NCBI RefSeq assembly: GCF_014250475.1
Contig: NZ_CP060204.1
Span: 1,439,001-1,503,000 of the forward strand
From: Selenomonas timonae
GTDB taxonomy: Bacteria; Bacillota; Negativicutes; Selenomonadales; Selenomonadaceae
DNA length: 64,000 nucleotides
Reading direction: 5' to 3'
Positions 1 to 64,000 of this stretch are shown one piece after another. The position numbers and the translations under genes are program-made. The notes under the pieces were generated by a model. It was not told the origin of the DNA, did not search any database, and was given only the letters and a program-made list of their open reading frames with translations. Position 1 is the first letter of the stretch. Each line of letters begins with the position of its first letter.

Positions 1-1235
1 TCCTCGACGAGGAACAGGATATGTCCTACAAGCAGGATGAGTCGCCGCGCTATCATGCACGCGTGGTTGCAGAGATCCTCGCGCGGCGACATGGAGCGAT
101 CCTCGTGCTCGGGAGTGCGACGCCGTCTCTTGAGTCCTATGCACGTGCGCAGGCGGGGGAGCTGACCCTCCTCACGATGCCGGAGCGCATTGGCAGTCAG
201 CCGCTGCCGCAGGTGCGCGCGGTCGATATGCGCGAAGAGCTGCGGCGCGGACGGCGCACGATCATCTCGCTCGCCCTGCGCGAACTGCTCACGGAGACGC
301 TCGCTCGCCATGAGCAGGCGATCATCATGCTGAATCGGCGCGGCTACTCGACCTTCATCATGTGCCGCTCCTGCGGGGCGGTCATCACCTGCGCGGATTG
401 CGGCCTGCCGCTCGTCTACCACGCGAACGGCGCACTCGTCTGCCATCACTGCGACCTGCGCGCCGCCGTGCCCGAGACTTGCCCGAAATGCGGCAGCCGT
501 TACATCAAATACTTCGGCTCGGGGACGGAAAAGCTCGAGGAGGAGCTGGGGCAGCTACTCCCGGCAGCGCGCCTTGTGCGCATGGATCGCGATACGACGG
601 GGCGTAAATTCGCGCATACGGAGATTCTGACGCAGTTTCGCAGGCGCAACTTCGACATCCTCCTCGGCACGCAGATGGTTGCAAAGGGACACGACCTGCC
701 CGGCGTACAGGCGGTTGGCATCATCAGTGCCGATGCGAGTCTGAATCTGCCCGATTTCCGCGCGGCGGAGCGCTGCTTCATGCTCATCACGCAGACAGCG
801 GGCCGCGCGGGGCGGCACGGCGCGCGCGGCGAGGTCATCGTGCAGACGTACAACCCCGAGCACTATGCTGTGCAGGCGGCGTTGCGGCAGGACTACGAAG
901 CGTTCTATGCCCGCGAGATTGAACTGCGGCGCGAGCTCTTCTATCCGCCGTTCAGCCGCCTTGTGAAGCTCCTCTTTCACGAGACGAGCCGCGAACGTGC
1001 ATGGGGCGAAGCGAACGCCTTTGTGAGGGCCTTCCGATCGGCGTTTGCGAAGGAGCAGGACTGCATGCTGATCGGCCCCTCGCCCGCACTGATCGAGCGG
1101 GAGCGTGGCGCGTATCGTTTTATCGTGCTCATCAAGACAGACGGGCTTGCGGTCGTACAGAACTTCTTGCGTACACGCGGACTGCATCTGCGCGACGATG
1201 TTGCGATTGACATTGATCCCACCGCAATTTTTTGA
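1..1235 (+). CDS. priA: Primosomal protein N' (PriA helicase), 3' part only
   Basis: The reading frame is already open at base 3, so this is the C-terminal half (about 410 of the roughly 750-800 residues usual for PriA); the start lies outside the window. The first visible residues are the DEEQ helicase motif II, followed by YKQDESPRYHARVVA. Eight cysteines in four CxxC pairs (bases 360-500) form the two zinc sites typical of PriA, inside the helicase C-terminal domain. PriA is a 3'-to-5' helicase that reloads the replisome at stalled forks. The 120-base A+T-rich gap before ispE holds no clear terminator. Confidence 0.96.
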   Translation, partial: LDEEQDMSYKQDESPRYHARVVAEILARRHGAILVLGSATPSLESYARAQAGELTLLTMPERIGSQPLPQVRAVDMREELRRGRRTIISLALRELLTETLARHEQAIIMLNRRGYSTFIMCRSCGAVITCADCGLPLVYHANGALVCHHCDLRAAVPETCPKCGSRYIKYFGSGTEKLEEELGQLLPAARLVRMDRDTTGRKFAHTEILTQFRRRNFDILLGTQMVAKGHDLPGVQAVGIISADASLNLPDFRAAERCFMLITQTAGRAGRHGARGEVIVQTYNPEHYAVQAALRQDYEAFYAREIELRRELFYPPFSRLVKLLFHETSRERAWGEANAFVRAFRSAFAKEQDCMLIGPSPALIERERGAYRFIVLIKTDGLAVVQNFLRTRGLHLRDDVAIDIDPTAIF

Positions 1236-1356
1236 AAAATAATAGAAAAACCTATTGAATATAATTAAAAATCCTGTTAATCTGGAAATAGAAGGAAAGA
1301 CTGATGATATGCGAAGCGGCACGAATCAATTTTCTTCGGAGCAATGGAGGCTTCCT

Positions 1357-2220
1357 ATGGTAACGATTCTCGGACGGGCGAAGATCAATCTGACGCTCGA
1401 TATTCTGGGACTTCGGGATGACGGGTATCACGAGATTGCGACGGTCATGCAGTCCCTCGCACTCGCAGATACGCTTACGCTCACGCGGCAGGAGGAGGGA
1501 ATCACGCTGACCGTGGATCTTCCAGGGCTGGAGGCGGATGAGCGCAACCTCGCCCATCGTGCGGCAGCTCTCGTTATGAGGGAGTGCGGTCTGCGCGGCG
1601 GGGTTCACATAGCGATCACGAAGCGCATCCCTGTTGCTGCAGGGCTTGCGGGAGGGAGTGCCGATGCGGCGGCTGCGCTGCGCGGCATGAACGAACTCTA
1701 TGCACTCGGACTTTCCGATGACCGGCTCTGCGCGCTCGGTGCGCAGCTTGGCTCGGACATCCCGTTTGCCCTGATGGGCGGCACGGTGCTTGCGACGGGG
1801 CGCGGCGAGGTCATGCAGACACTTCCGGATTTTCCTGTGACTCATGTTGTGCTCGCAAAGCCGCCCGTCGCTGTGTCGACACCGTGGGCGTACCGCAGTT
1901 ACGACGCGCATCCGCCCAAATTTCATCCGGACAATGCGTCATTTTTGGAGGCACTCGAACGCGGCGATCGCATGCGCTGCGCAGAGCTTGTCTGCAATGT
2001 GCTTGAGCCTGTGACCGAGACGGCACATCCCGTGATTGCCGACTATCGTGCGCGGATGCGTGAACACGGTGCACTCTGTGCGATGATGTCGGGCAGCGGA
2101 CCGACCGTGTTCGGACTCTTTGCAGAGGAACGTGCGGCTGCGGAGGCGGCCGAGGCGTTCCGCCTTGAGACGGATGCAGCGGTACACCTGACGTGCACGG
2201 CCGGAAAATACGGGGAATAG
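1357..2220 (+). CDS. ispE: 4-diphosphocytidyl-2-C-methyl-D-erythritol kinase
   Basis: 287 aa GHMP kinase of the MEP isoprenoid pathway; it phosphorylates CDP-ME at the 2-position using ATP. The N-terminus GRAKINLTLDILGLRDDGYH and the glycine-rich ATP loop AAGLAGGSADAAAALRGMN (about residues 93-111) are diagnostic. The frame is open from 1255, but the ATG at 1357 has GGAGG six bases upstream and gives the usual N-terminus, so I start there. It is followed 15 bases later by a GntR-type regulator and then glmU and prs, the Firmicute ispE-glmU-prs neighbourhood. Confidence 0.95.
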   Translation: MVTILGRAKINLTLDILGLRDDGYHEIATVMQSLALADTLTLTRQEEGITLTVDLPGLEADERNLAHRAAALVMRECGLRGGVHIAITKRIPVAAGLAGGSADAAAALRGMNELYALGLSDDRLCALGAQLGSDIPFALMGGTVLATGRGEVMQTLPDFPVTHVVLAKPPVAVSTPWAYRSYDAHPPKFHPDNASFLEALERGDRMRCAELVCNVLEPVTETAHPVIADYRARMREHGALCAMMSGSGPTVFGLFAEERAAAEAAEAFRLETDAAVHLTCTAGKYGE

Positions 2221-2235
2221 ACAGAGGGAGTCATC

Positions 2236-2973
2236 ATGCAGGGAAAATTATCGCCGGTTGTTGTCAACAGCTACCAGCCGCTTCGTGAAATTGTCTGTGA
2301 GGTGCTGCGTGATGCGATTCGCAGCGGGATCTTAAAGCCCGGCGAATGGCTCAAGGAGAACGATCTCGCGGACGAACTGCTCGTCAGCCGTACGCCCGTG
2401 CGTGAGGCGATACGCAAGCTCGAGCAGGAGGGCTATGTCGTCACCGTGCCGCGGCGCGGTGCGTATGTGGCGAGCGTATCCATTCGCGACATCAATGAGA
2501 TCTTTGAGATTCGCGCTGCACTCGAGGCACTTGCCTGTGAACTTGCGGCGGAGCGGATCACCGATGAGGAGCAGGAGCGTTTGGAGCGACTCCTCGTCGG
2601 TATCGGACGCGCCATCGAGGAGCACGATATGGAGCGTATTGTGCGCACGGATATCGAGTTCCACGAGCTTCTGTATCAGGCGGCGCGCAACGAGCGTCTG
2701 CTTGCGATCATTGGGAATCTGCGCGAGCAGCTCACGCGGTTCCGTACGATTTCGATGTCGTACCCGGGGCGACTCAAGGCAACCCTTGAGGAACATCGTG
2801 CGATCGTGGATGCGATCGGCTCGGGCGACGCGCGCCATGCACGCAAGGTCGGTGCGAGACACATGGAAAATTCGGAGAAGACCCTGCTTTACGCCATTGA
2901 GGAGCAGGAAAAAAAGACAGGTACCACCTTGGTGAGACGCAAGGGGAAAAAGAGTCAGGAAGACGCCGAGTAG
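2236..2973 (+). CDS. GntR-family transcriptional regulator, FCD (FadR) subfamily
   Basis: 245 aa. The N-terminal winged helix (about residues 10-75) contains ENDLADELLVSRTPVREAIR, the classic GntR helix-turn-helix. The C-terminal FCD domain carries the acid/histidine set (DIEFHELL, EEHRAIVDAI, ARHMEN) that usually binds a metal and a small carboxylate effector. The basic tail RRKGKKSQ is unusual. It sits between ispE and glmU, where Bacillus has purR and spoVG. The ligand and targets cannot be told from sequence; control of its neighbours is a guess. Confidence 0.9.
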   Translation: MQGKLSPVVVNSYQPLREIVCEVLRDAIRSGILKPGEWLKENDLADELLVSRTPVREAIRKLEQEGYVVTVPRRGAYVASVSIRDINEIFEIRAALEALACELAAERITDEEQERLERLLVGIGRAIEEHDMERIVRTDIEFHELLYQAARNERLLAIIGNLREQLTRFRTISMSYPGRLKATLEEHRAIVDAIGSGDARHARKVGARHMENSEKTLLYAIEEQEKKTGTTLVRRKGKKSQEDAE

Positions 2974-3000
2974 GTGCTTCCGGAGAACGGGAGGAGCATA

Positions 3001-4365
3001 ATGTTGGATTTTATAACGGTTATCCTGGCAGCGGGTAAGGGGACGCGCATGAAGTCAAAGCTGCCGAAAGTCCTGCACCGTGCGGCAGGAAAATCCATGC
3101 TGCAGCACGTCATTGACGCGGCGGATGCAGCGGGGGCACGGCGCAATATCGTCGTCACGGGGTTTGGCGGCGATGTCGTGCGTGAGAGCATCGGAGACAG
3201 CGTGGAATACGTGGAGCAGCGTGAACAGCTCGGGACGGGGCACGCCGTTCTACAGACGAAGGAGCTGCTCGCCAAGGAGCATGGGACGATCATGGTGCTC
3301 TGCGGCGATACCCCGCTTTTGACGGCGGAGCTTTTGGCGCGCTTCCATGAGGAACATGTGCAGGCGGGCGCGAAGGCGACCGTACTCACGGCAATCATGC
3401 CGAATGCAAAGGGGTATGGACGCATCGTCCGCCGCGATAATGGTGAGGTGCTGAAGATTGTCGAGCACAAGGATGCAACGCCGGAGGAACGTGAGATTCA
3501 CGAGGTTAATGCGGGGATTTACTGCTTTGACGGCCAGGCGCTCTTTGCAGCGCTTTCAAAGGTGACGAATGACAATGCACAGGGTGAGTACTATCTCCCC
3601 GATGTCCTCAGCATTCTGCGTGATGCGGGGGAGAAGATCTGGGCGGTTGTCGCGGACAACTACGAGAGCACGCTCGGCATCAATTCGCGCAGTCAGCTCG
3701 CCGTGGCGGAGCGCCTCCTGCGCCGCCGGAAGGTCGAGGAGCTGATGGCGGACGGCGTCACGATCATCGACCCGCATACGACGTTTATCGACGCGGAGGT
3801 GCGCGTCGGCATGGACACGGTCATCTATCCGTTCACCTTCCTCGAGGGGCTCACGGTGATCGGTGAGGACTGCGTGATCGGGCCGAATGTGCGCTTCCAG
3901 AACACGGTTGTTGGAGACAATGTCAAGGCACACTATGTCTATGCGCATGATGCTGAGATTGAGAGCGGCGTGGATCTTGGTCAGTTCAACCACATTCGTC
4001 CGGACAGCCACATCGGCGCGGGCGTGAAGATTGGCAATTTCGTCGAGGTCAAGAACTCGAACATCGGCGAGGGCTCGAAGCTGCCCCATCTTTCCTACAT
4101 CGGCGACTGCGACATGGGCGCGCACGTCAACATGGGGTGCGGCACGATTACGGTCAACTACGACGGGAAGCAGAAGTTCCGTACCAATATCGGCGACAAT
4201 GCCTTTGTTGGCTGCAACTCGAACCTTGTTGCACCGGTCACGGTCGGTGAGGGCGCCTATGTTGCCGCCGGCTCGACCATCACGCGCGACGTACCCACAG
4301 GTACACTCTCCGTGGCGCGCGCGCGTCAGAAGGAGATCGAGGGCTGGATTGACAAACGAAAATGA
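3001..4365 (+). CDS. glmU: Bifunctional GlmU: glucosamine-1-phosphate acetyltransferase / UDP-GlcNAc pyrophosphorylase
   Basis: 454 aa, the normal length. The N-terminal nucleotidyltransferase domain begins with LAAGKGTRMKSKLPKVLH (residues 9-26), the signature and catalytic loop. The C-terminal half from about residue 250 is a left-handed beta-helix of hexapeptide repeats with the acetyltransferase site (HIRPDSHIG, NYDGKQKFRTNIG). It makes UDP-GlcNAc for peptidoglycan and lipid A. The ATG at 3001 follows GGGAGGAG and gives the standard start; an in-frame GTG at 2974 would add nine residues and abuts the regulator's stop. Confidence 0.97.
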   Translation: MLDFITVILAAGKGTRMKSKLPKVLHRAAGKSMLQHVIDAADAAGARRNIVVTGFGGDVVRESIGDSVEYVEQREQLGTGHAVLQTKELLAKEHGTIMVLCGDTPLLTAELLARFHEEHVQAGAKATVLTAIMPNAKGYGRIVRRDNGEVLKIVEHKDATPEEREIHEVNAGIYCFDGQALFAALSKVTNDNAQGEYYLPDVLSILRDAGEKIWAVVADNYESTLGINSRSQLAVAERLLRRRKVEELMADGVTIIDPHTTFIDAEVRVGMDTVIYPFTFLEGLTVIGEDCVIGPNVRFQNTVVGDNVKAHYVYAHDAEIESGVDLGQFNHIRPDSHIGAGVKIGNFVEVKNSNIGEGSKLPHLSYIGDCDMGAHVNMGCGTITVNYDGKQKFRTNIGDNAFVGCNSNLVAPVTVGEGAYVAAGSTITRDVPTGTLSVARARQKEIEGWIDKRK

Positions 4366-4380
4366 GACTCGTACATGATT

Positions 4381-4418
4381 CCCCTGAATGGCTCACAGCA
4401 CTGTGAAAAAGACAGGGG
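4381..4418 (+). other. Nested stem-loop downstream of glmU
   Basis: CCCCTG at 4381-4386 can pair with CAGGGG at 4413-4418, enclosing a second hairpin CACAG-CA-CTGTG at 4394-4405. No T-run follows, so it is not a standard intrinsic terminator. It could stabilise the glmU message end or modulate read-through into prs; function unknown. Confidence 0.4.
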
Positions 4419-4424
4419 ACGCTC

Positions 4425-4453
4425 TTCCAAAAAACTAGCGTGCGTGTTATACT
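4425..4453 (+). promoter_or_regulatory. Candidate promoter for prs
   Basis: Extended -10 TGT-TATACT (TATACT at 4448-4453) with a weak -35 TTCCAA at 4425-4430, 17-base spacer. It lies about 60 bases upstream of the prs start. Confidence 0.5.
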
Positions 4454-4515
4454 ATAGATAGTTATTGTGTATTTTATTTATAGTGACGCATCTGGTTTTT
4501 AGGAGGAACATAGAG

Positions 4516-5469
4516 ATGAGTTTTCCGACCGACAACGTGTGCATCCTGACGGGGAATGCCAATCCACAGTTGGCAAAGGATATTGCGGAACGTATCGGCA
4601 TACCGCTCTGCGAGGCTTTCGTCGGGCAGTTCAACAACGGCGAGATCCAGGTGATGATCGAGGAGAGCATTCGCGGCAAGGATATCTTCATCATCCAGTC
4701 GACGAGCTTTCCCGTCAACGACAACCTCATGGAGCTGCTGATTCTCACAGATGCGTGCAAGCGTGCATCTGCGCACAGCATTACGGCGGTTGTCCCGTAC
4801 TATGCCTATGCGCGTCAGGATCGCAAGACGCGCGGGCGTGAGCCAATCTCGGCAAAGCTCGTTGCAAATCTCATGACGACAGCGGGGGTGACCCGTGTTG
4901 TGACGGTCGACCTCCATGCGGGGCAGATTCAGGGGTTCTTTGATATTCCCGTGGATCATCTTGCTGCAGCACCTGTGCTGGCGAGCTACTTCCGTGAGCA
5001 GGCAATCGAGGATCTGGTTGTCGTCTCGCCAGACCTTGGCGGTGTCACGCGTGCGCGCATCATGGCGGACTTCCTCCATGCGCCGATCGCCATCATCGAG
5101 AAGCGCCGCCCCTGTCCGGGCTGTGCAGAGGTCATGAACCTCATCGGTGAGGTCGAGGGGAAGACAGCACTCCTCATCGACGATATTGTCGATACGGCAG
5201 GTTCTCTCTGTGAGGGAGCAAAGGCACTCAAGGAGCGCGGTGCAAAGCGCGTGCTGGCGGCCTGCTCCCATGCGATCCTCAGCGATCCTGCGGTTGAGCG
5301 GCTCAATGCCTCTGTGATTGACCAGCTTGTCATCACGGATTCGATCCCGCTTCCGCCGGAGAAGCAGTCCGATAAACTCGTCACACTTTCGCTCGCACAG
5401 TCCCTTGCGGATGTCATTGTGCGTATCCAAAGCCATCGTTCGGTGAGCCTGCTCTTCAATCATCACTAA
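4516..5469 (+). CDS. prs: Ribose-phosphate pyrophosphokinase
   Basis: 317 aa, family-typical. It makes PRPP from ribose 5-phosphate and ATP for nucleotide, histidine and tryptophan synthesis. Visible signatures are [20 protein letters not shown] (ATP-binding loop), [16 protein letters not shown] and the PRPP loop [13 protein letters not shown] (about residues 219-231). The frame opens at 4465, but the ATG at 4516 has AGGAGG nine bases upstream and matches the family N-terminus. It is the last gene of the ispE-glmU-prs group, with a clear terminator behind it. Confidence 0.96.
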
Positions 5470-5491
5470 GCAAGTTCCCACAGACAGAGAA

Positions 5492-5519
5492 AGAGACGTC
5501 TAAGGAGCGTCTCTTTTTT
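5492..5519 (+). terminator. Intrinsic terminator after prs
   Basis: Perfect 7-bp stem AGAGACG (5492-5498) / CGTCTCT (5508-5514), followed by TTTTT. Confidence 0.9.
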
Positions 5520-5533
5520 CATAGGAGTAAGTC

Positions 5534-6397
5534 ATGCACGTCATCATCATCGGTTCCGGTCCTGCGGGTATATCTGCCGCCCTCTATGCGCGGCGCGGCG
5601 GTGCGGATGTGACCGTCATCACGAAGGGGACGGGCGGGCTCGCTGCTGCGGAGTGGGTTGAGAACTACTACGGCTTTGCTGAGCCGATCTCCGGCGCAGA
5701 GCTAGAGCAGCGTGGAATTGCGGGAGCAAAGCGTCTTGGTGTCCGCTTTGAGACGGATGAGGTGCTTGCGATCCTGCCTGCGGACGGGGGGAAGGGCTTT
5801 TGCCTTGAGACGGTTCGCGCTGCGTACGACGCGGATGCTGTGATCCTTGCAGCAGGTGTTCCGCGCAAGACACTCTCCATCCCGGGACTCAGAGAGTTCG
5901 AGGGTCGCGGTGTCAGCTACTGCGCGATCTGTGATGCCTTCTTTTATCGCGGCAAACGCGTTGCTGTGATCGGCGCGGGGGACTATGCCCTACATGAGGC
6001 GGAGATCCTGCGACCTCATGCTGCACAGCTTTCCCTGCTGACCAATGGGGAGGAACCATCCGTTGTGGTTCCGGACGGAATTTCCGTACATACGCAGAAG
6101 ATTGTACGCATCGAGGGGGTACGCCGCGTGCAGCGCATCGTCTTCGATGATGATACGGCCATGGATGTGGATGGCATTTTCATGGCGATTGGGACGGCGG
6201 GGAGCATGGAGCTGGCGCGCAAACTTGGCGTCGTGCTCAGTGACGGGAAAATTGTTGTGGGCGAGCATATGGAGACGAATGTCCCCGGCGTCTATGCGGC
6301 GGGAGATTGTACGGGCGGCCTCCTGCAAATTGCAAAGGCGGTCTATGAGGGCGCTGAGGCGGGGCTTGCCGCCGTGCGGTATCTGCGTAAGGGATAG
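5534..6397 (+). CDS. Thioredoxin-reductase-like flavoprotein lacking NADPH signatures (FFTR-like)
   Basis: 287 aa, about 25 shorter than NADPH thioredoxin reductases. An N-terminal FAD Rossmann motif IIGSGPAGISAALYARR, a redox-active CAIC (C130/C133) followed by DAFFY, and the C-terminal FAD motif VYAAGDCTGG are all present. In place of the NADPH motif GGGxSAxEEA it has GAGDYALHEA (from residue 147), and the HRRxxxR motif is missing. Those losses characterise ferredoxin-dependent flavin thioredoxin reductases described in Clostridium, so reduced ferredoxin is a plausible donor (inference). A Crp/Fnr-type regulator follows 37 bases later. Confidence 0.8.
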   Translation: MHVIIIGSGPAGISAALYARRGGADVTVITKGTGGLAAAEWVENYYGFAEPISGAELEQRGIAGAKRLGVRFETDEVLAILPADGGKGFCLETVRAAYDADAVILAAGVPRKTLSIPGLREFEGRGVSYCAICDAFFYRGKRVAVIGAGDYALHEAEILRPHAAQLSLLTNGEEPSVVVPDGISVHTQKIVRIEGVRRVQRIVFDDDTAMDVDGIFMAIGTAGSMELARKLGVVLSDGKIVVGEHMETNVPGVYAAGDCTGGLLQIAKAVYEGAEAGLAAVRYLRKG

Positions 6398-6434
6398 AGG
6401 CTTACTGGGAGAGAAGAAAAAAGGGGGGACGGAT

Positions 6435-7127
6435 ATGAAGGCGCATATTGTGGAAGACCGTCATTTTCGGGATTATATCGATCAATTTGATCTCTGGAAT
6501 GGGCTTACTGCTGCGCAGCGGGATAAGCTGATCTCGGATACGCGTTTCGTCCGCTATAAAAAGGGGGCGTCTGTTCATCGCGGTGCGCTTGAACGCGCGG
6601 GAACGCTGCATATCATATCCGGTACGCTGCGCGTCTACATCCTCTCGGAGGAGGGGCGCGAGTTCACGCTCTACTTTCTGCGTGACGGAGATGTTGCCCT
6701 TCTTGCAAGTACGTCCTTTCTGGGAACCATTTCTTACGACATCGCTATTGATGCGACCAAGAATACGGAGCTCTTTGTCTCGGATACAGAGACCGTGCGG
6801 GAAATTCTCTGTGCAAATGTCGAAGTGCGTGCGCATGCCTATGAGCGCGCCGTTGTGCGCCTGTCCGAAATGCTGTGGAAATTCCGGCAGATGCTCTTCA
6901 CTTCGGCTGAGCGGCGGCTTGCTAAATTCCTGCTCACAGAGTCGGCGCGTACGGCGGGCGATGAGATCCGCCTGACCCATGAGGAGACGGCGCAGTATCT
7001 CGGTACGGCTCGTGAGGTCGTCAGTCGCCTCATGCGCGATTTCAGTCAGGAGGGCTTGGTGCAGACCTCCAGAGGCTGCATCCACATCTTGAACCGTGCG
7101 GCACTTAAGGAGCGTGCAGGCGCCTGA
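6435..7127 (+). CDS. Crp/Fnr-family transcriptional regulator
   Basis: 230 aa. Cyclic-nucleotide-binding-like jelly roll at residues about 20-125, long dimerisation helix at about 130-155, and a C-terminal winged helix (EETAQYLGTAREVVSRLMRDF, recognition helix about residues 191-202). The helix carries R-E-x-x-S-R, so it has the Arg and Glu that contact TGTGA in Crp. There is no N-terminal cysteine cluster, so it is not an Fe-S FNR. The start at 6435 follows GGGGGGA. A Crp-type palindrome at 42545-42560 is a possible target, but nothing here proves the pairing. Confidence 0.88.
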   Translation: MKAHIVEDRHFRDYIDQFDLWNGLTAAQRDKLISDTRFVRYKKGASVHRGALERAGTLHIISGTLRVYILSEEGREFTLYFLRDGDVALLASTSFLGTISYDIAIDATKNTELFVSDTETVREILCANVEVRAHAYERAVVRLSEMLWKFRQMLFTSAERRLAKFLLTESARTAGDEIRLTHEETAQYLGTAREVVSRLMRDFSQEGLVQTSRGCIHILNRAALKERAGA

Positions 7128-7150
7128 CTCATGTTTGATCGGAGGAGTTC

Positions 7151-7855
7151 ATGCTGATCTATATCTTGGCGATCCTTGTCATCCTGCTGCTCATCATTCT
7201 GTTTCGCTATCTGCCGCGGAGGGTCTTTCTGATCTTTGTTACCCTGCTCATCGTACTGGGCGGCATTGTCTTTCGCATACAGACAGCAGAGCGTACACCG
7301 GAGCCGCTGACGCTCGAGGAACGCGCTGCCATTGCGCGGGAGCAGGAGCTTTTCACGCCATGGTGGGGTACATATCAGAAACAGATCGCAGAACTTGACC
7401 GCAACTGGATGCGCTATCATCAGATCCTCTCCGATGCGAAGGAGGGAGAGACGGATCTCGAGATTACCTACGTGCGCCTTGTGGATCTCGAGCGGGACAC
7501 GCAGGAGCTGCGCGCGCGCATCGAGCAGAATGCACCGCCGACTGAGCTCTCGAACCGCGTCTATGATCCTCTTGCCGTTATTCTGGCAAAGACGAATGAC
7601 TATGCCGCAGCCGAGCAGAAGGCGATTACGCTCACACGAGCTGCAGCCGATCCTGCGGCGATGAAGGAGCGGAATCCCGCCGAGCAGGCGCGCCTTTTGG
7701 AGTTGGTCATGCTCCGTGAGTCTCCTGTCGCTCTCTTTATCAGCGATGAGGTTGGGCTCATCCGCCGCTACTTTGCCCCTGTTTCTTCGTCACATGAGGA
7801 GGCAGGAGAGCGCGGCGGAGAGCAGGAGGACGATGAAAAACTGCTCGACAAATAA
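7151..7855 (+). CDS. Membrane-anchored protein of unknown function
   Basis: 234 aa. Two hydrophobic segments at residues 1-19 and 25-45 are followed by a charged, probably helical domain (repeated LERDTQELRARIEQ-like stretches) and an acidic tail ending GEQEDDEKLLDK. I do not recognise a family. It begins 23 bases after the Crp-type regulator with GGAGG upstream of the ATG, so it is probably co-transcribed with it. The tRNA-Arg promoter lies in its last codons. Confidence 0.7.
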   Translation: MLIYILAILVILLLIILFRYLPRRVFLIFVTLLIVLGGIVFRIQTAERTPEPLTLEERAAIAREQELFTPWWGTYQKQIAELDRNWMRYHQILSDAKEGETDLEITYVRLVDLERDTQELRARIEQNAPPTELSNRVYDPLAVILAKTNDYAAAEQKAITLTRAAADPAAMKERNPAEQARLLELVMLRESPVALFISDEVGLIRRYFAPVSSSHEEAGERGGEQEDDEKLLDK

Positions 7856-7873
7856 TTTGTTTTCAGTTATAAT
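7845..7873 (+). promoter_or_regulatory. Promoter for tRNA-Arg
   Basis: -35 TCGACA (7845-7850) and -10 TATAAT (7868-7873) with an ideal 17-base spacer, 12 bases upstream of the mature tRNA end. The -35 overlaps the end of the preceding coding region. Confidence 0.75.
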
Positions 7874-7885
7874 GCAAAGTGCCTT

Positions 7886-7960
7886 GCGCTCGTAGTCCAG
7901 TGGATAGGACGTTAGCCTCCGGAGCTGAAAGCGTGGGTTCGACTCCCGCCGAGCGCACCA
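7886..7960 (+). tRNA. tRNA-Arg (anticodon CCG)
   Basis: 75 nt with encoded CCA. Acceptor stem GCGCTCG/CGAGCGC, D stem GTCC/GGAC, anticodon stem TTAGC/GCTGA around loop CTCCGGA (anticodon CCG, reads CGG), and T arm GTGGG-TTCGACT-CCCGC all pair. It has its own promoter and terminator. Confidence 0.97.
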
Positions 7961-7971
7961 TATGTAAATCT

Positions 7972-8000
7972 GTCTTGTGGAATTTCCGCAGGACTTTTTT
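7972..8000 (+). terminator. Intrinsic terminator after tRNA-Arg
   Basis: Stem GTCTTGTGGAA/TTCCGCAGGAC (with G-U pairs) followed by six T. Confidence 0.85.
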
Positions 8001-8087
8001 ATTAGGAAAAACTGAAAAAGGATTTTGATGGACTGTGAAGAATATTTACAGGAAGGGAATTTTAGTTTTTCGTTAGGAGATGAATGA

Positions 8088-10757
8088 ATGGCGCGAAAAG
8101 AGGTGCAGGCAGCGGTACGCCCGGTGCTCATGCGCAGCTTACATTTGAAAAAAGATGCGTTCCGGCAGTTTTTCTATGAGAGTTCGCTTCGTTTCGGGCA
8201 GCAGATCGGTAGGGATATTGCAGAGCTGAAGGATGAGACGGCCTCCATCGTCAACAAGAAGTATATGTTCTCGCTCGCGACGGAGAAGAGCGGCGCACAG
8301 AGTTTCCTGAAGTGGATTGCAGATGAATTCAATGCAGAGGATGTCTCGCATGAGCAGGAGGAGCGCCTGCGCCGCCTCGTCGCGGAGTATCCGAAGATTC
8401 GCTCCTACATCCGCATTGAGGAGGATCAGCTCCTCTTCGATCACAATCGCTTTGCCGAGGATGTTGTAGCAGGGCGGTTCAAGGAGACGATCTTCGGCAT
8501 CACCTTCGATATTCAGAGTGTGATCGAAACGGCGATCAATACGGGCTCGGTGGCACTTGACTTCTCCATTGAGCCATTTAAAAAAGCACTCCTGTATACG
8601 GATCATGTGCGGGCAAACATTCAGCCCTATGCGGAGCGCCTCCTGACGGATATGAGCCTCGGGCATTGGGATCTCTATGAAGAACTGACGGAAGAGGGGC
8701 GTGAGGACAGTGTCTGCCTGCGTCTGCCGCCGACGGATTTCCTCGTGGCACGCCCGCCGCAGATGGATGTCATCATGAACGGCACCTGCGCTATTGACTT
8801 TGGTACGCGCAGCACAGTTGTCGTCTGTCGTGACCGCGAGGCGCGCCTTCTGCGCATTGGCAAGGGGGACTACGAGAACGAGCCGACGATTCAGGACTAT
8901 GAGAACCCGACGGCAATCGAGCTGATCGATATCGAGAAGTTCAAGCAGCTCTATCGCGCGCGCGAGGGGCGTCCCTACACGGAGTGGGCACAGGTGACGG
9001 CGTCCCATCAGGCGGCGGATGCGATCTTTGAGCGCCAGTCCACGGAGGGGATTGCCGTCTACTACTCCGTGTTCAGCGAGCTCAAGCGCTGGACGCGTGA
9101 CACGGCGAACTCACCGATCCTCAAGGACAGGCGCGGCTACATCCAGGAGGTCAAGCCGTATGCGGAGACGCAGCCGCTCGATGCGGGCGGGTTTGACCCG
9201 ATTGAGATCTATGCCTACTATCTTGGTCTCTATATCAACAATATGCACCGCAACATCTATCTCGACTACATCCTCTCCTTCCCTGTGGGGTATGAGAAGA
9301 GCGTACGTGAGCATATCCGCATGAGCTTCGAGCGCGGTCTCAGAAAGACACTGCCGAAGGCTCTGCTGGACGATCCCGAGATGATGCGGCGCTTCCGTGT
9401 CTACGACGGCGCGAATGAGCCGGCGGCATATGCGATCAGCGCACTCGAGGCATACGGGCTCGAGCCGAAGCGCGTGGGAGAGGAAGTCGCGTACGGCGTC
9501 TTCGACTTCGGTGGCGGCACAACCGACTTTGACTTTGGAGTGGAGTATGTGCCCGAGAACGGGCGGCGCAAATTCGTCATCGAGCAGTTTGGTTTCGGCA
9601 GCGACATGTATCTCGGCGGCGAGAACATCCTCGAGCTGCTCGCCTACGAGGTGTTCAAGGACAATCTCGCGGAGATGCGTCAGCACAAGATCACCTTTGC
9701 CCTGCCGCCCGAGAGCGAGACCTTTGCAGGGGCGGAGGCGCTCGTGCGTGAGACCCGTGACGCGGCCTCGCATCTCAACAACAAGATCCTCGCCGAGCGC
9801 CTGCGTCCCTTCTGGGAGCGGCGTGAGGGCTATGAGGAGTTTGCAGCGGGGGACAGCTTCGATACGAAGATCACGCTGTTCTCCTCAGAGAAGACGGGAA
9901 ACGCGGGGAACCGCGCAGAGATCAGCCTGCATATTGACGTGCGCAAACTGGAGCGGACACTTGAGGATCGCATTCGCCGTGGTGTTGAGAATTTCTTCCA
10001 GGCGATGGCGGCGGCCTTCAAGGGGCGCGATGTGCGCCAGATCCACATCTTCCTCGCTGGCAACTCCTGCAAGGCGCCGATGGTGCGCAAGCTCTTCGAT
10101 GAGTATATCGCACGTCAGATTAAGGCACTGCATCAACTGACGCCCGATCATCCCGCCGACAAGACGGATGCGGCGGGCAAGAAGCCGGAGGCAAATGCCA
10201 AGGCGTTTCCCACACAGAGCAAGGATGCACCATTCCGTCTCTATCTGCCGCTTGGCATGGAGGATGAGGAGAAGGAGAAAAAGCTTCTTCACGACGGCTT
10301 TGACCGTCTACGCACGGGCAAGACGGGTGTTGCGTTTGGACTCCTGCGCTGCCGCAAGGGCGGAAAGGATGTCAAGATCATCAACAAGAATGTGGACGAG
10401 CACGATGAACTCCTCTTCCCGTATTTCCTCGGCAGCCTGAACGAGCGCGGCTGCTTCAAGGTGGACATCGATGCGCGCGTCGACTACGGCGTGTGGACGT
10501 ACTTCACCTACGCGGATGAGGATGAATTCGAGCTCTACTATACGCAGGAGCCACGCGCGCTGAAGGGGCATATGAAGGCTGCAGAGGTGCGCATGGTGCG
10601 CTGCATGATCGACGATGCGGACGTGAGCGACGATGATGAGGTCGGCGTCTACATCCGCAAGAAGTCTCCGAATACGATCGAATACACCGTTGCCACGGAG
10701 AAATCTCTGGCGGCAAAGACCTACAAGGGGACGATCTACACAGTCCGTCTTGGTTGA
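8088..10757 (+). CDS. Large Hsp70/actin-fold ATPase of unknown function
   Basis: 889 aa. A helical N-terminal region of about 230 residues precedes an Hsp70-type nucleotide-binding domain: phosphate-1 motif AIDFGTRSTVVV (from residue 235), phosphate-2 motif VFDFGGGTTDFDFG (from 471) and adenosine motif IHIFLAGNSCKAP (from 652). A Lys/Ala/Pro-rich linker at about 690-720 leads to a C-terminal part of about 170 residues unlike the DnaK substrate domain. No DnaJ or GrpE partner is nearby. Start ATG follows TAGGAGA. A ComFB-family gene follows 29 bases later, probably in the same operon. Clearly not DnaK; role unknown. Confidence 0.85.
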   Translation: MARKEVQAAVRPVLMRSLHLKKDAFRQFFYESSLRFGQQIGRDIAELKDETASIVNKKYMFSLATEKSGAQSFLKWIADEFNAEDVSHEQEERLRRLVAEYPKIRSYIRIEEDQLLFDHNRFAEDVVAGRFKETIFGITFDIQSVIETAINTGSVALDFSIEPFKKALLYTDHVRANIQPYAERLLTDMSLGHWDLYEELTEEGREDSVCLRLPPTDFLVARPPQMDVIMNGTCAIDFGTRSTVVVCRDREARLLRIGKGDYENEPTIQDYENPTAIELIDIEKFKQLYRAREGRPYTEWAQVTASHQAADAIFERQSTEGIAVYYSVFSELKRWTRDTANSPILKDRRGYIQEVKPYAETQPLDAGGFDPIEIYAYYLGLYINNMHRNIYLDYILSFPVGYEKSVREHIRMSFERGLRKTLPKALLDDPEMMRRFRVYDGANEPAAYAISALEAYGLEPKRVGEEVAYGVFDFGGGTTDFDFGVEYVPENGRRKFVIEQFGFGSDMYLGGENILELLAYEVFKDNLAEMRQHKITFALPPESETFAGAEALVRETRDAASHLNNKILAERLRPFWERREGYEEFAAGDSFDTKITLFSSEKTGNAGNRAEISLHIDVRKLERTLEDRIRRGVENFFQAMAAAFKGRDVRQIHIFLAGNSCKAPMVRKLFDEYIARQIKALHQLTPDHPADKTDAAGKKPEANAKAFPTQSKDAPFRLYLPLGMEDEEKEKKLLHDGFDRLRTGKTGVAFGLLRCRKGGKDVKIINKNVDEHDELLFPYFLGSLNERGCFKVDIDARVDYGVWTYFTYADEDEFELYYTQEPRALKGHMKAAEVRMVRCMIDDADVSDDDEVGVYIRKKSPNTIEYTVATEKSLAAKTYKGTIYTVRLG

Positions 10758-10786
10758 CCCTCTTCTCAACGGAAAGGAGATCCGTG

Positions 10787-11086
10787 ATGCAGCACTTGCC
10801 TTTTAAGAACTATATGGAGGATGCCGTTGCATATATGCTGAATCGCCTCGCGCCGCAGTATCCCGAAATCTGCATGTGTGATCGCTGTCGTACGGATATG
10901 ATGATGATTGCGCTGAACAACCTCCCGCCGCGCTATGTCTCCACACATAAGGGCGATGTCCTGCAGCGCGTTGAGGGCATGGAACTCCAGTATGAGGTGG
11001 AGGTGCTGACCGAGACCATGCGCGCAATGCAGATTGTCGGCGGTCAGCCGCATCACGGACGAAACGAAGAGGGACTGCGGCAATAG
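10787..11086 (+). CDS. ComFB-family protein
   Basis: 99 aa. The segment MCDRCRTDMMMIALNNLPPRYV is the ComFB signature (CxxC plus ALNxLPPxYV). The founding gene is in the Bacillus comF operon but is dispensable for uptake; some members of the family have been reported to bind cyclic dinucleotides. The ATG at 10787 follows GGAAAGGAG. It lies directly behind the Hsp70-like ATPase and before a terminator, so the two probably form one transcript. Confidence 0.85.
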   Translation: MQHLPFKNYMEDAVAYMLNRLAPQYPEICMCDRCRTDMMMIALNNLPPRYVSTHKGDVLQRVEGMELQYEVEVLTETMRAMQIVGGQPHHGRNEEGLRQ

Positions 11087-11099
11087 CAGTTCCTATATG

Positions 11100-11142
11100 A
11101 AAAAACACGCGCAGATAAAATTTGTCAAGCGCGTGTTTTTTT
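11100..11142 (+). terminator. Intrinsic terminator after comFB-family gene
   Basis: Perfect 12-bp stem AAAAACACGCGC (11101-11112) / GCGCGTGTTTTT (11129-11140) ending in a T-run. Its loop contains the -35 of the next promoter. Confidence 0.9.
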
Positions 11143-11150
11143 GCTAAAAT
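11122..11150 (+). promoter_or_regulatory. Promoter for cysE operon, nested in the terminator
   Basis: -35 TTGTCA (11122-11127) in the terminator loop, 17-base spacer, -10 TAAAAT (11145-11150). Confidence 0.7.
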
Positions 11151-11151
11151 A

Positions 11152-11220
11152 AGGAAGAAATCAAAGGCGATCTGCGCGTCGGCGTCTCTGAAGAGGCGCG
11201 GGCGCATTTCTTTTGCTGTG
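11152..11220 (+). other. Structured 5' leader of cysE
   Basis: Nested complementarity: GAAAT...ATTTC outermost, TGCGC...GCGCA next, and GCGTCTC-TGAA-GAGGCGC innermost, followed by TTTTG. It could be a stable leader or an attenuator. I do not see a T-box sequence or a known riboswitch core. Confidence 0.4.
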
Positions 11221-11251
11221 TGTCTGTTGTTTCGGGAGTGAGGAAGCTGTT

Positions 11252-11974
11252 ATGTTCGCGAGGATAAAGCGTGATATCCGCGTTGTCTTTGAGCGCGACC
11301 CTGCGGCGCGCAGTACGATTGAGGTGCTGCTCTGTTACGGCGGGCTGCACGCCATCTGGCTGCACCGCATTGCGCATGCGCTGTATCAACGCGGCTGGGT
11401 GCTCATCCCTCGACTGATCTCCAACTTCGGACGTCTCCTGACGGGCATTGAGATCCATCCGGGCGCGACGATCGGCGAAGGCCTCTTCATCGACCACGGC
11501 ACGGGCATCGTTATCGGCGAGACGGCGGAGCTCGGCAGGAATGTCACGCTCTATCAAGGCGTGACGCTTGGCGGTACGGGCAAGGAGAAGGGCAAGCGTC
11601 ACCCGACACTCGGCAATAATGTCGTCGTCGCCTCGGGCGCAAAGGTGCTCGGCTCGTTCACCGTCGGCGATCATGCGAAGATCGGCGCCGGCTCCGTTGT
11701 GCTGAGACCTGTGCCCGCGCACGCAACCGTCGTCGGTATTCCGGGGCGCATCGTTGTCATGAATGGGCAGCGCGTGCGCACGGAAGCGGAGTTCCACCGT
11801 GCGCGCGAACTATCACTCGAATGTGAGGAGAGTGCGGAGGAGCTTGCGAGCGAGCTGGATGTCGACCTCGATCACGATATGCTGCCCGATCCAGAGGCAG
11901 AGATGATCGAGCAGATGCGGCAGGAGATTGAGGCGCTGAAGTCACGCCTCTCGGAACTGGAACAACGGAAATAG
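11252..11974 (+). CDS. cysE: Serine O-acetyltransferase
   Basis: 240 aa. It acetylates serine with acetyl-CoA, the committing step of cysteine synthesis. The left-handed beta-helix is clear: [20 protein letters not shown] and [19 protein letters not shown] hold the catalytic histidines. The N-terminal helical domain is the short form, and the C-terminus extends into an acidic, coiled-coil-like tail. ATG 11252 follows GGGAGTGAGG; an upstream in-frame start at 11213 would add a Cys-rich stub that does not match the family. cysS follows after 10 bases, as in other Firmicutes. Confidence 0.95.
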
Positions 11975-11984
11975 GGGGAGTATC

Positions 11985-13412
11985 ATGCTTACCGTTTACA
12001 ATACAATGACGCGAAAAAAGGAAGAATTTCACCCACTGCGTGCGGGCGAGGTCAGCATCTACTGCTGCGGCGTGACGCCATACAACGATCCGCATATCGG
12101 GAACGCACGTCCCTTCGTCACATGGGATGTCATCCGCCGCTATTTGGCGCGCAAAGGCTATGCGGTGCGCTACATCCAGAACTTCACGGATGTGGACGAT
12201 AAGATCATCAATGCCGCGAACCGCGAGGGCGTGACGTGGAAGGAGATCTCCGACCGCTATATCGCTGCCTATTTCAAGGCGATGGATGCCCTGAATGTGC
12301 GCCGCGCTGATGTCTTCCCGCGCGTCTCCGAGACGATGGAAGACATCATCCGCATGATCGAGACGCTGATTGCGCGCGGCTATGCGTACGTGACCGAGGC
12401 GGGCGATGTCTACTACCGCGTGGAGGCGTTCGCACATTACGGCCGCCTCAGCGGGCGCAGCCTCGAGGATATGGAAGCGGGTGCACGCGTCGAGGTCAAC
12501 GAGACGAAGGAGCATCCGATGGACTTTGCCCTCTGGAAGGCGGCAAAGCTGGGCGAACCCTCGTGGGAGAGTCCGTGGGGCGCGGGACGTCCCGGCTGGC
12601 ACATCGAGTGCTCGGCAATGTCCGTGAAATACCTCGGCGAGGTGTTTGATTTCCACGGCGGCGGCAACGATCTCATCTTCCCGCATCACGAGAACGAGAT
12701 TGCACAGGCGGAGCCGTGCATCGACGGCGACGAGAAATTTGCACGCTACTGGCTGCACAATGGCTTTATCACGATCGACAACGAGAAGATGTCGAAGTCG
12801 AAGAACAATTTCTTCACGGTCAAGGACATCCTCAAGGAGTTCCCGGGCGAGGTCATCCGCTTCTTTATTTTGCAGACGCATTACCGCAGTCCGCTCGATT
12901 TCAGCGACGAGCGTTTGCGTGAGGCGCAGACGGCGCTCGAGCGTCTGCGCAACGCAAATGCCGTGATTGCAGACCTCGCGAAGCACGAGGGCGCATCGGA
13001 TACGGCGGCGGAGCTTGCGGCACAGGCGGAGACATTCCTGCGCGACTTCGATGCGGCGATGGACGACGACTTCAATACAGCGCTTGCGATCAGTCAGATG
13101 TTCGGCCTTGCAAAGGAGATCAACCGCTACCATCAGGAGGTGGAGCGCGGTGTAGCATTCGATGCGGCGAACTTCAAGAAAGCGGCAGACGCCTATCATG
13201 CGATGGCGGAGATCATCGGGATCTTCGAGCAGGAGGAGGCGGCTGCGGACGATGGACTGGTGGACGCCCTCATGGAGCTCATCATCGGCATTCGGCAGGA
13301 GGCGCGCGCAGCAAAGAATTGGGCAGTTGCGGACAAAATCCGCGATGGGCTCAAGGAGGCGGGTGTTGTACTTGAGGACACGCCGACGGGCGTGCGCTGG
13401 AAGAGAGCGTAG
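11985..13412 (+). CDS. cysS: Cysteinyl-tRNA synthetase
   Basis: 475 aa class I synthetase that charges tRNA-Cys. HIGH motif variant HIGN within PYNDPHIGNARPFVTWDV, KMSKS motif as KMSKSKNN, and the zinc ligands (CCGVTPYN, WHIECSAM, HHENEIAQ) are present. Located between cysE and mrnC, the conserved cysteine/ribosome-processing cluster. GGGGGAG precedes the ATG. Confidence 0.97.
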   Translation: MLTVYNTMTRKKEEFHPLRAGEVSIYCCGVTPYNDPHIGNARPFVTWDVIRRYLARKGYAVRYIQNFTDVDDKIINAANREGVTWKEISDRYIAAYFKAMDALNVRRADVFPRVSETMEDIIRMIETLIARGYAYVTEAGDVYYRVEAFAHYGRLSGRSLEDMEAGARVEVNETKEHPMDFALWKAAKLGEPSWESPWGAGRPGWHIECSAMSVKYLGEVFDFHGGGNDLIFPHHENEIAQAEPCIDGDEKFARYWLHNGFITIDNEKMSKSKNNFFTVKDILKEFPGEVIRFFILQTHYRSPLDFSDERLREAQTALERLRNANAVIADLAKHEGASDTAAELAAQAETFLRDFDAAMDDDFNTALAISQMFGLAKEINRYHQEVERGVAFDAANFKKAADAYHAMAEIIGIFEQEEAAADDGLVDALMELIIGIRQEARAAKNWAVADKIRDGLKEAGVVLEDTPTGVRWKRA

Positions 13413-13415
13413 TGC

Positions 13416-13916
13416 GTGAAGTTTGAACGGTTTCAGCAGCTCGTGCGCATGATGTTCCTGCCCGATGAGGCGGGGAATATCCGCACACGCTACGAGGATG
13501 TGGATGCCGCGAGCGTGCATCCGCTCGTCCTCGCCTATGTGGGCGATGCCTATTTTCACCTCTACGTGCGCATGCGGCTCCTCTCGTACGAACAGGCACA
13601 GGTGCAGGCACTCCACGCGTTCAGCGCCCAGATCGTCTCAGCACTCTGGCAGGCACGCGCCTATCGCGGCATTTCGGAGATGCTCACGGAGGAGGAGCAG
13701 ACGATCTACCGCCGCGCGCGCAACACGAAGAGCCACGCACCGCGCAGTGCGTCCGTAGCCGATTATCACACGAGCACGGGCTTTGAGGCGCTGCTCGGCA
13801 GCCTCTACATTCGCGGAGAGCGGGAGAGGCTCGAGGAGATTACGGAGGCGGCATTTCAGATCATCGCAAAAGAGATGATGGAGAATATTCAGCGGGAGCA
13901 ACATGATGGAAATTAA
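13416..13916 (+). CDS. mrnC: Mini-ribonuclease III
   Basis: 166 aa RNase III catalytic domain without a double-stranded RNA-binding domain. It trims 23S rRNA ends in Bacillus. The acidic signature HPLVLAYVGDAYFHLYVR and the region HTSTGFEALLGSLYI match the family. GTG start three bases after cysS; the 3' end overlaps thyX by 14 bases. The cysS-mrnC-rlmB order supports the call. Confidence 0.93.
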   Translation: MKFERFQQLVRMMFLPDEAGNIRTRYEDVDAASVHPLVLAYVGDAYFHLYVRMRLLSYEQAQVQALHAFSAQIVSALWQARAYRGISEMLTEEEQTIYRRARNTKSHAPRSASVADYHTSTGFEALLGSLYIRGERERLEEITEAAFQIIAKEMMENIQREQHDGN

Positions 13917-14544
13917 ACTGATCTCAAAGACACCGAACTACCTCAAAACCTGCTGGACGGCGGCGCGGACGTGCTACAGCGCGGATTCGCCGATCGAACT
14001 GCTCGCCGAGGAGAAGACTGAGGAGGAGATGCTGCGCCTCCTTGAACGCATCATGACGAGCAAGCATCTCTCGGTTGTGGAACACTGCTCCATGACGTTT
14101 GCCGTCAAGGACGTGTCACGCACCCTGCTCGCGCAGTACAGCCGCCATCGCATCGGCGTGTCTCTCAGCGTGCAGAGTCAGCGCTATGTCTCCGAGCAGT
14201 CCGCAAAGCAGGCGGACGGGCTGTTTGGTCATGTCATCCCGGAGACCATCGCCGCAAATGAGGAGGCATATGAGCGCTATATGGCGTGCATGCGCGAGAT
14301 TCAGACGGCGTACGACGATCTGCTCGCGCTTGGCGTTGCAAAGCAGGATGCGCGCTTCGTTTTGCCGGGCGGGGCGTGCACGAATTTCGTCACGACGCTC
14401 AACCTGCGCTCCTTTATGGACGTGTATGAAAAGCGTGTGCTGACGCCTGGCGCACAGTGGGAGATCAAGGAGATGATGCTCTGTATGCGCGATCTGATCG
14501 TTGCAGAGGAGCCGTGGCTCACGCGATTCATCCCGCGCGGCTGA
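13903..14544 (+). CDS. thyX: Flavin-dependent thymidylate synthase
   Basis: 213 aa. It makes dTMP from dUMP using methylenetetrahydrofolate, FAD and NAD(P)H. The ThyX motif RHRxxSxSxxSQRY appears as RHRIGVSLSVQSQRY. The paired ATG codons at 13903 and 13906 are both possible; the second is better spaced from GGGAG. Its insertion between mrnC and rlmB differs from Bacillus order. Confidence 0.96.
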   Translation: MMEIKLISKTPNYLKTCWTAARTCYSADSPIELLAEEKTEEEMLRLLERIMTSKHLSVVEHCSMTFAVKDVSRTLLAQYSRHRIGVSLSVQSQRYVSEQSAKQADGLFGHVIPETIAANEEAYERYMACMREIQTAYDDLLALGVAKQDARFVLPGGACTNFVTTLNLRSFMDVYEKRVLTPGAQWEIKEMMLCMRDLIVAEEPWLTRFIPRG

Positions 14545-14560
14545 GAGTGAGGGAGCACAT

Positions 14561-15361
14561 ATGAAACGGACAGAGCATCACGCTGAGGAGCACGCGGACG
14601 AGCGCCCCTCGAACATCCTTGCCGGTCGCCACGCCATTGCGGAGGCGATCAAGGCGGGGCGCGGCATCAACCGCATCCTGCTCGCAGACGGGCTGCATGG
14701 AAATGGTGTGCGCGAGCTGCGCGATCTCGCACGTGAGCACGGCATTACGCTGGACATCGTGAATCGCTCCAAGCTGGATGCTGCCGTGCCCGAGGGTGTG
14801 CGCCATCAGGGGGCGCTCGCCTATGTCGCACCCGTTGCCTACGTTGCGGTCGAAGAGATCATCGCATCGGCGCGAGAGAGAGGAGAGGATCCGCTCCTGC
14901 TCCTGCTCGACGGCATCGAGGATCCGCAGAACCTCGGCGCACTCCTGCGCACGGCGGATGCAGCGGGGGTGCACGGCATCCTCCTGCCGCGCCGTCACAG
15001 CGTCCCGCTCACGGAGACGGTGGCACGCGTCTCGGCGGGCGCGCTCGAATACGTCCCCGTTGCGCGCATCGGCAACATCGCGCAGACCATGCGCGCGCTG
15101 AAGGAGCAGGGCTTCTGGATTGCGGGCGCGGATATGTCAGGCGAGGAGACCTATGACCGCGCGAACCTCACGGGTGCGCTCGTGCTCGTCATCGGCAGCG
15201 AGGGGCGGGGGATGAGCCGCCTCACGCGTGATCTCTGCGACTTTACCGTGCGTCTGCCGATGTGCGGCAGGATCAACTCGCTCAACGCTTCGGTTGCGGG
15301 CGCGATCCTGATGTACGAAGCATTGCGTCAGCGCATGGCGAAGGCGGCACAGCATGGCTAG
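14561..15361 (+). CDS. rlmB: 23S rRNA (guanosine-2'-O-)-methyltransferase RlmB
   Basis: 266 aa SPOUT (SpoU/TrmH) methyltransferase. N-terminal substrate-binding domain NILAGRHAIAEAIKAGRGIN, then the knotted SAM domain with LLDGIEDPQNLGALLRTADAAG, LVIGSEGRGMSRL and INSLNASVAGAILMYEA (motifs 1-3). It methylates G2251 (E. coli numbering) in the peptidyl-transferase loop. ATG 14561 follows GAGGGAG; 8-base overlap with the next gene indicates translational coupling. Confidence 0.93.
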   Translation: MKRTEHHAEEHADERPSNILAGRHAIAEAIKAGRGINRILLADGLHGNGVRELRDLAREHGITLDIVNRSKLDAAVPEGVRHQGALAYVAPVAYVAVEEIIASARERGEDPLLLLLDGIEDPQNLGALLRTADAAGVHGILLPRRHSVPLTETVARVSAGALEYVPVARIGNIAQTMRALKEQGFWIAGADMSGEETYDRANLTGALVLVIGSEGRGMSRLTRDLCDFTVRLPMCGRINSLNASVAGAILMYEALRQRMAKAAQHG

Positions 15362-15887
15362 GCAGCGGGAGTCCGAGTACTACCTCATCGACGGATACAA
15401 CGTCATCAACGCGTGGCCGGAGCTGATCCGCCTGCGCGGCAACCTCGACGAGGCGCGCGATGTCCTCGTGCACATCCTTACGGAGTACGGTGCGTTTGAA
15501 AACTACGAGATGACCGTTGTCTTCGATGCGTTCTTCACCGAGGACGATGAGCACGAGCTGCAGATCACCGATCGCATGAAGGTGATCTACACGGGGGCGG
15601 GTGAGACGGCGGACAGCTGTATCGAGCGTCTTGCGTATACGGCGGTGCGTGCGGGGCGTGAGGTGCACGTCGTTACCTCCGACGGCGCGGAGCAGAGCGT
15701 CATCCTCGGCGCGGGTGCCTACCGCATCACCTCGCCCGAGCTGCGCCGCTCCGTGAAAAAGTCGAAGAAGCAGATGAAGGCGGAATATATCGGCGCGCAT
15801 ACGCAGTCGCTCGGGCGGATTGAAGTTCATGAGCGGCTTGACCGTGATACCCTCGCGCGGCTTGAGGAAATGAGACGAAAAAAATAA
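15354..15887 (+). CDS. yacP: NYN-domain ribonuclease, YacP/Rae1 family
   Basis: 177 aa. The N-terminal YYLIDGYNVINAWPEL and the acidic residues VVFDAFF and VTSDGAEQ form the PIN-like NYN nuclease fold. The Bacillus homologue (YacP, Rae1) cuts mRNA within the ribosome A site. The cluster rlmB-yacP is conserved in Firmicutes. The C-terminus is basic (RRSVKKSKKQMK), suitable for RNA contact. Confidence 0.9.
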   Translation: MARQRESEYYLIDGYNVINAWPELIRLRGNLDEARDVLVHILTEYGAFENYEMTVVFDAFFTEDDEHELQITDRMKVIYTGAGETADSCIERLAYTAVRAGREVHVVTSDGAEQSVILGAGAYRITSPELRRSVKKSKKQMKAEYIGAHTQSLGRIEVHERLDRDTLARLEEMRRKK

Positions 15888-15936
15888 CGGGATTGCTGCA
15901 CGAAGTCGTTTTGACTCGTGGAACAGTCCCGTTTTT
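15887..15936. terminator. Bidirectional terminator between yacP and trkH
   Basis: Stem ACGGGATTG (15887-15895) / CAGTCCCGT (15924-15932) with an inner CACGA/TCGTG hairpin and T-runs on both strands. Confidence 0.85.
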
Positions 15937-15949
15937 GTGTGCGCCGATC

Positions 15950-17398
15950 TCACCACCGCTTTGTCTTGCGCCAGAACGAGGGGCGCAGGAGGATGAGCAG
16001 TGTGAAGATCTCGAGGCGGCCGAGGAGCATGGAGAGGCAGAGAACCGCCTTTACGAAGTCCGAGAGCGGCGCATAGGTTGAGGTTGCGCTCACGATGCCG
16101 AAGGCGGGGCCGATGTTGCCGAGCGTTGTGATGGCGATGGCGACTGCGTCGAACGGCAGCAGCCCGTCCATCGTGAGGAGGAATGCCGTCACAAAGATAA
16201 TCGCGAGATAGAGGAAGAAGAATGTTCCCACGCGTAGGAGCATGGCGCTGTCCACGTGCACACCGCCGAGAGAGATGTCAATGACGCGGTGCGGGTTCAG
16301 CTTTTGCAGGATGACGGCGCGCGCATTCCGCACGAGGAGAATGATGCGCGCGACCTTGATGCCGCTCGCGGTCGAACCGGCGCAGCCGCCGATGAGCATG
16401 AGGAGGAGCAGCAAGAGCTTCGAGAACGTCGGCCACGTTTCAAAATCCGCCGAGACAAAGCCCGTCGTCGAGACCGATGTCGCCTGAAAGACTGCGGCGC
16501 GCGCAGCCATGCCCGTATCCATCCCCATCTCGATGATGAGGTTCAGGGCGATGAGCAGGATCGCAATGAGGATCATCGAGAGATAGGTGCGGAACTCTGT
16601 GTTGCGCAGAATGACGGACGGCCCCTTGACCCACGCACGGTAGTAGAGCGAAAAGCTGCCGCCTGCGAGGAACATAAAGAGCGCTGTCCACAGCTCGAAT
16701 GCGAGGCTGTGAAAGTGCATCGTGCTGTCGTCATAGGTCGAGAAGCCGCACGTTCCGATGGTGGACATCGCGTGCGTGACGGCGACGGAGAAATCCACGC
16801 CGCAAAGCATGAAGATGCCCGTCGTCACCGCCGTAAACACGAGGTAGATCTTAAAGAGAGCCATCGTCATATCGCGCAGGCGCGGCATCACGCGGTCTGT
16901 CGTCGGTCCCGCGCCCTCGGCGTTGTACATATAAATCGTGCTCGCACCCGACTGCGGTAGGAGCGCGATGAAGATGACGATGATGCCGAGACCGCCGATC
17001 CACGCCGTCATCATGCGCCAGAAGAGGACGCTGTACGGGAGACTGCCGAGCGAAGCAAATACGGTTGCGCCTGTCCCTGTAAAGCCGGAGATGCTTTCAA
17101 ACAGCGCGTCAAGAAAGCCGAGATAATTGCCGAGCAGATAGGGGAGCATCCCGAGAAATGTGCCCGTGAACCATCCAAATGCCGTGATGGCAATGCCTTC
17201 GCGCGCCGTCAGCTCCTCGGCGCGCCGTCCGTAGCGGCGGAAGCCGACGCCCGCGAATGCACTGACGAGGACAGAGAGCATGAACGCCTCGCGGCTCGGC
17301 TCATCGCCTGCAATGGCAAGGACGAGCGGAATCACAAGTGCCGCCGCCATTGCAAACGAGAGGCGCGACAGAATGTAGTTGACTGTGTAGATATTCAT
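15950..17398 (-). CDS. trkH: TrkH-family potassium transport subunit (paralogue A)
   Basis: 482 aa polytopic membrane protein, the translocating subunit of a Trk/Ktr K+ uptake system. Four pore-loop filters are recognisable: SGFTGTGATVF, STIGTCGFS, SVSTTGFVS and TTLGNIGPA, each with its filter glycine. It is the third gene of a minus-strand operon trkA-trkH-trkH, six bases downstream of the second paralogue. All four loops look canonical, so this copy alone could form the K+ pore. Confidence 0.92.
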   Translation of the reverse strand: MNIYTVNYILSRLSFAMAAALVIPLVLAIAGDEPSREAFMLSVLVSAFAGVGFRRYGRRAEELTAREGIAITAFGWFTGTFLGMLPYLLGNYLGFLDALFESISGFTGTGATVFASLGSLPYSVLFWRMMTAWIGGLGIIVIFIALLPQSGASTIYMYNAEGAGPTTDRVMPRLRDMTMALFKIYLVFTAVTTGIFMLCGVDFSVAVTHAMSTIGTCGFSTYDDSTMHFHSLAFELWTALFMFLAGGSFSLYYRAWVKGPSVILRNTEFRTYLSMILIAILLIALNLIIEMGMDTGMAARAAVFQATSVSTTGFVSADFETWPTFSKLLLLLLMLIGGCAGSTASGIKVARIILLVRNARAVILQKLNPHRVIDISLGGVHVDSAMLLRVGTFFFLYLAIIFVTAFLLTMDGLLPFDAVAIAITTLGNIGPAFGIVSATSTYAPLSDFVKAVLCLSMLLGRLEIFTLLILLRPSFWRKTKRW

Positions 17399-17404
17399 AG
17401 CTTT

Positions 17405-18844
17405 CTACCACCTGTGCCTCGTGTCCTCGAAGAGTGTGCCGAGGAGGAGGAAGAATGCAAAGATCTCGATGCGCCCGAGGATCATGAGCAGGGTGCAGAC
17501 GAGCTTTGTCCATACGGGCAGCGCGGCGACTGTATCGAGATGTGCGAGCGAGGCGACACCGCCCGTTGTCGTGAGACACGAGACCGTCAGCGTGATCGTC
17601 TCGATGGGACTCAGTCCCGCAAGTGCAATGAGGAGACTGCTGACGGAGAAGACGGCGGCAAAGAAGAAGGCGAGCACGAGAATCCGTCCCGCAGAGTGCA
17701 GAGGTACAACCTCGCCGCCCTGTCGCACGGCGAGCACCATGCGCGGGTGCAGGGTGCGCAGCAGCTCTGTCCATGCGAGCGAGATGAGCACGAGGACGCG
17801 CGATATGCGAAAGCCGCCCGCCGCCGACCCCATGCAGCCACCGATCACTGCGAGCAGGATGAGGAGCAGCGCTGCGCTCGTGTGAAAGGGCGCTGCGCCC
17901 TGTAACATGAGCCCGTTTGTCGAGAGAAAGGAGACTGCATAAAAAAAACTGAAACCGAGCGCCTCTATGATCGACCATGTGCCGTGCAGCAGAGCGGGGA
18001 TGGCGAGCAGTACGCCCGCAGCGAGAAAGAGCAGGAAAAAGGCGCGCAGCTCCATGTGGCGTGTGAGCATCGCGCCCGATCTGCGGTGCAGAAGCTGCCA
18101 GAGTGTGAGGAGTGGCAGTGCCGAGAGCAGCGCGACGAGTCCCGCGCCGAGCATGAGGGCAGGTGTTGGCGGCAGACCGCCCGTCATGGGGCCTGCGCCC
18201 GAGGCAATTGTAAAGAGCGCGAGGATCAGTGCCGTGAAGATGTCATCGCCCGCCATCAGATAGATGCCGACCGAAACGGCGGTGATGGCGATGTAGAGCA
18301 GCGTCATCTCACGCATGGGGCGCGTCATGCGATTCCAGAGCGGGCTGAACAAGCGCGCCTGCCGCACGTTGAAATCCACGCCGAAACATCCGCTGACAAC
18401 GGGAAGCACCGTCACGAGAATCACGATGAAGAGCAGGCCGCCGAACCAGCTCATCAACGCGCGCCAGAGGATGAGCGAGGGCGGTAGTGTATCGCCGAAC
18501 ACCGTCATGCCCGTGGTCGTGAGTGCCGAGACGCACTCAAAGAACGTATCTGCGGGCGAGAGGTGCAGCCCCGCGAGATGGAACGGCAACATGCCGAGCA
18601 CGGCGAGCAGAAACCAAATGGCGAGCAGGAAGAGTACGCCCTCCTGCACCGAGAGTTGTCGCATGTGGCTGCGACCCATATTGCCGAACACCATGCCGAG
18701 GATCGCAGCAAGTATGCCGAGCGCGAGAAACGATCCCGCCAGTGAATCGCCGTAGGCAAAGCCGTAGGCGAACGGAATGAGATACAGCGGCGCAAAGACG
18801 TATGCCGTGCGCCCCATGAGCACCCAGAACAGATCGAAACGCAT
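17405..18844 (-). CDS. trkH: TrkH-family potassium transport subunit (paralogue B, divergent)
   Basis: 479 aa, same topology as its neighbour but clearly different in sequence. Candidate pore loops are ALTTTGMTVFG, TIASGAGPMTGG, FLSTNGLML and CLTTTGGVA; each keeps a glycine, but loop 2 departs from the usual IGTxGFS pattern. The start ATG overlaps the trkA stop by one base (TGATG). A heteromeric channel with paralogue A, or a second transporter with another ion preference, are both possible. Confidence 0.88.
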   Translation of the reverse strand: MRFDLFWVLMGRTAYVFAPLYLIPFAYGFAYGDSLAGSFLALGILAAILGMVFGNMGRSHMRQLSVQEGVLFLLAIWFLLAVLGMLPFHLAGLHLSPADTFFECVSALTTTGMTVFGDTLPPSLILWRALMSWFGGLLFIVILVTVLPVVSGCFGVDFNVRQARLFSPLWNRMTRPMREMTLLYIAITAVSVGIYLMAGDDIFTALILALFTIASGAGPMTGGLPPTPALMLGAGLVALLSALPLLTLWQLLHRRSGAMLTRHMELRAFFLLFLAAGVLLAIPALLHGTWSIIEALGFSFFYAVSFLSTNGLMLQGAAPFHTSAALLLILLAVIGGCMGSAAGGFRISRVLVLISLAWTELLRTLHPRMVLAVRQGGEVVPLHSAGRILVLAFFFAAVFSVSSLLIALAGLSPIETITLTVSCLTTTGGVASLAHLDTVAALPVWTKLVCTLLMILGRIEIFAFFLLLGTLFEDTRHRW

Positions 18845-20193
18845 CAGTCATCTCCAAAATAGGCGAGTGCTTTTTTCGCAAAGCTCTTGAGCACGAAGAG
18901 GATCACGCGGTCGCCCGGCAGCAGCTCCGTCATGCCGTTTGGAATCGCCGCCTCCTCGTTTCGCACATAGGCGCAGACGAGGCATTCGCGCGGGAGGTTT
19001 GCGTTCATGAGCTTCTTTCCCACAACCGGCGCACCGCTGCTGACGATCACCTCGAGCGCCTCCGCACGCGCGCCCTCGAGTAGGGTCACGCGCGTCACGT
19101 CGCCGCCGCGCGCGTAGGCAAGCACCTCGCTCGCCGAGAGTAGACGCGCCGATAGGGCGATGTTGACGCCGACTTTCTCCATGAGGTCAATGTACTCGTT
19201 GCGGTCGACACGCACGACCGTCTTGATCTTGTTGTTCGATAGGTGGCGTGCGAGGAGGGCGAGCATCAGGTTCAGCTTGTCATCCTCCGTCAGGCAGACG
19301 ATGACATCCGCCTCCGCGACGCCCTCCTCCGTCAGGAGGTCGATGTCCGTGCCATCGCCGCAGATCGCAAGCCCCGCCGTCAGCTTCTCTGCGAGCATCT
19401 CGCAGCGCTCACGGTCACGGTCAATTACCTTTACCTGCACGCCCTGTCGTTCGAGCATGAGGGCGAGCGCGCGCCCCGTGCGTCCCGCGCCGATGATTGC
19501 CGCACGCGTCAGCTTGTGCGTGTCGCTCGGTACGAGGCTCTGGCTGAACTCCTCGATGCGGTCGGGCAGTCCGATGAAGTAGGCGTTGTCGCCCGGCAGA
19601 AAGACATCGTCGCCGTGCGGGATAATCATGCGGTGGTCGCGGAAGATGAGCCCTGCAAGGACGCCGTGCGGCAGCTTCAGACTTTTCAGCGGTGTGCGCG
19701 CGATGGCGGAGCGGCGACGAATGCGCGTCTCGAAGAGGCGTACCTTGCCCTGTGCGAAATCTTCCACATTGAGTGCGGCGGGCGTCATGAGAATGCGGTT
19801 GATTTCGTTTGCTGTGATGAGTTCGGGATTCAGCACGAGGTCGATGTCGAAATTTTCCTTGAGATAGCGCCCTGCCTCCACGGTGAAGTTCATGTCGCGG
19901 ATGCGTGCAATCGTGTGTGCAATGCCGTGCTTCTTCGCGAGCACACAGGCGACAATGTTCACCTCGTCGCTCTCCGTCACCGCGATGAGGATGTCCGCGC
20001 TCTTGATGTCGGGGTCGTTCATCGTGAGAGGGCTTGCAATGTTCGCCTCGATCGGCAGCACGTCAAGCGTCGTCTTTGCTGCCTCAAGCTGGCTCTCCTC
20101 GCCGTCCACCACCACAACATCCATGCCCTCCTCTGAGAGCAGCGCCGCAATGCTGTAGCCCAGCCTCCCCGCACCCGCGATTACGATCCGCAC
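18844..20193 (-). CDS. trkA: Trk potassium transporter regulatory subunit TrkA
   Basis: 449 aa. Two RCK repeats, each starting with an NAD-binding Rossmann motif: GAGRLGYSIAALLSEEGMDV (residue 7 on) and GAGRTGRALALMLERQGVQV (about residue 232 on), each followed by an RCK-C domain. It sits on the cytoplasmic face of the TrkH dimer and gates it with nucleotides. It is the first gene of the operon and has a good promoter (20233-20260). Confidence 0.95.
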   Translation of the reverse strand: MRIVIAGAGRLGYSIAALLSEEGMDVVVVDGEESQLEAAKTTLDVLPIEANIASPLTMNDPDIKSADILIAVTESDEVNIVACVLAKKHGIAHTIARIRDMNFTVEAGRYLKENFDIDLVLNPELITANEINRILMTPAALNVEDFAQGKVRLFETRIRRRSAIARTPLKSLKLPHGVLAGLIFRDHRMIIPHGDDVFLPGDNAYFIGLPDRIEEFSQSLVPSDTHKLTRAAIIGAGRTGRALALMLERQGVQVKVIDRDRERCEMLAEKLTAGLAICGDGTDIDLLTEEGVAEADVIVCLTEDDKLNLMLALLARHLSNNKIKTVVRVDRNEYIDLMEKVGVNIALSARLLSASEVLAYARGGDVTRVTLLEGARAEALEVIVSSGAPVVGKKLMNANLPRECLVCAYVRNEEAAIPNGMTELLPGDRVILFVLKSFAKKALAYFGDD

Positions 20194-20232
20194 AATGAGT
20201 CCCTCCCGCGTATACTGAATGAAATATAGAAA

Positions 20233-20260
20233 AGTATACCATAGATTCGTGGTAAGTTAA
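20233..20260 (-). promoter_or_regulatory. Promoter for trkA-trkH-trkH
   Basis: On the minus strand -35 TTAACT (20260-20255) and -10 TATACT (20238-20233), 16-base spacer. Confidence 0.65.
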
Positions 20261-20293
20261 ACTCATATTGCGTGAGGAACAATGCTCTTTCTT

Positions 20294-20322
20294 TTGTCGC
20301 AGCGACAATTTTGTGTTAGACT
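20294..20322 (+). promoter_or_regulatory. Promoter with overlapping palindromic operator for the ABC transporter
   Basis: Perfect inverted repeat TTGTCGC-A-GCGACAA at 20294-20308. Its first six bases TTGTCG form a -35 that is 17 bases from an extended -10 TGT-TAGACT (TAGACT 20317-20322). A protein bound here should block RNA polymerase. The regulator is unknown. Confidence 0.55.
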
Positions 20323-20354
20323 ATCCCTATGGAAAATATGAAGGGGGAGATCAC

Positions 20355-21101
20355 TTGCTGTGCTTTTCGGGGGTGTCTGTGGACTACGGGACGGGGGCGG
20401 ATGTTGTGCACGCGATTGCGGATACGAGCCTCTGCGTGGAGCGGGGGACAGTGCTCGCGCTGATCGGTGCGTCCGGCTGTGGCAAGTCCACGCTCCTGCG
20501 CGTGGGGGCGGGGCTTGTGCAGCCGACTGCGGGGACAATCACGTCGGATGGCGTGCCCATTGACCCGCGCACGCTGCGCATCGGCTTCCTGCCACAGAAC
20601 TACGGACTGCTCGCATGGAAGACGGTGCGCGAGAATATCCTGCTTGGCGCACAGATCAAGGGGGAGTGGAGCACCGAGCGGGTGTCGGCATTTGATGAAC
20701 TCGTCGCAGAGCTTGGACTCTCCGACCTCTTGGAGCGCTATCCGCGTGAGCTCTCGGGCGGACAGCAACAGCGCGTGGGGCTTGCGCGCGTCTTTCTGCT
20801 CTCCCCCGATCTCCTGCTGATGGATGAGCCGTTCTCCGCGCTCGATGCGATTACGCGCGAGTCCATGCAGGAGGTATTCCTCTCGCTGTGGAAAAAGCAA
20901 GCTGTGACGACCCTGCTCGTGACGCATTATGTCGAGGAGGCACTGACGCTCGCAGGGCGGATTGCAGTCATGCGCGGGACGCCGGGGCGCGTTGCCGAGA
21001 TCATGGACAATCCCTATGCGGGCGACCTCGCGCACCGTTCCTCTCAGGCGTTCTTTGCGATGGGGCAGGAGCTGCGCGCAAAGATCGCGGGAGGTGTATG
21101 A
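20355..21101 (+). CDS. ABC transporter ATP-binding protein, SsuB/TauB type
   Basis: 248 aa. Walker A GASGCGKST, Q-loop FLPQNYGL, signature LSGGQQQRVGLARV and Walker B LLLMDEPFSALD. It energises uptake of sulfonates, nitrate, taurine or a pyrimidine precursor in related systems. The frame is open from 20268, but the TTG at 20355 follows AAGGGGGAGA and gives a normal-length protein. It overlaps the permease gene (ATGA). No substrate-binding protein gene is adjacent, so the substrate cannot be assigned. Confidence 0.88.
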   Translation: MLCFSGVSVDYGTGADVVHAIADTSLCVERGTVLALIGASGCGKSTLLRVGAGLVQPTAGTITSDGVPIDPRTLRIGFLPQNYGLLAWKTVRENILLGAQIKGEWSTERVSAFDELVAELGLSDLLERYPRELSGGQQQRVGLARVFLLSPDLLLMDEPFSALDAITRESMQEVFLSLWKKQAVTTLLVTHYVEEALTLAGRIAVMRGTPGRVAEIMDNPYAGDLAHRSSQAFFAMGQELRAKIAGGV

Positions 21102-21844
21102 TGGCGAAGATTTCACTGCGGATGTTCGTGTTGGGCATTGTCTTCTCTCTTGCTCTTTGGGTGGTTGTTGCACATCTTCTCGCGATGCCCGTGATCCCTC
21201 CGCCCGAGCAAGTGCTACTGCGTCTCGCACAGAAATTTACAGACGTGATTGCCGTTCATGCGGGCTACAGCCTGATGCGCATTGTGCTCGGTCTCGCTGC
21301 TGCCGTTGCCGTGGGCTATCCCGTCGGTGTTCTGATGGGATATTTCCCGCGCGTGAACCGTCTGCTCGCGCCGCTCCTCTACCTGACCTATCCCGTGCCG
21401 AAGATTGCCCTGCTGCCCGTGGTCATGCTGCTCTTCGGCGTGGGGGAGACAAGCAAGATGCTGCTCGTCTTCCTCATCATCGTCTTTCAGGTTGTCGTTG
21501 CCGTGCGCGACGCCGTTGCCGTGATTCCCTCCGAGACCTATGCGCCGCTGCGCGTGCTCGGTGCGTCCTTTGCGCAGATTGTGCGCCACATCATCGTGCC
21601 CGCCTCACGGCCGAAGTTCATCACGGCTGTGCGCGTGGCGATGGCAACGGCGATCTCCGTGCTGTTCTTCACGGAGACGTTCGGCACGCAGTATGGCATC
21701 GGCTACTATATTATGGACGCGTGGCTGCGCGTGAACTACCTCGATATGTATGCGGGCATCGTTGTTCTCAGCACGATGGGGCTGCTGCTCTTTGCTCTGC
21801 TCGACTGGGCGGAGCGGCGCCTGTGTGCATGGAATCGATCGTAA
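21098..21844 (+). CDS. ABC transporter permease, SsuC/TauC type
   Basis: 248 aa, about six membrane helices. The BPD permease EAA loop is visible as LGASFAQIVRHIIVPASRPKF, preceded by GVLMGYFPRVNRLLAPLLY. The start is either ATG 21098 (overlapping the ATPase stop) or the adjacent ATG 21101. A terminator follows, so the transporter operon has only two genes and must borrow a binding protein from elsewhere or lack one. Confidence 0.9.
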   Translation: MMAKISLRMFVLGIVFSLALWVVVAHLLAMPVIPPPEQVLLRLAQKFTDVIAVHAGYSLMRIVLGLAAAVAVGYPVGVLMGYFPRVNRLLAPLLYLTYPVPKIALLPVVMLLFGVGETSKMLLVFLIIVFQVVVAVRDAVAVIPSETYAPLRVLGASFAQIVRHIIVPASRPKFITAVRVAMATAISVLFFTETFGTQYGIGYYIMDAWLRVNYLDMYAGIVVLSTMGLLLFALLDWAERRLCAWNRS

Positions 21845-21847
21845 ATG

Positions 21848-21880
21848 AAAAGAGCGGCTGATCGTGCAGTCGCTCTTTTC
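21848..21880. terminator. Terminator after the ABC permease (bidirectional)
   Basis: Perfect 9-bp stem AAAAGAGCG (21848-21856) / CGCTCTTTT (21871-21879). The A-run makes it able to serve the convergent DUF4153 gene as well. Confidence 0.85.
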
Positions 21881-21884
21881 GTGT

Positions 21885-23531
21885 CTAGCGCATCAATGCG
21901 AATCCATTTGTATCGAAGTAATTGATCCCGCCGTCTGCCGCTCGGGTGAAATAGATTGCATCGAATTGGAGCCGATATTCTCCAACATCGTACTCCTGCA
22001 ATTCCCTTGGAAGAGAGAAGGTATCGTGCTCCTCCGCGTACGCTGTCACGCGGTCGATATAGGGGGTGAGGTCGATGAGCTCCTCGCTTTCATCAGCCCG
22101 CCTGATGGTAAGCAAGCCCTCGGAGGTTATATCTTCTCTGCTAAATCGGCGGAGCGTTTGATATCCCGAAATATCCATTGCTTCGCGGGCGTCAAATGAA
22201 ATATCATAGATCTTTGGTTGTCTGAGCCCTTTGACGCCGTAACTTTCGCTGATAATATTGGCGGCGAGCGGGGAGCTCTCCTCTCCAATGTAGAAGGCGA
22301 TGTCCCTGATCTCCTCGATCAGTTCGGGCGGCGTATCATCTCTTATGATGAACTGCCCGTCCTGCACAAGATTGTTCTCCGTGAGGATGCGGCTCAGCCG
22401 CGCCTCCTGACTGTGCTGCGGCACGTCAATAATGTTGAGCGGGGTGAGGGTGAAGATGAGCGCGAGGATGGCGGCGCAGAGATAGATCTGCTGCGGTTTT
22501 TTCCGTAAAAATGCAGTGATGAGTGCGTAGATGCCGCAGACGGTACAGATCATTGAGGCGTAGCGTGCCGTCGTCAGCCCATACGCCTCATAGCGCAGAT
22601 ACACGCCGTAGAGCTGGACGGCGAGGATGGGGAGGAAGAGGAGAAGTCCCCATTTCAGAAAGCGTGTGAAAAGCGAGAGACGATTTTGCTCCGCGAGCGT
22701 GCCGAAGAAGAGTGTGAAGGCAAGGAGGGCGAACGAGGCGTACCAGTTCATTGTGCCGACGGGCATCTCACCTGCCAGAATAATTTTGCCCACGTAGAGG
22801 TAGAGCACGAGAAGGAGCAGGGCGTAGACGGGGAAGAGGAGATAGAGCAGGACTTTTTGCGCGGCGGCAGGGAAGGCATAGCGCGTGCCCGCTTGTGGCA
22901 GTGTGCCGAGAAATGCGGCGAGCCCCCACAGTTGGTACGCTGTCAGCCCGATGAAGAGATAGACCGTCTCTGCCGTCCATGAGGCGGCATCAGTCACAAC
23001 GAGCGCCCAGAATGCGGCGGCGCAGGTCATGAGTCCGAGGAAGAGCAGGATGCTCGTCCCGAGTGAAAAGGCAGCCGCAAAGGTGAGGGCGGGCAGTCCC
23101 GGCGTTCTGTTTGACCGTTCAAGGAAAAAGAGCGCGAGGAAGGAGAGTGCGAGCAAAACGCCGCCCGTTCCGATCAGCAAATGCCTGCTCGGTATTTCCA
23201 CGCCATACCACAGGACGGCGAGCACGATGAACAGCGCGACGGAAACGGCTGCGCCGATCAGGATCGGCCGTTTCTGCGGAAAGGCATCTGTGAGCAGCTG
23301 ACATGCAGCCGCTGCCAGCCATGCGGCAAAGAACGCGGGCATGAGGCGGACGAGATGATCGAACAGCTCAGTACCCACAGTGCCGAACGGCGATGTGCTC
23401 TCAGGGCGTAGCAGGATGATCGCTGCGGCGACGAGAAACCCGACGACCTGCCAGCAGACGGCGACGGGAAAGCGGCGGACAAGCGCGTGCGCCTGCCCCT
23501 TCAGATGCAGAATCCTCATGGAAATATTCAA
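21885..23531 (-). CDS. DUF4153 multi-pass membrane protein
   Basis: 548 aa. About ten hydrophobic segments fill residues 20-370; a C-terminal soluble portion of about 170 residues includes LTPYIDRVTAYAEEHDTFSLP and ends INYFDTNGFALMR. The layout matches DUF4153 proteins, whose function is not established. Start chosen as TTG at 23531, preceded by AAGGAGGGG; no ATG upstream is well placed. A promoter lies at 23581-23609. Monocistronic. Confidence 0.75.
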   Translation of the reverse strand: MNISMRILHLKGQAHALVRRFPVAVCWQVVGFLVAAAIILLRPESTSPFGTVGTELFDHLVRLMPAFFAAWLAAAACQLLTDAFPQKRPILIGAAVSVALFIVLAVLWYGVEIPSRHLLIGTGGVLLALSFLALFFLERSNRTPGLPALTFAAAFSLGTSILLFLGLMTCAAAFWALVVTDAASWTAETVYLFIGLTAYQLWGLAAFLGTLPQAGTRYAFPAAAQKVLLYLLFPVYALLLLVLYLYVGKIILAGEMPVGTMNWYASFALLAFTLFFGTLAEQNRLSLFTRFLKWGLLLFLPILAVQLYGVYLRYEAYGLTTARYASMICTVCGIYALITAFLRKKPQQIYLCAAILALIFTLTPLNIIDVPQHSQEARLSRILTENNLVQDGQFIIRDDTPPELIEEIRDIAFYIGEESSPLAANIISESYGVKGLRQPKIYDISFDAREAMDISGYQTLRRFSREDITSEGLLTIRRADESEELIDLTPYIDRVTAYAEEHDTFSLPRELQEYDVGEYRLQFDAIYFTRAADGGINYFDTNGFALMR

Positions 23532-23580
23532 TGTGCTCCCCTCCTTAAGAAATTGCTGATAAAATGAAGTCCATGCCGAC

Positions 23581-23609
23581 ATTCTATCGTTCTGGTAATT
23601 TTCCGTCAA
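23581..23609 (-). promoter_or_regulatory. Promoter for the DUF4153 gene
   Basis: Minus strand -35 TTGACG (23609-23604), 17-base spacer, -10 TAGAAT (23586-23581). Confidence 0.7.
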
Positions 23610-23650
23610 TGCACATAGGATTAACCTCGTGAATACATCCCATAGATACC

Positions 23651-23680
23651 TTTACAATCCCCTCCGAAAAATGGTAAGAT
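23651..23680 (+). promoter_or_regulatory. Candidate promoter for the glutamine synthetase gene
   Basis: -35 TTTACA (23651-23656) and -10 TAAGAT (23675-23680), 18-base spacer; about 55 bases upstream of the likely start. Confidence 0.45.
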
Positions 23681-23739
23681 GGGCGCGTGGATTTTTCCGT
23701 GCGGACAGGGAATCTGTTCGGCTTTCTTTTAGGAAAAGG

Positions 23740-25641
23740 ATGGTACGCAATATGAACGAGCTTCTCTATAAAATTCCTGCCAATACGCCGCGCGAGGAGG
23801 TCATTCGTCAGCTCAAGGCACATCTAGAGGTGCGCTTCGTCTCGCTCGTGGGGATCGATATGGCGGGCAACGATACAGATGAGAAGATCCCCGTGCGGAT
23901 TTTTATTGAGGACATTGAGAAATTCTACAACGGAACAGCCGTGCAGACGGATGGCTCCTCTGTCGTCCTGCCGAAGATTGCAACGATCAACAACGCGAAG
24001 GTGGATCTTCCGATCGATCCTGCGGTCAACTGGTTCGTGGACTATGACCCCGAGAGCTCGGACGAGGAGACGGGGCTGCCCATCGGGACGCTGCGCATCC
24101 CATCCTTTATCATTCACGAGGAAAAGCGCGTCGACTCGCGTGCCGCGCTTGTGGATACACTCGCCTATGTCAAGCAGGAGCTGCTCGATTTCTTCCACGC
24201 AAATCCGGAGATCTCGGGTTCGCCGAGCCTGAACGGAGCGGACATCGTGGACATTGCGTTCACGTCGGCGACGGAGCTCGAGTTCTGGGTCAAGACGCCG
24301 CTCGATGACAATGCATCCATCGAGGAGATGTCCGCCTCGCAGGTGATGAACGAGCAGTATTGGGAGCGCACGCACGGCGCTGTGCGTACGGCGCTCGAGG
24401 ACTGCCTCATCCAGCTCGACAAATACGGCTTCCACATGGAGATGGGGCACAAGGAGGTCGGCGGACTCAAGGCGCAGATCGACGAGAGCGGCCGCATGAC
24501 ACACGTCTGCGAGCAGATCGAGATCGACTGGCAGTTTGACAACGCCGTGCAGGCGGCGGACAACGAGCTCTTCGTCCGTACCTTCGTCCGCGAGATCTTC
24601 CGCCTCTACGGGCTCGAGGTCAACTTCAAGGCGAAGCCGCTCATCGGGCTTGCGGGCAACGGAGAGCACACGCATCTCAGCCTCGCGGCGATCACAAAGG
24701 ACGGCAAGCGCCACAGCCTCTTTGCCGCCGATGATCAGAACGCGGACTATATGAATGCCGTCGGCTACGGTGCGCTTATGGGGCTCCTCAAGAACTACGA
24801 GGCGATCAATCCGTTCGTCTCTGCGACGAATGATGCATTCAACCGTCTGAAGCCGGGCTTTGAGGCGCCTGTCTGCGTCGTCACCTCGTTCGGCACGACG
24901 CCCGCAATCCCGTCGCGCAACCGCACGGTGCTCGTGAGCCTCATCCGCGATCTGAAGAGCCCTCTTGCAACGCGATTCGAGCTGCGCGCAACGAATCCGT
25001 ACTCCAACACCTATCTCGTCATCGCCGCCGCCTACCTTGCGATTCTCGACGGCATTCGCCATACGGCGGGACGCACGACGGCACAGCTTCTCGGTGAGCT
25101 CTCGAAGCAGCCGGGCGAGAAGGGCTTCTACCTCGAGACCGACCGTGCCTATCGGAGCGAGGAGGATGTCTTCGAGTACTATACGGCAGAAGAGCGAGAC
25201 GCACGCTTTGGCAAGCCGCCCGCGACAGTCTGGGAGAACATGCTCGGCTTCGACCTCTACCCCGAGAAGGTAGCGGTGCTCACGGCGGGCAATACGCTCC
25301 GCCCGCAGATCATCGACTCGTTCCGCACGGGCGCGCTCCTGCGCTGGAAGATCGAGCTCATCAGCCGCATCATCCCCGAGAACCGCAAGCTCGTCCGCCG
25401 CATGACGGAGATCAAGAGCGATTTCGTCACCGATCAGGATGCCTATATGTGGAACAAGATCCACGATCTGCGCATCTATCTCGCAAAGGACACGATCGAC
25501 GACAAGGCACTCTTCACCCTGCTCATCAAGGCCCTGAATGAGGGCGACTACCCAACGGCATCCGCGCTGCAGCTTGAGATGTATGCGAAGATGGAGGAGC
25601 TCAAGGGGCTCTACGAATGCTATAAAAAGAATATGATCTGA
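23740..25641 (+). CDS. glnA: Glutamine synthetase, long form
   Basis: About 633 aa, well above the 440-470 of type I enzymes and shorter than classical type III. Catalytic-domain marks are present: ATELEFWV (metal Glu), MGHKEVGGLKAQID, AGNGEHTHLSL (the GxGxHxH segment), IPSRNRTVLV and TRFELRATNPYSNTYLVIAA. It condenses glutamate and ammonia. ATG 23740 lies five bases after AGGA; ATG 23752 (MNELLYKIP) is an alternative. No glnR or gltB gene is next to it. It ends in a strong terminator before clpB. Confidence 0.85.
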   Translation: MVRNMNELLYKIPANTPREEVIRQLKAHLEVRFVSLVGIDMAGNDTDEKIPVRIFIEDIEKFYNGTAVQTDGSSVVLPKIATINNAKVDLPIDPAVNWFVDYDPESSDEETGLPIGTLRIPSFIIHEEKRVDSRAALVDTLAYVKQELLDFFHANPEISGSPSLNGADIVDIAFTSATELEFWVKTPLDDNASIEEMSASQVMNEQYWERTHGAVRTALEDCLIQLDKYGFHMEMGHKEVGGLKAQIDESGRMTHVCEQIEIDWQFDNAVQAADNELFVRTFVREIFRLYGLEVNFKAKPLIGLAGNGEHTHLSLAAITKDGKRHSLFAADDQNADYMNAVGYGALMGLLKNYEAINPFVSATNDAFNRLKPGFEAPVCVVTSFGTTPAIPSRNRTVLVSLIRDLKSPLATRFELRATNPYSNTYLVIAAAYLAILDGIRHTAGRTTAQLLGELSKQPGEKGFYLETDRAYRSEEDVFEYYTAEERDARFGKPPATVWENMLGFDLYPEKVAVLTAGNTLRPQIIDSFRTGALLRWKIELISRIIPENRKLVRRMTEIKSDFVTDQDAYMWNKIHDLRIYLAKDTIDDKALFTLLIKALNEGDYPTASALQLEMYAKMEELKGLYECYKKNMI

Positions 25642-25645
25642 CCGT

Positions 25646-25682
25646 AAGAGGCTCTGTCGAAAATTCGGCGGAGCTTCTTTTG
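25646..25682 (+). terminator. Intrinsic terminator after glutamine synthetase
   Basis: Long stem AAGAGGCTCTG-TCG / CGG-CGGAGCTTCTT (fully paired in RNA with G-U pairs) ending in TTT. Confidence 0.8.
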
Positions 25683-25689
25683 AAAAATA

Positions 25690-25730
25690 AAAGTCAAAAA
25701 ATCAAAAATTATATTTGACTTTTTGACTTT
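25690..25730. promoter_or_regulatory. Palindromic GTCAAA operator overlapping the clpB promoter
   Basis: Two 17-base arms, AAAGTCAAAAAATCAAA (25690-25706) and TTTGACTTTTTGACTTT (25714-25730), are inverted copies with a single mismatch across a 7-base centre. Each arm holds two TCAAA units 8 bases apart. The right arm includes the clpB -35. GTCAAA is the half-site core of the CtsR heat-shock repressor, but CtsR repeats are normally direct with a 10-base period. Confidence 0.6.
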
Positions 25731-25742
25731 ATCTGTTATAAT
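25715..25742 (+). promoter_or_regulatory. Promoter for clpB
   Basis: -35 TTGACT (25715-25720), 16-base spacer, -10 TATAAT (25737-25742); about 40 bases upstream of the start codon. Confidence 0.8.
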
Positions 25743-25781
25743 GGAGACATAAACATGAAATGAACTGTGGAGGGTATAGAT

Positions 25782-28355
25782 ATGGAACAGGATAAATACA
25801 CAGCGCGGACGCTTGCTGCAATCCAGTCGGCGCAGCAGATAGCGGCAATGCGCTATCATCAGGAAATCACCTCGGCACACGTGCTGCTCGCACTTGCAAA
25901 GGAGGCGGAGGGGCTGCTCGCGACGATCTTCGAGGTCTGTAATGTCGACCTGCCGATGCTCAAGGCTCGACTTGAGAAGGAGCTTGCAGCCATCCCGAGT
26001 GTGCGTGGGACGAATCGTCTCGGCATGGGGATGGATATGGTGCGCGTGCTCGGGCGCGCCGAGGAACTGGCGAAGTCGATGAAGGACGAGTACGTCTCGA
26101 CGGAGCATCTCCTGCTCGCACTCGTCACGGACGGGAGCGACGAGGTACAGCGAATCGCGCACGAGTTTGGCCTGACGAAGAGCGCCGTGCAGGATGCGAT
26201 CCAGAAACATCGCAAGCAGAACGTCACGAGCGACAACCCCGAGGAGGGGTACCAGTCGCTCGAGAAATACGGGCGCGATCTGACAGCGGCGGCACGTGCG
26301 AACAAGCTCGACCCCGTGATCGGACGCGATGAGGAGATCCGCCGCTCGATTGAAATTCTCTCACGCCGTACGAAGAACAGCCCGGTGCTCATCGGTGAGC
26401 GGGGCGGCGGCAAGACGGCGATTGTGGGGGGGCTTGCCCGCCGTATCGTGGCGGGGGGTGTGCCCGAGTCGCTGAAGAACAAGACGCTCTACTCGCTCGA
26501 CATGGGCGCACTGGTCGCGGGCGCGAAGTTCCGCGGTGAGTTCGAGGAACGTCTCAAGGGTGTACTGAACGAGATTGCAAAGTCCGAGGGGCAGATACTG
26601 CTCTTTATTGACGAGGTGCATACGGTTGTCGGCGCGGGTGCGGCCGAGGGTGCGATGGATGCAGGCAACCTGCTGAAGCCGCTCCTCGCGCGCGGTGAAC
26701 TGCGCTGCATTGGTGCAACGACGCTGAACGAGTACCGCAAGTACATCGAGAAGGATACGGCACTCGAACGCCGATTCCAGCCGGTCATGGTCGGTGAGCC
26801 AAGCGTGGAGGATACAATTTCCATTCTGCGCGGATTGAAGGAACGCTACGAGGTGCACCACGGCGTACGCATCCGCGATGCGGCACTCGTGGCAGCGGCG
26901 ACACTCTCCGACCGTTATATCTCCGACCGTTTCCTGCCGGACAAGGCGATCGACCTCGTCGATGAGGCGGCGGCAAAGCTGCGCACGGAGATCGAGTCCA
27001 TGCCCGCACCGCTCGATGAGATTCGGCGCAAGATCCTCCAGCTCGACATAGAGGAGGAGGCGCTGAAAAAGGAGACGGACGCGGCATCGAAGGAAAAACT
27101 CGCCGCTCTTGTTGCGGAGAAGGAGCAGCTCCACACCGAGGAAGCGAAACTCCAAGCAAAATGGGAGAGTGAAACCCAGGCGATCCTGCGCGTGCGTGCC
27201 ATCAAGAAGGAGATGGACGAACTGCGCGGCGAGATGGAGGCGGCGGAGCGTGCCCAGAACCTCGCGCGCGCTTCGGAGCTGAAATACGGCAAGATGCCGG
27301 AGCTGGAGAAGAAGCTCGCGGACGAGGAGGCGGCGATTGCCGCACAGTCCGAGGGCGAGCGCATGCTCAAGGAGGAGGTCGGCGAGGAGGACATCGCGCG
27401 TGTTGTCAGCCGCTGGACGGGGATTCCCGTGACGAAGATGATGACGGGCGAGCGCGAGAAGCTGCTCCGCCTCGAGGAGGTGCTGCACGAGCGCGTCGTC
27501 GGTCAGGACGAGGCGGTAACGGCGGTCAGCGAGGCGATCCTGCGTGCACGTGCGGGCATCAAGGATCCGAACCGTCCGATCGGCTCGTTTATCTTCCTCG
27601 GCCCAACGGGTGTGGGCAAGACCGAGCTTGCAAAGACGCTTGCCGAGTCCCTCTTTGACGATGAGCGAAGCATGATCCGCATCGACATGAGCGAGTATAT
27701 GGAGAAGCACAGCGTCTCGCGTCTCATCGGCGCGCCTCCGGGCTACGTCGGCTACGATGAGGGCGGACAGCTCACGGAGGCGGTGCGCCGCCGCCCGTAC
27801 AGCGTCATCCTGCTCGACGAGATCGAGAAGGCGCATCGCGACGTGTTCAACGTACTGCTTCAGATCCTCGACGACGGGCGTCTGACGGACGGCAAGGGGC
27901 GCGTCGTGAACTTCAAGAACACGGTCATCATCATGACGAGCAACCTCGGTTCGCATGAGATTCTGAGTAAGGACTATGCGGAGGCGGAGCAGGCGGTGCG
28001 TGCACTTCTGCGTGAGTATTTCCGCCCCGAGTTCCTGAACCGCGTGGATGATACGATTGTGTTCAAGGCACTCAGCAAGGACGACGTGAAGCACATCGCA
28101 GCGATTATGCTCGCGGCACTCAGCAAGCGTCTTGAGCGGCAGGCGGACATCCAGCTCACATGGGATGATGCGGCGCTTGCGGCACTCGCGGAGGAAGGCT
28201 TCGACCCCGACTTCGGTGCGCGTCCGCTCCGTCGTCTGCTCACGCACACGGTCGAGACCGCCCTCTCGAAGAAGATCATCGCGGGTGATGTGCGCGGCGG
28301 TGATGTCGTGGAGCTTGGCTATGACGGGACGGAGTTTACGTTTAAGACCCTCTGA
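25782..28355 (+). CDS. clpB: ATP-dependent disaggregase chaperone ClpB
   Basis: 857 aa. Clp-N domain (residues 1-150), first AAA+ module with Walker A GERGGGKT (205-212) and Walker [15 protein letters not shown], a coiled-coil M domain (about 400-520), and second AAA+ module with [12 protein letters not shown] and [11 protein letters not shown]. It threads aggregated proteins with DnaK. ATG 25782 follows GGAGGG. Family consensus from memory around the first Walker A is GEPGVGKTAIVEGLA and IVxGDVPE; here P, V, E and D are replaced by R, G, G and G, each by a base change to G, which may be sequencing error. Confidence 0.95.
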
Positions 28356-28362
28356 ATATCTT

Positions 28363-28392
28363 GAGACTGCTCTTTTCGGGGCAGTCTTTTTC
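28363..28392 (+). terminator. Intrinsic terminator after clpB
   Basis: 7-bp stem AGACTGC (28364-28370) / GCAGTCT (28381-28387), then TTTTTC. Confidence 0.85.
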
Positions 28393-28493
28393 TTTGTTTC
28401 GTACCAAAGGTTACAGCCTTTCTTCACCGACCTGCGTTATAATCATCACACAGAGATGACAAAGAGCATTTGATATATAAAGGAGCTTTGACG

Positions 28494-29939
28494 ATGGAGA
28501 AGATACTGGATCTGAAAAAGACGGTCGCCGAATTGGTGGAGGAGAATCCCGAAGTCAGTGAGATTATGGCGGAGATCGGCTTTAAGGAGATTACAAACCC
28601 CGTTGCGCTGAACGTGATGGGGCGCATCATGACGATTCCGCGCGGCGCGGCGGTGAAGGGCATCGACCTCGCGAAGGTGATTGCGGCATTTGAGGAGCGC
28701 GGATATCAGGTGATCAGCGATGATGCACAGTCGCGGCAGGGACGCATTCGGAACTTCATCGAACGCCTGTCGAGCGGCGAGGATCTCGACTCCGTTCGTG
28801 CGGACTTCGTACAGGAGTTCAGCCACGTTGACGCGCAGGAAATCATGACGGCAGAGCAGACCCTCATCAAGGAAGGAATGCCCGTCAGTGAGGTGCAGCG
28901 CCTCTGTGACGTGCATTCGGCGCTCTTTCACGGTGTGGCGAGCGAGCCGCCGCCGGGTGCGCTCTCACATGATGAGATACATGCGCAGGCAGCATCGGTG
29001 AACCCTGATGATATTGACGCACTGCCCGAGGCACATCCGCTTACGATCCTGCGCGCGGAGAATGCGGCACTCGAGACCCTGCTCGACACGATTGAGGCTG
29101 AGCTGGACGGCGCAAAGCGGACGGATGTCATGTTCCAACACATTCTTGCGCTCGGCGATGTGCGCTCCCACTACATCAAGAAGGAAGAGCTGCTGATGCC
29201 GCTTCTCTACGATTACGGTGTCACAGGACCCTCGCAGGTCATGTGGGGCATCGACGATGAGATGAAGCGCGAGCTCGCGATGATTATCAAGGCGCTCAAG
29301 GCGGATGAAGAGACGCTGCCCATGTATGAGGCGCGGATCCGTGCACTCACGCAGCGCATCCGCGAGATGATCTTCAAGGAAGAGAAGATTCTCTTCCCAC
29401 TCAGCCTGCGCTATTTCACGCAGATGGAATGGTATCGCTGCTATCACGATCTGCCGGACATGGGTATCTCGTTCGGCGTTCCCATCCCTGCGTGGGCAGA
29501 GGCGCAGCCGTGGCTCGATCAGGAGGCAGCGCGTCTCGCACAGTCTCAGGTGGGAGGGAAGCTCCAGTTCCCGACGGGCGAGCTGTCGATGGAGCAGCTG
29601 ACGACGATCCTTCAGCTGCTGCCCGTGGACATCACGTTCATCGACAAGGATGATGTCGTCCGCTTCTTCACAAACGAGGGGCAGGTGTTCACGCGTCCGC
29701 TGTCCGCACTCGGGCGCGACGTGATGAACTGCCACCCGCCCGAGATCATCCCCGTCGTGCGGAATCTAATTGCGGACTTCAAGGCGAAGAAGCGCACGCA
29801 GATGATCGTGCACCGCTACATCCGCGAGCGTCCGATTCGCGTGCACTATCAGGCAATGTACGATAAGTCGGGCACGTACATCGGCACGGTCGAGTTTGTG
29901 ACCGACCACGCAGAGCCGCTGGAAAAATTCCGTCGCTAA
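28494..29939 (+). CDS. DUF1858-DUF438-hemerythrin-PAS protein
   Basis: 481 aa. DUF1858 at residues 1-70 (VAELVEENPEVSEIMAEIGF), DUF438 at about 80-145 (LCDVHSALFHG), a hemerythrin-like HHE helical bundle at about 180-320 with HPLTILRAENAAL, RSHYIKKEELLMP and FKEEKILFPL supplying His/Glu ligands for a di-iron centre, and a PAS domain at about 365-475. Proteins of this layout are probably oxygen or nitric oxide sensors; the output is unknown. ATG 28494 follows AGGAG; a -10 TATAAT lies at 28438-28443. Monocistronic between two terminators. Confidence 0.85.
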   Translation: MEKILDLKKTVAELVEENPEVSEIMAEIGFKEITNPVALNVMGRIMTIPRGAAVKGIDLAKVIAAFEERGYQVISDDAQSRQGRIRNFIERLSSGEDLDSVRADFVQEFSHVDAQEIMTAEQTLIKEGMPVSEVQRLCDVHSALFHGVASEPPPGALSHDEIHAQAASVNPDDIDALPEAHPLTILRAENAALETLLDTIEAELDGAKRTDVMFQHILALGDVRSHYIKKEELLMPLLYDYGVTGPSQVMWGIDDEMKRELAMIIKALKADEETLPMYEARIRALTQRIREMIFKEEKILFPLSLRYFTQMEWYRCYHDLPDMGISFGVPIPAWAEAQPWLDQEAARLAQSQVGGKLQFPTGELSMEQLTTILQLLPVDITFIDKDDVVRFFTNEGQVFTRPLSALGRDVMNCHPPEIIPVVRNLIADFKAKKRTQMIVHRYIRERPIRVHYQAMYDKSGTYIGTVEFVTDHAEPLEKFRR

Positions 29940-29944
29940 GAGAT

Positions 29945-29991
29945 AAAACGAAAAGCCTGTCAAGAAAAATACTTGACAGACTTTTCGTTTG
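29945..29991 (+). terminator. Intrinsic terminator after the DUF438 gene
   Basis: 19-base arms AAACGAAAAGCCTGTCAAG (29946-29964) and CTTGACAGACTTTTCGTTT (29972-29990) pair with one mismatch. The 3' arm contains the -35 of the next operon. Confidence 0.85.
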
Positions 29992-30001
29992 CCGCTATAA
30001 T
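29973..30001 (+). promoter_or_regulatory. Consensus promoter for ylxM-ffh operon
   Basis: -35 TTGACA (29973-29978), 17-base spacer, -10 TATAAT (29996-30001): a perfect sigma-70 match, its -35 inside the terminator stem. Confidence 0.9.
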
Positions 30002-30031
30002 TCCAACAGTGTTTAGAAACAGGTGATGTGC

Positions 30032-30397
30032 ATGGAGCGACTTTACGAGCTCGCACGGCTGTATGACCTCTATGGAGGACTTCTTACGGGAAAGCAGCGT
30101 GAGTGTCTGCGTCTGCACATTGCAGAGGACTTTTCCCTCGCTGAGATCGGCGAGGAGCTGGGTATCACGCGGCAGGCGGCGCATGACAATATTCGCCGCG
30201 CAGAGCGTGCGCTCACGGAGATGGAGGAGACACTCGGACTCCTCGCGCGTCAACAGGCGCAGGAGCACGCACTTACTGCGATCTGTGCGGAGCTGCGTGC
30301 ACTCAGAGAACCGATTGCGTGTGCTGATGTGCGGCGCATCGCGGACGAACTGGAACAATACACATCACAGGATGATACGAAGGAGGTGGGAGAATGA
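30032..30397 (+). CDS. ylxM: YlxM-family HTH protein associated with SRP
   Basis: 121 aa. An N-terminal sigma-70-region-4-like helix-turn-helix (LAEIGEELGITRQAAHDNIRRAER) is preceded by YDLYGGLLTGKQRECLRLHIAED, typical of YlxM. It lies directly before ffh, as in most Firmicutes, and is thought to modulate SRP. ATG 30032 follows AGGTG; earlier in-frame starts at 30023 and 30026 are possible. Ends in an ATGA overlap with ffh. Confidence 0.92.
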   Translation: MERLYELARLYDLYGGLLTGKQRECLRLHIAEDFSLAEIGEELGITRQAAHDNIRRAERALTEMEETLGLLARQQAQEHALTAICAELRALREPIACADVRRIADELEQYTSQDDTKEVGE

Positions 30398-31770
30398 TCT
30401 TTGAGAATCTGTCCGATCGACTGCAGGGGATCTTCAAGAAGCTGCGTGGACATGGCAAGCTGACCGAGGACGATGTGAGCGATGCCATGCGCGAGGTGCG
30501 GATGGCACTCCTCGAAGCAGATGTCAACTTCAAGGTCGTCAAGGACTTCGTCAAACGCGTGAAGGAGCGTGCCGTCGGGCAGGAGGTGCTCGACACACTC
30601 ACGGCGGCACAGGCGGTCATCAAGATCGTTGACGAGGAACTGACCGCGCTGATGGGCGGGACGGAGAGCCGTCTGAGCATCAGTCCGAACCCGCCGACCG
30701 TCATCATGCTCGTCGGCCTCCAAGGTTCGGGTAAGACTACATCGGCAGGCAAACTTGCGCTCATGCTCAAGAAGCAGGGGAAACGCCCGTTGCTCGTCGC
30801 GGACGACATCTATCGTCCCGCTGCGATCAAGCAGCTCGAAGTGATCGGTGAAAAGGTCGAAGTGCCCGTGTTCTCGCAGGGGCAGGAGGATGCCGTCGCC
30901 ATTGCACGCGCCGCGATCGGTCATTCGGCATCGCACGCGAACGATGTCGTCATCATCGACACGGCGGGACGTTTGCAGATCGACGAAACGCTCATGCAGG
31001 AGCTGCGCGATATCAAGGCGGCGGTAAAGCCGCACGAGATCCTGCTTGTTGTGGACGCAATGACGGGACAGGAAGCGGTCAACGTCGCGCAGTCTTTTGA
31101 CGAGTCGCTCGGGCTGGATGGCGTCATCATGACGAAGCTGGACGGCGACGCACGCGGCGGTGCTGCGCTTTCGATCAAGGCAGTCACGGGCTGCCCCGTG
31201 AAGTTCGTCGGCATGGGCGAGAAGCTTGAACCGCTTGAGGTGTTCCACCCCGACCGTATGGCCTCGCGCATCCTCGGCATGGGGGACGTGCTCTCCCTCG
31301 TGGAGAAGGCACAGGAGAACTTCGACCTCGAAAACGCGAAGAAGATGGAGGCGAAGCTCCGCAAGAACGACTTCACACTCGACGACTTCCTGGATCAGTT
31401 GCAGCAGGTGAAGAAGCTCGGATCGCTAAGCAGCATCCTCGGCATGATTCCGGGGATGGGCAATCTCAAGAAGAAGCTCGGCGATCAGGAGTTTGATCTC
31501 GACGGCAAGGAGATGCGTCAGCTTGAGGCAATCATCCGTGCGATGACACCGAAGGAGCGTGCGGACATCACGATCATTAACGGCAGCCGCCGCAAGCGCA
31601 TCGCTGCGGGCAGCGGAACACGCGTGCAGGATGTGAACAAGCTGCTCAAGCAGTTTGGCGAGATGCGCAAGATGATGAAGAAAATGAAGAAGATGAAGGG
31701 CAAGGGCGGAATGCCCTCCATGCCGTCACTCGGCGGCATGGGGCTTCCGAAGATGCCATTCTTCAAATAA
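30394..31770 (+). CDS. ffh: Signal recognition particle protein Ffh
   Basis: 458 aa. N domain (1-90), GTPase G domain with GLQGSGKTTSAGKLA, DTAGRLQ and TKLDGDARGG, and a C-terminal M domain with finger loop and a methionine/lysine-rich tail (MRKMMKKMKKMKGKGGMP). It binds 4.5S RNA and signal sequences and docks on FtsY. The ylxM-ffh-rpsP order supports the call. Confidence 0.98.
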   Translation: MIFENLSDRLQGIFKKLRGHGKLTEDDVSDAMREVRMALLEADVNFKVVKDFVKRVKERAVGQEVLDTLTAAQAVIKIVDEELTALMGGTESRLSISPNPPTVIMLVGLQGSGKTTSAGKLALMLKKQGKRPLLVADDIYRPAAIKQLEVIGEKVEVPVFSQGQEDAVAIARAAIGHSASHANDVVIIDTAGRLQIDETLMQELRDIKAAVKPHEILLVVDAMTGQEAVNVAQSFDESLGLDGVIMTKLDGDARGGAALSIKAVTGCPVKFVGMGEKLEPLEVFHPDRMASRILGMGDVLSLVEKAQENFDLENAKKMEAKLRKNDFTLDDFLDQLQQVKKLGSLSSILGMIPGMGNLKKKLGDQEFDLDGKEMRQLEAIIRAMTPKERADITIINGSRRKRIAAGSGTRVQDVNKLLKQFGEMRKMMKKMKKMKGKGGMPSMPSLGGMGLPKMPFFK

Positions 31771-31808
31771 TACACAGTAAATAACACACAACGAAAGGTG
31801 GTGAAATT

Positions 31809-32084
31809 ATGGCAGTCAAGATTCGTTTGAACCGCATGGGTGCGAAGAAGAATCCCTTTTATCGCATTGTGGTCGCCGACTCGCGTGCACCGCGTGACGG
31901 TCGATTCATCGAAATCCTTGGAAACTACGATCCGTCGAAGCAGCCCGCTGTCGTCAGCATTGACGAGGAGAAGGCAATCGACTGGATGAAGAAGGGCGCA
32001 CAGCCTACCGACACGGTCAGGAACCTCCTGAGCAAGAACGGTACGATGGCGAAATTCGCCGAGGTAAAGCGTCAGAAGGACTGA
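31809..32084 (+). CDS. rpsP: 30S ribosomal protein S16
   Basis: 91 aa. [20 protein letters not shown] and the [14 protein letters not shown] segment are diagnostic. AAAGGTGGTG lies just upstream of the ATG. Fourth position of the SRP/ribosome operon. The 83-base gap to the next gene has imperfect self-complementarity but no terminator. Confidence 0.98.
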
Positions 32085-32167
32085 CAAATACAGTGCGTGC
32101 GCGGGGGACTCCACCAACTCGGTGATCTCTCGCGGCGTGCGTATTGCGATGAGGAGAGACGACCGGC

Positions 32168-32395
32168 GTGAAAGAGATAGTCGAGGTTATCGCAAAATCC
32201 TTGGTCGATCATCCGGAAGCTGTCGTCGTTGACGAAACGCAGGATGATCAGGAGATCATATTGAGACTTCGTGTGGCAGAGGATGACATGGGTAAGGTCA
32301 TCGGCAAGCAGGGGCGCATCGCAAAAGCGCTGCGCAGTGTTGTCAAGGCTGCTGCGACGAAGGAGAATAAGAGGGCAACGGTCGAGATCGGCTAA
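32168..32395 (+). CDS. khpA: KH-domain RNA-binding protein KhpA
   Basis: 75 aa single KH domain: LRVAEDDMGKVIGKQGRIAKALRSVVKAAA contains the GxxG loop (GKQG). The family (KhpA, formerly YlqC) binds small RNAs and influences cell elongation in streptococci. GTG start with GAGGAGAG upstream. A terminator-like hairpin lies between it and ylqD. Confidence 0.93.
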   Translation: MKEIVEVIAKSLVDHPEAVVVDETQDDQEIILRLRVAEDDMGKVIGKQGRIAKALRSVVKAAATKENKRATVEIG

Positions 32396-32427
32396 GCCCC
32401 GTGAGGGAGCCTTTCGGCAGTCCCTCG

Positions 32428-32461
32428 AAACGGCGTGCGTCTCGGACGGTCGCCGTTTTTG
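32428..32461 (+). terminator. Terminator or attenuator between khpA and ylqD
   Basis: 8-bp perfect stem AAACGGCG (32428-32435) / CGCCGTTT (32451-32458) with TTTTT; it may reduce read-through into ylqD-rimM. Confidence 0.75.
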
Positions 32462-32490
32462 CATATTTGTTGCAATAGGAGAAATACAGA

Positions 32491-32901
32491 GTGGATACAA
32501 TCACAATGAAGGTGCCTGTCACCGTCAAGGCAAAGCTGACGGAGAAGCTGCGCGCAAAGATGCTCAAGGAGATGGAGGAAGGTCTCAGCCGCGCAGAGCT
32601 TGAGGTGCAGCAGCTCGGCATCCAGGAGAAGCGCGTCATGCAGGAGGCGGAGCAGGGCGAGCTGACGCCGCAGGCGATTCAGCACATCAATGCAATTCGG
32701 CAGGAGCGTCAGCGCCGCCTCGACTACATCGAGGAGACGACGGCACACCGCGAGGAGCTGCAGAAGTTCGTCGAGGGTGCGGAAATCGTGCAGGGCACGC
32801 TTGAGCGTCTGGTTAAGGCGAAGGTCGGCGACGATATGCGCGAACTCATGAACGTCGAGATTCTGGTGGAGGATGACAAGATTGTCGCCATCCGTTCCTG
32901 A
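32491..32901 (+). CDS. ylqD: YlqD-family protein
   Basis: 136 aa, mostly predicted coiled coil (residues 15-100, rich in Glu/Arg/Gln heptads) with a short beta C-terminus LMNVEILVEDDKIVAIRS. YlqD sits between khpA and rimM in Firmicutes; its function is unknown. GTG start after AGGAGAAA. Overlaps the rimM region by about 20 bases. Confidence 0.85.
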   Translation: MDTITMKVPVTVKAKLTEKLRAKMLKEMEEGLSRAELEVQQLGIQEKRVMQEAEQGELTPQAIQHINAIRQERQRRLDYIEETTAHREELQKFVEGAEIVQGTLERLVKAKVGDDMRELMNVEILVEDDKIVAIRS

Positions 32902-33391
32902 TGCAAGCAATGAGCGCATCGTCATTGGGCGCGTCGGCGCGGCGCACGGGATTCGTGGCGAGCTGCGCATCATCCCGCTGACGGACTTTCCCGAGCGTTT
33001 TTCTGCGCTGCGCGAGGTTATGGTCGGCGATGAGCTGCTGCACATCGAGAGCGTCAAGCCGCAGGGGAAGAACTTTCTCATGCGTTTCCGTGAGTACGCT
33101 GTCCGCGAGGACGCACAGAAACTTACGGGGCGGCTGCTCACGGTCGCACGCGCAGACGCGGCACCGCTCGATGAGGGCGAGTACTACGTCTTTGATATCG
33201 TGGGGCTGACGGTGTACGATGAGGAGAACAATGAGCTCGGCACGGTCGAGAATGTTCTTCGTACGGGCAGCAACGATGTCTATGTCGTGCGCAGTGAGGA
33301 TGGGCGCGAAATTCTCATCCCTGCACTGCGTTCGGTTGTAGGCGAGATTGATGTGCCGGGCGGACGCATGACGGTACGATTCCCACAGTAG
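32882..33391 (+). CDS. rimM: 16S rRNA processing protein RimM
   Basis: 169 aa. The N-terminal RimM barrel begins IVIGRVGAAHGIRGELRI; the PRC-barrel half has YYVFDIVGLTVYDEENNELG and ILIPALRSVV. It helps assemble the 30S head around S19. TTG 32882 is nine bases after GGTGGAGG; ATG 32873 is in frame but abuts that ribosome-binding site. trmD and rplS, which normally follow, are absent; a terminator ends the operon here. Confidence 0.93.
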   Translation: MSPSVPDASNERIVIGRVGAAHGIRGELRIIPLTDFPERFSALREVMVGDELLHIESVKPQGKNFLMRFREYAVREDAQKLTGRLLTVARADAAPLDEGEYYVFDIVGLTVYDEENNELGTVENVLRTGSNDVYVVRSEDGREILIPALRSVVGEIDVPGGRMTVRFPQ

Positions 33392-33425
33392 GCGGACGGG
33401 GAGAACATCTCTCCCTCCGCTTTTT
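33392..33425 (+). terminator. Intrinsic terminator after rimM
   Basis: 13-base arms GCGGACGGGGAGA and TCTCTCCCTCCGC with two imperfect positions, then TTTTT. Confidence 0.85.
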
Positions 33426-33427
33426 CT

Positions 33428-33456
33428 TTGCGGAAAATCGCGTCTCATGTTATAAT
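33428..33456 (+). promoter_or_regulatory. Promoter for the tsaE operon
   Basis: -35 TTGCGG (33428-33433), 17-base spacer, -10 TATAAT (33451-33456), immediately behind the rimM terminator. Confidence 0.75.
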
Positions 33457-33499
33457 GTATCAAAAGTTTCTATTTCTTTTATTCATAAGGGGTCAGAAT

Positions 33500-33976
33500 A
33501 TGCTCACCTGTATCACGCACTCTCCCGAGGAGACTGCGCATCTAGCGGGAACGATCGGTAAAATCATCCACGAGGGAACAGTCATCTGCCTCGACGGGGA
33601 GCTTGGGGTGGGAAAGACGCTCTTTGTGCGTGCGCTTGCGCGGACGCTCGGCGTGGAGAGCGACGTGACGAGCCCAACGTTCAACATCATGAACATCTAC
33701 GAGGCGGCATGTCCCATTGTGCATTTTGACCTCTATCGCATCGAATCCGAGGAGGAGCTGGAGGACATCGGATTCTATGAGTACGTTGAAGCGACGGAGG
33801 GCATTGTTCTGATCGAGTGGGCGGAGAAATTTCCCGATGCGATGCCCGAGGATCGCGTCCAGGTGAACATCGCGGCACTGGACGGAGAGGAGCGGCAGTT
33901 CACCTTTGCCGCCGAAGGGGAGCTGAGCACGGCTCTCTTGGAGGAGTTGAGCGATATTGTCAATCCTGAGCATTGA
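33500..33976 (+). CDS. tsaE: tRNA threonylcarbamoyladenosine synthesis ATPase TsaE
   Basis: 158 aa P-loop ATPase: Walker A GELGVGKT, switch region SPTFNIMNIYE, and HFDLYRIESEEELEDIGFYEY. It drives turnover of the TsaB-TsaD complex in making t6A at tRNA position 37. ATG 33500 gives the usual N-terminus; the open frame upstream contains the promoter. Overlaps tsaB by 20 bases. Confidence 0.96.
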   Translation: MLTCITHSPEETAHLAGTIGKIIHEGTVICLDGELGVGKTLFVRALARTLGVESDVTSPTFNIMNIYEAACPIVHFDLYRIESEEELEDIGFYEYVEATEGIVLIEWAEKFPDAMPEDRVQVNIAALDGEERQFTFAAEGELSTALLEELSDIVNPEH

Positions 33977-34676
33977 TACCTCCTCGCAGGTCTCGAGCGT
34001 TGCCGTTCTGTCGGTGGAGCGCGTTGCGGCAGAGATCAGCATGCAGGGAGCACTGACGCACTCGGAGACGCTGATGCCGCACATCGAGATGGCACTCCGT
34101 ATGGCGCGTGTGGAAAAATCTGAACTTGAGGGAATCGCCGTCAGCATCGGCCCCGGCTCGTTCACGGGGCTGCGCATCGGACTTGCGTCGGCAAAGATGA
34201 TGGCATACGCCCTGCACATTCCCCTCATCGCAGTACCGACACTCGAGGCGCTTGCCCATCACTATATCTGTGAGGGTGTGCGCCTCGTTCCCATGATGGA
34301 CGCACAGAAGGGAAATGTCTATGCGCAGGAATTCGTGTGGCGTATGGATGGCGATGCGCTGAAATTGCAAGAGATTCGTCCCCTTGCGATTCTTCCTCTG
34401 ACGGAGGTCATCGCGGGCTTGGAGAACGCGGAGCAGCCTGTGATTCTGCTCGGCGATGCCATGCAGAAGAAAACGACGCTCACACTTCCGGCAAATGTGC
34501 GCCTTGCTCCGATTCATGCGCGCATGCCGCGTGCCGCATGTGTGGGTCTCGCGGCACTCACGCGGCTTGCACGCGGGGAGATGGACGATCCCGTGACTGC
34601 TGCACCCCTCTATCTTCGCCGCAGTGAGGCGGAGGTGCTGTGGGAGAAGCGGCATGGCACGGGGGCGGCACAGTGA
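33957..34676 (+). CDS. tsaB: tRNA threonylcarbamoyladenosine protein TsaB
   Basis: 239 aa ASKHA-fold partner of TsaD. N-terminus SILSIDTSSQVSSVAVL and the segment GIAVSIGPGSFTGLRIGLASAK are diagnostic. TTG start within the end of tsaE, with GGAGG upstream. It overlaps rimI (GTGA). Lacks the metal-binding HxxxH of TsaD, as expected for the regulatory subunit. Confidence 0.95.
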   Translation: MSILSIDTSSQVSSVAVLSVERVAAEISMQGALTHSETLMPHIEMALRMARVEKSELEGIAVSIGPGSFTGLRIGLASAKMMAYALHIPLIAVPTLEALAHHYICEGVRLVPMMDAQKGNVYAQEFVWRMDGDALKLQEIRPLAILPLTEVIAGLENAEQPVILLGDAMQKKTTLTLPANVRLAPIHARMPRAACVGLAALTRLARGEMDDPVTAAPLYLRRSEAEVLWEKRHGTGAAQ

Positions 34677-35161
34677 TTCACTTTCGTGAACTCTTGCCCG
34701 AGGACGCGGAGGGCGTGGCTGCCGTCGAGCGTGAGAGCTTCCCGACGCCGTGGTCGCGTGAGGACTTCTGGCGTGAGGCTTCGAATGACTTTGCCTGCTA
34801 TATCGTTGCGCTCGAGGATGCGGAGATCATCGGCTTTGGCGGCTGTTGGATCTCGTTCGAGGAGGCACAGGTGACGAATATCGCGCTGACCTCCGCACAG
34901 CGCGGCAGGGGGCTTGGCAAAGTTCTCATGACGCGGCTGATGTGTGCGGCGGCGGCACGTGGTGCGGAGCGTATGACACTTGAGGTGCGCCCGTCGAATA
35001 CGCCCGCACTGCGTCTCTATGAGGGGCTGGGCTTTACGGCAATCGGTGTACGCAAGAAATACTATCAGGACAATGACGAGGACGCGATCCTGATGTGGCA
35101 TACGAAATTGAAGGAATTTGTAAATGAAAGATGTGCAGGAGAAACTGACGCTCGGGATTGA
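34673..35161 (+). CDS. rimI: Ribosomal protein S18 alanine N-acetyltransferase
   Basis: 162 aa GNAT acetyltransferase. The acetyl-CoA loop is QRGRGLGKVLM, and the C-terminal NTPALRLYEGLGFTAIGVRKKYY is typical of RimI. GTG 34673 overlaps the tsaB stop; an in-frame start at 34640 is less likely. RimI acetylates S18 in E. coli. The order tsaB-rimI-tsaD is common. It overlaps tsaD by 38 bases. Confidence 0.93.
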   Translation: MIHFRELLPEDAEGVAAVERESFPTPWSREDFWREASNDFACYIVALEDAEIIGFGGCWISFEEAQVTNIALTSAQRGRGLGKVLMTRLMCAAAARGAERMTLEVRPSNTPALRLYEGLGFTAIGVRKKYYQDNDEDAILMWHTKLKEFVNERCAGETDARD

Positions 35162-36146
35162 GACGAGCTGCGACGAGACCTCGGCGGCAGTGCTGCGCGG
35201 GACACGCGAACTCCTCTCGTGTGTGATCGCGACGCAGATTCCGATTCATCAGAAATACGGCGGCGTTGTGCCCGAAATCGCCTCACGCAACCACATTTTG
35301 AGCATTCTGCCCGTCGTCGAGCAGGCACTTGCGGAGGCGGGGACAGAGCTCGCAGAGATCGACCAGATCGCCGTCACCTACGGACCAGGTCTCGTCGGGG
35401 CTCTCCTCGTCGGCGTGTCGGCGGCGAAGTCGCTCGCATTCTCCCTCGGTGTGCCGCTCATCGGGGTCAATCACCTCGAGGGGCATATCTTTGCGAACTT
35501 CCTTGCGGCCGAGGAACTCACGCCGCCCTTTATGGCACTCGTCGTCTCGGGCGGGCATACGGCACTCGTCGATGTCGCGGACTACGAGACGTTCCGCCAG
35601 ATGGGCAGGACGCGCGATGATGCGGCGGGCGAGGCGTTCGACAAGGGGGCGCGTGTGATGGGGCTGCCGTACCCCGGCGGCCCCGAGATCGACAAGCTCG
35701 CCCGCGAGGGCAACCCCACCGCGATCGACTTCCCGCGTGCACTTGCACGGGAGGGAAATTACGAATTCAGCTTCAGCGGGCTGAAATCCGCCGTGCTGAA
35801 CTACATAAACAGCGAGCAGATGAAGGGGCATGAACTGAACAAGGCGGACATCGCCGCCTCGTTCCAGTCTGCCGTCGTCGAGGTGCTCGTGCATAAGGCA
35901 TTCGAGGCGATTCACGAAGCGGGGCGCGATACCCTTGTCCTCGCGGGCGGTGTTGCGGCGAATAAGTCCCTTGAGACACGTCTGCGGATGGCGGCAACGG
36001 CGGAGGGCATCCGCTATCTTTATCCGCCGCTGCGCCTCTGCACGGATAACGCTGCCATGATTGCCTGTCGCGGTGCGTATCAGGCGACGGCAGGGAAGTA
36101 CAGTGACCTCTATCTGAACGCCGTCCCGGGACTGGATTTTCAGTAA
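35124..36146 (+). CDS. tsaD: tRNA N6-adenosine threonylcarbamoyltransferase TsaD
   Basis: 340 aa. N-terminal LGIETSCDETSAAVL, the metal-binding HLEGH, substrate loop FMALVVSGGHTALVD and C-terminal LVLAGGVAANKSLE. It transfers the threonylcarbamoyl group to A37 of ANN-reading tRNAs with TsaB and TsaE. Last gene of the overlapping four-gene operon. Confidence 0.97.
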   Translation: MKDVQEKLTLGIETSCDETSAAVLRGTRELLSCVIATQIPIHQKYGGVVPEIASRNHILSILPVVEQALAEAGTELAEIDQIAVTYGPGLVGALLVGVSAAKSLAFSLGVPLIGVNHLEGHIFANFLAAEELTPPFMALVVSGGHTALVDVADYETFRQMGRTRDDAAGEAFDKGARVMGLPYPGGPEIDKLAREGNPTAIDFPRALAREGNYEFSFSGLKSAVLNYINSEQMKGHELNKADIAASFQSAVVEVLVHKAFEAIHEAGRDTLVLAGGVAANKSLETRLRMAATAEGIRYLYPPLRLCTDNAAMIACRGAYQATAGKYSDLYLNAVPGLDFQ

Positions 36147-36155
36147 AACAATATT

Positions 36156-36186
36156 GGGCTGATGTGTGATGCATCGGCTCTTTTTA
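36156..36186 (+). terminator. Intrinsic terminator after tsaD
   Basis: 9-bp stem GGGCTGATG (36156-36164) / CATCGGCTC (36172-36180) followed by TTTTT. Confidence 0.85.
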
Positions 36187-36227
36187 TTTGTCCATAAGTC
36201 CTCATGACAAAGGGCAAGGTCTTTTCA

Positions 36228-36256
36228 TTGCAAGTATGAACGTCGTTCGTTATAAT
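36228..36256 (+). promoter_or_regulatory. Promoter for mtlR with an 11-bp palindrome in the spacer
   Basis: -35 TTGCAA (36228-36233), 17-base spacer, -10 TATAAT (36251-36256). The spacer holds GAACG-T-CGTTC (36239-36249), a possible operator. Confidence 0.7.
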
Positions 36257-36288
36257 AAAAATGTCAACGGTCGAAAGGAGGCGGGCAG

Positions 36289-38340
36289 ATGGAGCTGACG
36301 GCACGTATGCGGGCGATTCTGTCCGCTCTCCTCGCAGCAGACGGCTATGTACCCGCCGAGCGCATCGCCTCTGCCCTCGATGTCAGTGCACGCACCATTA
36401 CGCGTGAGATGCACGGGCTCGAGATGGCACTGATGCCGTACGGCATCACACTTCTCAGGCGCACGGGTGCGGGCTTTATGCTGACGGGGGATAAGGCAGA
36501 TCTGACGCGGCTAAGGACGCAGATCTCCAAGGTAAATGTACGCGGGGAGTTGACCCCTGATCAGCGGCGTTCGATTCTCGTGACGCGTCTCCTCATGGCA
36601 GACGAGCCGATCAAACTCTTTGCATTGGCACGCATTCTGGACGTGACGGACAGCACCGTCAGTCACGACCTCGATCGGCTTCAGCCGTTTCTGGCGGAGC
36701 AGGGAATTACGCTCGTACGCCGTCCCGGACTCGGGGTTTACGTCGAGGGGGCGGAGCGGGACATCCGCAGTGCACTCGTCCGCATCATTCACGACTGTAT
36801 GGATGAAAAGGAGCTGCTCGCACTCGTCGCCGACGACGGTGTGGAGGGAGCAGCATCAGCAGCGGACCGTGCTCTGCTCGGTCTCGTTGACGGGGCACAG
36901 ATACGGACGATTGATGATATCGTTGCCAAGGAGACGCACGGGAGGGATATCCCTGATACCGCGCGCGTCGGGTTGGTCGTACATCTCGCGCTTGCCGTGC
37001 GGCGCATGCAGCAGCACGATGCGATTGTGATGGATGCGGGGACGCTCGGAGAGCTGCGCCGCACGGAGGAATTCGCGGCAGCGCGCATGATTGCGGCACA
37101 GTTGGGCAAAGTATTTTCCCTCTCCGTCCCCGAGGCTGAGATCGGCTACATCACGATGCACCTCCTCGGTGCGCGTGGTATGGCTCTTCCTGCAGGGGCA
37201 GGGCGGGTGGATAACTTCCGCCTCGTACAGATTGCGCAGTCGATCATGCGTCTCGCCTCCGAAAAGAGCGGCGCGCCACTCATCAGAAGCCGTACACTGC
37301 TCTCGGGTCTGGTGAATCACCTCGCTCCAGCACTGCATCGGCTGAAACTCCACATGGATATTCGCAATCCTCTGCTCGCACAGATGGAGGCGGAGCATCC
37401 GGAACTCATGGAGCTCGCGCGGTACTCCACGCGTATGATGGAGGAGGAGGTCGGGGCACCGCTTCCCGCCGATGAGATTGCGTACATTGCCATTCATATC
37501 GGCGCAGCACTGACGGAGGCGGGCGGGGATCGCCCCGTTGTGCGCGTGCTCGTCGCGTGCCCTACGGGACTTGGGACGAGCCGTCTGCTCGCAAGCCGCA
37601 TCCGCCGCGCCTACGAGCGCATCCGCGTGGTAGGGGAGCTCTCCTCCCTCGCGCTCACGGCGCAGGAGATCACACGCCGCGCCGTGGACTTCGTTGTATC
37701 GACCGTTCCGCTCCCGCCTCTTCCCGTGCCCGTCGTTGTCGCAAGTGCGTTTCTGACCGCATCCGATCGGGCACGGATCGACGCTGTACTTGCTTCCTGT
37801 GTGCCGCAGTCTGCCATTGAGATGCAGGAAAAGCCGCAGTTCAGCGAGGCGATGGCAGAGATTCATTGCCTGAGCGGTGCGATTTATGAGCTGCTTAAGG
37901 GATTTCGACTGCGTGCGGATATACGGGTGCACACACTACCGCAGCTGGCAGATGCGGCGGCGCAGCTCCTTGTATCGGAGGGGGCGGCTGATATTGCAGC
38001 GGCACTTCTCCGACGTGAGGAAATTGCGCCCACATGGGTCGCGCCGCAGATGATTTTGCTTCACACAGAGGCAGCTGCGCTGCGCATGCCTTTGTTCGGC
38101 GTTCTTCGTCTCGCGCAGCCGCTTCCCTACGGTGCGGACGCAGTACGTACGGCACTCGTCATGCTTGCTCCGACAGAGACGGCAGCGGCAAAGCAGCTCC
38201 TTGGGACGATCTCGGCGCAGACTGCGGAGCGGCCGAGCTTCAAAGATATCCTCGCGTATGGGGACGCAGATGAGATACGCCGTGCACTGGAATACGTTTT
38301 TGAAGAGCATTTCCATGAAAGATTGGAAGAGCTCTTGTAG
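36289..38340 (+). CDS. mtlR: PRD-domain transcriptional activator, MtlR/BglG type
   Basis: 683 aa. N-terminal HTH domains (residues 1-150, PAERIASALDVSARTITREM and DVTDSTVSHDLDRL), two PTS regulation domains (about 190-400), an EIIB-like domain with VLVACPTGLGTSRLL (Cys near 422) and a C-terminal EIIA-like domain with a candidate phospho-His in LLHTEAAALRMP. PTS phosphorylation of these domains tunes activation of mannitol genes in Bacillus MtlR. mtlA starts 34 bases downstream, supporting a mannitol role. Confidence 0.9.
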   Translation: MELTARMRAILSALLAADGYVPAERIASALDVSARTITREMHGLEMALMPYGITLLRRTGAGFMLTGDKADLTRLRTQISKVNVRGELTPDQRRSILVTRLLMADEPIKLFALARILDVTDSTVSHDLDRLQPFLAEQGITLVRRPGLGVYVEGAERDIRSALVRIIHDCMDEKELLALVADDGVEGAASAADRALLGLVDGAQIRTIDDIVAKETHGRDIPDTARVGLVVHLALAVRRMQQHDAIVMDAGTLGELRRTEEFAAARMIAAQLGKVFSLSVPEAEIGYITMHLLGARGMALPAGAGRVDNFRLVQIAQSIMRLASEKSGAPLIRSRTLLSGLVNHLAPALHRLKLHMDIRNPLLAQMEAEHPELMELARYSTRMMEEEVGAPLPADEIAYIAIHIGAALTEAGGDRPVVRVLVACPTGLGTSRLLASRIRRAYERIRVVGELSSLALTAQEITRRAVDFVVSTVPLPPLPVPVVVASAFLTASDRARIDAVLASCVPQSAIEMQEKPQFSEAMAEIHCLSGAIYELLKGFRLRADIRVHTLPQLADAAAQLLVSEGAADIAAALLRREEIAPTWVAPQMILLHTEAAALRMPLFGVLRLAQPLPYGADAVRTALVMLAPTETAAAKQLLGTISAQTAERPSFKDILAYGDADEIRRALEYVFEEHFHERLEELL

Positions 38341-38374
38341 ATAATTTTTAGAGGTCTCTTTTAGAAGGGGGATT

Positions 38375-40276
38375 ATGATGGGTAAACAAGGTGGAGGGGC
38401 ACAGGAGGCCATGCAGAAGTTTGGCCGCTTCCTGTCCGGAATGGTGATGCCGAACATCGGCGCATTTATTGCATGGGGCTTTCTGACGGCGCTGTTCATC
38501 CCGACGGGGTGGATGCCGAACGAATACCTCGCGCAGGTCGGCGGACCGATGAGCAAGTGGCTGATTCCTCTGCTCATTGGCTACAGCGGCGGCGCAGCGA
38601 TCTACGGACATCGCGGCGGTGTCATGGCGGCGATTGCCACATCGGGTATCATCGCAGGCTCGGACATCCCGATGTTCCTCGGTGCGATGATTATGGGACC
38701 TCTGGGCGGGTATATCATCAAGAAGTTTGACGATGCCGTCCGCGACAGCATTCCGGGCGGCTTTGAGATGTTGGTCAACAACTTCTCGCTCGGTATTCTC
38801 GGCGGCATCCTCGCGATGATTGCCTACGCCGTTGTCGGCCCCGTGGTCGGCGGTGCGAACGACATCCTGCGCAGTGGCGTGGAGGGAATCGTTGCGATGG
38901 GGCTTCTGCCGCTCGCGTCCATCATCATCGAGCCGGCAAAGGTGCTCTTCCTCAACAACGCGCTCAACCACGGTGTACTCAGCCCGCTCGGCATTCAGCA
39001 GGCGCAGGAATACGGCAAGTCCATGTTCTTCCTGCTCGAGGCGAACCCGGGCCCTGGTTTCGGTATTCTGCTTGCTTACTGGCTCTTTGGTAAGGGCATG
39101 GCGAAGTCGTCCTCGCCGGGCGCAATGATCATCCACGTTCTCGGCGGTATTCACGAAATCTATTTCCCGTACATCCTCATGAAGCCCGTGCTCATCATCG
39201 CTGCGATTGCGGGCGGTATGTCCGGGGTCTTCACGCTTGGTCTCCTCGGCGGCGGTCTGATTGCACCATCCTCACCGGGTTCGATCTTTGCGATCATCGC
39301 CATGACGCCGAACGGCTCGGCGCTCTTTGCAAACCTCTCGGCGTTTGCCGTTGCAACGGCGGTATCCTGCGCGGTTGCATCTGTCTTTATCAAGATGTCG
39401 AAGGATGTCGAGGATGAGTCGCTCGAGTCGGCGCGCGAGAGCATGAGCGACATGAAGAATCGTGGCAAGGATCTCCCCACAGAGAAGAAGGTTGCGGGCA
39501 AGGATCTGAAGGTCATCGTCTACGCCTGCGACGCGGGCATGGGCTCCTCCGCGCTCGGTGCTGCGGCACTCCGCAAGAAACTCAAGAAGGACGGCTACAC
39601 AGACATCTCTGTCACGAACTGCGCGATCGGCGCAATCCCGTCCGAGGCACAGCTCGTCATCTCGCATGAGAAACTCGCGGAGCGTGCGCTTGCAGACTCC
39701 CCGCAGGCGGAGCATATCTGGGTGCGTGACTTCACGCAGAACAATGTCTATGAGATCGTCACCATGCGTCTCAAGGAGGCGGCTGTGGAGGCAGGCGCGC
39801 CCGCATCGGATGCAGAGGCGGAGGCGACCGAGACGGTCGGCGCAGGTGTCCTGCTGAAGGAAAACGTCAAGGTCGGACTTGCCACGGTCAGCCGCGAGGA
39901 GGCAATCACAGCAGCGGGCAAGATGCTTGTTGCAAGCGGCTACGTTGATGAGGGCTATGTGCAGGGCATGCTCAACCGCGAGCAGGATCTCTCCACCTAC
40001 ATCGGCAAGGGCATTGCCATCCCGCACGGTGAGAACGCCGTCAAGGACACGATCAAGAAGACGGGCATTGTCGTCTGCCAGTACCCCGAGGGTGTAAAGT
40101 TTGGCGATGAGACGGCACATCTCGTCATCGGCATCGCGGGCGTCGGTAACGACCATCTCGCCATCCTCGCGAACATTGCGACCATGGTCGGCGACTACAC
40201 GGATGAGCAGCTGGAAGAGCTGTTCAAGACAAAGAGCGCCGAGGAACTCTATGAAGTCTTTACAAAGGCGGACTGA
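38375..40276 (+). CDS. mtlA: Mannitol-specific PTS transporter EIICBA
   Basis: 633-634 aa, all three domains fused. Membrane EIIC at residues about 10-345, EIIB with phospho-cysteine C385 in YACDAGMGSSALG, EIIA with phospho-histidine H551 in IAIPHGENAV. It imports mannitol as mannitol 1-phosphate, so no separate mtlF is needed. Paired ATG codons at 38375/38378 follow GAAGGGG; the second has better spacing. mtlD follows 12 bases later. Confidence 0.96.
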   Translation: MMGKQGGGAQEAMQKFGRFLSGMVMPNIGAFIAWGFLTALFIPTGWMPNEYLAQVGGPMSKWLIPLLIGYSGGAAIYGHRGGVMAAIATSGIIAGSDIPMFLGAMIMGPLGGYIIKKFDDAVRDSIPGGFEMLVNNFSLGILGGILAMIAYAVVGPVVGGANDILRSGVEGIVAMGLLPLASIIIEPAKVLFLNNALNHGVLSPLGIQQAQEYGKSMFFLLEANPGPGFGILLAYWLFGKGMAKSSSPGAMIIHVLGGIHEIYFPYILMKPVLIIAAIAGGMSGVFTLGLLGGGLIAPSSPGSIFAIIAMTPNGSALFANLSAFAVATAVSCAVASVFIKMSKDVEDESLESARESMSDMKNRGKDLPTEKKVAGKDLKVIVYACDAGMGSSALGAAALRKKLKKDGYTDISVTNCAIGAIPSEAQLVISHEKLAERALADSPQAEHIWVRDFTQNNVYEIVTMRLKEAAVEAGAPASDAEAEATETVGAGVLLKENVKVGLATVSREEAITAAGKMLVASGYVDEGYVQGMLNREQDLSTYIGKGIAIPHGENAVKDTIKKTGIVVCQYPEGVKFGDETAHLVIGIAGVGNDHLAILANIATMVGDYTDEQLEELFKTKSAEELYEVFTKAD

Positions 40277-40288
40277 AAGGAACTTGTC

Positions 40289-41440
40289 ATGAAACAGGCA
40301 ATTCATTTCGGCGGCGGCAATATCGGCCGCGGCTTTATCGGGGAACTCCTCGTGCGTTCGGGCTATGAGGTTACATTTGTCGATGTTGCGGAGACACTGG
40401 TTGACGAGATCAATGCGCGCCATGCCTATCACATCGAAGTCGTAGGCAATGAGCCGAAGACCATCCATGTGGAGCATGTCAAGGCGATCAACAGCAACAT
40501 GAACCTTGAGGAGCTGCTGGATGCATTTGTCACAGCAGATATCGTGACCACCGCCATCGGACCAAACATCTTGAAGTTTATTGCACCGAACATCGCAAAG
40601 GGGCTTGCGCGCCGCGTCAAGAAGAACGAAGCGCCTCTGAATATCATCGCGTGTGAGAACATGGTCGGCGGATCGACCGTTCTCAAGAACTTTGTCTACG
40701 AGCATCTCGCGGACGATGTGAAGGCAAAGGTTGACCGCTGCATCGGTTTCCCCGACGCTGCCGTTGACCGCATCGTGCCGATTCAGCACAATGAGGATCC
40801 CCTGCTCGTGAAGGTCGAGCCGTTCTGCGAATGGGATGTCGACCGCACGGGTGTGGTTGGCGCAGAGCCGCAGATCGAGGGGCTGACGTGGGTGGACAAC
40901 CTCGAAGCCTACATCGAGCGCAAGCTCTTCTCCGTCAACACGGGGCATGCCTCCATCGCCTACATGGCGTATTTGAAGGGCATCGAGGACATTGCCGCCG
41001 CGATGCAGGACGAGGAGATTGTCTCCTTCGTCCGCCGCGTCTGGGCGGAGACGAGCGAACTGCTCATCGAGAAATACGGCTTTGACCGCGAAAAGCACGC
41101 GGCATACATCCGCACGGCGGAGGAGCGGTTCAAGAATCCGCACCTCTCCGATGCCGTGACGCGCGTTGCGCGTGGGCCGAAGCGCAAGCTCGGTGCAAAG
41201 GATCGCCTCGTCTCTCCTGCATCGCAGCTCATCGAGCGCGGCAAAAAGCCCGAGGCGCTGGCAACGGTCATCGCTGCTGCCCTCCGCTTCGACTACGCCG
41301 ACGATCCCGAGGCGGTCGAGGTGCAGAACTACGTGAAGGAACATGGGCTTGAGAAAGCAATTACGCACTTCACAGAGATTCCTGCGGGCACGGAGCTCTT
41401 CGATCTTATTCTCGCGAAGAATGCGGAACTGAAGAAGTAA
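40289..41440 (+). CDS. mtlD: Mannitol-1-phosphate 5-dehydrogenase
   Basis: 383 aa. N-terminal NAD-binding motif HFGGGNIGRGFIGELL and the mannitol dehydrogenase segments ACENMVGGSTVLKNFV, GFPDAAVDRIVPIQ and KLFSVNTGHASIAYMAYLKG (catalytic lysine region). It oxidises mannitol 1-phosphate to fructose 6-phosphate with NAD+, completing the mtlR-mtlA-mtlD operon. Confidence 0.97.
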   Translation: MKQAIHFGGGNIGRGFIGELLVRSGYEVTFVDVAETLVDEINARHAYHIEVVGNEPKTIHVEHVKAINSNMNLEELLDAFVTADIVTTAIGPNILKFIAPNIAKGLARRVKKNEAPLNIIACENMVGGSTVLKNFVYEHLADDVKAKVDRCIGFPDAAVDRIVPIQHNEDPLLVKVEPFCEWDVDRTGVVGAEPQIEGLTWVDNLEAYIERKLFSVNTGHASIAYMAYLKGIEDIAAAMQDEEIVSFVRRVWAETSELLIEKYGFDREKHAAYIRTAEERFKNPHLSDAVTRVARGPKRKLGAKDRLVSPASQLIERGKKPEALATVIAAALRFDYADDPEAVEVQNYVKEHGLEKAITHFTEIPAGTELFDLILAKNAELKK

Positions 41441-41460
41441 ATAGAACAGCATTTCAAAGG

Positions 41461-41493
41461 AATGACGGTACATTGTGTGCCGTCATTCTTTTT
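41461..41493 (+). terminator. Intrinsic terminator after mtlD
   Basis: 12-bp stem AATGACGGTACA (41461-41472) / TGTGCCGTCATT (41476-41487), then T-rich. Confidence 0.88.
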
Positions 41494-41503
41494 ATGATAT
41501 AAT
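41473..41503 (+). promoter_or_regulatory. Candidate promoter for the aldo/keto reductase gene
   Basis: Extended -10 TGA-TATAAT (TATAAT 41498-41503); the nearest -35 TTGTGT (41473-41478) is inside the terminator hairpin with a long 19-base spacer. Confidence 0.55.
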
Positions 41504-41553
41504 CAGATGAAGGACTTGCATATGTTTTCTCGACAGACAGAGGGAGGATTTAT

Positions 41554-42543
41554 ATGAACTACCGTAAAATTGGAAATCTCACAGTTTCGTCCATCGGGCT
41601 CGGATGTATGGGCATGAGTCAGAGCTACGGTGCACCTGCCGACAAGAAGGAGATGCGGGAGCTGATTGCCGCCGCCGTGGATATGGGTATCACACATTTC
41701 GATACGGCGGAGGTGTACGGCACGCCTGACGATCCACACGATAACGAAAAGCTTGTGGGCGCAGCGCTCGCGCCGTATCGGGACAAGGTCGTCCTTGCGA
41801 CGAAGTTCGGCATTCACTTCGATATGAGCCTCCTAAAGGAGGGCAAAAGCCCGATTGTCCCCAATGCGCGCCCTGAGACGATCCGCCGCTCGGTGGACGC
41901 ATCTCTCCAACGGCTTCGGACGGACTATATTGATCTCTACTATCAGCACCGCGTTGACCCGCACATCCCTGCCGAGGAGGTCGCGGGTGTGATGGGGGAG
42001 CTCATGCAGGCAGGAAAGATTCGTCACTGGGGCATCTCCGAGGCGACGGAGGAGGACATTCGCCGTGCACACGCCGTCTGTCCGCTCACGGCAGTGCAGA
42101 ACCGCTACTCCATGATGGCGCGTGCATATGAATCGCTCTTTCCTGTGCTTGAGGAACGGAACATTGGCTTTGTCGCGTTCTCTCCGTTTGCGAATGGCGT
42201 GCTTACGGGTGCATACGATAAGTCCTCGACCTTCGAGGCGGGGGATATGCGCGCGAATATGCCGCAGTTCACCGCGGCGGCGATGGAGGAGAATCAATCC
42301 ATGCTCACACTCCTGCGCGATCTCGCGGAGAAGAAGGACGCAACGAGCGGGCAGATTGCGCTCGCGTGGATGCTCTGCAAGAAGCCGTATATCGTGTCGA
42401 TTCCGGGGACACGAAAACGCGCACGCCTCATAGAGAATGCGGGGGCTGCGGACATCGCACTCACGTCTGAGGAAGTTGCTGCGATTGATGCACGTTTGGA
42501 GTCAATTCCAATGTCGGCTGTTTTTGGTGTCATGCGAAAATAG
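41554..42543 (+). CDS. Aldo/keto reductase
   Basis: 329 aa TIM-barrel NADPH oxidoreductase. The catalytic tetrad is visible: Asp and Tyr in FDTAEVYG, Lys in VLATKFG, His in LYYQHRVDP. The NADPH phosphate site lies in SIPGTRKRARLIENAGA near the C-terminus. Similar to the YhdN/AKR group; the physiological substrate is unknown. AGAGGGAGG precedes the ATG. It stands alone between the mtl terminator and the ccm promoter region. Confidence 0.92.
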   Translation: MNYRKIGNLTVSSIGLGCMGMSQSYGAPADKKEMRELIAAAVDMGITHFDTAEVYGTPDDPHDNEKLVGAALAPYRDKVVLATKFGIHFDMSLLKEGKSPIVPNARPETIRRSVDASLQRLRTDYIDLYYQHRVDPHIPAEEVAGVMGELMQAGKIRHWGISEATEEDIRRAHAVCPLTAVQNRYSMMARAYESLFPVLEERNIGFVAFSPFANGVLTGAYDKSSTFEAGDMRANMPQFTAAAMEENQSMLTLLRDLAEKKDATSGQIALAWMLCKKPYIVSIPGTRKRARLIENAGAADIALTSEEVAAIDARLESIPMSAVFGVMRK

Positions 42544-42592
42544 TTGTGATAAATATCACTGTATAGTGATAAATTTTATATATACTGAAAAA
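42544..42592 (+). promoter_or_regulatory. Crp/HcpR-type operator and promoter for ccm-nrf operon
   Basis: TTGTGA-TAAATA-TCACTG (42544-42561) contains the inverted repeat GTGATA-AA-TATCAC (42546-42559). A -10 TATACT lies at 42581-42586, putting the operator centre about 41 bases upstream of the expected transcript start, the class II activator position. A second inverted repeat CACT-GTAT-AGTG (42557-42568) overlaps it. HcpR of the Crp/Fnr family is known to recognise TTGTGA-N6-TCACAA and to control nitrite/nitrosative genes. Confidence 0.6.
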
Positions 42593-42600
42593 ATAATGAA

Positions 42601-42639
42601 GAAGCGGTCGGAATTTCACGATGAAGTTCCGACCGCTTC
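42601..42639. repeat. Strong inverted repeat in the ccm leader
   Basis: 18-base arms (42601-42618 and 42622-42639), starting GAAGCGGTCGGAA, with one mismatch and a CGA loop. No T-run follows on the plus strand, so it looks like a leader hairpin rather than a terminator. Confidence 0.7.
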
Positions 42640-42727
42640 GTACATGCCTAATTATCAGTCGACATGAACGATATTCAAGTTTGAAATAGTCTACAGCTAT
42701 AGAAAAAAATAATGAAAAAGATGTATT

Positions 42728-42756
42728 TCATTTTTCTTTCAGACCTGTGGTAAAAT
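42728..42756 (+). promoter_or_regulatory. Second candidate promoter for ccmA
   Basis: Extended -10 TGG-TAAAAT (TAAAAT 42751-42756) close to ccmA; the -35 region TCATTT is poor. Confidence 0.35.
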
Positions 42757-42783
42757 AAATCAGAATTATGGAAGGAATAGCCT

Positions 42784-43401
42784 ATGGTTGAAATTCGTAT
42801 GTGTGATATCTGTCAGTGCTTTGAGGGGCGTGATGTCCTGCATCATGTGACAGCTTCCTTTCATAGTGGTCGCGTGACAGCGATTGCCGGGGCAAACGGC
42901 AGTGGGAAATCGACGCTTCTGCGTCTGGCAGCACGTCTGCTCATCCCGACGTCCGGGAGCGTTGACACGTTTCGGGACGGTACACCCGTCAAGGGCGCAG
43001 CATACCGTTCGATGCTCGCGATGGCAACGCCGGAGATGGAGCTCTATGCGCGCCTTACCGTGCGTGAAAACCTCGCCTTTTTTCTCGGTGCGCGCGGCGT
43101 ACCATGCGGAGAGCCGCAGCTGCAGGAACTCCTCGTGCGCGTCGGGCTCCCGCCGGCGGTGCTACCGCGTATGGTGGGGCAGCTCTCGACGGGGATGCGT
43201 CAGCGCGTGCGGATAGCCGTGCTTCTCGGTGTCGATGCCGCAATTTGGCTGCTCGATGAGCCGGGGCTTGCGCTCGATGCGTGCGGTCAATCGCTTCTTC
43301 AACAGGAGGTGCGGTCAGCGGCGGAGCGCGGGCGGCTCATCCTGTGGGCGACGAACGATCGCGCGGAAAGGGAGGCGGCGGATGCGTGTGTCGAACTTTG
43401 A
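42784..43401 (+). CDS. ccmA: Heme exporter/CcmE-heme release ATPase CcmA
   Basis: 205 aa ABC ATPase. Walker A GANGSGKSTLLR, signature LSTGMRQRVRIA, Walker B IWLLDEPGLALD. Size and the following ccmB and ccmC identify it as CcmA, which with CcmB powers release of heme-loaded CcmE. GGAAGGA precedes the ATG. Overlaps ccmB by 20 bases. Confidence 0.92.
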   Translation: MVEIRMCDICQCFEGRDVLHHVTASFHSGRVTAIAGANGSGKSTLLRLAARLLIPTSGSVDTFRDGTPVKGAAYRSMLAMATPEMELYARLTVRENLAFFLGARGVPCGEPQLQELLVRVGLPPAVLPRMVGQLSTGMRQRVRIAVLLGVDAAIWLLDEPGLALDACGQSLLQQEVRSAAERGRLILWATNDRAEREAADACVEL

Positions 43402-44038
43402 GGCGGCGCGCAGAGTTGCCTATAAGGAACTCCTCGACGGCATTCGCCATCGCGCGGGCTATGTGACGATGGGGATGTTCGCGCTGACCGTGATTGCCTT
43501 CATGAGTATGTCGCTCGCGGGCGGTCTGACGGATGCGCGGCTGACGGCGGCACTCCTCTGGATTGTGATTTTCTTTGCGGCAACGCTGCAGGGAGAGCGT
43601 CTCTTTGCGGAGGAAGCAGCAGCGGGGACACTCCTGTTTCTTCGGATTTACGTTCCGGCACAGGCGGTGCTCTTCGGCAAGATGGCTGCGCACTTGATTA
43701 CGCTTGTGGTTCTCGCGGCGATTGTCGTTCCGCTCGCCCTCGTCCTGATGGATGCACCGTTTGTCCTCGATGCCGTGTTTGTTGGATCACTGTTTCTTGG
43801 GCTATGGGGCATGGCGGCTGCAGATACCCTGCTCGCGGCGGTGGCCGCCAATGCGAGTGTGCGGGGGGGGCTCGTTCCCATCCTGCTGCTTCCATCCATG
43901 TTGCCGATTCTCCTGCCTGCGATTGCGCTCACGGCGGGGGAGGGGGAGTCGATCCTGCTCGGCGGTATGATGATTTACGATATGGCGCTTACCGTAGGGG
44001 CGTCGATGCTTTTTGATTCTCTCTGGATTGAGAGTTAG
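43382..44038 (+). CDS. ccmB: Heme exporter protein CcmB
   Basis: 218 aa with about six membrane helices; the segments EEAAAGTLLFLRIYVPAQAVLFGKMAAH and VRGGLVPILLLPSMLPILLP resemble CcmB. ATG 43382 lies inside the end of ccmA and is preceded by GGGAGGCGG, so translation is probably coupled. The frame is open further upstream, but that part is antisense to nothing and unlike the family. Confidence 0.9.
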   Translation: MRVSNFEAARRVAYKELLDGIRHRAGYVTMGMFALTVIAFMSMSLAGGLTDARLTAALLWIVIFFAATLQGERLFAEEAAAGTLLFLRIYVPAQAVLFGKMAAHLITLVVLAAIVVPLALVLMDAPFVLDAVFVGSLFLGLWGMAAADTLLAAVAANASVRGGLVPILLLPSMLPILLPAIALTAGEGESILLGGMMIYDMALTVGASMLFDSLWIES

Positions 44039-44051
44039 ATTTGGAGGCGAA

Positions 44052-44669
44052 ATGCTTGCGGGAGTGATCGGTGTTTTGACACTGGCAGTTCTGTACGCTG
44101 TCTTTTTCTTGGTTCCGCCTGCCCAGGGGCTGGGCGACTATGTACGTATTGCATTCTTCCACATCCCCTGTGCGTGGGTTTCGGTCATTGCATTCTTCTG
44201 TGCCGCCTATTGGGGCGCACGCTATCTGAAAACACGCAATCTTCACTATGATACAAAAAGTGCACGATCCGCTTTTCTCGGACTCGTCTTTACACTCCTC
44301 GCCACAGGGAGCGGGGCAGTCTTCTCAAAGCTTACATGGGGGGCGTACTGGAACTGGGATCCGCGACAGACGACAATCTTCGTTCTGCTCCTCATCTATG
44401 GGGCCTATGTGACACTCCGTATGACGATGCGGGATGAGCGTGCACGCGCCTCCTCGTCGGCGGTCTACGCACTCTTCTCCTTTATCGCAGTGCCGTTTCT
44501 CGTCTTTATCCTGCCGCGGATGTTCTTCTCACTGCATCCGTCACCTGTCCTCAACGGTGCAGGGCGGCTCGATATGGATGCGGTGATGCTCGGAACGCTC
44601 ATATTAGCGCTTGTCGATGTGACACTTATGTATGTTTGGCTGATGAAACGGGGGGATCGTCATGCGTAA
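44052..44669 (+). CDS. ccmC: Heme exporter/handling protein CcmC
   Basis: 205 aa, six membrane helices. The heme-binding WWD domain reads LTWGAYWNWDPRQT, and conserved histidines sit in AFFHIPCAW and FFSLHPSP. CcmC loads heme onto CcmE. ATG 44052 follows GGAGG. No ccmD is found between it and ccmE; the two overlap by 8 bases. Confidence 0.95.
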   Translation: MLAGVIGVLTLAVLYAVFFLVPPAQGLGDYVRIAFFHIPCAWVSVIAFFCAAYWGARYLKTRNLHYDTKSARSAFLGLVFTLLATGSGAVFSKLTWGAYWNWDPRQTTIFVLLLIYGAYVTLRMTMRDERARASSSAVYALFSFIAVPFLVFILPRMFFSLHPSPVLNGAGRLDMDAVMLGTLILALVDVTLMYVWLMKRGDRHA

Positions 44670-45036
44670 ATACTTCTTCGTTGTACTGATTCTTGGATTT
44701 ATCGGATATGCGGGGTACTTCTTTGCGGACTCCGTGACCCCCTACGTCAGTGTTGCAGAGGCGCGTACCTCCGAACGGAATGTGCAGGTCAAGGGGCTGC
44801 CCGACGACACTGTCGAGCCGCACATGGAGAACAATATGTTCGTGTTCTCCATCTCCGATGAGGAGACGGGCGAGACGATGCTCGTCCGATACAAGGGTGT
44901 AAAGCCCGATAACTTTGATGAAGCGTACCACGTTGTCGCGATTGGGAAATATACGGGCGATGCGTTCGCAGCGGACAAGCTGCTCATCAAATGCCCGTCG
45001 AAATATGAGGCGGAAAAAGGAAAGGTTCAGGTATGA
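44662..45036 (+). CDS. ccmE: Heme chaperone CcmE, CxxxY variant
   Basis: 124 aa: N-terminal membrane anchor (residues 5-24) and an OB-fold periplasmic domain (VQVKGLPDDTV, MLVRYKGVKPDNF, VAIGKYTGDAFAADKLLIKC). The heme-attachment site is C111-P-S-K-Y115, so the usual histidine of HxxxY is replaced by cysteine. This variant is the hallmark of System I* in archaea and some sulfate reducers. ATGA overlap with ccmF. The tail after Tyr115 is short. Confidence 0.93.
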   Translation: MRKYFFVVLILGFIGYAGYFFADSVTPYVSVAEARTSERNVQVKGLPDDTVEPHMENNMFVFSISDEETGETMLVRYKGVKPDNFDEAYHVVAIGKYTGDAFAADKLLIKCPSKYEAEKGKVQV

Positions 45037-47165
45037 TCGGAACGTTATTCTTGGGTGCGGTTCTGTTCTTTGCCCTTGCTGCAGTGTTCTGTGAGACGCA
45101 GGGAAAAACAACCGAAGGACGGATCTGTGCGGCCCTAGCGGGGCTTGCATCGCTCGGTGCAGCGGCGTTCCTCTTCGTCATTATTCTGAACGATGATTTC
45201 AGCTACACCTACGTTATCAGTTACTCCTCCATCAGTCTGCCGCTGCTCTATAAGCTCTCCGCATTCTGGGCGGGGCAGCAGGGCTCATTTCTCCTCTGGC
45301 TCGTGATTCACGCCATTGTCGGTGTTCTGATTGCACGCGAGGGTCGGATGACAGCGACGGGGCGCACGATCTACCACGCACTCACCGCGATGCTCGTCCT
45401 CCTCGTCCTCTTTAAGAGCCCCTTTGCTCCCGCAGAGACTGTTGCCATGGACGGGCACGGGATGAATCCGCTGCTGCAGGATCCGTGGATGGCGGTGCAT
45501 CCGCCGATCATCTTTGTGGGCTATGCGCTGCTTGCAGTTCCGTTCGTCTACTCTCTTGAGAGCATGATAAAGGCACCGATGGACGGCAGTTTCCTCGCTC
45601 CGATGCGTCGCTGGACGCTCATCGCGTGGGCATTCCTCGGTGCAGGCATCTTCATCGGAGGTTACTGGGCGTACAAGGTGCTCGGGTGGGGCGGCTACTG
45701 GGGCTGGGATCCCGTGGAGAACTCCTCGCTTGTCCCGTGGCTGCTCGCCTGTGTTCTGCTTCATCTGATCTCTGTTGCGCGTGGGCGGCGCGGGGCGTTT
45801 TACCTCGTTCATCTTGCGGCAACCTTCTCCTACGCATTCGTCCTTTACGGGACATTCCTCACGCGCAGCGGTATTCTCGGTGATTTCTCCGTGCACTCCT
45901 TTGCGGGCTCGGACATCGGCCTCTACATCGCCCTTGCCAATGCGGCTGTCCTGCTCTTCGGGCTCGGCGTTCTGATCGTTCGGATTGAACGTCTGCCGAA
46001 GGGGGCGGTCTACGAGCAGCACCGCAGCCGAGACTTCCTCGTGCTGCTCGGGATGCTTCTCATCGTATTCATCGTCGCTATCGTATTCTTCGGAATGTCC
46101 ATGCCGCTCATCTCCGGGCTGCTCGGAGAGAGTGCGGCGGTCGATACGAGTTACTATGTGCGTACCTCGCTGCCGATTGCGGTGCCGCTGGCGCTTCTCA
46201 TGGCACTCGGCGTACTTCTGCCCTACGGCAGTGGACGCGTCGCACGGCCTGTGTGGATCTTCGTGATCTCCGTGGGCGGCGGCGTTCTCGCGGGGCTGGT
46301 CGGAGTCACGGATATTCCGTCGGTTCTGCTCTCCACCTTTGCCCTCCTTGCCGCACTTGCTGCCATTGAGGCATTTCGCCGTCAACGCATTGGTCTGGGC
46401 GGGATGGTTGCCCACGTTGGCACGGGACTTGCGCTGCTCGCCTTTATTCTCTCGGGGTCGGGCAGTCAGACAACGACGGTCACACTCATCCCTGACGAGC
46501 CGCAGGAGGTCTATGGACACACGATCATCTATCGTGGACAGTCCTTTGCCGAGAGTGGCAGTGAGAAGTCCTACCGCTATGAGGTGGACGGAAGTCTGTG
46601 CGAGGCAGTGACAAAGCTGCGTGCAAACGGTGAGGATGCGGCACGTGAGCCTGCAATTGCAAGAAGCCTTGCGGGCGATCTCTATATCGCACCGTCGCCG
46701 ACTTCGGCGGAGCGTGACGAGCTGATTCTTCATCGCGGCAAGACCGTTATGGGGATCAACGACTATGCTTACCGCTACGAATCCATCGCATTTGAGCCGC
46801 AGGGCGGCGGCAAGACCCTCGTCACGGCGCAGATTGCGCTGACGGACGGCGAGGAAGTCGATGATGCCGCACCCACGATCCTTGCGACGGAGACGGGGGG
46901 GACATCCCAGCCGATCGAAGTGATGAACGGCAAGTTCCGCATTCGTCTCACGGGTGTCTCGGCGGATGAACGCGACATACGGATCGAGATCCTGCCCTCT
47001 GTGGCAGAGGAGGCGGCACTTCCCGTTCCCGCCTCGGTCAGTACGAAGCCCGGCATCTCCATCCTTTGGCTCGCCTGTGTTCTTGTGACTGTCGGTGGTC
47101 TCCTGGCAGCCACGCAGGTGGTAAGTCCCGTCAAAGGAGGTGGATCGGAAAAGCGGTCTGAGTGA
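45033..47165 (+). CDS. ccmF: Cytochrome c heme lyase CcmF
   Basis: 710 aa, about 13-15 membrane helices in residues 1-480 and a periplasmic domain before the last helix (IDDAAPTIL region, ending with a helix SILWLACVLVTVGGLLAATQ). WWD motif VLGWGGYWGWDPVENSSLVPW is complete. CcmF transfers heme from CcmE to apocytochrome. In this operon no CcmH or CcmG is encoded, so CcmF may act alone. Confidence 0.95.
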   Translation: MIGTLFLGAVLFFALAAVFCETQGKTTEGRICAALAGLASLGAAAFLFVIILNDDFSYTYVISYSSISLPLLYKLSAFWAGQQGSFLLWLVIHAIVGVLIAREGRMTATGRTIYHALTAMLVLLVLFKSPFAPAETVAMDGHGMNPLLQDPWMAVHPPIIFVGYALLAVPFVYSLESMIKAPMDGSFLAPMRRWTLIAWAFLGAGIFIGGYWAYKVLGWGGYWGWDPVENSSLVPWLLACVLLHLISVARGRRGAFYLVHLAATFSYAFVLYGTFLTRSGILGDFSVHSFAGSDIGLYIALANAAVLLFGLGVLIVRIERLPKGAVYEQHRSRDFLVLLGMLLIVFIVAIVFFGMSMPLISGLLGESAAVDTSYYVRTSLPIAVPLALLMALGVLLPYGSGRVARPVWIFVISVGGGVLAGLVGVTDIPSVLLSTFALLAALAAIEAFRRQRIGLGGMVAHVGTGLALLAFILSGSGSQTTTVTLIPDEPQEVYGHTIIYRGQSFAESGSEKSYRYEVDGSLCEAVTKLRANGEDAAREPAIARSLAGDLYIAPSPTSAERDELILHRGKTVMGINDYAYRYESIAFEPQGGGKTLVTAQIALTDGEEVDDAAPTILATETGGTSQPIEVMNGKFRIRLTGVSADERDIRIEILPSVAEEAALPVPASVSTKPGISILWLACVLVTVGGLLAATQVVSPVKGGGSEKRSE

Positions 47166-47191
47166 GAAATCATAGAAGGGAGGAAGGACAC

Positions 47192-47674
47192 ATGAATTTG
47201 AAGCAGTATGCAAAGGAGCATACGCTGCGCTGTATCATCGGTGCGTTTCTCGTGGGACTGTTCGCCGTCGGCGGCGGCATGCTCATGGACAAGGCCTCGG
47301 CATCGCCGAAGTTCTGCGGTATGTGCCATGCCATGCAGCACGAGGCAAAGACACATGCCATGTCCACACATGCGGACATCGCCTGTGTGGAGTGCCATCT
47401 GCCGCACGACAATATTGCCGTTTACTATTTTGAAAAGGGCAAGACAGGCATGCATGACACGCTCCATCAGGTACTGAACGACTATCCCGTACACATCAAG
47501 ATCTCCGATCACGGACGGGATATCGTGAATGCCAACTGTCTGCGCTGCCATACATCGACCATGGGATCGGTATGTCTGGACAGGGGCAAGGACGGAAATG
47601 CAAACTGTACGAAGTGTCACAGTGGTATGCCGCATGGTTCCAATCCTTTAGAAGGGGGGATAAGAGTTGAGTAA
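47192..47674 (+). CDS. nrfH: Cytochrome c nitrite reductase small subunit NrfH
   Basis: 160 aa NapC/NirT-type quinol dehydrogenase. One N-terminal membrane helix (about residues 13-32) and four CxxCH sites: CGMCHAM (with the CHxM arrangement typical of NrfH heme 1), CVECH, CLRCH and CTKCH. It passes electrons from menaquinol to NrfA. ATG 47192 follows GGGAGGA. Ends 8 bases inside the nrfA start. Confidence 0.95.
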   Translation: MNLKQYAKEHTLRCIIGAFLVGLFAVGGGMLMDKASASPKFCGMCHAMQHEAKTHAMSTHADIACVECHLPHDNIAVYYFEKGKTGMHDTLHQVLNDYPVHIKISDHGRDIVNANCLRCHTSTMGSVCLDRGKDGNANCTKCHSGMPHGSNPLEGGIRVE

Positions 47675-48971
47675 CAGAAAGAAAATCATCGCGGGTGTTG
47701 CCGGCGTCTGTGCCCTGTTCTTTGGATTCGTCGCCGTTCGCATCGGCGCACACCCGAACGATGACAGCATCAAACGCGTGCAGATCCAGGGCGACACCGC
47801 TGCCAAGATCGGCAAAGAGGCGTACAAGGACGCCTATCCGCTCCAGTACAACTCGTTCATGAAAAACAATGAGGAATCTCCGTCGCCCACAGGCTACGGC
47901 GGCAGCATGGAGGGCAACAGTCATCTGGAGCACCAGCCCGAGATGCTTGAGAACTTTAAGGGCTATAAGTTTGCCATCCAGTATGACGACGACCGAGGGC
48001 ATACGTATGCGGGCTACGATCTCCTGCATACGAAGAGGCTTCCGGGACAGAAGGGGAGTTGTCTACAGTGCAAGGGTTCGTATGTTTATGATGTGTACTT
48101 CAAAGAAGGTGGATGGGCGTATGCATCGAAGCCGTTTGATGAAGTTGCGGCTCCCATCACGATGGATGAGTGGTTCGGCTGCTCGACCTGCCACGATCCC
48201 GAGACGATGGAGCTGCGCGTCTATCAGCAGGGCTTTATCGAGTCGATGGCAAGACGTGGTGTTGATGTCAACGCTGCCACGCACAATGATATGCGTGCCT
48301 ATGTGTGCTCGCAGTGCCATACGGAGTACTACTTCACCGCCGAGGATGGTCGTGTCGCACATCCATACGAGAACGGTCTGGATGCCGAGTCCGAGTATCA
48401 GTACTACCAGTCCGGTCAGGCAGGCGGATTCAAGGGCGACTGGATGCACCCCGACTCCAAGACGATGATGCTCAAGGCGCAGCATCCGGAGTTCGAGACG
48501 TGGGCGACGAGTGTCCATGCCGATGCCGGTGTTACCTGCGTGGACTGCCACATGCCCTATATGCGTGACGGCGGCAAGAAGTACACCTCGCACTGGATGA
48601 CGAGTCCCTTGAAGACGACGAAGGAATCCTGTCTGAAGTGTCATGACGAGAGCGAGGAGACCCTCGTGGCACGCGTCAAGACCATTCATGACAATACGTT
48701 CAAGATCCAGCGCATCGCAGGCCAGACGGTCGCACGCGCACATCGCACGGTCAAGGCTGCGATGGATGCAGGTGTACCCGATGCAGCACTCGAGGATGCA
48801 CGCGCGAAGATTCGCGAAGCACAGTGGTACTGGGATTGGGTTGCCGCCGAGAACGGCATGGGCTTCCATAACCCCGACAAGATCATGCGTACCCTTGGGC
48901 TTTCGATTGATCTCGCACATCAGGCAATCGAGTCCGCCGAGGGAGCACGCCACGGCTTCCAGCCGCTCTGA
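47667..48971 (+). CDS. nrfA: Ammonia-forming cytochrome c nitrite reductase NrfA
   Basis: 434 aa pentaheme periplasmic enzyme reducing nitrite to ammonium with six electrons. The catalytic heme site is CLQCK (lysine ligand); four ordinary sites are CSTCH, CSQCH, CVDCH and CLKCH. The active-site tyrosine lies in CHTEYYF and the catalytic histidine in KAQHPEFE. N-terminal signal/anchor at residues 5-24. TTG start preceded by GAAGGGGGG. Followed by a terminator; nrfHA is the downstream end of the ccm operon. Confidence 0.96.
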   Translation: MSNRKKIIAGVAGVCALFFGFVAVRIGAHPNDDSIKRVQIQGDTAAKIGKEAYKDAYPLQYNSFMKNNEESPSPTGYGGSMEGNSHLEHQPEMLENFKGYKFAIQYDDDRGHTYAGYDLLHTKRLPGQKGSCLQCKGSYVYDVYFKEGGWAYASKPFDEVAAPITMDEWFGCSTCHDPETMELRVYQQGFIESMARRGVDVNAATHNDMRAYVCSQCHTEYYFTAEDGRVAHPYENGLDAESEYQYYQSGQAGGFKGDWMHPDSKTMMLKAQHPEFETWATSVHADAGVTCVDCHMPYMRDGGKKYTSHWMTSPLKTTKESCLKCHDESEETLVARVKTIHDNTFKIQRIAGQTVARAHRTVKAAMDAGVPDAALEDARAKIREAQWYWDWVAAENGMGFHNPDKIMRTLGLSIDLAHQAIESAEGARHGFQPL

Positions 48972-48995
48972 TCGGAGCACGACGAGACCAAAAAA

Positions 48996-49026
48996 GAATC
49001 GCCTCATGTTGGGGCGATTCTTTTTT
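48996..49026. terminator. Bidirectional terminator between nrfA and the TauE gene
   Basis: 8-bp stem GAATCGCC (48996-49003) / GGCGATTC (49013-49020), A-run before and T-run after. Confidence 0.88.
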
Positions 49027-49042
49027 ACGTTCGTTTTGTGGT

Positions 49043-49840
49043 TTACAACATCCCGCTCATCCAGATCAGGCGTATGCCAAGAGCGAACATAGCGAGTGAG
49101 AGAAGGACGAGGATGACCTTGGATTTCGTCTTCTGTGAGATGACAGCGCCGATCTGGGCACCAATCGCGGCGCCGATGGAGATGCAGATGGCAGGTGTCC
49201 AGATGATGTGATTGAGCAGGAAGTGACTGACGACACCGAACGCCGCCGAGCAGGCAAGGACGAAATGCGAGGTCGCCGTCGCCATGTGTACGGGGAAGCC
49301 GAGCAGGTAGACCATGAGCGGCACATGGATCACGCCGCCGCCGATACCGAAGATGCTCGAGATGAAGCCGACACCCGCGCTCGAACCAATGCCAAGCGAG
49401 CGGTTGAACGTAAAATTCGCGGAGAGTGTGTGAACATCCGTGTGCTTCTTGTGCGTCGCGTTCCAATACATAAGCGACGCCATCACCAGAAGGAACGTGC
49501 CATAGGATACGTAGAGCATCGGCCCCGTAAAGTCGTCGACGATATACGAGCCGAGGAATGCGCCCGGCAGGGTTGCGAGTGCAAATGGTACGGCGGCGGG
49601 GAAGTAGACGCGCTGCTGACGGATGTAGGCGAGTGTCCCCGAGAGAGCGTTTGCAAACACAATGACAAGCGAAGTGCCTGTGATCTGTGCCGCCGTGTGG
49701 AAATACGGATAGATGCCTCCGTCGGACAGGAAGAAGATGAAGATCGGCACGCAGATCAGCCCGCCGCCGATGCCGACGAGTGTTCCGAATGTGCCGACAA
49801 ACAGTCCGAGCACAAGAAAGAGCAGAATATCAAGTCCCAT
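49043..49840 (-). CDS. TauE/SafE-family membrane exporter
   Basis: 265 aa, about eight membrane helices in two repeats; the glycine-rich repeat GTFGTLVGIGGGLICVPIFI and GFISSIFGIGGGVIHVPLMV is the family hallmark. Members move sulfite, sulfoacetate or other anions; the substrate here is unknown. GGAGGAATG precedes the ATG on the minus strand, and a promoter lies at 49875-49902. Convergent with nrfA. Confidence 0.9.
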   Translation of the reverse strand: MGLDILLFLVLGLFVGTFGTLVGIGGGLICVPIFIFFLSDGGIYPYFHTAAQITGTSLVIVFANALSGTLAYIRQQRVYFPAAVPFALATLPGAFLGSYIVDDFTGPMLYVSYGTFLLVMASLMYWNATHKKHTDVHTLSANFTFNRSLGIGSSAGVGFISSIFGIGGGVIHVPLMVYLLGFPVHMATATSHFVLACSAAFGVVSHFLLNHIIWTPAICISIGAAIGAQIGAVISQKTKSKVILVLLSLAMFALGIRLIWMSGML

Positions 49841-49874
49841 AAATCATTCCTCCATAGTGATCAATGTATTGCCC

Positions 49875-49902
49875 ATTATAGCACACAGGAAGTATTAGAC
49901 AA
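49875..49902 (-). promoter_or_regulatory. Promoter for the TauE-family gene
   Basis: Minus strand -35 TTGTCT (49902-49897), 16-base spacer, extended -10 TGC-TATAAT (49880-49875). Confidence 0.65.
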
Positions 49903-49930
49903 GAGGGCGGTATTTATGATATGATGAGCG

Positions 49931-50033
49931 CAAAGAAGCCCATTTCTTATTTTAGGGACTTATTTAGGGGAGCTTCTTTGACTGCTCATAGGAAAGGAGG
50001 GCAGGGAACGGGGAGCCGGAATTTCCGGTCAGT
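49931..50033 (+). other. Structured 5' leader of the cstA-type gene
   Basis: A long-range perfect stem CAAAGAAGC (49931-49939) / GCTTCTTTG (49972-49980) is followed by a purine-rich stretch and the hairpin CCGGAA-T-TTCCGG (50016-50028), flanked by ACTG/CAGT. No T-run and no known riboswitch core are seen. It may be a regulatory leader. Confidence 0.4.
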
Positions 50034-50066
50034 AATTTACATACGAAAAGAAAGAAGTGACGACGA

Positions 50067-51503
50067 ATGGTTACATTTCTTGGTGCGCTCGCAACGCTCA
50101 TCGTGGGCTACATTGTTTATGGGGCAATTGTAGACCGAGCGTTTGGACGTACAGGGGAGGTTGCCCCTGCAATTCGGCTCGAGGATGGAGTGGACTACAT
50201 CCCCCTGCCGACGTGGAAGGTATTCCTCATCCAGCTGCTCAACATTGCTGGTCTTGGGCCGATTTTTGGAGCGCTCGCAGGTGCGCTCTGGGGACCGAGC
50301 GTCTACCTCTGGATTGTCTTCGGTACGATCTTTGCGGGCGGTGTGCATGACTATCTCTCGGGCATGATTTCCTTCCGTGAGGACGGCAAGAGCCTCTCCG
50401 AGATCGTCGGCAAGAATCTCGGGCATATCATGCTTCAGATCATGCGTATCTTCTCGATCGTCCTGCTCGTCCTCGTCGGTGTCGTGTTCATGACCGGACC
50501 CGCAATGCTGCTTTCAAAGCTTACGGGCATGGAAGTACTTATGTGGCTCGGCGTCATCTTCATCTACTACACGATGGCGACACTGCTGCCGATTGACAAG
50601 ATCATCGCACGGTTCTATCCGGTATTCGGCATCTGCCTTATCGTCATGGCACTCGGCATCATGGGCGGCATGCTCTTCGGTGTCGGCGGGCATGTCATGC
50701 CCGAGATGACGCTCGAGAATCTGCATCCGAAACAGCTGCCGATCTGGCCGCTGCTCTTCATCACGGTCGCCTGCGGCGCAGTCTCGGGGTTCCATGCAAC
50801 GCAGTCCCCGATCATGTCGCGCTGCCTCAAGGATGAGCGTATGGGACGCCCTGTCTTCTACGGCGCGATGGTTGCCGAGGGCATCATCGCGCTCTGCTGG
50901 GCGGCTGCGGGTGCAACATTCTACGATGGGACGGCAGGACTCGGAGCTGCGCTCAAGGAGGCGGGCCCCGGCGGTGTTGTCTATGAGATCTGCAACGGCT
51001 TCATGGGCGTCATCGGAATCGGCGGCGTCAGCATTGGCGCAATCCTCGCTATGCTCGGTGTCATTGCCTGCCCAATCACCTCGGGCGATACGGCGTTCCG
51101 CTCTGCACGTCTGACGCTTGCGGACTGGCTGAACATCCCGCAGAAGGAGGCGCCGAAGCGTCTCATCATCGCGGTACCGATGCTCGGCATTGGCCTCATC
51201 CTCTCGCAGATGGACTTCTCCATCATCTGGCGTTACTTCTCGTGGGCAAACCAGACACTCGCGATGATTACGCTCTGGATGGGCACGGCATACCTCTACC
51301 TGCATAAGCCGGGCTCCTATGCCTACATCGTCGCACTCGTGCCCGCGATTTTCATGTCGGCGGTTACGACGACCTACCTCCTGCAGGCGCCCGAGGGCTT
51401 TGGCCTGCCGACCGATATCACCTACCCAGCAGGCATTGGCTTTGCGATTCTCTTCACCGCACTCTTTGTCCGCGCATACATTCTGCGCAAGAGAACGCTT
51501 TGA
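50067..51503 (+). CDS. cstA: CstA-family carbon starvation transporter, short form
   Basis: 478 aa, about 14 membrane helices. PAIRLEDGVDYIP, the FGTIFAGGVHDYLSG segment and FHATQSPIMSRCLKDE are typical of CstA. The family takes up pyruvate or peptides; E. coli CstA is about 700 aa, and this short form is common in Firmicutes. ATG 50067 follows AAAGAAAG, a weak ribosome-binding site, behind a structured leader. No LytS/LytT-type regulator is adjacent. Monocistronic. Confidence 0.92.
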   Translation: MVTFLGALATLIVGYIVYGAIVDRAFGRTGEVAPAIRLEDGVDYIPLPTWKVFLIQLLNIAGLGPIFGALAGALWGPSVYLWIVFGTIFAGGVHDYLSGMISFREDGKSLSEIVGKNLGHIMLQIMRIFSIVLLVLVGVVFMTGPAMLLSKLTGMEVLMWLGVIFIYYTMATLLPIDKIIARFYPVFGICLIVMALGIMGGMLFGVGGHVMPEMTLENLHPKQLPIWPLLFITVACGAVSGFHATQSPIMSRCLKDERMGRPVFYGAMVAEGIIALCWAAAGATFYDGTAGLGAALKEAGPGGVVYEICNGFMGVIGIGGVSIGAILAMLGVIACPITSGDTAFRSARLTLADWLNIPQKEAPKRLIIAVPMLGIGLILSQMDFSIIWRYFSWANQTLAMITLWMGTAYLYLHKPGSYAYIVALVPAIFMSAVTTTYLLQAPEGFGLPTDITYPAGIGFAILFTALFVRAYILRKRTL

Positions 51504-51520
51504 GCAAACAACGACTTTTA

Positions 51521-51550
51521 GACCGCCGTGCAGCCGCGCGGCGGTTTTTC
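51521..51550 (+). terminator. Intrinsic terminator after cstA
   Basis: 7-bp stem ACCGCCG (51522-51528) / CGGCGGT (51539-51545), then TTTTTC. Confidence 0.88.
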
Positions 51551-51578
51551 TTGCAAATATTTTAATTTATGGTAAAAT
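51551..51578 (+). promoter_or_regulatory. Promoter for the YbjN-like gene
   Basis: -35 TTGCAA (51551-51556), 16-base spacer, -10 TAAAAT (51573-51578) preceded by TGG. Confidence 0.7.
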
Positions 51579-51637
51579 AGTACTAATCAGAAACGGAATG
51601 ATAGCCGTTCGCATATAATGAGGGAGGAATTATACAC

Positions 51638-52216
51638 ATGGCAAAGTCCGAAGAGAAAGAAGTCAAGGAAGTAAAGGAATCGGCAGCGAAGCCCTCTGAG
51701 GAGGAAAAGCTGAGAGAGCTGATCGGAGGGGCAAGGGACGAAAAGAAGGCCGCAATGGCAGAAGAAGCAGCTGCATCGGAGACTGCAACGAAGGCGGAGC
51801 GTTTCCAGTCATTCATCAAGGAGAATGACATCAGCTACTTCGATGAGCCGCAGGCGCTTGATGACCAGTTCCATACGACGATCTTCCGTTCGCGTATCGA
51901 GGCGAAGGGACAGGTCATGCCGATGGCGATCTTCATCGACGACAGCTTCTTCACGATCATCCGCACGCAGATTGCGACGGGCATCAACGAGAAGAACGTC
52001 GATCGCATCAAGGGCTATCTCAACACGCTGAATGCGGAGTACAAGATGTTCAAGTATTACCTGCGCGAGGACGGCACCATCTTCCTCGATGTTTGTATCC
52101 CGTTCGCCGATGAGACCTTCGATCCCATCATGATCCATACGCTCCTTCCGATTCTCGTGAAGCAGCTCGAGACTGTCTACGAGGATCTCATGGCTGAGGT
52201 TTGGTCGAAGGACTAA
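51638..52216 (+). CDS. YbjN-like domain protein with charged N-terminus
   Basis: 192 aa. Residues 1-50 are almost all Lys, Glu and Ala and should be disordered or coiled coil. Residues 55-190 have the alternating helix-strand pattern of YbjN / secretion-chaperone-like folds (MPMAIFIDDSFFTIIRTQ, LNTLNAEYKMFKYYLREDGTIFLDVCIPF). No function is known. AGGGAGGAA precedes the ATG. Own promoter and terminator. Confidence 0.65.
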   Translation: MAKSEEKEVKEVKESAAKPSEEEKLRELIGGARDEKKAAMAEEAAASETATKAERFQSFIKENDISYFDEPQALDDQFHTTIFRSRIEAKGQVMPMAIFIDDSFFTIIRTQIATGINEKNVDRIKGYLNTLNAEYKMFKYYLREDGTIFLDVCIPFADETFDPIMIHTLLPILVKQLETVYEDLMAEVWSKD

Positions 52217-52233
52217 GGTACACGAAAAAGGTT

Positions 52234-52268
52234 GGGACTGTTTCCGTTTTGGAGGCAGTCCCTTTTTT
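52234..52268 (+). terminator. Intrinsic terminator after the YbjN-like gene
   Basis: Stem GGGACTG (52234-52240) / CAGTCCC (52256-52262) with inner TCC/GGA, followed by six T. Confidence 0.88.
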
Positions 52269-52273
52269 GTGTC

Positions 52274-52302
52274 TTGATTTTCATTTCAAATCTGGGTACA
52301 AT
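52274..52302 (+). promoter_or_regulatory. Promoter for the polysaccharide deacetylase gene
   Basis: -35 TTGATT (52274-52279), 17-base spacer, -10 TACAAT (52297-52302), directly behind the terminator. Confidence 0.65.
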
Positions 52303-52344
52303 AAAGCACAGTGACGATGGAGCAGAGTGAAAGGGAGGGATGGC

Positions 52345-53178
52345 ATGGATCTGAAGAAGCTGATTGGCGGGCGACAGTTTTGGTCGCTGATCGCCGTCCT
52401 GCTCATCCTGTTTGGTGTACTGCTGATCGTTGGACATCCGAAGGAGGAGGCTTCGCCCGCGCCGCTGCCTCCGCCCGAGGACGATGTGAAGGTTCTCGTG
52501 CTCAACTATCACATGGTGAACTCCATGTTCATATCTCTGGCGATTGAGCCCGGGGACTTCGACTGGCAGATGAAATATCTCGTGGATCACGGATACCATA
52601 GTATCAGTCCTGATGAACTATATGACTTTCTTGCGGGGAAGGGGACACTGCCCGATCGCCCTGTGCTCATTACATTTGACGACGGATATGAGGACAACTA
52701 TACGAATGCCTATCCGATCCTCAAAAAATACAATCTCAAGGCGACGATCTTCGTCGTGACGGGCTTCCTCAGCAAGCGCAAGGGGTATCTCACGTGGGAT
52801 CAGCTGCGCGAGATGGAGCAGAACGGCATTACTATTGAGTCGCATACGGTGACACATGCGCCGTTGCCAGAGCTGTCTGATGACCGTATCCGTGAGGAAC
52901 TCGTCGAGTCGAAGCGGCAGGCGGAGGCGGAACTCGGGCATCCCATTGAGTTCATCGCCTATCCGACGGGCGTACACGATCTCCATATTGTCGGTATCGC
53001 GCAGGAGGCGGGGTACAAAGGCGGTTTTACCGTGAAGTACGGCAATGTTGACCGCAGCAGCAATGTCTATGCAATGGAACGTGTGCCCGTCTTTCGTACG
53101 GCGGCAACGAATGTGGACTTCGTTGATCGTCTGCGCTATACCTCGAATATCACACAGTTTGGTTGGACACGGAACTGA
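52345..53178 (+). CDS. Polysaccharide deacetylase (carbohydrate esterase 4)
   Basis: 277 aa. Membrane anchor at residues about 12-30, Pro-rich linker, then a NodB-type domain: LNYHMVN, catalytic/metal Asp pair in LITFDDGYEDNY, metal His pair in ESHTVTHAPL, and FIAYPTGVHD. It probably removes acetyl groups from cell-envelope polysaccharide or peptidoglycan on the outer face of the inner membrane. ATG 52345 follows GGGAGG. Upstream of the SLH porin but with its own promoter. Confidence 0.9.
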   Translation: MDLKKLIGGRQFWSLIAVLLILFGVLLIVGHPKEEASPAPLPPPEDDVKVLVLNYHMVNSMFISLAIEPGDFDWQMKYLVDHGYHSISPDELYDFLAGKGTLPDRPVLITFDDGYEDNYTNAYPILKKYNLKATIFVVTGFLSKRKGYLTWDQLREMEQNGITIESHTVTHAPLPELSDDRIREELVESKRQAEAELGHPIEFIAYPTGVHDLHIVGIAQEAGYKGGFTVKYGNVDRSSNVYAMERVPVFRTAATNVDFVDRLRYTSNITQFGWTRN

Positions 53179-53259
53179 AGAAGTTTCTCACTTATGCGAT
53201 TTGTTTCAAATAATGACAAAATAAGAGTGTTAAGTCTTTCCAAAATAATTGCAGTGTGC

Positions 53260-53265
53260 TATAAT
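53260..53265 (+). promoter_or_regulatory. Extended -10 of the SLH porin promoter
   Basis: TGC-TATAAT (TATAAT 53260-53265); the -35 region TTTCCA (53237-53242) is weak. It implies a leader of about 110 bases. Confidence 0.6.
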
Positions 53266-53351
53266 GTCAAAGGCTGAATATGCGGACGGGATGTTCACGA
53301 GGAAACATGGATACTCTGTTCCTCCTGTATGCATTTCGGCGATTCATTGGA

Positions 53352-53370
53352 TTGTGGGAGATTCCCACAA
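53352..53370 (+). other. Hairpin abutting the ribosome-binding site of the porin gene
   Basis: Perfect 8-bp stem TTGTGGGA-GAT-TCCCACAA ends one base before AGGAGG (53371-53376). Such a placement can protect mRNA or modulate initiation of a highly expressed outer-membrane protein. Confidence 0.6.
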
Positions 53371-53383
53371 AGGAGGAAGTAAA

Positions 53384-54622
53384 ATGAAGAAGACAATGGT
53401 AGCTGCTCTGGCAGCGGCGCTGACGATCGGCGCAGCATCCACGACGTTTGCAGCGGCAAATCCGTTCTCGGATGTGCCCCGTGACCACTGGGCATACGAT
53501 GCTGTGACGCAGCTCGCTGCCGACGGTGTTGTCGAGGGCTACGGCGACGGTACGTATCGTGGCGACCGCAACATCACGCGTTATGAGATGGCGCAGATGA
53601 CGGCAAAGGCGATGGCGAAGGGCGATATGTCCGCATCGGACAAGGCTCTTGTCGACCGTCTCGCAGCTGAGTTTGCGGATGAGCTCAACAACCTCGGCGT
53701 TCGCGTCTCCAACCTCGAGCGCAATGCGGATATGGTGAAGTGGACGGGCTACCTCCGCTACGACTATATCAGCGATCGTCATGACAAGGATCATTCGAAG
53801 ACGAACACGGATCGCGTTCGCTTCCGTCTCTTCCCATCTGCTGAGGTCAACGATCATTGGAAAGTCAAGGCTCGTCTCGACACGCAGTACTTCATGGACA
53901 AGGACGACAGCAGCTCAATGTCCCTTGCACGTGCGTATGCAGATGGCACCTATGGTAATCTGAATATCAAGCTCGGCAAGCAGGATCTTTACTCCGGTGC
54001 AGATGACGGTCTGACGATGGATACGGCGATCTCGGGTGCGACGGTGTCGTTTGGCAATGTCGTCAAGGCGAAGATTGCGGCAGGTCGTGTATCTGATAAA
54101 AATGTGAAGTCGGCCACGGATGCGGCAGCAAACTATCAGGGCATCGACCTCACTTACGGTATGGGCAAGCTCACGGCGGGTGTCGGCTATCAGCAGATCA
54201 ACAATGATGTGTTTAAGGCTGCTTCCTACAGCAAGAACGCTGATTCGGACAAGGCTCGTATCTGGTCGGTCGGCGGCAAGTATGTGTTCGATAAGAATGT
54301 TGCCCTCAAGGGCTCCTATGCACAGAACACCGAGGCGGACTACTATAAGAAGGCTGGCAGTATTGAGCTCGACTATAAGGGCGCGAAAAACTCCGATATG
54401 GGCTCGTGGGGCGCATATATCGCCTATCGTCACCTCGGCAATAATGTTGCATTTGCACCGACCTACAACGTTCTCGGCCGCGATCAGAAGGGCTGGGCTG
54501 TCGGAACAAGCTACACGCTCTTCAAGAATGTGATGACGAAGCTCGAGTACTTCAAGGGCAAGGACATCACGGCGGACAAGAATGCAAGCACACTCTTTGC
54601 ACGCGTTCAGTTCTCGTTCTAA
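53384..54622 (+). CDS. Major outer-membrane porin with N-terminal SLH domain
   Basis: 412 aa. Signal peptide (residues 1-23, MKKTMVAALAAALTIGAAST then TFA), SLH domain at 26-80 (NPFSDVPRDHWAYDAVTQLA and GYGDGTYRGDRNITRYEMAQ), short coiled coil (about 85-115, LADELNNLGVRVSNLE-like), then a beta-barrel ending in ...LFARVQFSF with the terminal Phe needed for barrel assembly. It resembles Selenomonas Mep45, whose SLH domain binds cadaverine-decorated peptidoglycan. AGGAGG seven bases upstream. Confidence 0.94.
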   Translation: MKKTMVAALAAALTIGAASTTFAAANPFSDVPRDHWAYDAVTQLAADGVVEGYGDGTYRGDRNITRYEMAQMTAKAMAKGDMSASDKALVDRLAAEFADELNNLGVRVSNLERNADMVKWTGYLRYDYISDRHDKDHSKTNTDRVRFRLFPSAEVNDHWKVKARLDTQYFMDKDDSSSMSLARAYADGTYGNLNIKLGKQDLYSGADDGLTMDTAISGATVSFGNVVKAKIAAGRVSDKNVKSATDAAANYQGIDLTYGMGKLTAGVGYQQINNDVFKAASYSKNADSDKARIWSVGGKYVFDKNVALKGSYAQNTEADYYKKAGSIELDYKGAKNSDMGSWGAYIAYRHLGNNVAFAPTYNVLGRDQKGWAVGTSYTLFKNVMTKLEYFKGKDITADKNASTLFARVQFSF

Positions 54623-54648
54623 GTTCACTAATTAGCGAATTACCGCAT

Positions 54649-54680
54649 AAAAAGAGCGCTGCAGTTGCAGCGCTCTTTTT
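54649..54680. terminator. Bidirectional terminator between porin and HAD genes
   Basis: A near-perfect palindrome AAAAAGAGCGCTGCA / TGCAGCGCTCTTTTT serves both converging genes. Confidence 0.93.
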
Positions 54681-54690
54681 GTATGTCCGA

Positions 54691-55503
54691 TTATAATATC
54701 TCACGCAGGATCCACGGTACAATCGGCTCTCTGCACGGTGGGGCAATGCGGTCTGCCGCCGCCTTTGCATCGTCCGAAGCGTCCTCTGGGGCGATGCCGA
54801 TGTCCGCCATACGAAGGAGCTCGACATCGTTCTCATAGTCGCCGCAGGCGATGATGCGCCGTCCCGCGTAGGCGGGCATCGCCTTCAGTACCTCTGCCAT
54901 TGCGCCCTTGCTTGTGCCGGGCGGGACGAACTCGAGGTAGTTTGCCTCGGAGTAGAAGGAGTTGGAGCATTTGTCAATACCTAGCTCCTCTGCCAGACGC
55001 TCGACAAAGCTCAGATTGATCGGCGCATCGCAGATGAAGAATTTCAGCCATGTCTCTTCCTCGACAGCTTTCAGCGTCGTGTGATTCACATTGTAGAACT
55101 CGTCGTCGAGACGCGGGTCGTCGTTCGCCTCGGGGCTGAGGATATTGCACTGCTGCGCCGTATAGACCTCGACACAGGCGCGCGGGAACTGATAGAGGAC
55201 GCGCGCGGCGAATGTCCGCCAGATGTCGCCGTCCAGCGTGCGTGTCTCAAGCACCTGATTCTTCGACAGATCCTTGAGCATCGCACCGTTGAAGAAGATG
55301 CTCGGCGCGTTGACCGTGATGCCCTCGAGGTAGGGGAGGGCGGACTCGGGCGTGCGCCCTGTCGCCGCAGCAAATGCGCCGCCTGCAGCAGTGAATGCGT
55401 TGATGGCGCGCACATTTTCCTCGGAGATCATCTCATAGCGCGGAATCAATGTACCGTCCAAGTCACTGATTAGGAGGATATCGTCATATCGTTTTTCGCT
55501 CAT
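54691..55503 (-). CDS. Cof-type HAD phosphatase
   Basis: 270 aa HAD superfamily, type IIB cap. Motif I SDLDGTLIP, motif II AAATGRTPES, motif III Lys in PPGTSKGAMAEVL, motif IV ACGDYENDVELL. Dephosphorylates sugar phosphates or similar small molecules; substrate unknown. The start codon overlaps the trpG stop (ATGA), so it is the last gene of the minus-strand trp operon. Confidence 0.9.
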   Translation of the reverse strand: MSEKRYDDILLISDLDGTLIPRYEMISEENVRAINAFTAAGGAFAAATGRTPESALPYLEGITVNAPSIFFNGAMLKDLSKNQVLETRTLDGDIWRTFAARVLYQFPRACVEVYTAQQCNILSPEANDDPRLDDEFYNVNHTTLKAVEEETWLKFFICDAPINLSFVERLAEELGIDKCSNSFYSEANYLEFVPPGTSKGAMAEVLKAMPAYAGRRIIACGDYENDVELLRMADIGIAPEDASDDAKAAADRIAPPCREPIVPWILREIL

Positions 55504-56075
55504 ATTGCCTCAATGTCCGTCAGATAGTTCTCCATCATGGCACGTCCGTCATGTGTCAGAATGGATTCGGGATGGAACTGGATGCCCTCGATAGGCAGAG
55601 TCTTGTGCCGCACGCCCATGATTGTGCCGTCGCCGAGGTCGCTCGTGATCTCAAGTACATCGGGCAGACTCTCGCGCTCGATGATGAGCGAGTGGTAGCG
55701 TGCGACCTGCGTGCCTGCATTGACGTTGCGGTAGATGCCCGTACCGTGGTGGCGGATGGGGGATGCCTTGCCGTGGACGATTTCCTTTGCGCGGACGACC
55801 TTGCCGCCGAACACCTCACCGATTGCCTGATGTCCAAGGCAGATGCCGAGAATCGGAATCTCGCTGCCGAGCTCGCGGATCACATCCTCCGTAATGCCGG
55901 CATCCTTCGGCAGTCCGGGGCCGGGGGAGATGACAATGCCCTTGTACTTTTTTGCGCGAATCTCGCCGACGGTTGTCACGTCGTTGCGGACAACCTCGAC
56001 CTCTGCGCCGATATTCGTGAGCAGCTGGTACACGTTGTAGGTGAACGAGTCGTAGTTGTCAAGCAAAAGCAGCAT
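55500..56075 (-). CDS. trpG: Anthranilate synthase component II (glutamine amidotransferase)
   Basis: 191 aa class I amidotransferase. Catalytic Cys in ILGICLGHQAIGE, His/Glu pair in IQFHPESILT, N-terminal LLLLDNYDSFTYNVYQ. It passes ammonia from glutamine to TrpE; may also serve PabB in folate synthesis. Overlaps trpE by 17 bases. trpDCFBA are not present in the window. Confidence 0.92.
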   Translation of the reverse strand: MLLLLDNYDSFTYNVYQLLTNIGAEVEVVRNDVTTVGEIRAKKYKGIVISPGPGLPKDAGITEDVIRELGSEIPILGICLGHQAIGEVFGGKVVRAKEIVHGKASPIRHHGTGIYRNVNAGTQVARYHSLIIERESLPDVLEITSDLGDGTIMGVRHKTLPIEGIQFHPESILTHDGRAMMENYLTDIEAI

Positions 56076-57561
56076 TGTTCTCCACCTCCTCTACGACCTC
56101 AAAGAGAGCCTTCGCCTTTTGCAAAATCTCGAGGTATTCGCTCTCGGGCACGGAGTCCTTGACGATGCCTGCGCCCGACTGAATGATGGCCGTGTCGTCG
56201 TTCTCGATGCACATGGTGCGCAGCGTGATGCACATGTCCATATTGCCACGAAAATCCATGTAGCCGACGGTTCCTGCGTAGAAGCCGCGATGCGCCTGCT
56301 CCTCCTCATGGATGATCTCCATCGCGCGCAGCTTTGGCGCGCCGCTGACCGTCCCTGCGGGGAAGGTTGCGCGCAGGACATCCATCGGCGCATATGCGGG
56401 GGCGATCTCGCCGACGACGCTGCTCACCATATGCGAGACATGGGAGAAGCGCTCGACCTCCATGAGCTTCGGCACGCGTACGGTGCCGGGGACGCTGATC
56501 CGCCCGAGGTCGTTGCGTGCGAGGTCGACGAGCATGGCGTGCTCGGCGCATTCCTTCTCATCGGAACGAAGATCCAAGGCAAGCAGCGCATCTTCCTCCT
56601 CGGTCTTGCCGCGCTTGCGCGTGCCGGCGATGGGGTAGGTGTAGACCGTACTGCCGGAGACCTTGATGAGCATCTCAGGGGAGGCGCCGACGAGCTTGAT
56701 CTCGCCGAAGTTGTAGTAGAACATATAGGGCGAGGGGTTGACTTGCCGTAGCCGCCGATAGAAGAGGAACGCGGGGCGCGTAATCTTCTCGCGGAAGCGG
56801 AAGGACGGCACCGCCTGAAAGATGTTGCCGGCGTAGATATGCTCCTTGATCGTGTCGATTGTACGCAGGAAATCCTCGGGCGGCGTCCCATAGCGCGTCA
56901 TAAAGTCGACAGGTGTACTACGCGTTGACGGTGCAAAATCAGATGGCGCGAACGGCGCGGCGAGGCGTGCGCGCATAGCGGCAAGACGTTCGGTGACCGC
57001 GTCGTAGAGCTCGCCCGCATCATCGCCCTCCCGCACATCTGCGAGGTAGTGGAGGCGTGCACTGTTTTTGAGCGCATCATAGACGACGAGGTAGCGGCAC
57101 ATCATGAACTGGCCGAGCAGCTCCTCCGCGCCAATCTCCACCCCGCGCACACGATCGAATGTCGCCGCCGTCTCATAGGTGAAATAGCCCGCAAGTCCAC
57201 CGTGGACGAGGGGCAGTGTCTCTCCGTCGGTGATGGCAGGGGTGAAGCGCGCGGCATACGCCTTCATCGTCTCGTGTGGCGCGCCCGCGATGCTCTTCAT
57301 GAGGCCGTTCTCGTTGATGAGCAGCTTGTCCGCAAAGACCTGCACGCGTACGAACGGCTCGCCGCCGATGAAGGAGTATCGTCCGAACTGTTGCTGCGTC
57401 GTGTCGACGGACTCCATGATATAGCCCTTTTTCTCGCCGACGAGCTTGTAGTAGATCGAGACAGGTGTATCGAGATCCATCGTCAGCTCGGTGGAGACGG
57501 TGATAAGGTTCGCCGTCTTTGCCGCCGCGATGAACTCCGCCTTTGTCAGACTTAGCTTCAT
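56059..57561 (-). CDS. trpE: Anthranilate synthase component I
   Basis: 500 aa. N-terminal tryptophan feedback region YIMESVDTTQQQFGRYSFIG; chorismate-binding domain with NIFQAVPSFRF, YTYPIAGTRKRG, LVDLARNDLGR and FPAGTVSGAPKLRAMEII. Makes anthranilate from chorismate. The preserved ES...GRYSF site favours TrpE over PabB. Upstream gene overlaps its start (ATGA). Confidence 0.95.
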   Translation of the reverse strand: MKLSLTKAEFIAAAKTANLITVSTELTMDLDTPVSIYYKLVGEKKGYIMESVDTTQQQFGRYSFIGGEPFVRVQVFADKLLINENGLMKSIAGAPHETMKAYAARFTPAITDGETLPLVHGGLAGYFTYETAATFDRVRGVEIGAEELLGQFMMCRYLVVYDALKNSARLHYLADVREGDDAGELYDAVTERLAAMRARLAAPFAPSDFAPSTRSTPVDFMTRYGTPPEDFLRTIDTIKEHIYAGNIFQAVPSFRFREKITRPAFLFYRRLRQVNPSPYMFYYNFGEIKLVGASPEMLIKVSGSTVYTYPIAGTRKRGKTEEEDALLALDLRSDEKECAEHAMLVDLARNDLGRISVPGTVRVPKLMEVERFSHVSHMVSSVVGEIAPAYAPMDVLRATFPAGTVSGAPKLRAMEIIHEEEQAHRGFYAGTVGYMDFRGNMDMCITLRTMCIENDDTAIIQSGAGIVKDSVPESEYLEILQKAKALFEVVEEVENNAAFA

Positions 57562-57863
57562 TGATTGATCTCCATGACAACATCCCGCTCCTTGCGCCCG
57601 AGTACCCAGCCGAGCACCTTGAGCTCGGCATAGAGCATCTGTTGCTGCTCGCGGTTGTTCTCACGGCTGAATTTGAGCTGCCTATACTGCTGGCGTCCGA
57701 GGTTGTACCGCGCGAGGATCTCCGCCTCGCTGCGCATCCTGTGGCGTCCGCCTGCGTGCATGCGCACGAGCTCCTCAACCTCCGCCTCGCCGTACGTGGG
57801 GGGCTTCGGCGGTGCCGCCATCTGCCGTACGAGGTCGGTGATCTCGCGATCATTCATGGTCAT
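57558..57863 (-). CDS. Small protein of unknown function in the trp operon
   Basis: 101 aa, charged and probably helical (ILARYNLGRQQYRQLKFSRE then NNREQQQMLYAEL). No family recognised. AAGGAG lies six bases before the ATG on the minus strand, and the stop overlaps the trpE start (ATGA), so it is surely translated with trpE. Internal ATG at 57857 is an alternative start. Confidence 0.7.
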   Translation of the reverse strand: MTMNDREITDLVRQMAAPPKPPTYGEAEVEELVRMHAGGRHRMRSEAEILARYNLGRQQYRQLKFSRENNREQQQMLYAELKVLGWVLGRKERDVVMEINQ

Positions 57864-57899
57864 AGCTGTCTCCTTTACTTACCTGCGGCGACGAAGCCT

Positions 57900-59129
57900 T
57901 TATGATTTTGCGCCGCGTGCTTCCAAATAGCGGATCATTGCGTCTGCAACATGCTTGGAGTCCTTTACCACCTGTACGACGTTCCAGGGGCCGAGCACCA
58001 CGTCGCCCGCAGAGAAAACCCCGTCGCGCTCCGTCATTCCGTTCTCGTCGACCTTGACGAGACCCTTCTCGTTGAGCGTAATGCCTGTCGTCGAGCGGAC
58101 AATCTTGTCCTTTGCCGCCTGACTTGCCGCGATGACCGTGCTGTCGGCGGGGATGAGATAGGGCTCGCCCTCGCTGATGAGATTCTGATCCTCGTCAAAG
58201 ACGCGGTCGTACAGCATCGGCCCCTCGGGCGTGACGGAGTGGATACCCTTTCCATACTGAATCTCGCAGCCGTCCATCAGTGCGTATTCCAGCTCGCGCT
58301 CGCTTGCGGAGATGCCGTTGCGCCGCGCGTAGATCGTGACGTAGCGGCTGCCCTTGCGGATTGCCGTGCGCGCCACATCCATTGCAGAGTTGCCCGAGCC
58401 GATGACGGCGACGCGGTCGCCGAGATGGTAGACATCGGGGTTCTGGAGGTAGTTGACCGCATAGTGACAGTTGCCGAGCGTTTCGCCGTGAATGCCAAGG
58501 CTCTTCGCACGCCATGCACCCGTGCCCATAAAGATTGCCTCGTAGCCGTCGCGGAACAGGTTGTCCACCGTGAGCGCGCCGCCGATCGTTGTGTTCGGGC
58601 GGATGTGGATGCCGAGCGTGCGCAGCTTTTCGCCGTAGCGGTCAATGGTCGAGGGCGGCAGACGAAAATCAGGGATGCCGTAGCGCAGCATGCCTCCAAT
58701 CTTCTGCATGCGCTCGAAGATCGTGACACCGTACCCTTCCTGCGCGAGCTTGACTGCGACCACGATGCCCGCAGGCCCCGCGCCGATCACGGCGACGTTG
58801 TGTCCGTTGTAGGATTTGCGCGAGAGGACGAGCTTGTCGAGGTAGGTATCCGAGATGTAGTGCTCAATGCTCGAGATCTGGATCGGTGCGCCGCGCCGCC
58901 CCTGGATGCAGTTGCCCTCGCACTGCGCATCGTGGTCGCAGACGAGCGAGCAGAAGACGCTCATCGGATTGTTGTCATAGAGCATCGCGCCCGCCTCGTT
59001 GATCTTGCCGTCGAGGAAGAGGCGGATCATCTCCGGCACGTTCGTCTGCACGGGGCAGCCCTTCATGCGGCAGAGCGGCTTTTTGCACTGGAGGCAGCGG
59101 CGTGCCTCGTTGATGACGTGAACAGCCAT
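57900..59129 (-). CDS. GltD-like NAD(P)H flavin oxidoreductase
   Basis: 409 aa. N-terminal Fe-S segments CLQCKKPLCRMKGCPV and CSLVCDHDAQCEGNC supply two 4Fe-4S clusters; FAD motif VAVIGAGPAGIVVAVKLA; NADPH motif VAVIGSGNSAMDVARTA; C-terminal GVFSAGDVVLG. Similar to glutamate synthase small subunit, NfnB and related adaptors. No gltB or NfnA partner is adjacent, so the electron acceptor is unknown. First gene of the operon leading to trpEG, 36 bases upstream of the small unknown gene. Confidence 0.88.
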   Translation of the reverse strand: MAVHVINEARRCLQCKKPLCRMKGCPVQTNVPEMIRLFLDGKINEAGAMLYDNNPMSVFCSLVCDHDAQCEGNCIQGRRGAPIQISSIEHYISDTYLDKLVLSRKSYNGHNVAVIGAGPAGIVVAVKLAQEGYGVTIFERMQKIGGMLRYGIPDFRLPPSTIDRYGEKLRTLGIHIRPNTTIGGALTVDNLFRDGYEAIFMGTGAWRAKSLGIHGETLGNCHYAVNYLQNPDVYHLGDRVAVIGSGNSAMDVARTAIRKGSRYVTIYARRNGISASERELEYALMDGCEIQYGKGIHSVTPEGPMLYDRVFDEDQNLISEGEPYLIPADSTVIAASQAAKDKIVRSTTGITLNEKGLVKVDENGMTERDGVFSAGDVVLGPWNVVQVVKDSKHVADAMIRYLEARGAKS

Positions 59130-59150
59130 GATGAATGGCTCCTTTCGTTA

Positions 59151-59270
59151 TATTGTATCGCTTCTTAAAATATTGTATACACGGTGCCTATTATAGCACA
59201 ATTCAATCATCCTGTCATAGGATGTGAAAAAGAAAAGCCCATGTAAGCAAAACAGAATTACGATACAATA
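59151..59270. repeat. TATTGTAT repeats in the gltD-like/MCP divergent region
   Basis: TATTGTATCG at 59151-59160 has an exact inverted copy CGATACAATA at 59261-59270, and a third TATTGTATAC lies at 59171-59180. They flank the divergent promoters of the two genes. Confidence 0.5.
59190..59224 (-). promoter_or_regulatory. Promoter and operator for the gltD-like/trpEG operon
   Basis: Minus strand -35 ATGACA (59218-59213), 17-base spacer, extended -10 TGC-TATAAT (59195-59190). A perfect inverted repeat CATCCT-GTCAT-AGGATG (59208-59224) covers the -35. Confidence 0.65.
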
Positions 59271-59402
59271 CAGATTGTTACTACTATTGATTTGCATGTG
59301 ATTTTATCTAGAAAAGCCTTGTTATTCTTTGAAATATGTGATAGGGTAAAGATATCCCATTACAGACAGATGGGCCACATTTTGGGAGAGGGGAGCAGTC
59401 AT

Positions 59403-61409
59403 ATGCAGTTTAAATCCATTCGTACAAAGTTTTTAGCATCTGTATTGCCTGTGATGCTCGTCGGTTTTCTCGTGTTCTTTGGCGTAAGCTACAAAATGGC
59501 GAGCAATATGCTCGTGGAGAATGCGGATACGATCGGCAAGGGTGTTGGCAAGCAGGCAGCACTCGAGGTACGGCGCATCTTTGAGACGAACGAGGTACAT
59601 CTCGAGATTCTGTCAGGCAATGAGGCCATTCTGCACGGAGATAATGCGGCTAAGCTGGTTGCACTGCAGGAGGTAAAGCAGCATACCGAGGTCTTCTCGA
59701 ATGTAGCCTATCTTGGTCTCGATGGAATTGGACTCGATGCGGACGGCAACGAGATCGACCGTTCGGATCGCGATTATTTTAAGAAGGCTGTCCAGACGAA
59801 GAAGACCGTCGTCTCGGAGCCTGTGATCTCTGCGATCTCCGGCAAGGTTGTCACCGTCATCGGTGTTCCTGTGATAGAGAACGGCACGGTTGTAGGTGTG
59901 GTTGCGGGAACCATCGGACTCTCGCGCTTTGACGATACCCTTGCGAAGATGGCGACCTATCGGACAGGTCAGCTTGTCGTCATGGACGAGTCGGGGCTTG
60001 TCATCATCCACCCGAATGAACCGGCTCAGGTCGGCAAACTCGACTTCAGCAAGGAGGTCTCGAGCGTCAAGATCTCGATGAGCCTTGTGGATGCATTTAA
60101 GTCTGTCATCGACAAGAACGAGCCTGCACTTGCACATTATGAACGTGAGTCGGGCGAGGGGATGACGGGCTCCCTGGTTCCAATTCAGCTTGATGGACGG
60201 CGCTGGGTCGTCATGTCGGAGGCGTCTGACAGTGAGATCCTTGAGGATGCACATACGCTGCTGATGGTACTGGCGGGGCTGACCATCGTTATCGTTCTCA
60301 TTATCTCAGCGCTGATTTTCTTCGTTTCGAATAATTTTGCAGCAGGCATCCAGAAGGTTGTGCGCGTCTGTGACATACTCAACAGTGGCGATCTGCGCGA
60401 GACGCCGAAGACCATCACTTCGCAGGATGAGATGGGGCAGCTCTCGGATGGCTTCATCAAGATGCGGCATACGCTCAATACGCTGATTAAGAGAATCCAG
60501 TCCAATGCGACGGAGCTCTCAACTGCGGCAGAGGGGCTCACAGAGGCATCCCAGCAGTCGGCGGAGGCGTCCAACCACGTTGCCATGTCGATCACGGAGA
60601 TCGCCGAGGGCGTGGAGCGTCAGTCCAATGCCTCAACCTCGGTAGCGAATGCGGCGGCCTCGATCTCGAGCCATGCTGCGGGTATGTCCAAGCAGGCGGG
60701 TGAGGTTGCAGAGGTCACGAACAAGACGGTGGAACGCGTGCAGGAGGGGCGCCGCTCCATCGACGAGGTCGTGAACTACATGGAGCAGATCAAGACGGGT
60801 TCGGAGACCGTCGATGCCGCAATCTCGGCACTCGGTAAGAGCTCCGAGGAGATCAGCCACAGCGTCGAGGTCATCGGCAGCATTGCCGAGCAGACGAACC
60901 TGCTCGCGCTCAACGCGGCCATCGAGGCGGCGCGTGCGGGTGAGCACGGACGCGGCTTTGCCGTCGTTGCCGAGGAGGTCAGGAAGCTCGCCGAGGAATC
61001 GGGCGAGTTCTCGAAGAAGATCTCCGAGACCATGCAGTCCGTACAGGCGGATATGGAGCGCGCGGTCGAGGCCGGCAAGCGCGGCAGTGAGTACGTCGGA
61101 CATGGTCTGGAATCGGTTCGTACGGCAGACGATGTGTTCCAGTCGATCGCGGAGTCGATTCAGCAGCTCGGCGACGGCGTAAAGGGCATCACCTCGGGCA
61201 TTCAGCAGATGGAGAACGAGACGCAGACGGTGCGTGCACAGATCGAGGAGATCCAGAAGGTTAGCACGGTGAATGCCGACAGTGCTCAGAATGTCTCTGC
61301 GGCGACCGAAGAGCAGTCTGCCTCCATGGAGGAGATTGCGGCGGCGACACGACGCCTCTCCAACCTTGCGGATGAGCTCGCAGACGAGACGAAGAAGTTC
61401 AAACTCTAA
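59403..61409 (+). CDS. Methyl-accepting chemotaxis protein with dCache-like sensor
   Basis: 668 aa. TM1 at residues 10-30, periplasmic Cache domain (about 35-285; [20 protein letters not shown] and [12 protein letters not shown]), TM2 (about 288-312), HAMP (312-365), then a cytoplasmic coiled coil with the hairpin tip [20 protein letters not shown]. No C-terminal pentapeptide for CheR docking. Ligand unknown, probably a small metabolite. ATG 59403 follows GGGAGAGGGGAG; the frame is open from 59292. Indicates a motile cell. Confidence 0.95.
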
Positions 61410-61429
61410 ATCTCAAATAAATCTCAACA

Positions 61430-61460
61430 GGGGTCACTGCACTTGCAGTGACCCCTTTCC
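61430..61460 (+). terminator. Intrinsic terminator after the chemoreceptor gene
   Basis: 11-bp perfect stem GGGGTCACTGC (61430-61440) / GCAGTGACCCC (61445-61455), then TTT. Confidence 0.88.
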
Positions 61461-61471
61461 TGTTGTATGAT
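61443..61471 (+). promoter_or_regulatory. Promoter for the carboxynorspermidine operon, nested in terminator
   Basis: -35 TTGCAG (61443-61448) in the terminator's loop and 3' arm, 17-base spacer, -10 TATGAT (61466-61471). Confidence 0.65.
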
Positions 61472-61498
61472 AGGAGCATAGATAAAGGAGGCGTTCCC

Positions 61499-62698
61499 AT
61501 GGGAAAAGCGATGATTATTGGTGCCGGCGGCGTTGCGAGCGTTGCCGTGCATAAATGCTGTCAGAATCCGGAGGTCTTTGAGGAGATCCTCATTGCCTCG
61601 CGCACGAAGTCGAAATGCGATGCGCTGAAGGCGAAGCTGGACGGCGGCAAGACGAAGATCGAGACCGCCGCCGTGGATGCGGACAACGTGCCGGAGCTCA
61701 CGGCGCTCATTCGCGAATTTAAGCCGGATGTCGTGCTGAACCTCGCGCTCCCGTATCAGGATCTGCACGTCATGGATGCGTGCCTTGCGGCGGGCGTGCA
61801 TTACGTCGATACGGCAAACTACGAGCCCGAGGACACGGCGAAATTCGAGTACAGCTGGCAGTGGGCGTATGCGGATCGCTTCCGCGAGGCGGGGCTGACG
61901 GCGCTGCTCGGCTCGGGATTCGACCCCGGCGTGACGGGCGTGTTCAGCGCGTACGCGATGAAGCACGAGTTTGACGAGATCAACTACATCGACATCCTCG
62001 ACTGCAACGGCGGCGACCACGGCTATCCCTTTGCAACGAACTTCAATCCCGAGATCAACATCCGCGAGGTCTCGGCAAAGGGCAGCTACTGGGAGAACGG
62101 CGCGTGGGTCGAGACAGAGCCGATGGAGATCAAGCGCGTCTATGATTTTGCCGAGGTCGGGCAGAAGGACATGTATCTCCTGCACCACGAGGAACTCGAG
62201 TCGCTCGCGAAAAACATCAAAGGCATCAAGCGCATCCGCTTCTTTATGACCTTCGGTGAGAGCTATCTCACGCATCTGCGCTGCTTGGAGAACGTCGGCA
62301 TGACCTCCATCGAGCCGATCGACTTCGAGGGGCACAAGATCATCCCGCTGCAGTTCCTGAAGGCGGTGCTGCCCGACCCCGCGAGCCTCGGCTCGCGCAC
62401 GAAGGGCAAGACGAACATCGGCTGCATCTTCCGTGGGAAGAAGGACGGGAAAGAAAAGAACTACTACCTCTACAATGTCTGCGACCATGAGGCGTGCTAC
62501 GCCGAGGTCGGCTCGCAGGCGGTCGCCTACACGACGGGCGTGCCCGCGATGATTGGCGCGATGATGGTGATGACGGGAAAGTGGCGGCGTCCCGGCGTGT
62601 TCAACGTCGAGGAGTTCGACCCCGATCCGTTCATGGACGCGCTGAACGTCTGGGGGCTGCCGTGGCAGGAGAGCCACAGCCCCGTATTGGTGGACTGA
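61499..62698 (+). CDS. Carboxynorspermidine synthase (saccharopine dehydrogenase family)
   Basis: 399 aa. N-terminal NADPH Rossmann motif MIIGAGGVASVAVHKC, saccharopine dehydrogenase-like domain with ALPYQDLHVMDACLAAGVHY and LLGSGFDPGVTGVFSAYA. It reductively couples putrescine or diaminopropane with aspartate semialdehyde. The call rests on fusion of family and context: nspC overlaps its stop by one base (TGATG). AAAGGAGG upstream of ATG 61499. Confidence 0.9.
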   Translation: MGKAMIIGAGGVASVAVHKCCQNPEVFEEILIASRTKSKCDALKAKLDGGKTKIETAAVDADNVPELTALIREFKPDVVLNLALPYQDLHVMDACLAAGVHYVDTANYEPEDTAKFEYSWQWAYADRFREAGLTALLGSGFDPGVTGVFSAYAMKHEFDEINYIDILDCNGGDHGYPFATNFNPEINIREVSAKGSYWENGAWVETEPMEIKRVYDFAEVGQKDMYLLHHEELESLAKNIKGIKRIRFFMTFGESYLTHLRCLENVGMTSIEPIDFEGHKIIPLQFLKAVLPDPASLGSRTKGKTNIGCIFRGKKDGKEKNYYLYNVCDHEACYAEVGSQAVAYTTGVPAMIGAMMVMTGKWRRPGVFNVEEFDPDPFMDALNVWGLPWQESHSPVLVD

Positions 62699-63837
62699 TG
62701 GCGGCGCGCGCGGCATGGCGGGCAGAGTGGGACGCTGTTCCGACGCCCTCCTACCTCGTCTATGAGGAGCTGCTCGAGCAAAATCTGAAGATACTCGCGG
62801 AGATTGCAGAGGATACGGGTGCAAAGGTGCTCCTCGCACAGAAATGCTTCTCCATGTATCACTACTATCCGCTGATCGGGCGTTACCTCGCGGGAACGAC
62901 GGCGAGCGGCATCTACGAGGCGCGGCTCTCGCAGGAGGAGATGGGGAAGGAAAACCACGTCTTCAAGCCCGCCTACGAGGCGGAGGAGATCGATCAGCTC
63001 GCGGCAATCTGCGACCACATCATCTTCAACTCATTCGCCCAGTGGGAGCGCTTCGGCGCGGCGGCGCGGGCGCAGGGCGCGTCCTGCGGCATCCGCATCA
63101 ACCCCGAGCGCTCGACGCAGGAGCACGCAATCTACGACCCGTGTGCGCCCGGCTCGCGCCTCGGCGTCAAGATCGCGGACTTCCGAGAGGACTTGCTCGA
63201 CGGACTCGATGGGCTGCACTTCCATACGCTCTGTGAGCAGGGGGCGGATGCGCTTGAGGCGACGCTTGCAGCCGTCGAGGAGAAGTTCGGGAAATATCTG
63301 TACGGGATGAAGTGGCTGAACTTTGGCGGCGGGCATCATATCACGCGCGAAGGATATGACATCGCTTTGTTGAAGAAGCTGATTCGCCATGTGCAGGAGA
63401 CCTATGACGTGGCGGTCTATCTCGAGCCGGGTGAGGCGATCGCGCTCAATGCGGGCTTCCTCGTCGCCGAGGTGCTCGAGGTGCAGACGGGCGGCAATGT
63501 GATCCTCAACACGTCCGCGACCTGCCACATGCCCGATGTTATCGAGATGCCGTACCGCCCGCCACTCATCGGCGCGGGCGAGGCGGGGGAGAAGGCGCAT
63601 ACCTATACGCTCGCGGGGCCGACCTGCCTTGCGGGCGATACGATCGGCACGTATTCCTTCGATGCGGAGCTGCGCGTTGGCGACCGCATTGTCTTCGGTG
63701 ATATGGCGATCTATACGATGGTGAAGAACAATACATTCAACGGCATGCCGCTGCCGAACATCATCGCCGTTTCGCCCCGTGGGGAATGGGAGATTGTGCG
63801 TGAATTCGGATATGAAGATTTTAAGATGAGACTTTGA
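62698..63837 (+). CDS. nspC: Carboxynorspermidine/carboxyspermidine decarboxylase
   Basis: 379 aa PLP-dependent alanine-racemase-fold decarboxylase. PLP lysine in VLLAQKCFS, substrate and PLP sites in GLHFHTLCEQG, LNFGGGHHITREGYD, LEPGEAIALNAGF and GPTCLAGDTIG. It yields spermidine (or norspermidine) by decarboxylation, the last step of the non-SAM-dependent route. Start ATG 62698 overlaps the previous stop. A terminator follows. Confidence 0.94.
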   Translation: MAARAAWRAEWDAVPTPSYLVYEELLEQNLKILAEIAEDTGAKVLLAQKCFSMYHYYPLIGRYLAGTTASGIYEARLSQEEMGKENHVFKPAYEAEEIDQLAAICDHIIFNSFAQWERFGAAARAQGASCGIRINPERSTQEHAIYDPCAPGSRLGVKIADFREDLLDGLDGLHFHTLCEQGADALEATLAAVEEKFGKYLYGMKWLNFGGGHHITREGYDIALLKKLIRHVQETYDVAVYLEPGEAIALNAGFLVAEVLEVQTGGNVILNTSATCHMPDVIEMPYRPPLIGAGEAGEKAHTYTLAGPTCLAGDTIGTYSFDAELRVGDRIVFGDMAIYTMVKNNTFNGMPLPNIIAVSPRGEWEIVREFGYEDFKMRL

Positions 63838-63845
63838 GATGTGGG

Positions 63846-63871
63846 AACCGCCGTCATGGCGGTTTTCTTTT
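63846..63871 (+). terminator. Intrinsic terminator after nspC
   Basis: 7-bp stem AACCGCC (63846-63852) / GGCGGTT (63858-63864), then TTCTTTT. Confidence 0.85.
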
Positions 63872-63902
63872 GCAGCAATAGATAAACAAAATCTATCGCT
63901 GC
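63872..63902. promoter_or_regulatory. Inverted repeat upstream of the last promoter
   Basis: GCAGCAATAGAT (63872-63883) and ATCTATCGCTGC (63891-63902) pair over 11 of 12 bases with a 7-base centre, ending six bases before the next -35. Likely regulator-binding site. Confidence 0.5.
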
Positions 63903-63907
63903 TTAAT

Positions 63908-63936
63908 TTGTATTTATCAACCATCTCTTGTATAAT
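63908..63936 (+). promoter_or_regulatory. Promoter for the gene cut by the window end
   Basis: -35 TTGTAT (63908-63913), 17-base spacer, -10 TATAAT (63931-63936). Confidence 0.7.
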
Positions 63937-63955
63937 GAACTCGAAAGGAGCGGAT

Positions 63956-64000
63956 ATGATGAATGGGGAAGAGAAAGCGGCTGTAAGCCGCAGAAATTTT
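63956..64000 (+). CDS. Start of a gene with a probable Tat signal peptide (truncated by window)
   Basis: Only 15 codons are visible, reading MMNGEEKAAVSRRNF. S-R-R-N-F at the end matches the start of the twin-arginine motif SRRxFLK, so the product may be a folded, cofactor-containing protein exported by Tat. AAAGGAG lies just upstream and a good promoter sits at 63908-63936. Identity cannot be told from the visible part. Confidence 0.6.
   Translation, partial: MMNGEEKAAVSRRNF

Follow-up and report, generated by a model that had tools for sequence, protein, structure and literature searches.

The window analysed, a 64,000 nt stretch of the forward strand of Selenomonas timonae (GCF_014250475.1, NZ_CP060204.1, positions 1,439,001-1,503,000), belongs to the complete, single-contig genome of an anaerobic bacterium of the Selenomonadaceae (class Negativicutes). 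Between positions 42784 and 48971, we recognized seven open and co-directional genes, ccmA, ccmB, ccmC, ccmE, ccmF, nrfH and nrfA (Table 1). Four of their six junctions overlap (by 20, 8, 4 and 8 nt) and the other two are gaps of 13 and 26 nt, as an earlier sequence-only reading, which described one direction and mostly overlapping junctions, had correctly noted.

Table 1. Features of the maturation and nitrite reductase locus, with positions counted from the first letter of the window
Feature	Position	Strand	Details
ccmA, haem-exporting ABC transporter ATPase	42784-43401	+	205 aa; ABC_tran 1.6e-23
ccmB, ABC transporter membrane subunit	43382-44038	+	218 aa; PF03379 (CcmB) 6.9e-16
ccmC, haem handling, motif WGAYWNWDPRQT	44052-44669	+	205 aa; PF01578 (Cytochrom_C_asm) 5.9e-21
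ccmE, haem chaperone, C111PSKY115 replacing HxxxY	44662-45036	+	124 aa; PF03100 7.9e-17
ccmF, cytochrome c synthase	45033-47165	+	710 aa; PF01578 1.4e-30, PF16327 (CcmF_C) 2.2e-12
nrfH, tetrahaem quinol dehydrogenase subunit	47192-47674	+	160 aa counted from ATG; PF03264 (Cytochrom_NNT) 2.3e-9
nrfA, pentahaem nitrite reductase	47667-48971	+	434 aa, TTG start; PF02335 (Cytochrom_C552) 6.9e-112
terminator-like hairpin 3' of nrfA	48990-49026	+	17-pair stem, T tract, consensus match
FAD_binding_2 flavoprotein, first 15 codons (MMNGEEKAAVSRRNF)	63956-64000	+	extends past window end, precedes second multihaem cytochrome

The nearest NCBIfam models were the expected ones for all seven proteins, each scoring under its curated cut-off (e.g. 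TIGR01189 as top model for CcmA, 6.9e-31, 107.5 bits against 131.6; TIGR03153 for NrfH, 1.7e-30, 105.9 bits against 134.2), while NrfA matched the solved NrfA 2vr0 at 2.2e-79. Such low scores could point to a decaying or inactive operon, a reading that we hold to be barely credible: none of the seven frames is interrupted, the haem motifs are intact along with four CcmF histidines, and CcmE, CcmF, NrfH and NrfA remain 97-100% identical in one genome of the genus (G025) and 85-99% identical in two others (G031 and G035). In addition, S. ruminantium-like nrfA is found in rumen metatranscriptomes, according to the accessible part of PMC6776011. The seven-gene order is complete in these three genomes, whose loci were examined in full, and in all 14 genomes of the genus, host included, nrfA lies 3-4 kb past ccmE in the same orientation, so that the arrangement is not attributable to chance.

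The C-terminus of CcmE (LLIKCPSKYEAEKGKVQV) places a cysteine at residue 111 and a tyrosine at residue 115 when aligned with E. coli CcmE, confirming the C111xxxY115 motif first proposed from the letters alone; the closest solved chain was 2kct (E 0.0014). The E. coli control locus displayed HDENY at this place, together with ccmD, ccmG and ccmH. A lone point change in an ordinary histidine-type protein is rejected, with cysteine in 152 of the 153 distinct CcmE frames examined, histidine in none, and a fragment of a split frame as the lone exception. CcmF carries the tryptophan-rich motif WGGYWGWDP at 219 and haem-ligand histidines equivalent to E. coli H173, H261, H303 and H491, and its AF2 model (pLDDT 88.5) is closest to 6zmq (Z 36.3, rmsd 2.8, 542 aligned). 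PF01578 has two matches in the genome; among the matches listed one is CcmF and the other is taken as CcmC, and the 710 aa CcmF is the sole CcmF/NrfE-type protein found. With its CXXXY CcmE, its CcmABCEF set and no CcmH, the cluster is, by these sequence features, a System I* cytochrome c maturation system, as had been assigned. A 2011 review (PMC3601427, section 8) already counted Firmicutes among the groups with cysteine-type CcmE, mostly CPSKY.

No ccmD, ccmG or ccmH lies within the cluster. For ccmH, a copy elsewhere in the genome had been named beforehand as the result that would speak against its absence, and a genome-wide search with a single family model (PF03918) returned none in 189 genomes of the order, host included, with 4 of 14 control genomes positive. 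No CcmH-family member that could be NrfF was found in the host. CcmH is kept in about a third of bacterial System I* cases, as section 8 of PMC3601427 reports. ResB (PF05140) gave no match in the host and none over cut-off in the 189 genomes (controls 5/14), and three sub-threshold matches in the order all fall in CcmF frames. The claimed absence of ccmG stood for the cluster; elsewhere in the genome, a ResA/TlpA-like lipoprotein (WCPPC) is encoded with CcdA at about 1,230.6-1,231.9 kb, ~250 kb from the ccm genes and unlinked to them; the ResA-like protein scores 75.1 bits with the dsbE model (cut-off 123.15) and stays under every curated cut-off.

At their junction, ccmC and ccmE overlap by 8 nt, leaving no room for ccmD. 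A CcmD_alt-like frame was found at this junction in 74 of 74 distinct loci from outside the Negativicutes, versus 0 of 45 distinct Negativicutes loci (80/80 and 0/51 before duplicate removal). The lack of ccmD, which had been presented as a defining System I* trait, thus proved peculiar to the Negativicutes at this junction. The general System I* variant is already known; what the Negativicutes present is a CcmABCEF operon lacking the CcmD_alt part that relatives outside the class keep, which goes beyond the literature that we found. In other Bacillota, ccmABC, ccmD_alt and ccmE were seen paired with ResB/CcsA.

It is possible but rather doubtful that this is an ordinary System I* with nothing truly missing, its CcmD_alt, and maybe helpers of the CcmG or CcmH type, being encoded elsewhere in the genome. 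The ResA-like/CcdA pair would suit it, as would the size of CcmD_alt (~35-55 aa, easy to overlook) and the relocation of parts in some relatives, where even ccmF is separated from ccmABCE, e.g. G164, with ccmF at C8:786654 and ccmE on C2. Against it, the slot is empty in all 45 Negativicutes loci, and a profile built from the non-Negativicutes CcmD_alt-like loci gave no match with E < 6 in either the window or the Selenomonadaceae loci examined, and none in six loci from Sporomusaceae or uncultured Selenomonadales. PF04995 (CcmD) was likewise over cut-off in 0/189 order genomes, although it represents the wrong subfamily for CcmD_alt (PF20077) and picked up 0 of 10 CcmD_alt-like ORFs, so that a displaced ccmD_alt may have been overlooked.

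The clients of this machinery probably extend beyond the NrfHA pair. NrfA displays CLQCK plus four CXXCH motifs and NrfH four CXXCH. The cytochrome inventory covered, of the 264 CXXCH places in the genome, the forward ones up to 1,505,056, and one further cytochrome family (PF14537) was also searched. A second candidate client was identified, a pentahaem NapC/NrfH-like cytochrome at genome positions 1,504,718-1,505,248, ~17 kb downstream of nrfA. The flavoprotein that precedes it begins in frame with L031:199-1707, with 243 nt and no stop between both starts, and its N-terminus (MMNGEEKAAVSRRNF) is presumably Tat-like. In two relatives (G042 and G048), the ccm genes are joined to a homologue of this pentahaem cytochrome, with no NrfA over cut-off.

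These observations overturn the proposal that the ccm genes are dedicated to NrfHA as their only obvious clients, and with it much of the view that the locus is a minimal, mobile nitrite-ammonification module, which we now consider quite improbable. CcmE occurs in 117 of 189 order genomes and in 14/14 of the genus; CcmE and NrfA are both over cut-off in 109 genomes, with neither in 65, CcmE only in 7 and NrfA only in 8 (Fisher p 3e-33, genomes counted without kinship correction). In favour of the module view, nrfA closely follows ccmE in all 14 genus members and lies 2-6.5 kb downstream of it on the same strand in 75 of the 109, and Pelosinus and some Sporomusa have the ccmABCEF-nrfHA layout in common. 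However, of the 109 genomes, 12 have nrfA upstream of ccmE within 6.5 kb and 3 have it farther away, while in 1 it is on the opposite strand and in 18 on another contig. Among the eight genomes with NrfA and no CcmE over cut-off, G064, G066 and G120 are >90% complete, and these three plus G104 have a Cytochrom_C_asm match.

Mobility fared no better. In a CcmF tree of 43 rows, from which archaeal sequences were left out, the 18 Negativicutes rows grouped together as a single clade (support 100/99, recovered in 100% of bootstrap trees), so that CcmF is inherited class-wide. No plasmid record covered >80% of CcmF and every match was <60% identical, in a comparison that may omit records very near the window's genome, and the genes next to the cluster encode, by Pfam, an aldo-keto reductase and a TauE-type protein. 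The ccm module is thus neither dedicated to NrfHA nor recently mobile.

We therefore favour, with good confidence, a five-protein System I* operon arranged with nrfHA in a single unit, the genes of which would be co-transcribed. CcmAB and CcmC would bring haem to the periplasmic side, where CcmC would put it on C111 of CcmE without CcmD; release from CcmE would likewise be CcmD-free, the haem passing to the single CcmF, which would join it to apo-cytochromes without CcmH. This CcmF would serve NrfA (four CXXCH and the CXXCK), NrfH (four CXXCH) and the five CXXCH of the flavoprotein-linked cytochrome. Reducing power for the apo-cytochrome thiols, if needed, may be supplied by the ResA-like/CcdA pair.

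CXXCK is present in 26 of 26 NrfA frames listed. Family searches of the genome found a single CcmF and no protein of the NrfE, NrfF or ResB type; one synthase therefore probably serves both CXXCH and CXXCK, which again exceeds the literature found. The alternative, a CcmF restricted to CXXCH with the CXXCK haem added by a separate, novel lyase of the host, has precedents in NrfEFG of E. coli and NrfI of Wolinella (PMC3601427, section 9; available part of PMC12285233). We judge it unlikely, given that a second CcmF/NrfE, a CcmH-family member and ResB were all not found, that NrfF, a CcmH paralogue, is reported not essential (PMC3601427, section 9), and that nrfHA stays near ccmE across the whole genus. 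For the Negativicutes, we lean slightly towards a true five-protein CcmABCEF system lacking CcmD, CcmG, CcmH and CcmI, in which one CcmF attaches haem to CXXCH and to the CXXCK of NrfA without NrfE, NrfF, NrfG or NrfI.

The variant Ccm of Desulfovibrio was reportedly described by Allen in 2006 and Goddard in 2010. As reviewed by Stevens in 2011 (PMC3601427, section 8), a Desulfovibrio ccm set that includes neither CcmG nor CcmH yields holocytochrome in E. coli, where its cysteine CcmE binds haem covalently. The Selenomonas cluster shares the CxxxY CcmE, CcmABC and CcmF, with no CcmH and no CcmG in the cluster. By contrast, D. desulfuricans has and requires CcmD (PMC9084895, available text), whereas the Selenomonas cluster has no ccmD slot left and continues into nrfHA. 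According to the same text, the CcmABCEF set of Methanosarcina acetivorans, called Archaea-specific in 2022, is functional with CXXXY and requires C120. It has the same proteins without CcmD (here, at the slot), CcmH or CcmI; its genes are not one operon and include CcmF1 and CcmF2, unlike the one operon and one CcmF of this bacterium. In E. coli, NrfEFG includes a CcmF paralogue (NrfE) and NrfA has CXXCK as in Selenomonas, whose genome lacks a second CcmF and a CcmH-family NrfF in family searches. Wolinella NrfI/CcsBA (System II) has a CXXCK-bearing NrfHA client in common with Selenomonas, but ResB exceeded its cut-off in none of the 189 genomes of the Selenomonas order. A 2025 review of NrfA maturation (PMC12285233) ties NrfHA organisms to System II, an assignment that the Negativicutes loci examined do not fit; the words Negativicutes, Selenomonas and Veillonella are missing from its available text. 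Pelosinus propionicus, a Pelosinus sp., Sporomusa malonica and S. acidovorans (L161, L167, L178, L195) have the same ccmABCEF-nrfHA order with CPSKY and no CcmD slot, and a CcmF 36-37% identical to that of Selenomonas.

The available text of PMC9084895 suggests that archaeal membranes make CcmD dispensable, a suggestion on which an empty bacterial CcmD slot bears. If the five-protein reading is true, archaeal membranes would not be a requirement for the CcmABCEF set, and the rule that CXXCK calls for a special lyase would have exceptions, the single-CcmF genome suggesting that the CXXCK haem of NrfA needs no special lyase. The compact operon offers a simple test case for the roles of CcmD and CcmH, and a bacterial System I* in which the CcmD slot is empty, next to relatives keeping CcmD_alt, makes a direct swap test possible. 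S. ruminantium-like nrfA is expressed in the sheep rumen, where a role as hydrogen consumers alongside methanogens has been proposed for selenomonads (PMC6776011, accessible part).

On the forward strand of the window, ccmA, ccmB, ccmC, ccmE, ccmF, nrfH and nrfA follow one another with four of the six junctions overlapping, flanked upstream by an aldo-keto reductase gene and downstream by a convergent TauE-type gene. The sequence-only reading described this gene cluster correctly, and its identification as System I*, a kind of system already known, stands, whereas its further claims that the cluster is dedicated to NrfHA and possibly mobile were over-read. The CcmE of the operon carries the motif C111PSKY115, and CcmF keeps the haem-handling motif WGGYWGWDP together with four histidines equivalent to E. 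coli H173, H261, H303 and H491. The AlphaFold model of this CcmF (pLDDT 88.5) matched the solved CcmF 6zmq over 542 aligned residues (Z 36.3, rmsd 2.8); its beta-rich region is larger than that of E. coli CcmF. Four CXXCH motifs were found in NrfH, and one CXXCK plus four CXXCH in NrfA, whose best solved match is the NrfA of 2vr0. Upstream of the operon lies an imperfect palindrome, which we take to be a candidate site of the CRP/FNR type.

Coordinates of the ccm-nrf operon and of related features in the window, the S. timonae genome and the compared loci
Feature	Location	Description
ccmA to nrfA	window 42784-48971, + strand	seven-gene operon
Imperfect palindrome TGTGATAAATATCAC	window 42545-42559	~225 nt upstream of ccmA, right after the aldo-keto reductase gene
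Beta-rich region of CcmF	window 46467-47051	residues ~479-673
Terminator-like hairpin	window 48990-49026	17-pair, behind nrfA
Start of FAD_binding_2 flavoprotein	window 63956-64000	first 15 codons
Flavoprotein and pentahaem cytochrome	L031:1-2248, genome 1,502,956-1,505,248	
Pentahaem NapC/NrfH-like cytochrome	genome 1,504,718-1,505,248	176 aa
ResA/TlpA-like lipoprotein, then CcdA	L110:1357-2610, genome ~1,230.6-1,231.9 kb	WCPPC motif in the lipoprotein
Flavoprotein, pentahaem cytochrome, ccmA, ccmB, ccmC, ccmE, ccmF in genome G042	L041:3499-9868	one run
CcmF-sized match in genome G164 (genus g22)	C8:786654	apart from ccmABCE
Split ccmE in genome G119	L050:6027-6340	two frames
Profile-matched hybrid loci with ResB and CcsA	L134, L138, L140, L142, L144, L146, L148, L177, L185, L196	

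The cysteine of CcmE could have been a lone His-to-Cys change, and this was rejected: among 153 distinct frames drawn from the order, part of a phylum draw and named genomes, E. coli excluded, 152 have a cysteine followed by P and, at the fourth position beyond it, Y or F; none is of the His type, and the one exception comes from a split frame. Apart from E. coli, all complete CcmE C-termini that were read thus belong to the Cys type. The named-genome scan, which took the best 80 of 555 matches to a System I* CcmC alignment, is biased toward System I*. The phylum draw is free of that bias and revealed CcmE in 84 of 398 genomes, the positives read being those behind loci L054-L103 and the Selenomonadaceae. 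A 2011 review had already stated that Firmicutes carry cysteine-type CcmE, mostly CPSKY, and that roughly one in three bacteria carrying this type retain CcmH (PMC3601427).

The missing ccmD sets the Negativicutes operon apart. In the window, the end of ccmC overlaps the start of ccmE by 8 nt, leaving no room for a usual ccmD, and the spacing between the two genes is -65 to +6 nt across the 41 Selenomonadaceae loci measured, -4 to +34 nt in six loci of Sporomusaceae or uncultured Selenomonadales, and 54-441 nt in 65 other loci. Where these other loci have a spacing of at least 70 nt, a small hydrophobic ORF lies in the gap in 63 of 64 cases; all ten such ORFs tested against Pfam matched CcmD_alt (PF20077) with E-values no higher than 0.093, and seven of them passed its cut-off. 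A CcmD_alt-like profile matched the ccmC-ccmE junction in all 74 distinct loci from outside the Negativicutes (labelled hybrid loci, described below, 14/14; other layouts 60/60) and in none of the 45 from within the class (39 of them from Selenomonadaceae and six from Sporomusaceae or uncultured Selenomonadales); as its 30 sequences came from loci later counted, the positive counts are in part built in, which does not apply to the zero for Negativicutes. A frame entered this count if it shared the strand of the ccmC-ccmE pair and lay no more than 700 nt from it; the count left out loci where the two genes are not adjacent (L096, L101, L102, L103) and short loci lacking ccmC (many of L054-L083). 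No frame with E below 6 was obtained with this profile in the window or in the Selenomonadaceae loci examined. The classical CcmD model (PF04995) had no match over its cut-off in the 189 genomes of the order, although the same model also missed all ten CcmD_alt ORFs, so a CcmD_alt encoded elsewhere in a genome may have escaped it; its match at position 1,162,089 of the S. timonae genome lies within a 707-aa frame and was discarded (17.7 bits vs a cut-off of 25.6). Among the loci compared, the loss of CcmD from the operon is specific to the class.

The reported absence of ccmH was upheld: CcmH had no match in the S. timonae genome (Selenomonadaceae, 2.35 Mb, one contig, 99.94% complete) nor in any other of the 189 order genomes. 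CcmF residues ~560-655 have no alignment to E. coli CcmF, and their structural matches, at Z 8.3 and below, are to unrelated proteins and give nothing firm. The idea that this extra periplasmic region substitutes for CcmH is weakened both by the CcmF of the compared genome G042, only 599 aa long, and by the lack of any CcmH match throughout the order. A family search detected no ResB in the S. timonae genome; elsewhere in the order the search gave three weak matches, all inside CcmF frames of 705-719 aa, and these were rejected. A comparison of profiles for the C-terminal part of CcmF and for ResB showed no relationship between them (probability 1.6%). Cytochrom_C_asm has two matches in the S. 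timonae genome, with CcmF among the matches listed, and the second must be the CcmC of the window, which leaves a single synthase and neither NrfE nor CcsA. Elsewhere, a ResA/TlpA-like lipoprotein, not CcmG by the curated CcmG model, is followed by CcdA; the two make a plausible thiol-reducing pair that could supply reductant to cytochrome maturation.

Across the order, CcmE was found in 117 of 189 genomes, including all 14 of the genus, and NrfA in 119; counting only matches over the cut-off, both occur in 109 genomes, CcmE alone in 7, NrfA alone in 8 and neither in 65. In 75 of the 109, nrfA shares the strand of ccmE and follows it at 2-6.5 kb, and it is downstream in the whole genus (14/14); elsewhere it is within 6.5 kb upstream (12), farther away on the contig (3), on the opposite strand (1) or on another contig (18). 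Named genomes contributed six loci of Sporomusaceae or uncultured Selenomonadales, and the order ccmABCEF then nrfHA recurs in five of them, those of Pelosinus propionicus, a further Pelosinus, Sporomusa malonica, S. acidovorans and an uncultured Selenomonadales; the sixth, the Sporomusa ovata locus L190, shows ccmABCE only, with neither ccmF nor nrfHA in its 16.5 kb stretch. In a CcmF tree of 43 hand-chosen rows, including E. coli and Desulfobacterota or Myxococcota MAGs and leaving out archaea and Desulfovibrio, the 18 Negativicutes rows form one clade (support 100/99) present in all bootstrap trees, the nearest named rows being Selenomonas sp. ND2010 and S. ruminantium Z108. CcmF matches on plasmids were all below 60% identity and none covered 80%. 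The operon is a long-standing trait of the class that has been rearranged locally, rather than a recently mobile module.

In genus g22 (L047 and L048 of genome G164; L008, L011, L016), ccmABCE is separate from ccmF; loss of ccmF was ruled out by a CcmF-sized match elsewhere in those genomes. In another genome, G119, ccmE is split across two frames, perhaps as a decayed copy, and NrfA is matched only by a fragment.

The operon also has a second potential client. A CXXCH pattern search of the S. timonae genome returned 136 forward and 128 reverse places vs 68 and 72 in the control, of which the forward matches listed, up to 1,505,056, were examined. A cluster just past the window corresponds to a pentahaem cytochrome directly preceded by a flavoprotein whose start is, we presume, Tat-like. 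The nearest NCBIfam models of the flavoprotein, vinyl phenol reductase and flavocytochrome c, are both far below their cut-offs; the two proteins probably form a periplasmic fumarate- or enoate-type reductase. Two other candidates were dismissed: the CXXCH cluster at 1,325.5 kb is DnaJ-like, and at 1,745.9 kb, where a 168-aa frame matched PF14537 with E 0.0086, no cytochrome frame was seen. In G042, a flavoprotein and a pentahaem cytochrome (60% identical to that of S. timonae) lead into ccmABCEF in one run, and in genome G048 the cytochrome (55% identical) likewise abuts ccmA; neither genome has an NrfA over the cut-off. The same machine is thus found next to two different clients, which have been swapped beside the same maturation genes in G042, and the S. 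timonae genome holds both clients and one machine; the cluster is not dedicated to NrfHA.

Other Bacillota revealed a different arrangement. In ten genomes of families f68 and f20, the longest Cytochrom_C_asm frame is 482 aa and none reaches the size of CcmF; seven of their ten loci were read, and in the four tested with Pfam (L089, L091, L094, L099) ResB and CcsA follow ccmABC and ccmE. The best 80 of 555 matches in the named-genome scan included eleven loci of this kind: ResB is accompanied by CcsA in ten and stands alone in L143. Some of the eleven are the same places as the f68 and f20 loci. The gene order is ccmA-ccmB-ccmC-ccmD_alt-ccmE (Cys type), then ResB and CcsA, with hosts including Dethiobacter sp. 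and a Peptococcaceae MAG; a CXXCK NrfA lies nearby in L093-L095, L099, L185 and L196 (some again the same places). This looks like System I* haem export and chaperoning feeding a System II synthase, and no report of such a hybrid was found in the literature searched.

In the proposed mechanism, CcmAB and CcmC would move haem out, C111 of CcmE would be loaded with it, and CcmE would pass it to CcmF for attachment to the apo-cytochromes. The Desulfovibrio cysteine-type CcmE with a set lacking CcmG and CcmH is enough in E. coli, and extra lyases are involved for the CXXCK of NrfA in E. coli and Wolinella (PMC3601427). Since no extra lyase is visible in S. timonae and its sole ccmF adjoins nrfHA, this single CcmF most likely serves CXXCH and CXXCK of NrfA alike. 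CcmG and CcmH may simply be dispensable for an anaerobe whose exported thiols are little oxidised. A 2025 review of how NrfA is matured (PMC12285233) assigns System II to NrfHA organisms including Desulfovibrio, which conflicts with the System I* of Desulfovibrio (PMC3601427) and of the Negativicutes read here.

CcmABCEF, which works in M. acetivorans, has been called Archaea-specific (PMC9084895), and no published report of this set without CcmD in Negativicutes was found in a search that left subscription literature largely outside. Two features are worth a bench test, namely that the operon has lost CcmD in this one class and that NrfA maturation would run through a single CcmF; if the absence of CcmD holds genome-wide, the Negativicutes would own the CcmABCEF set that works in M. 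acetivorans.
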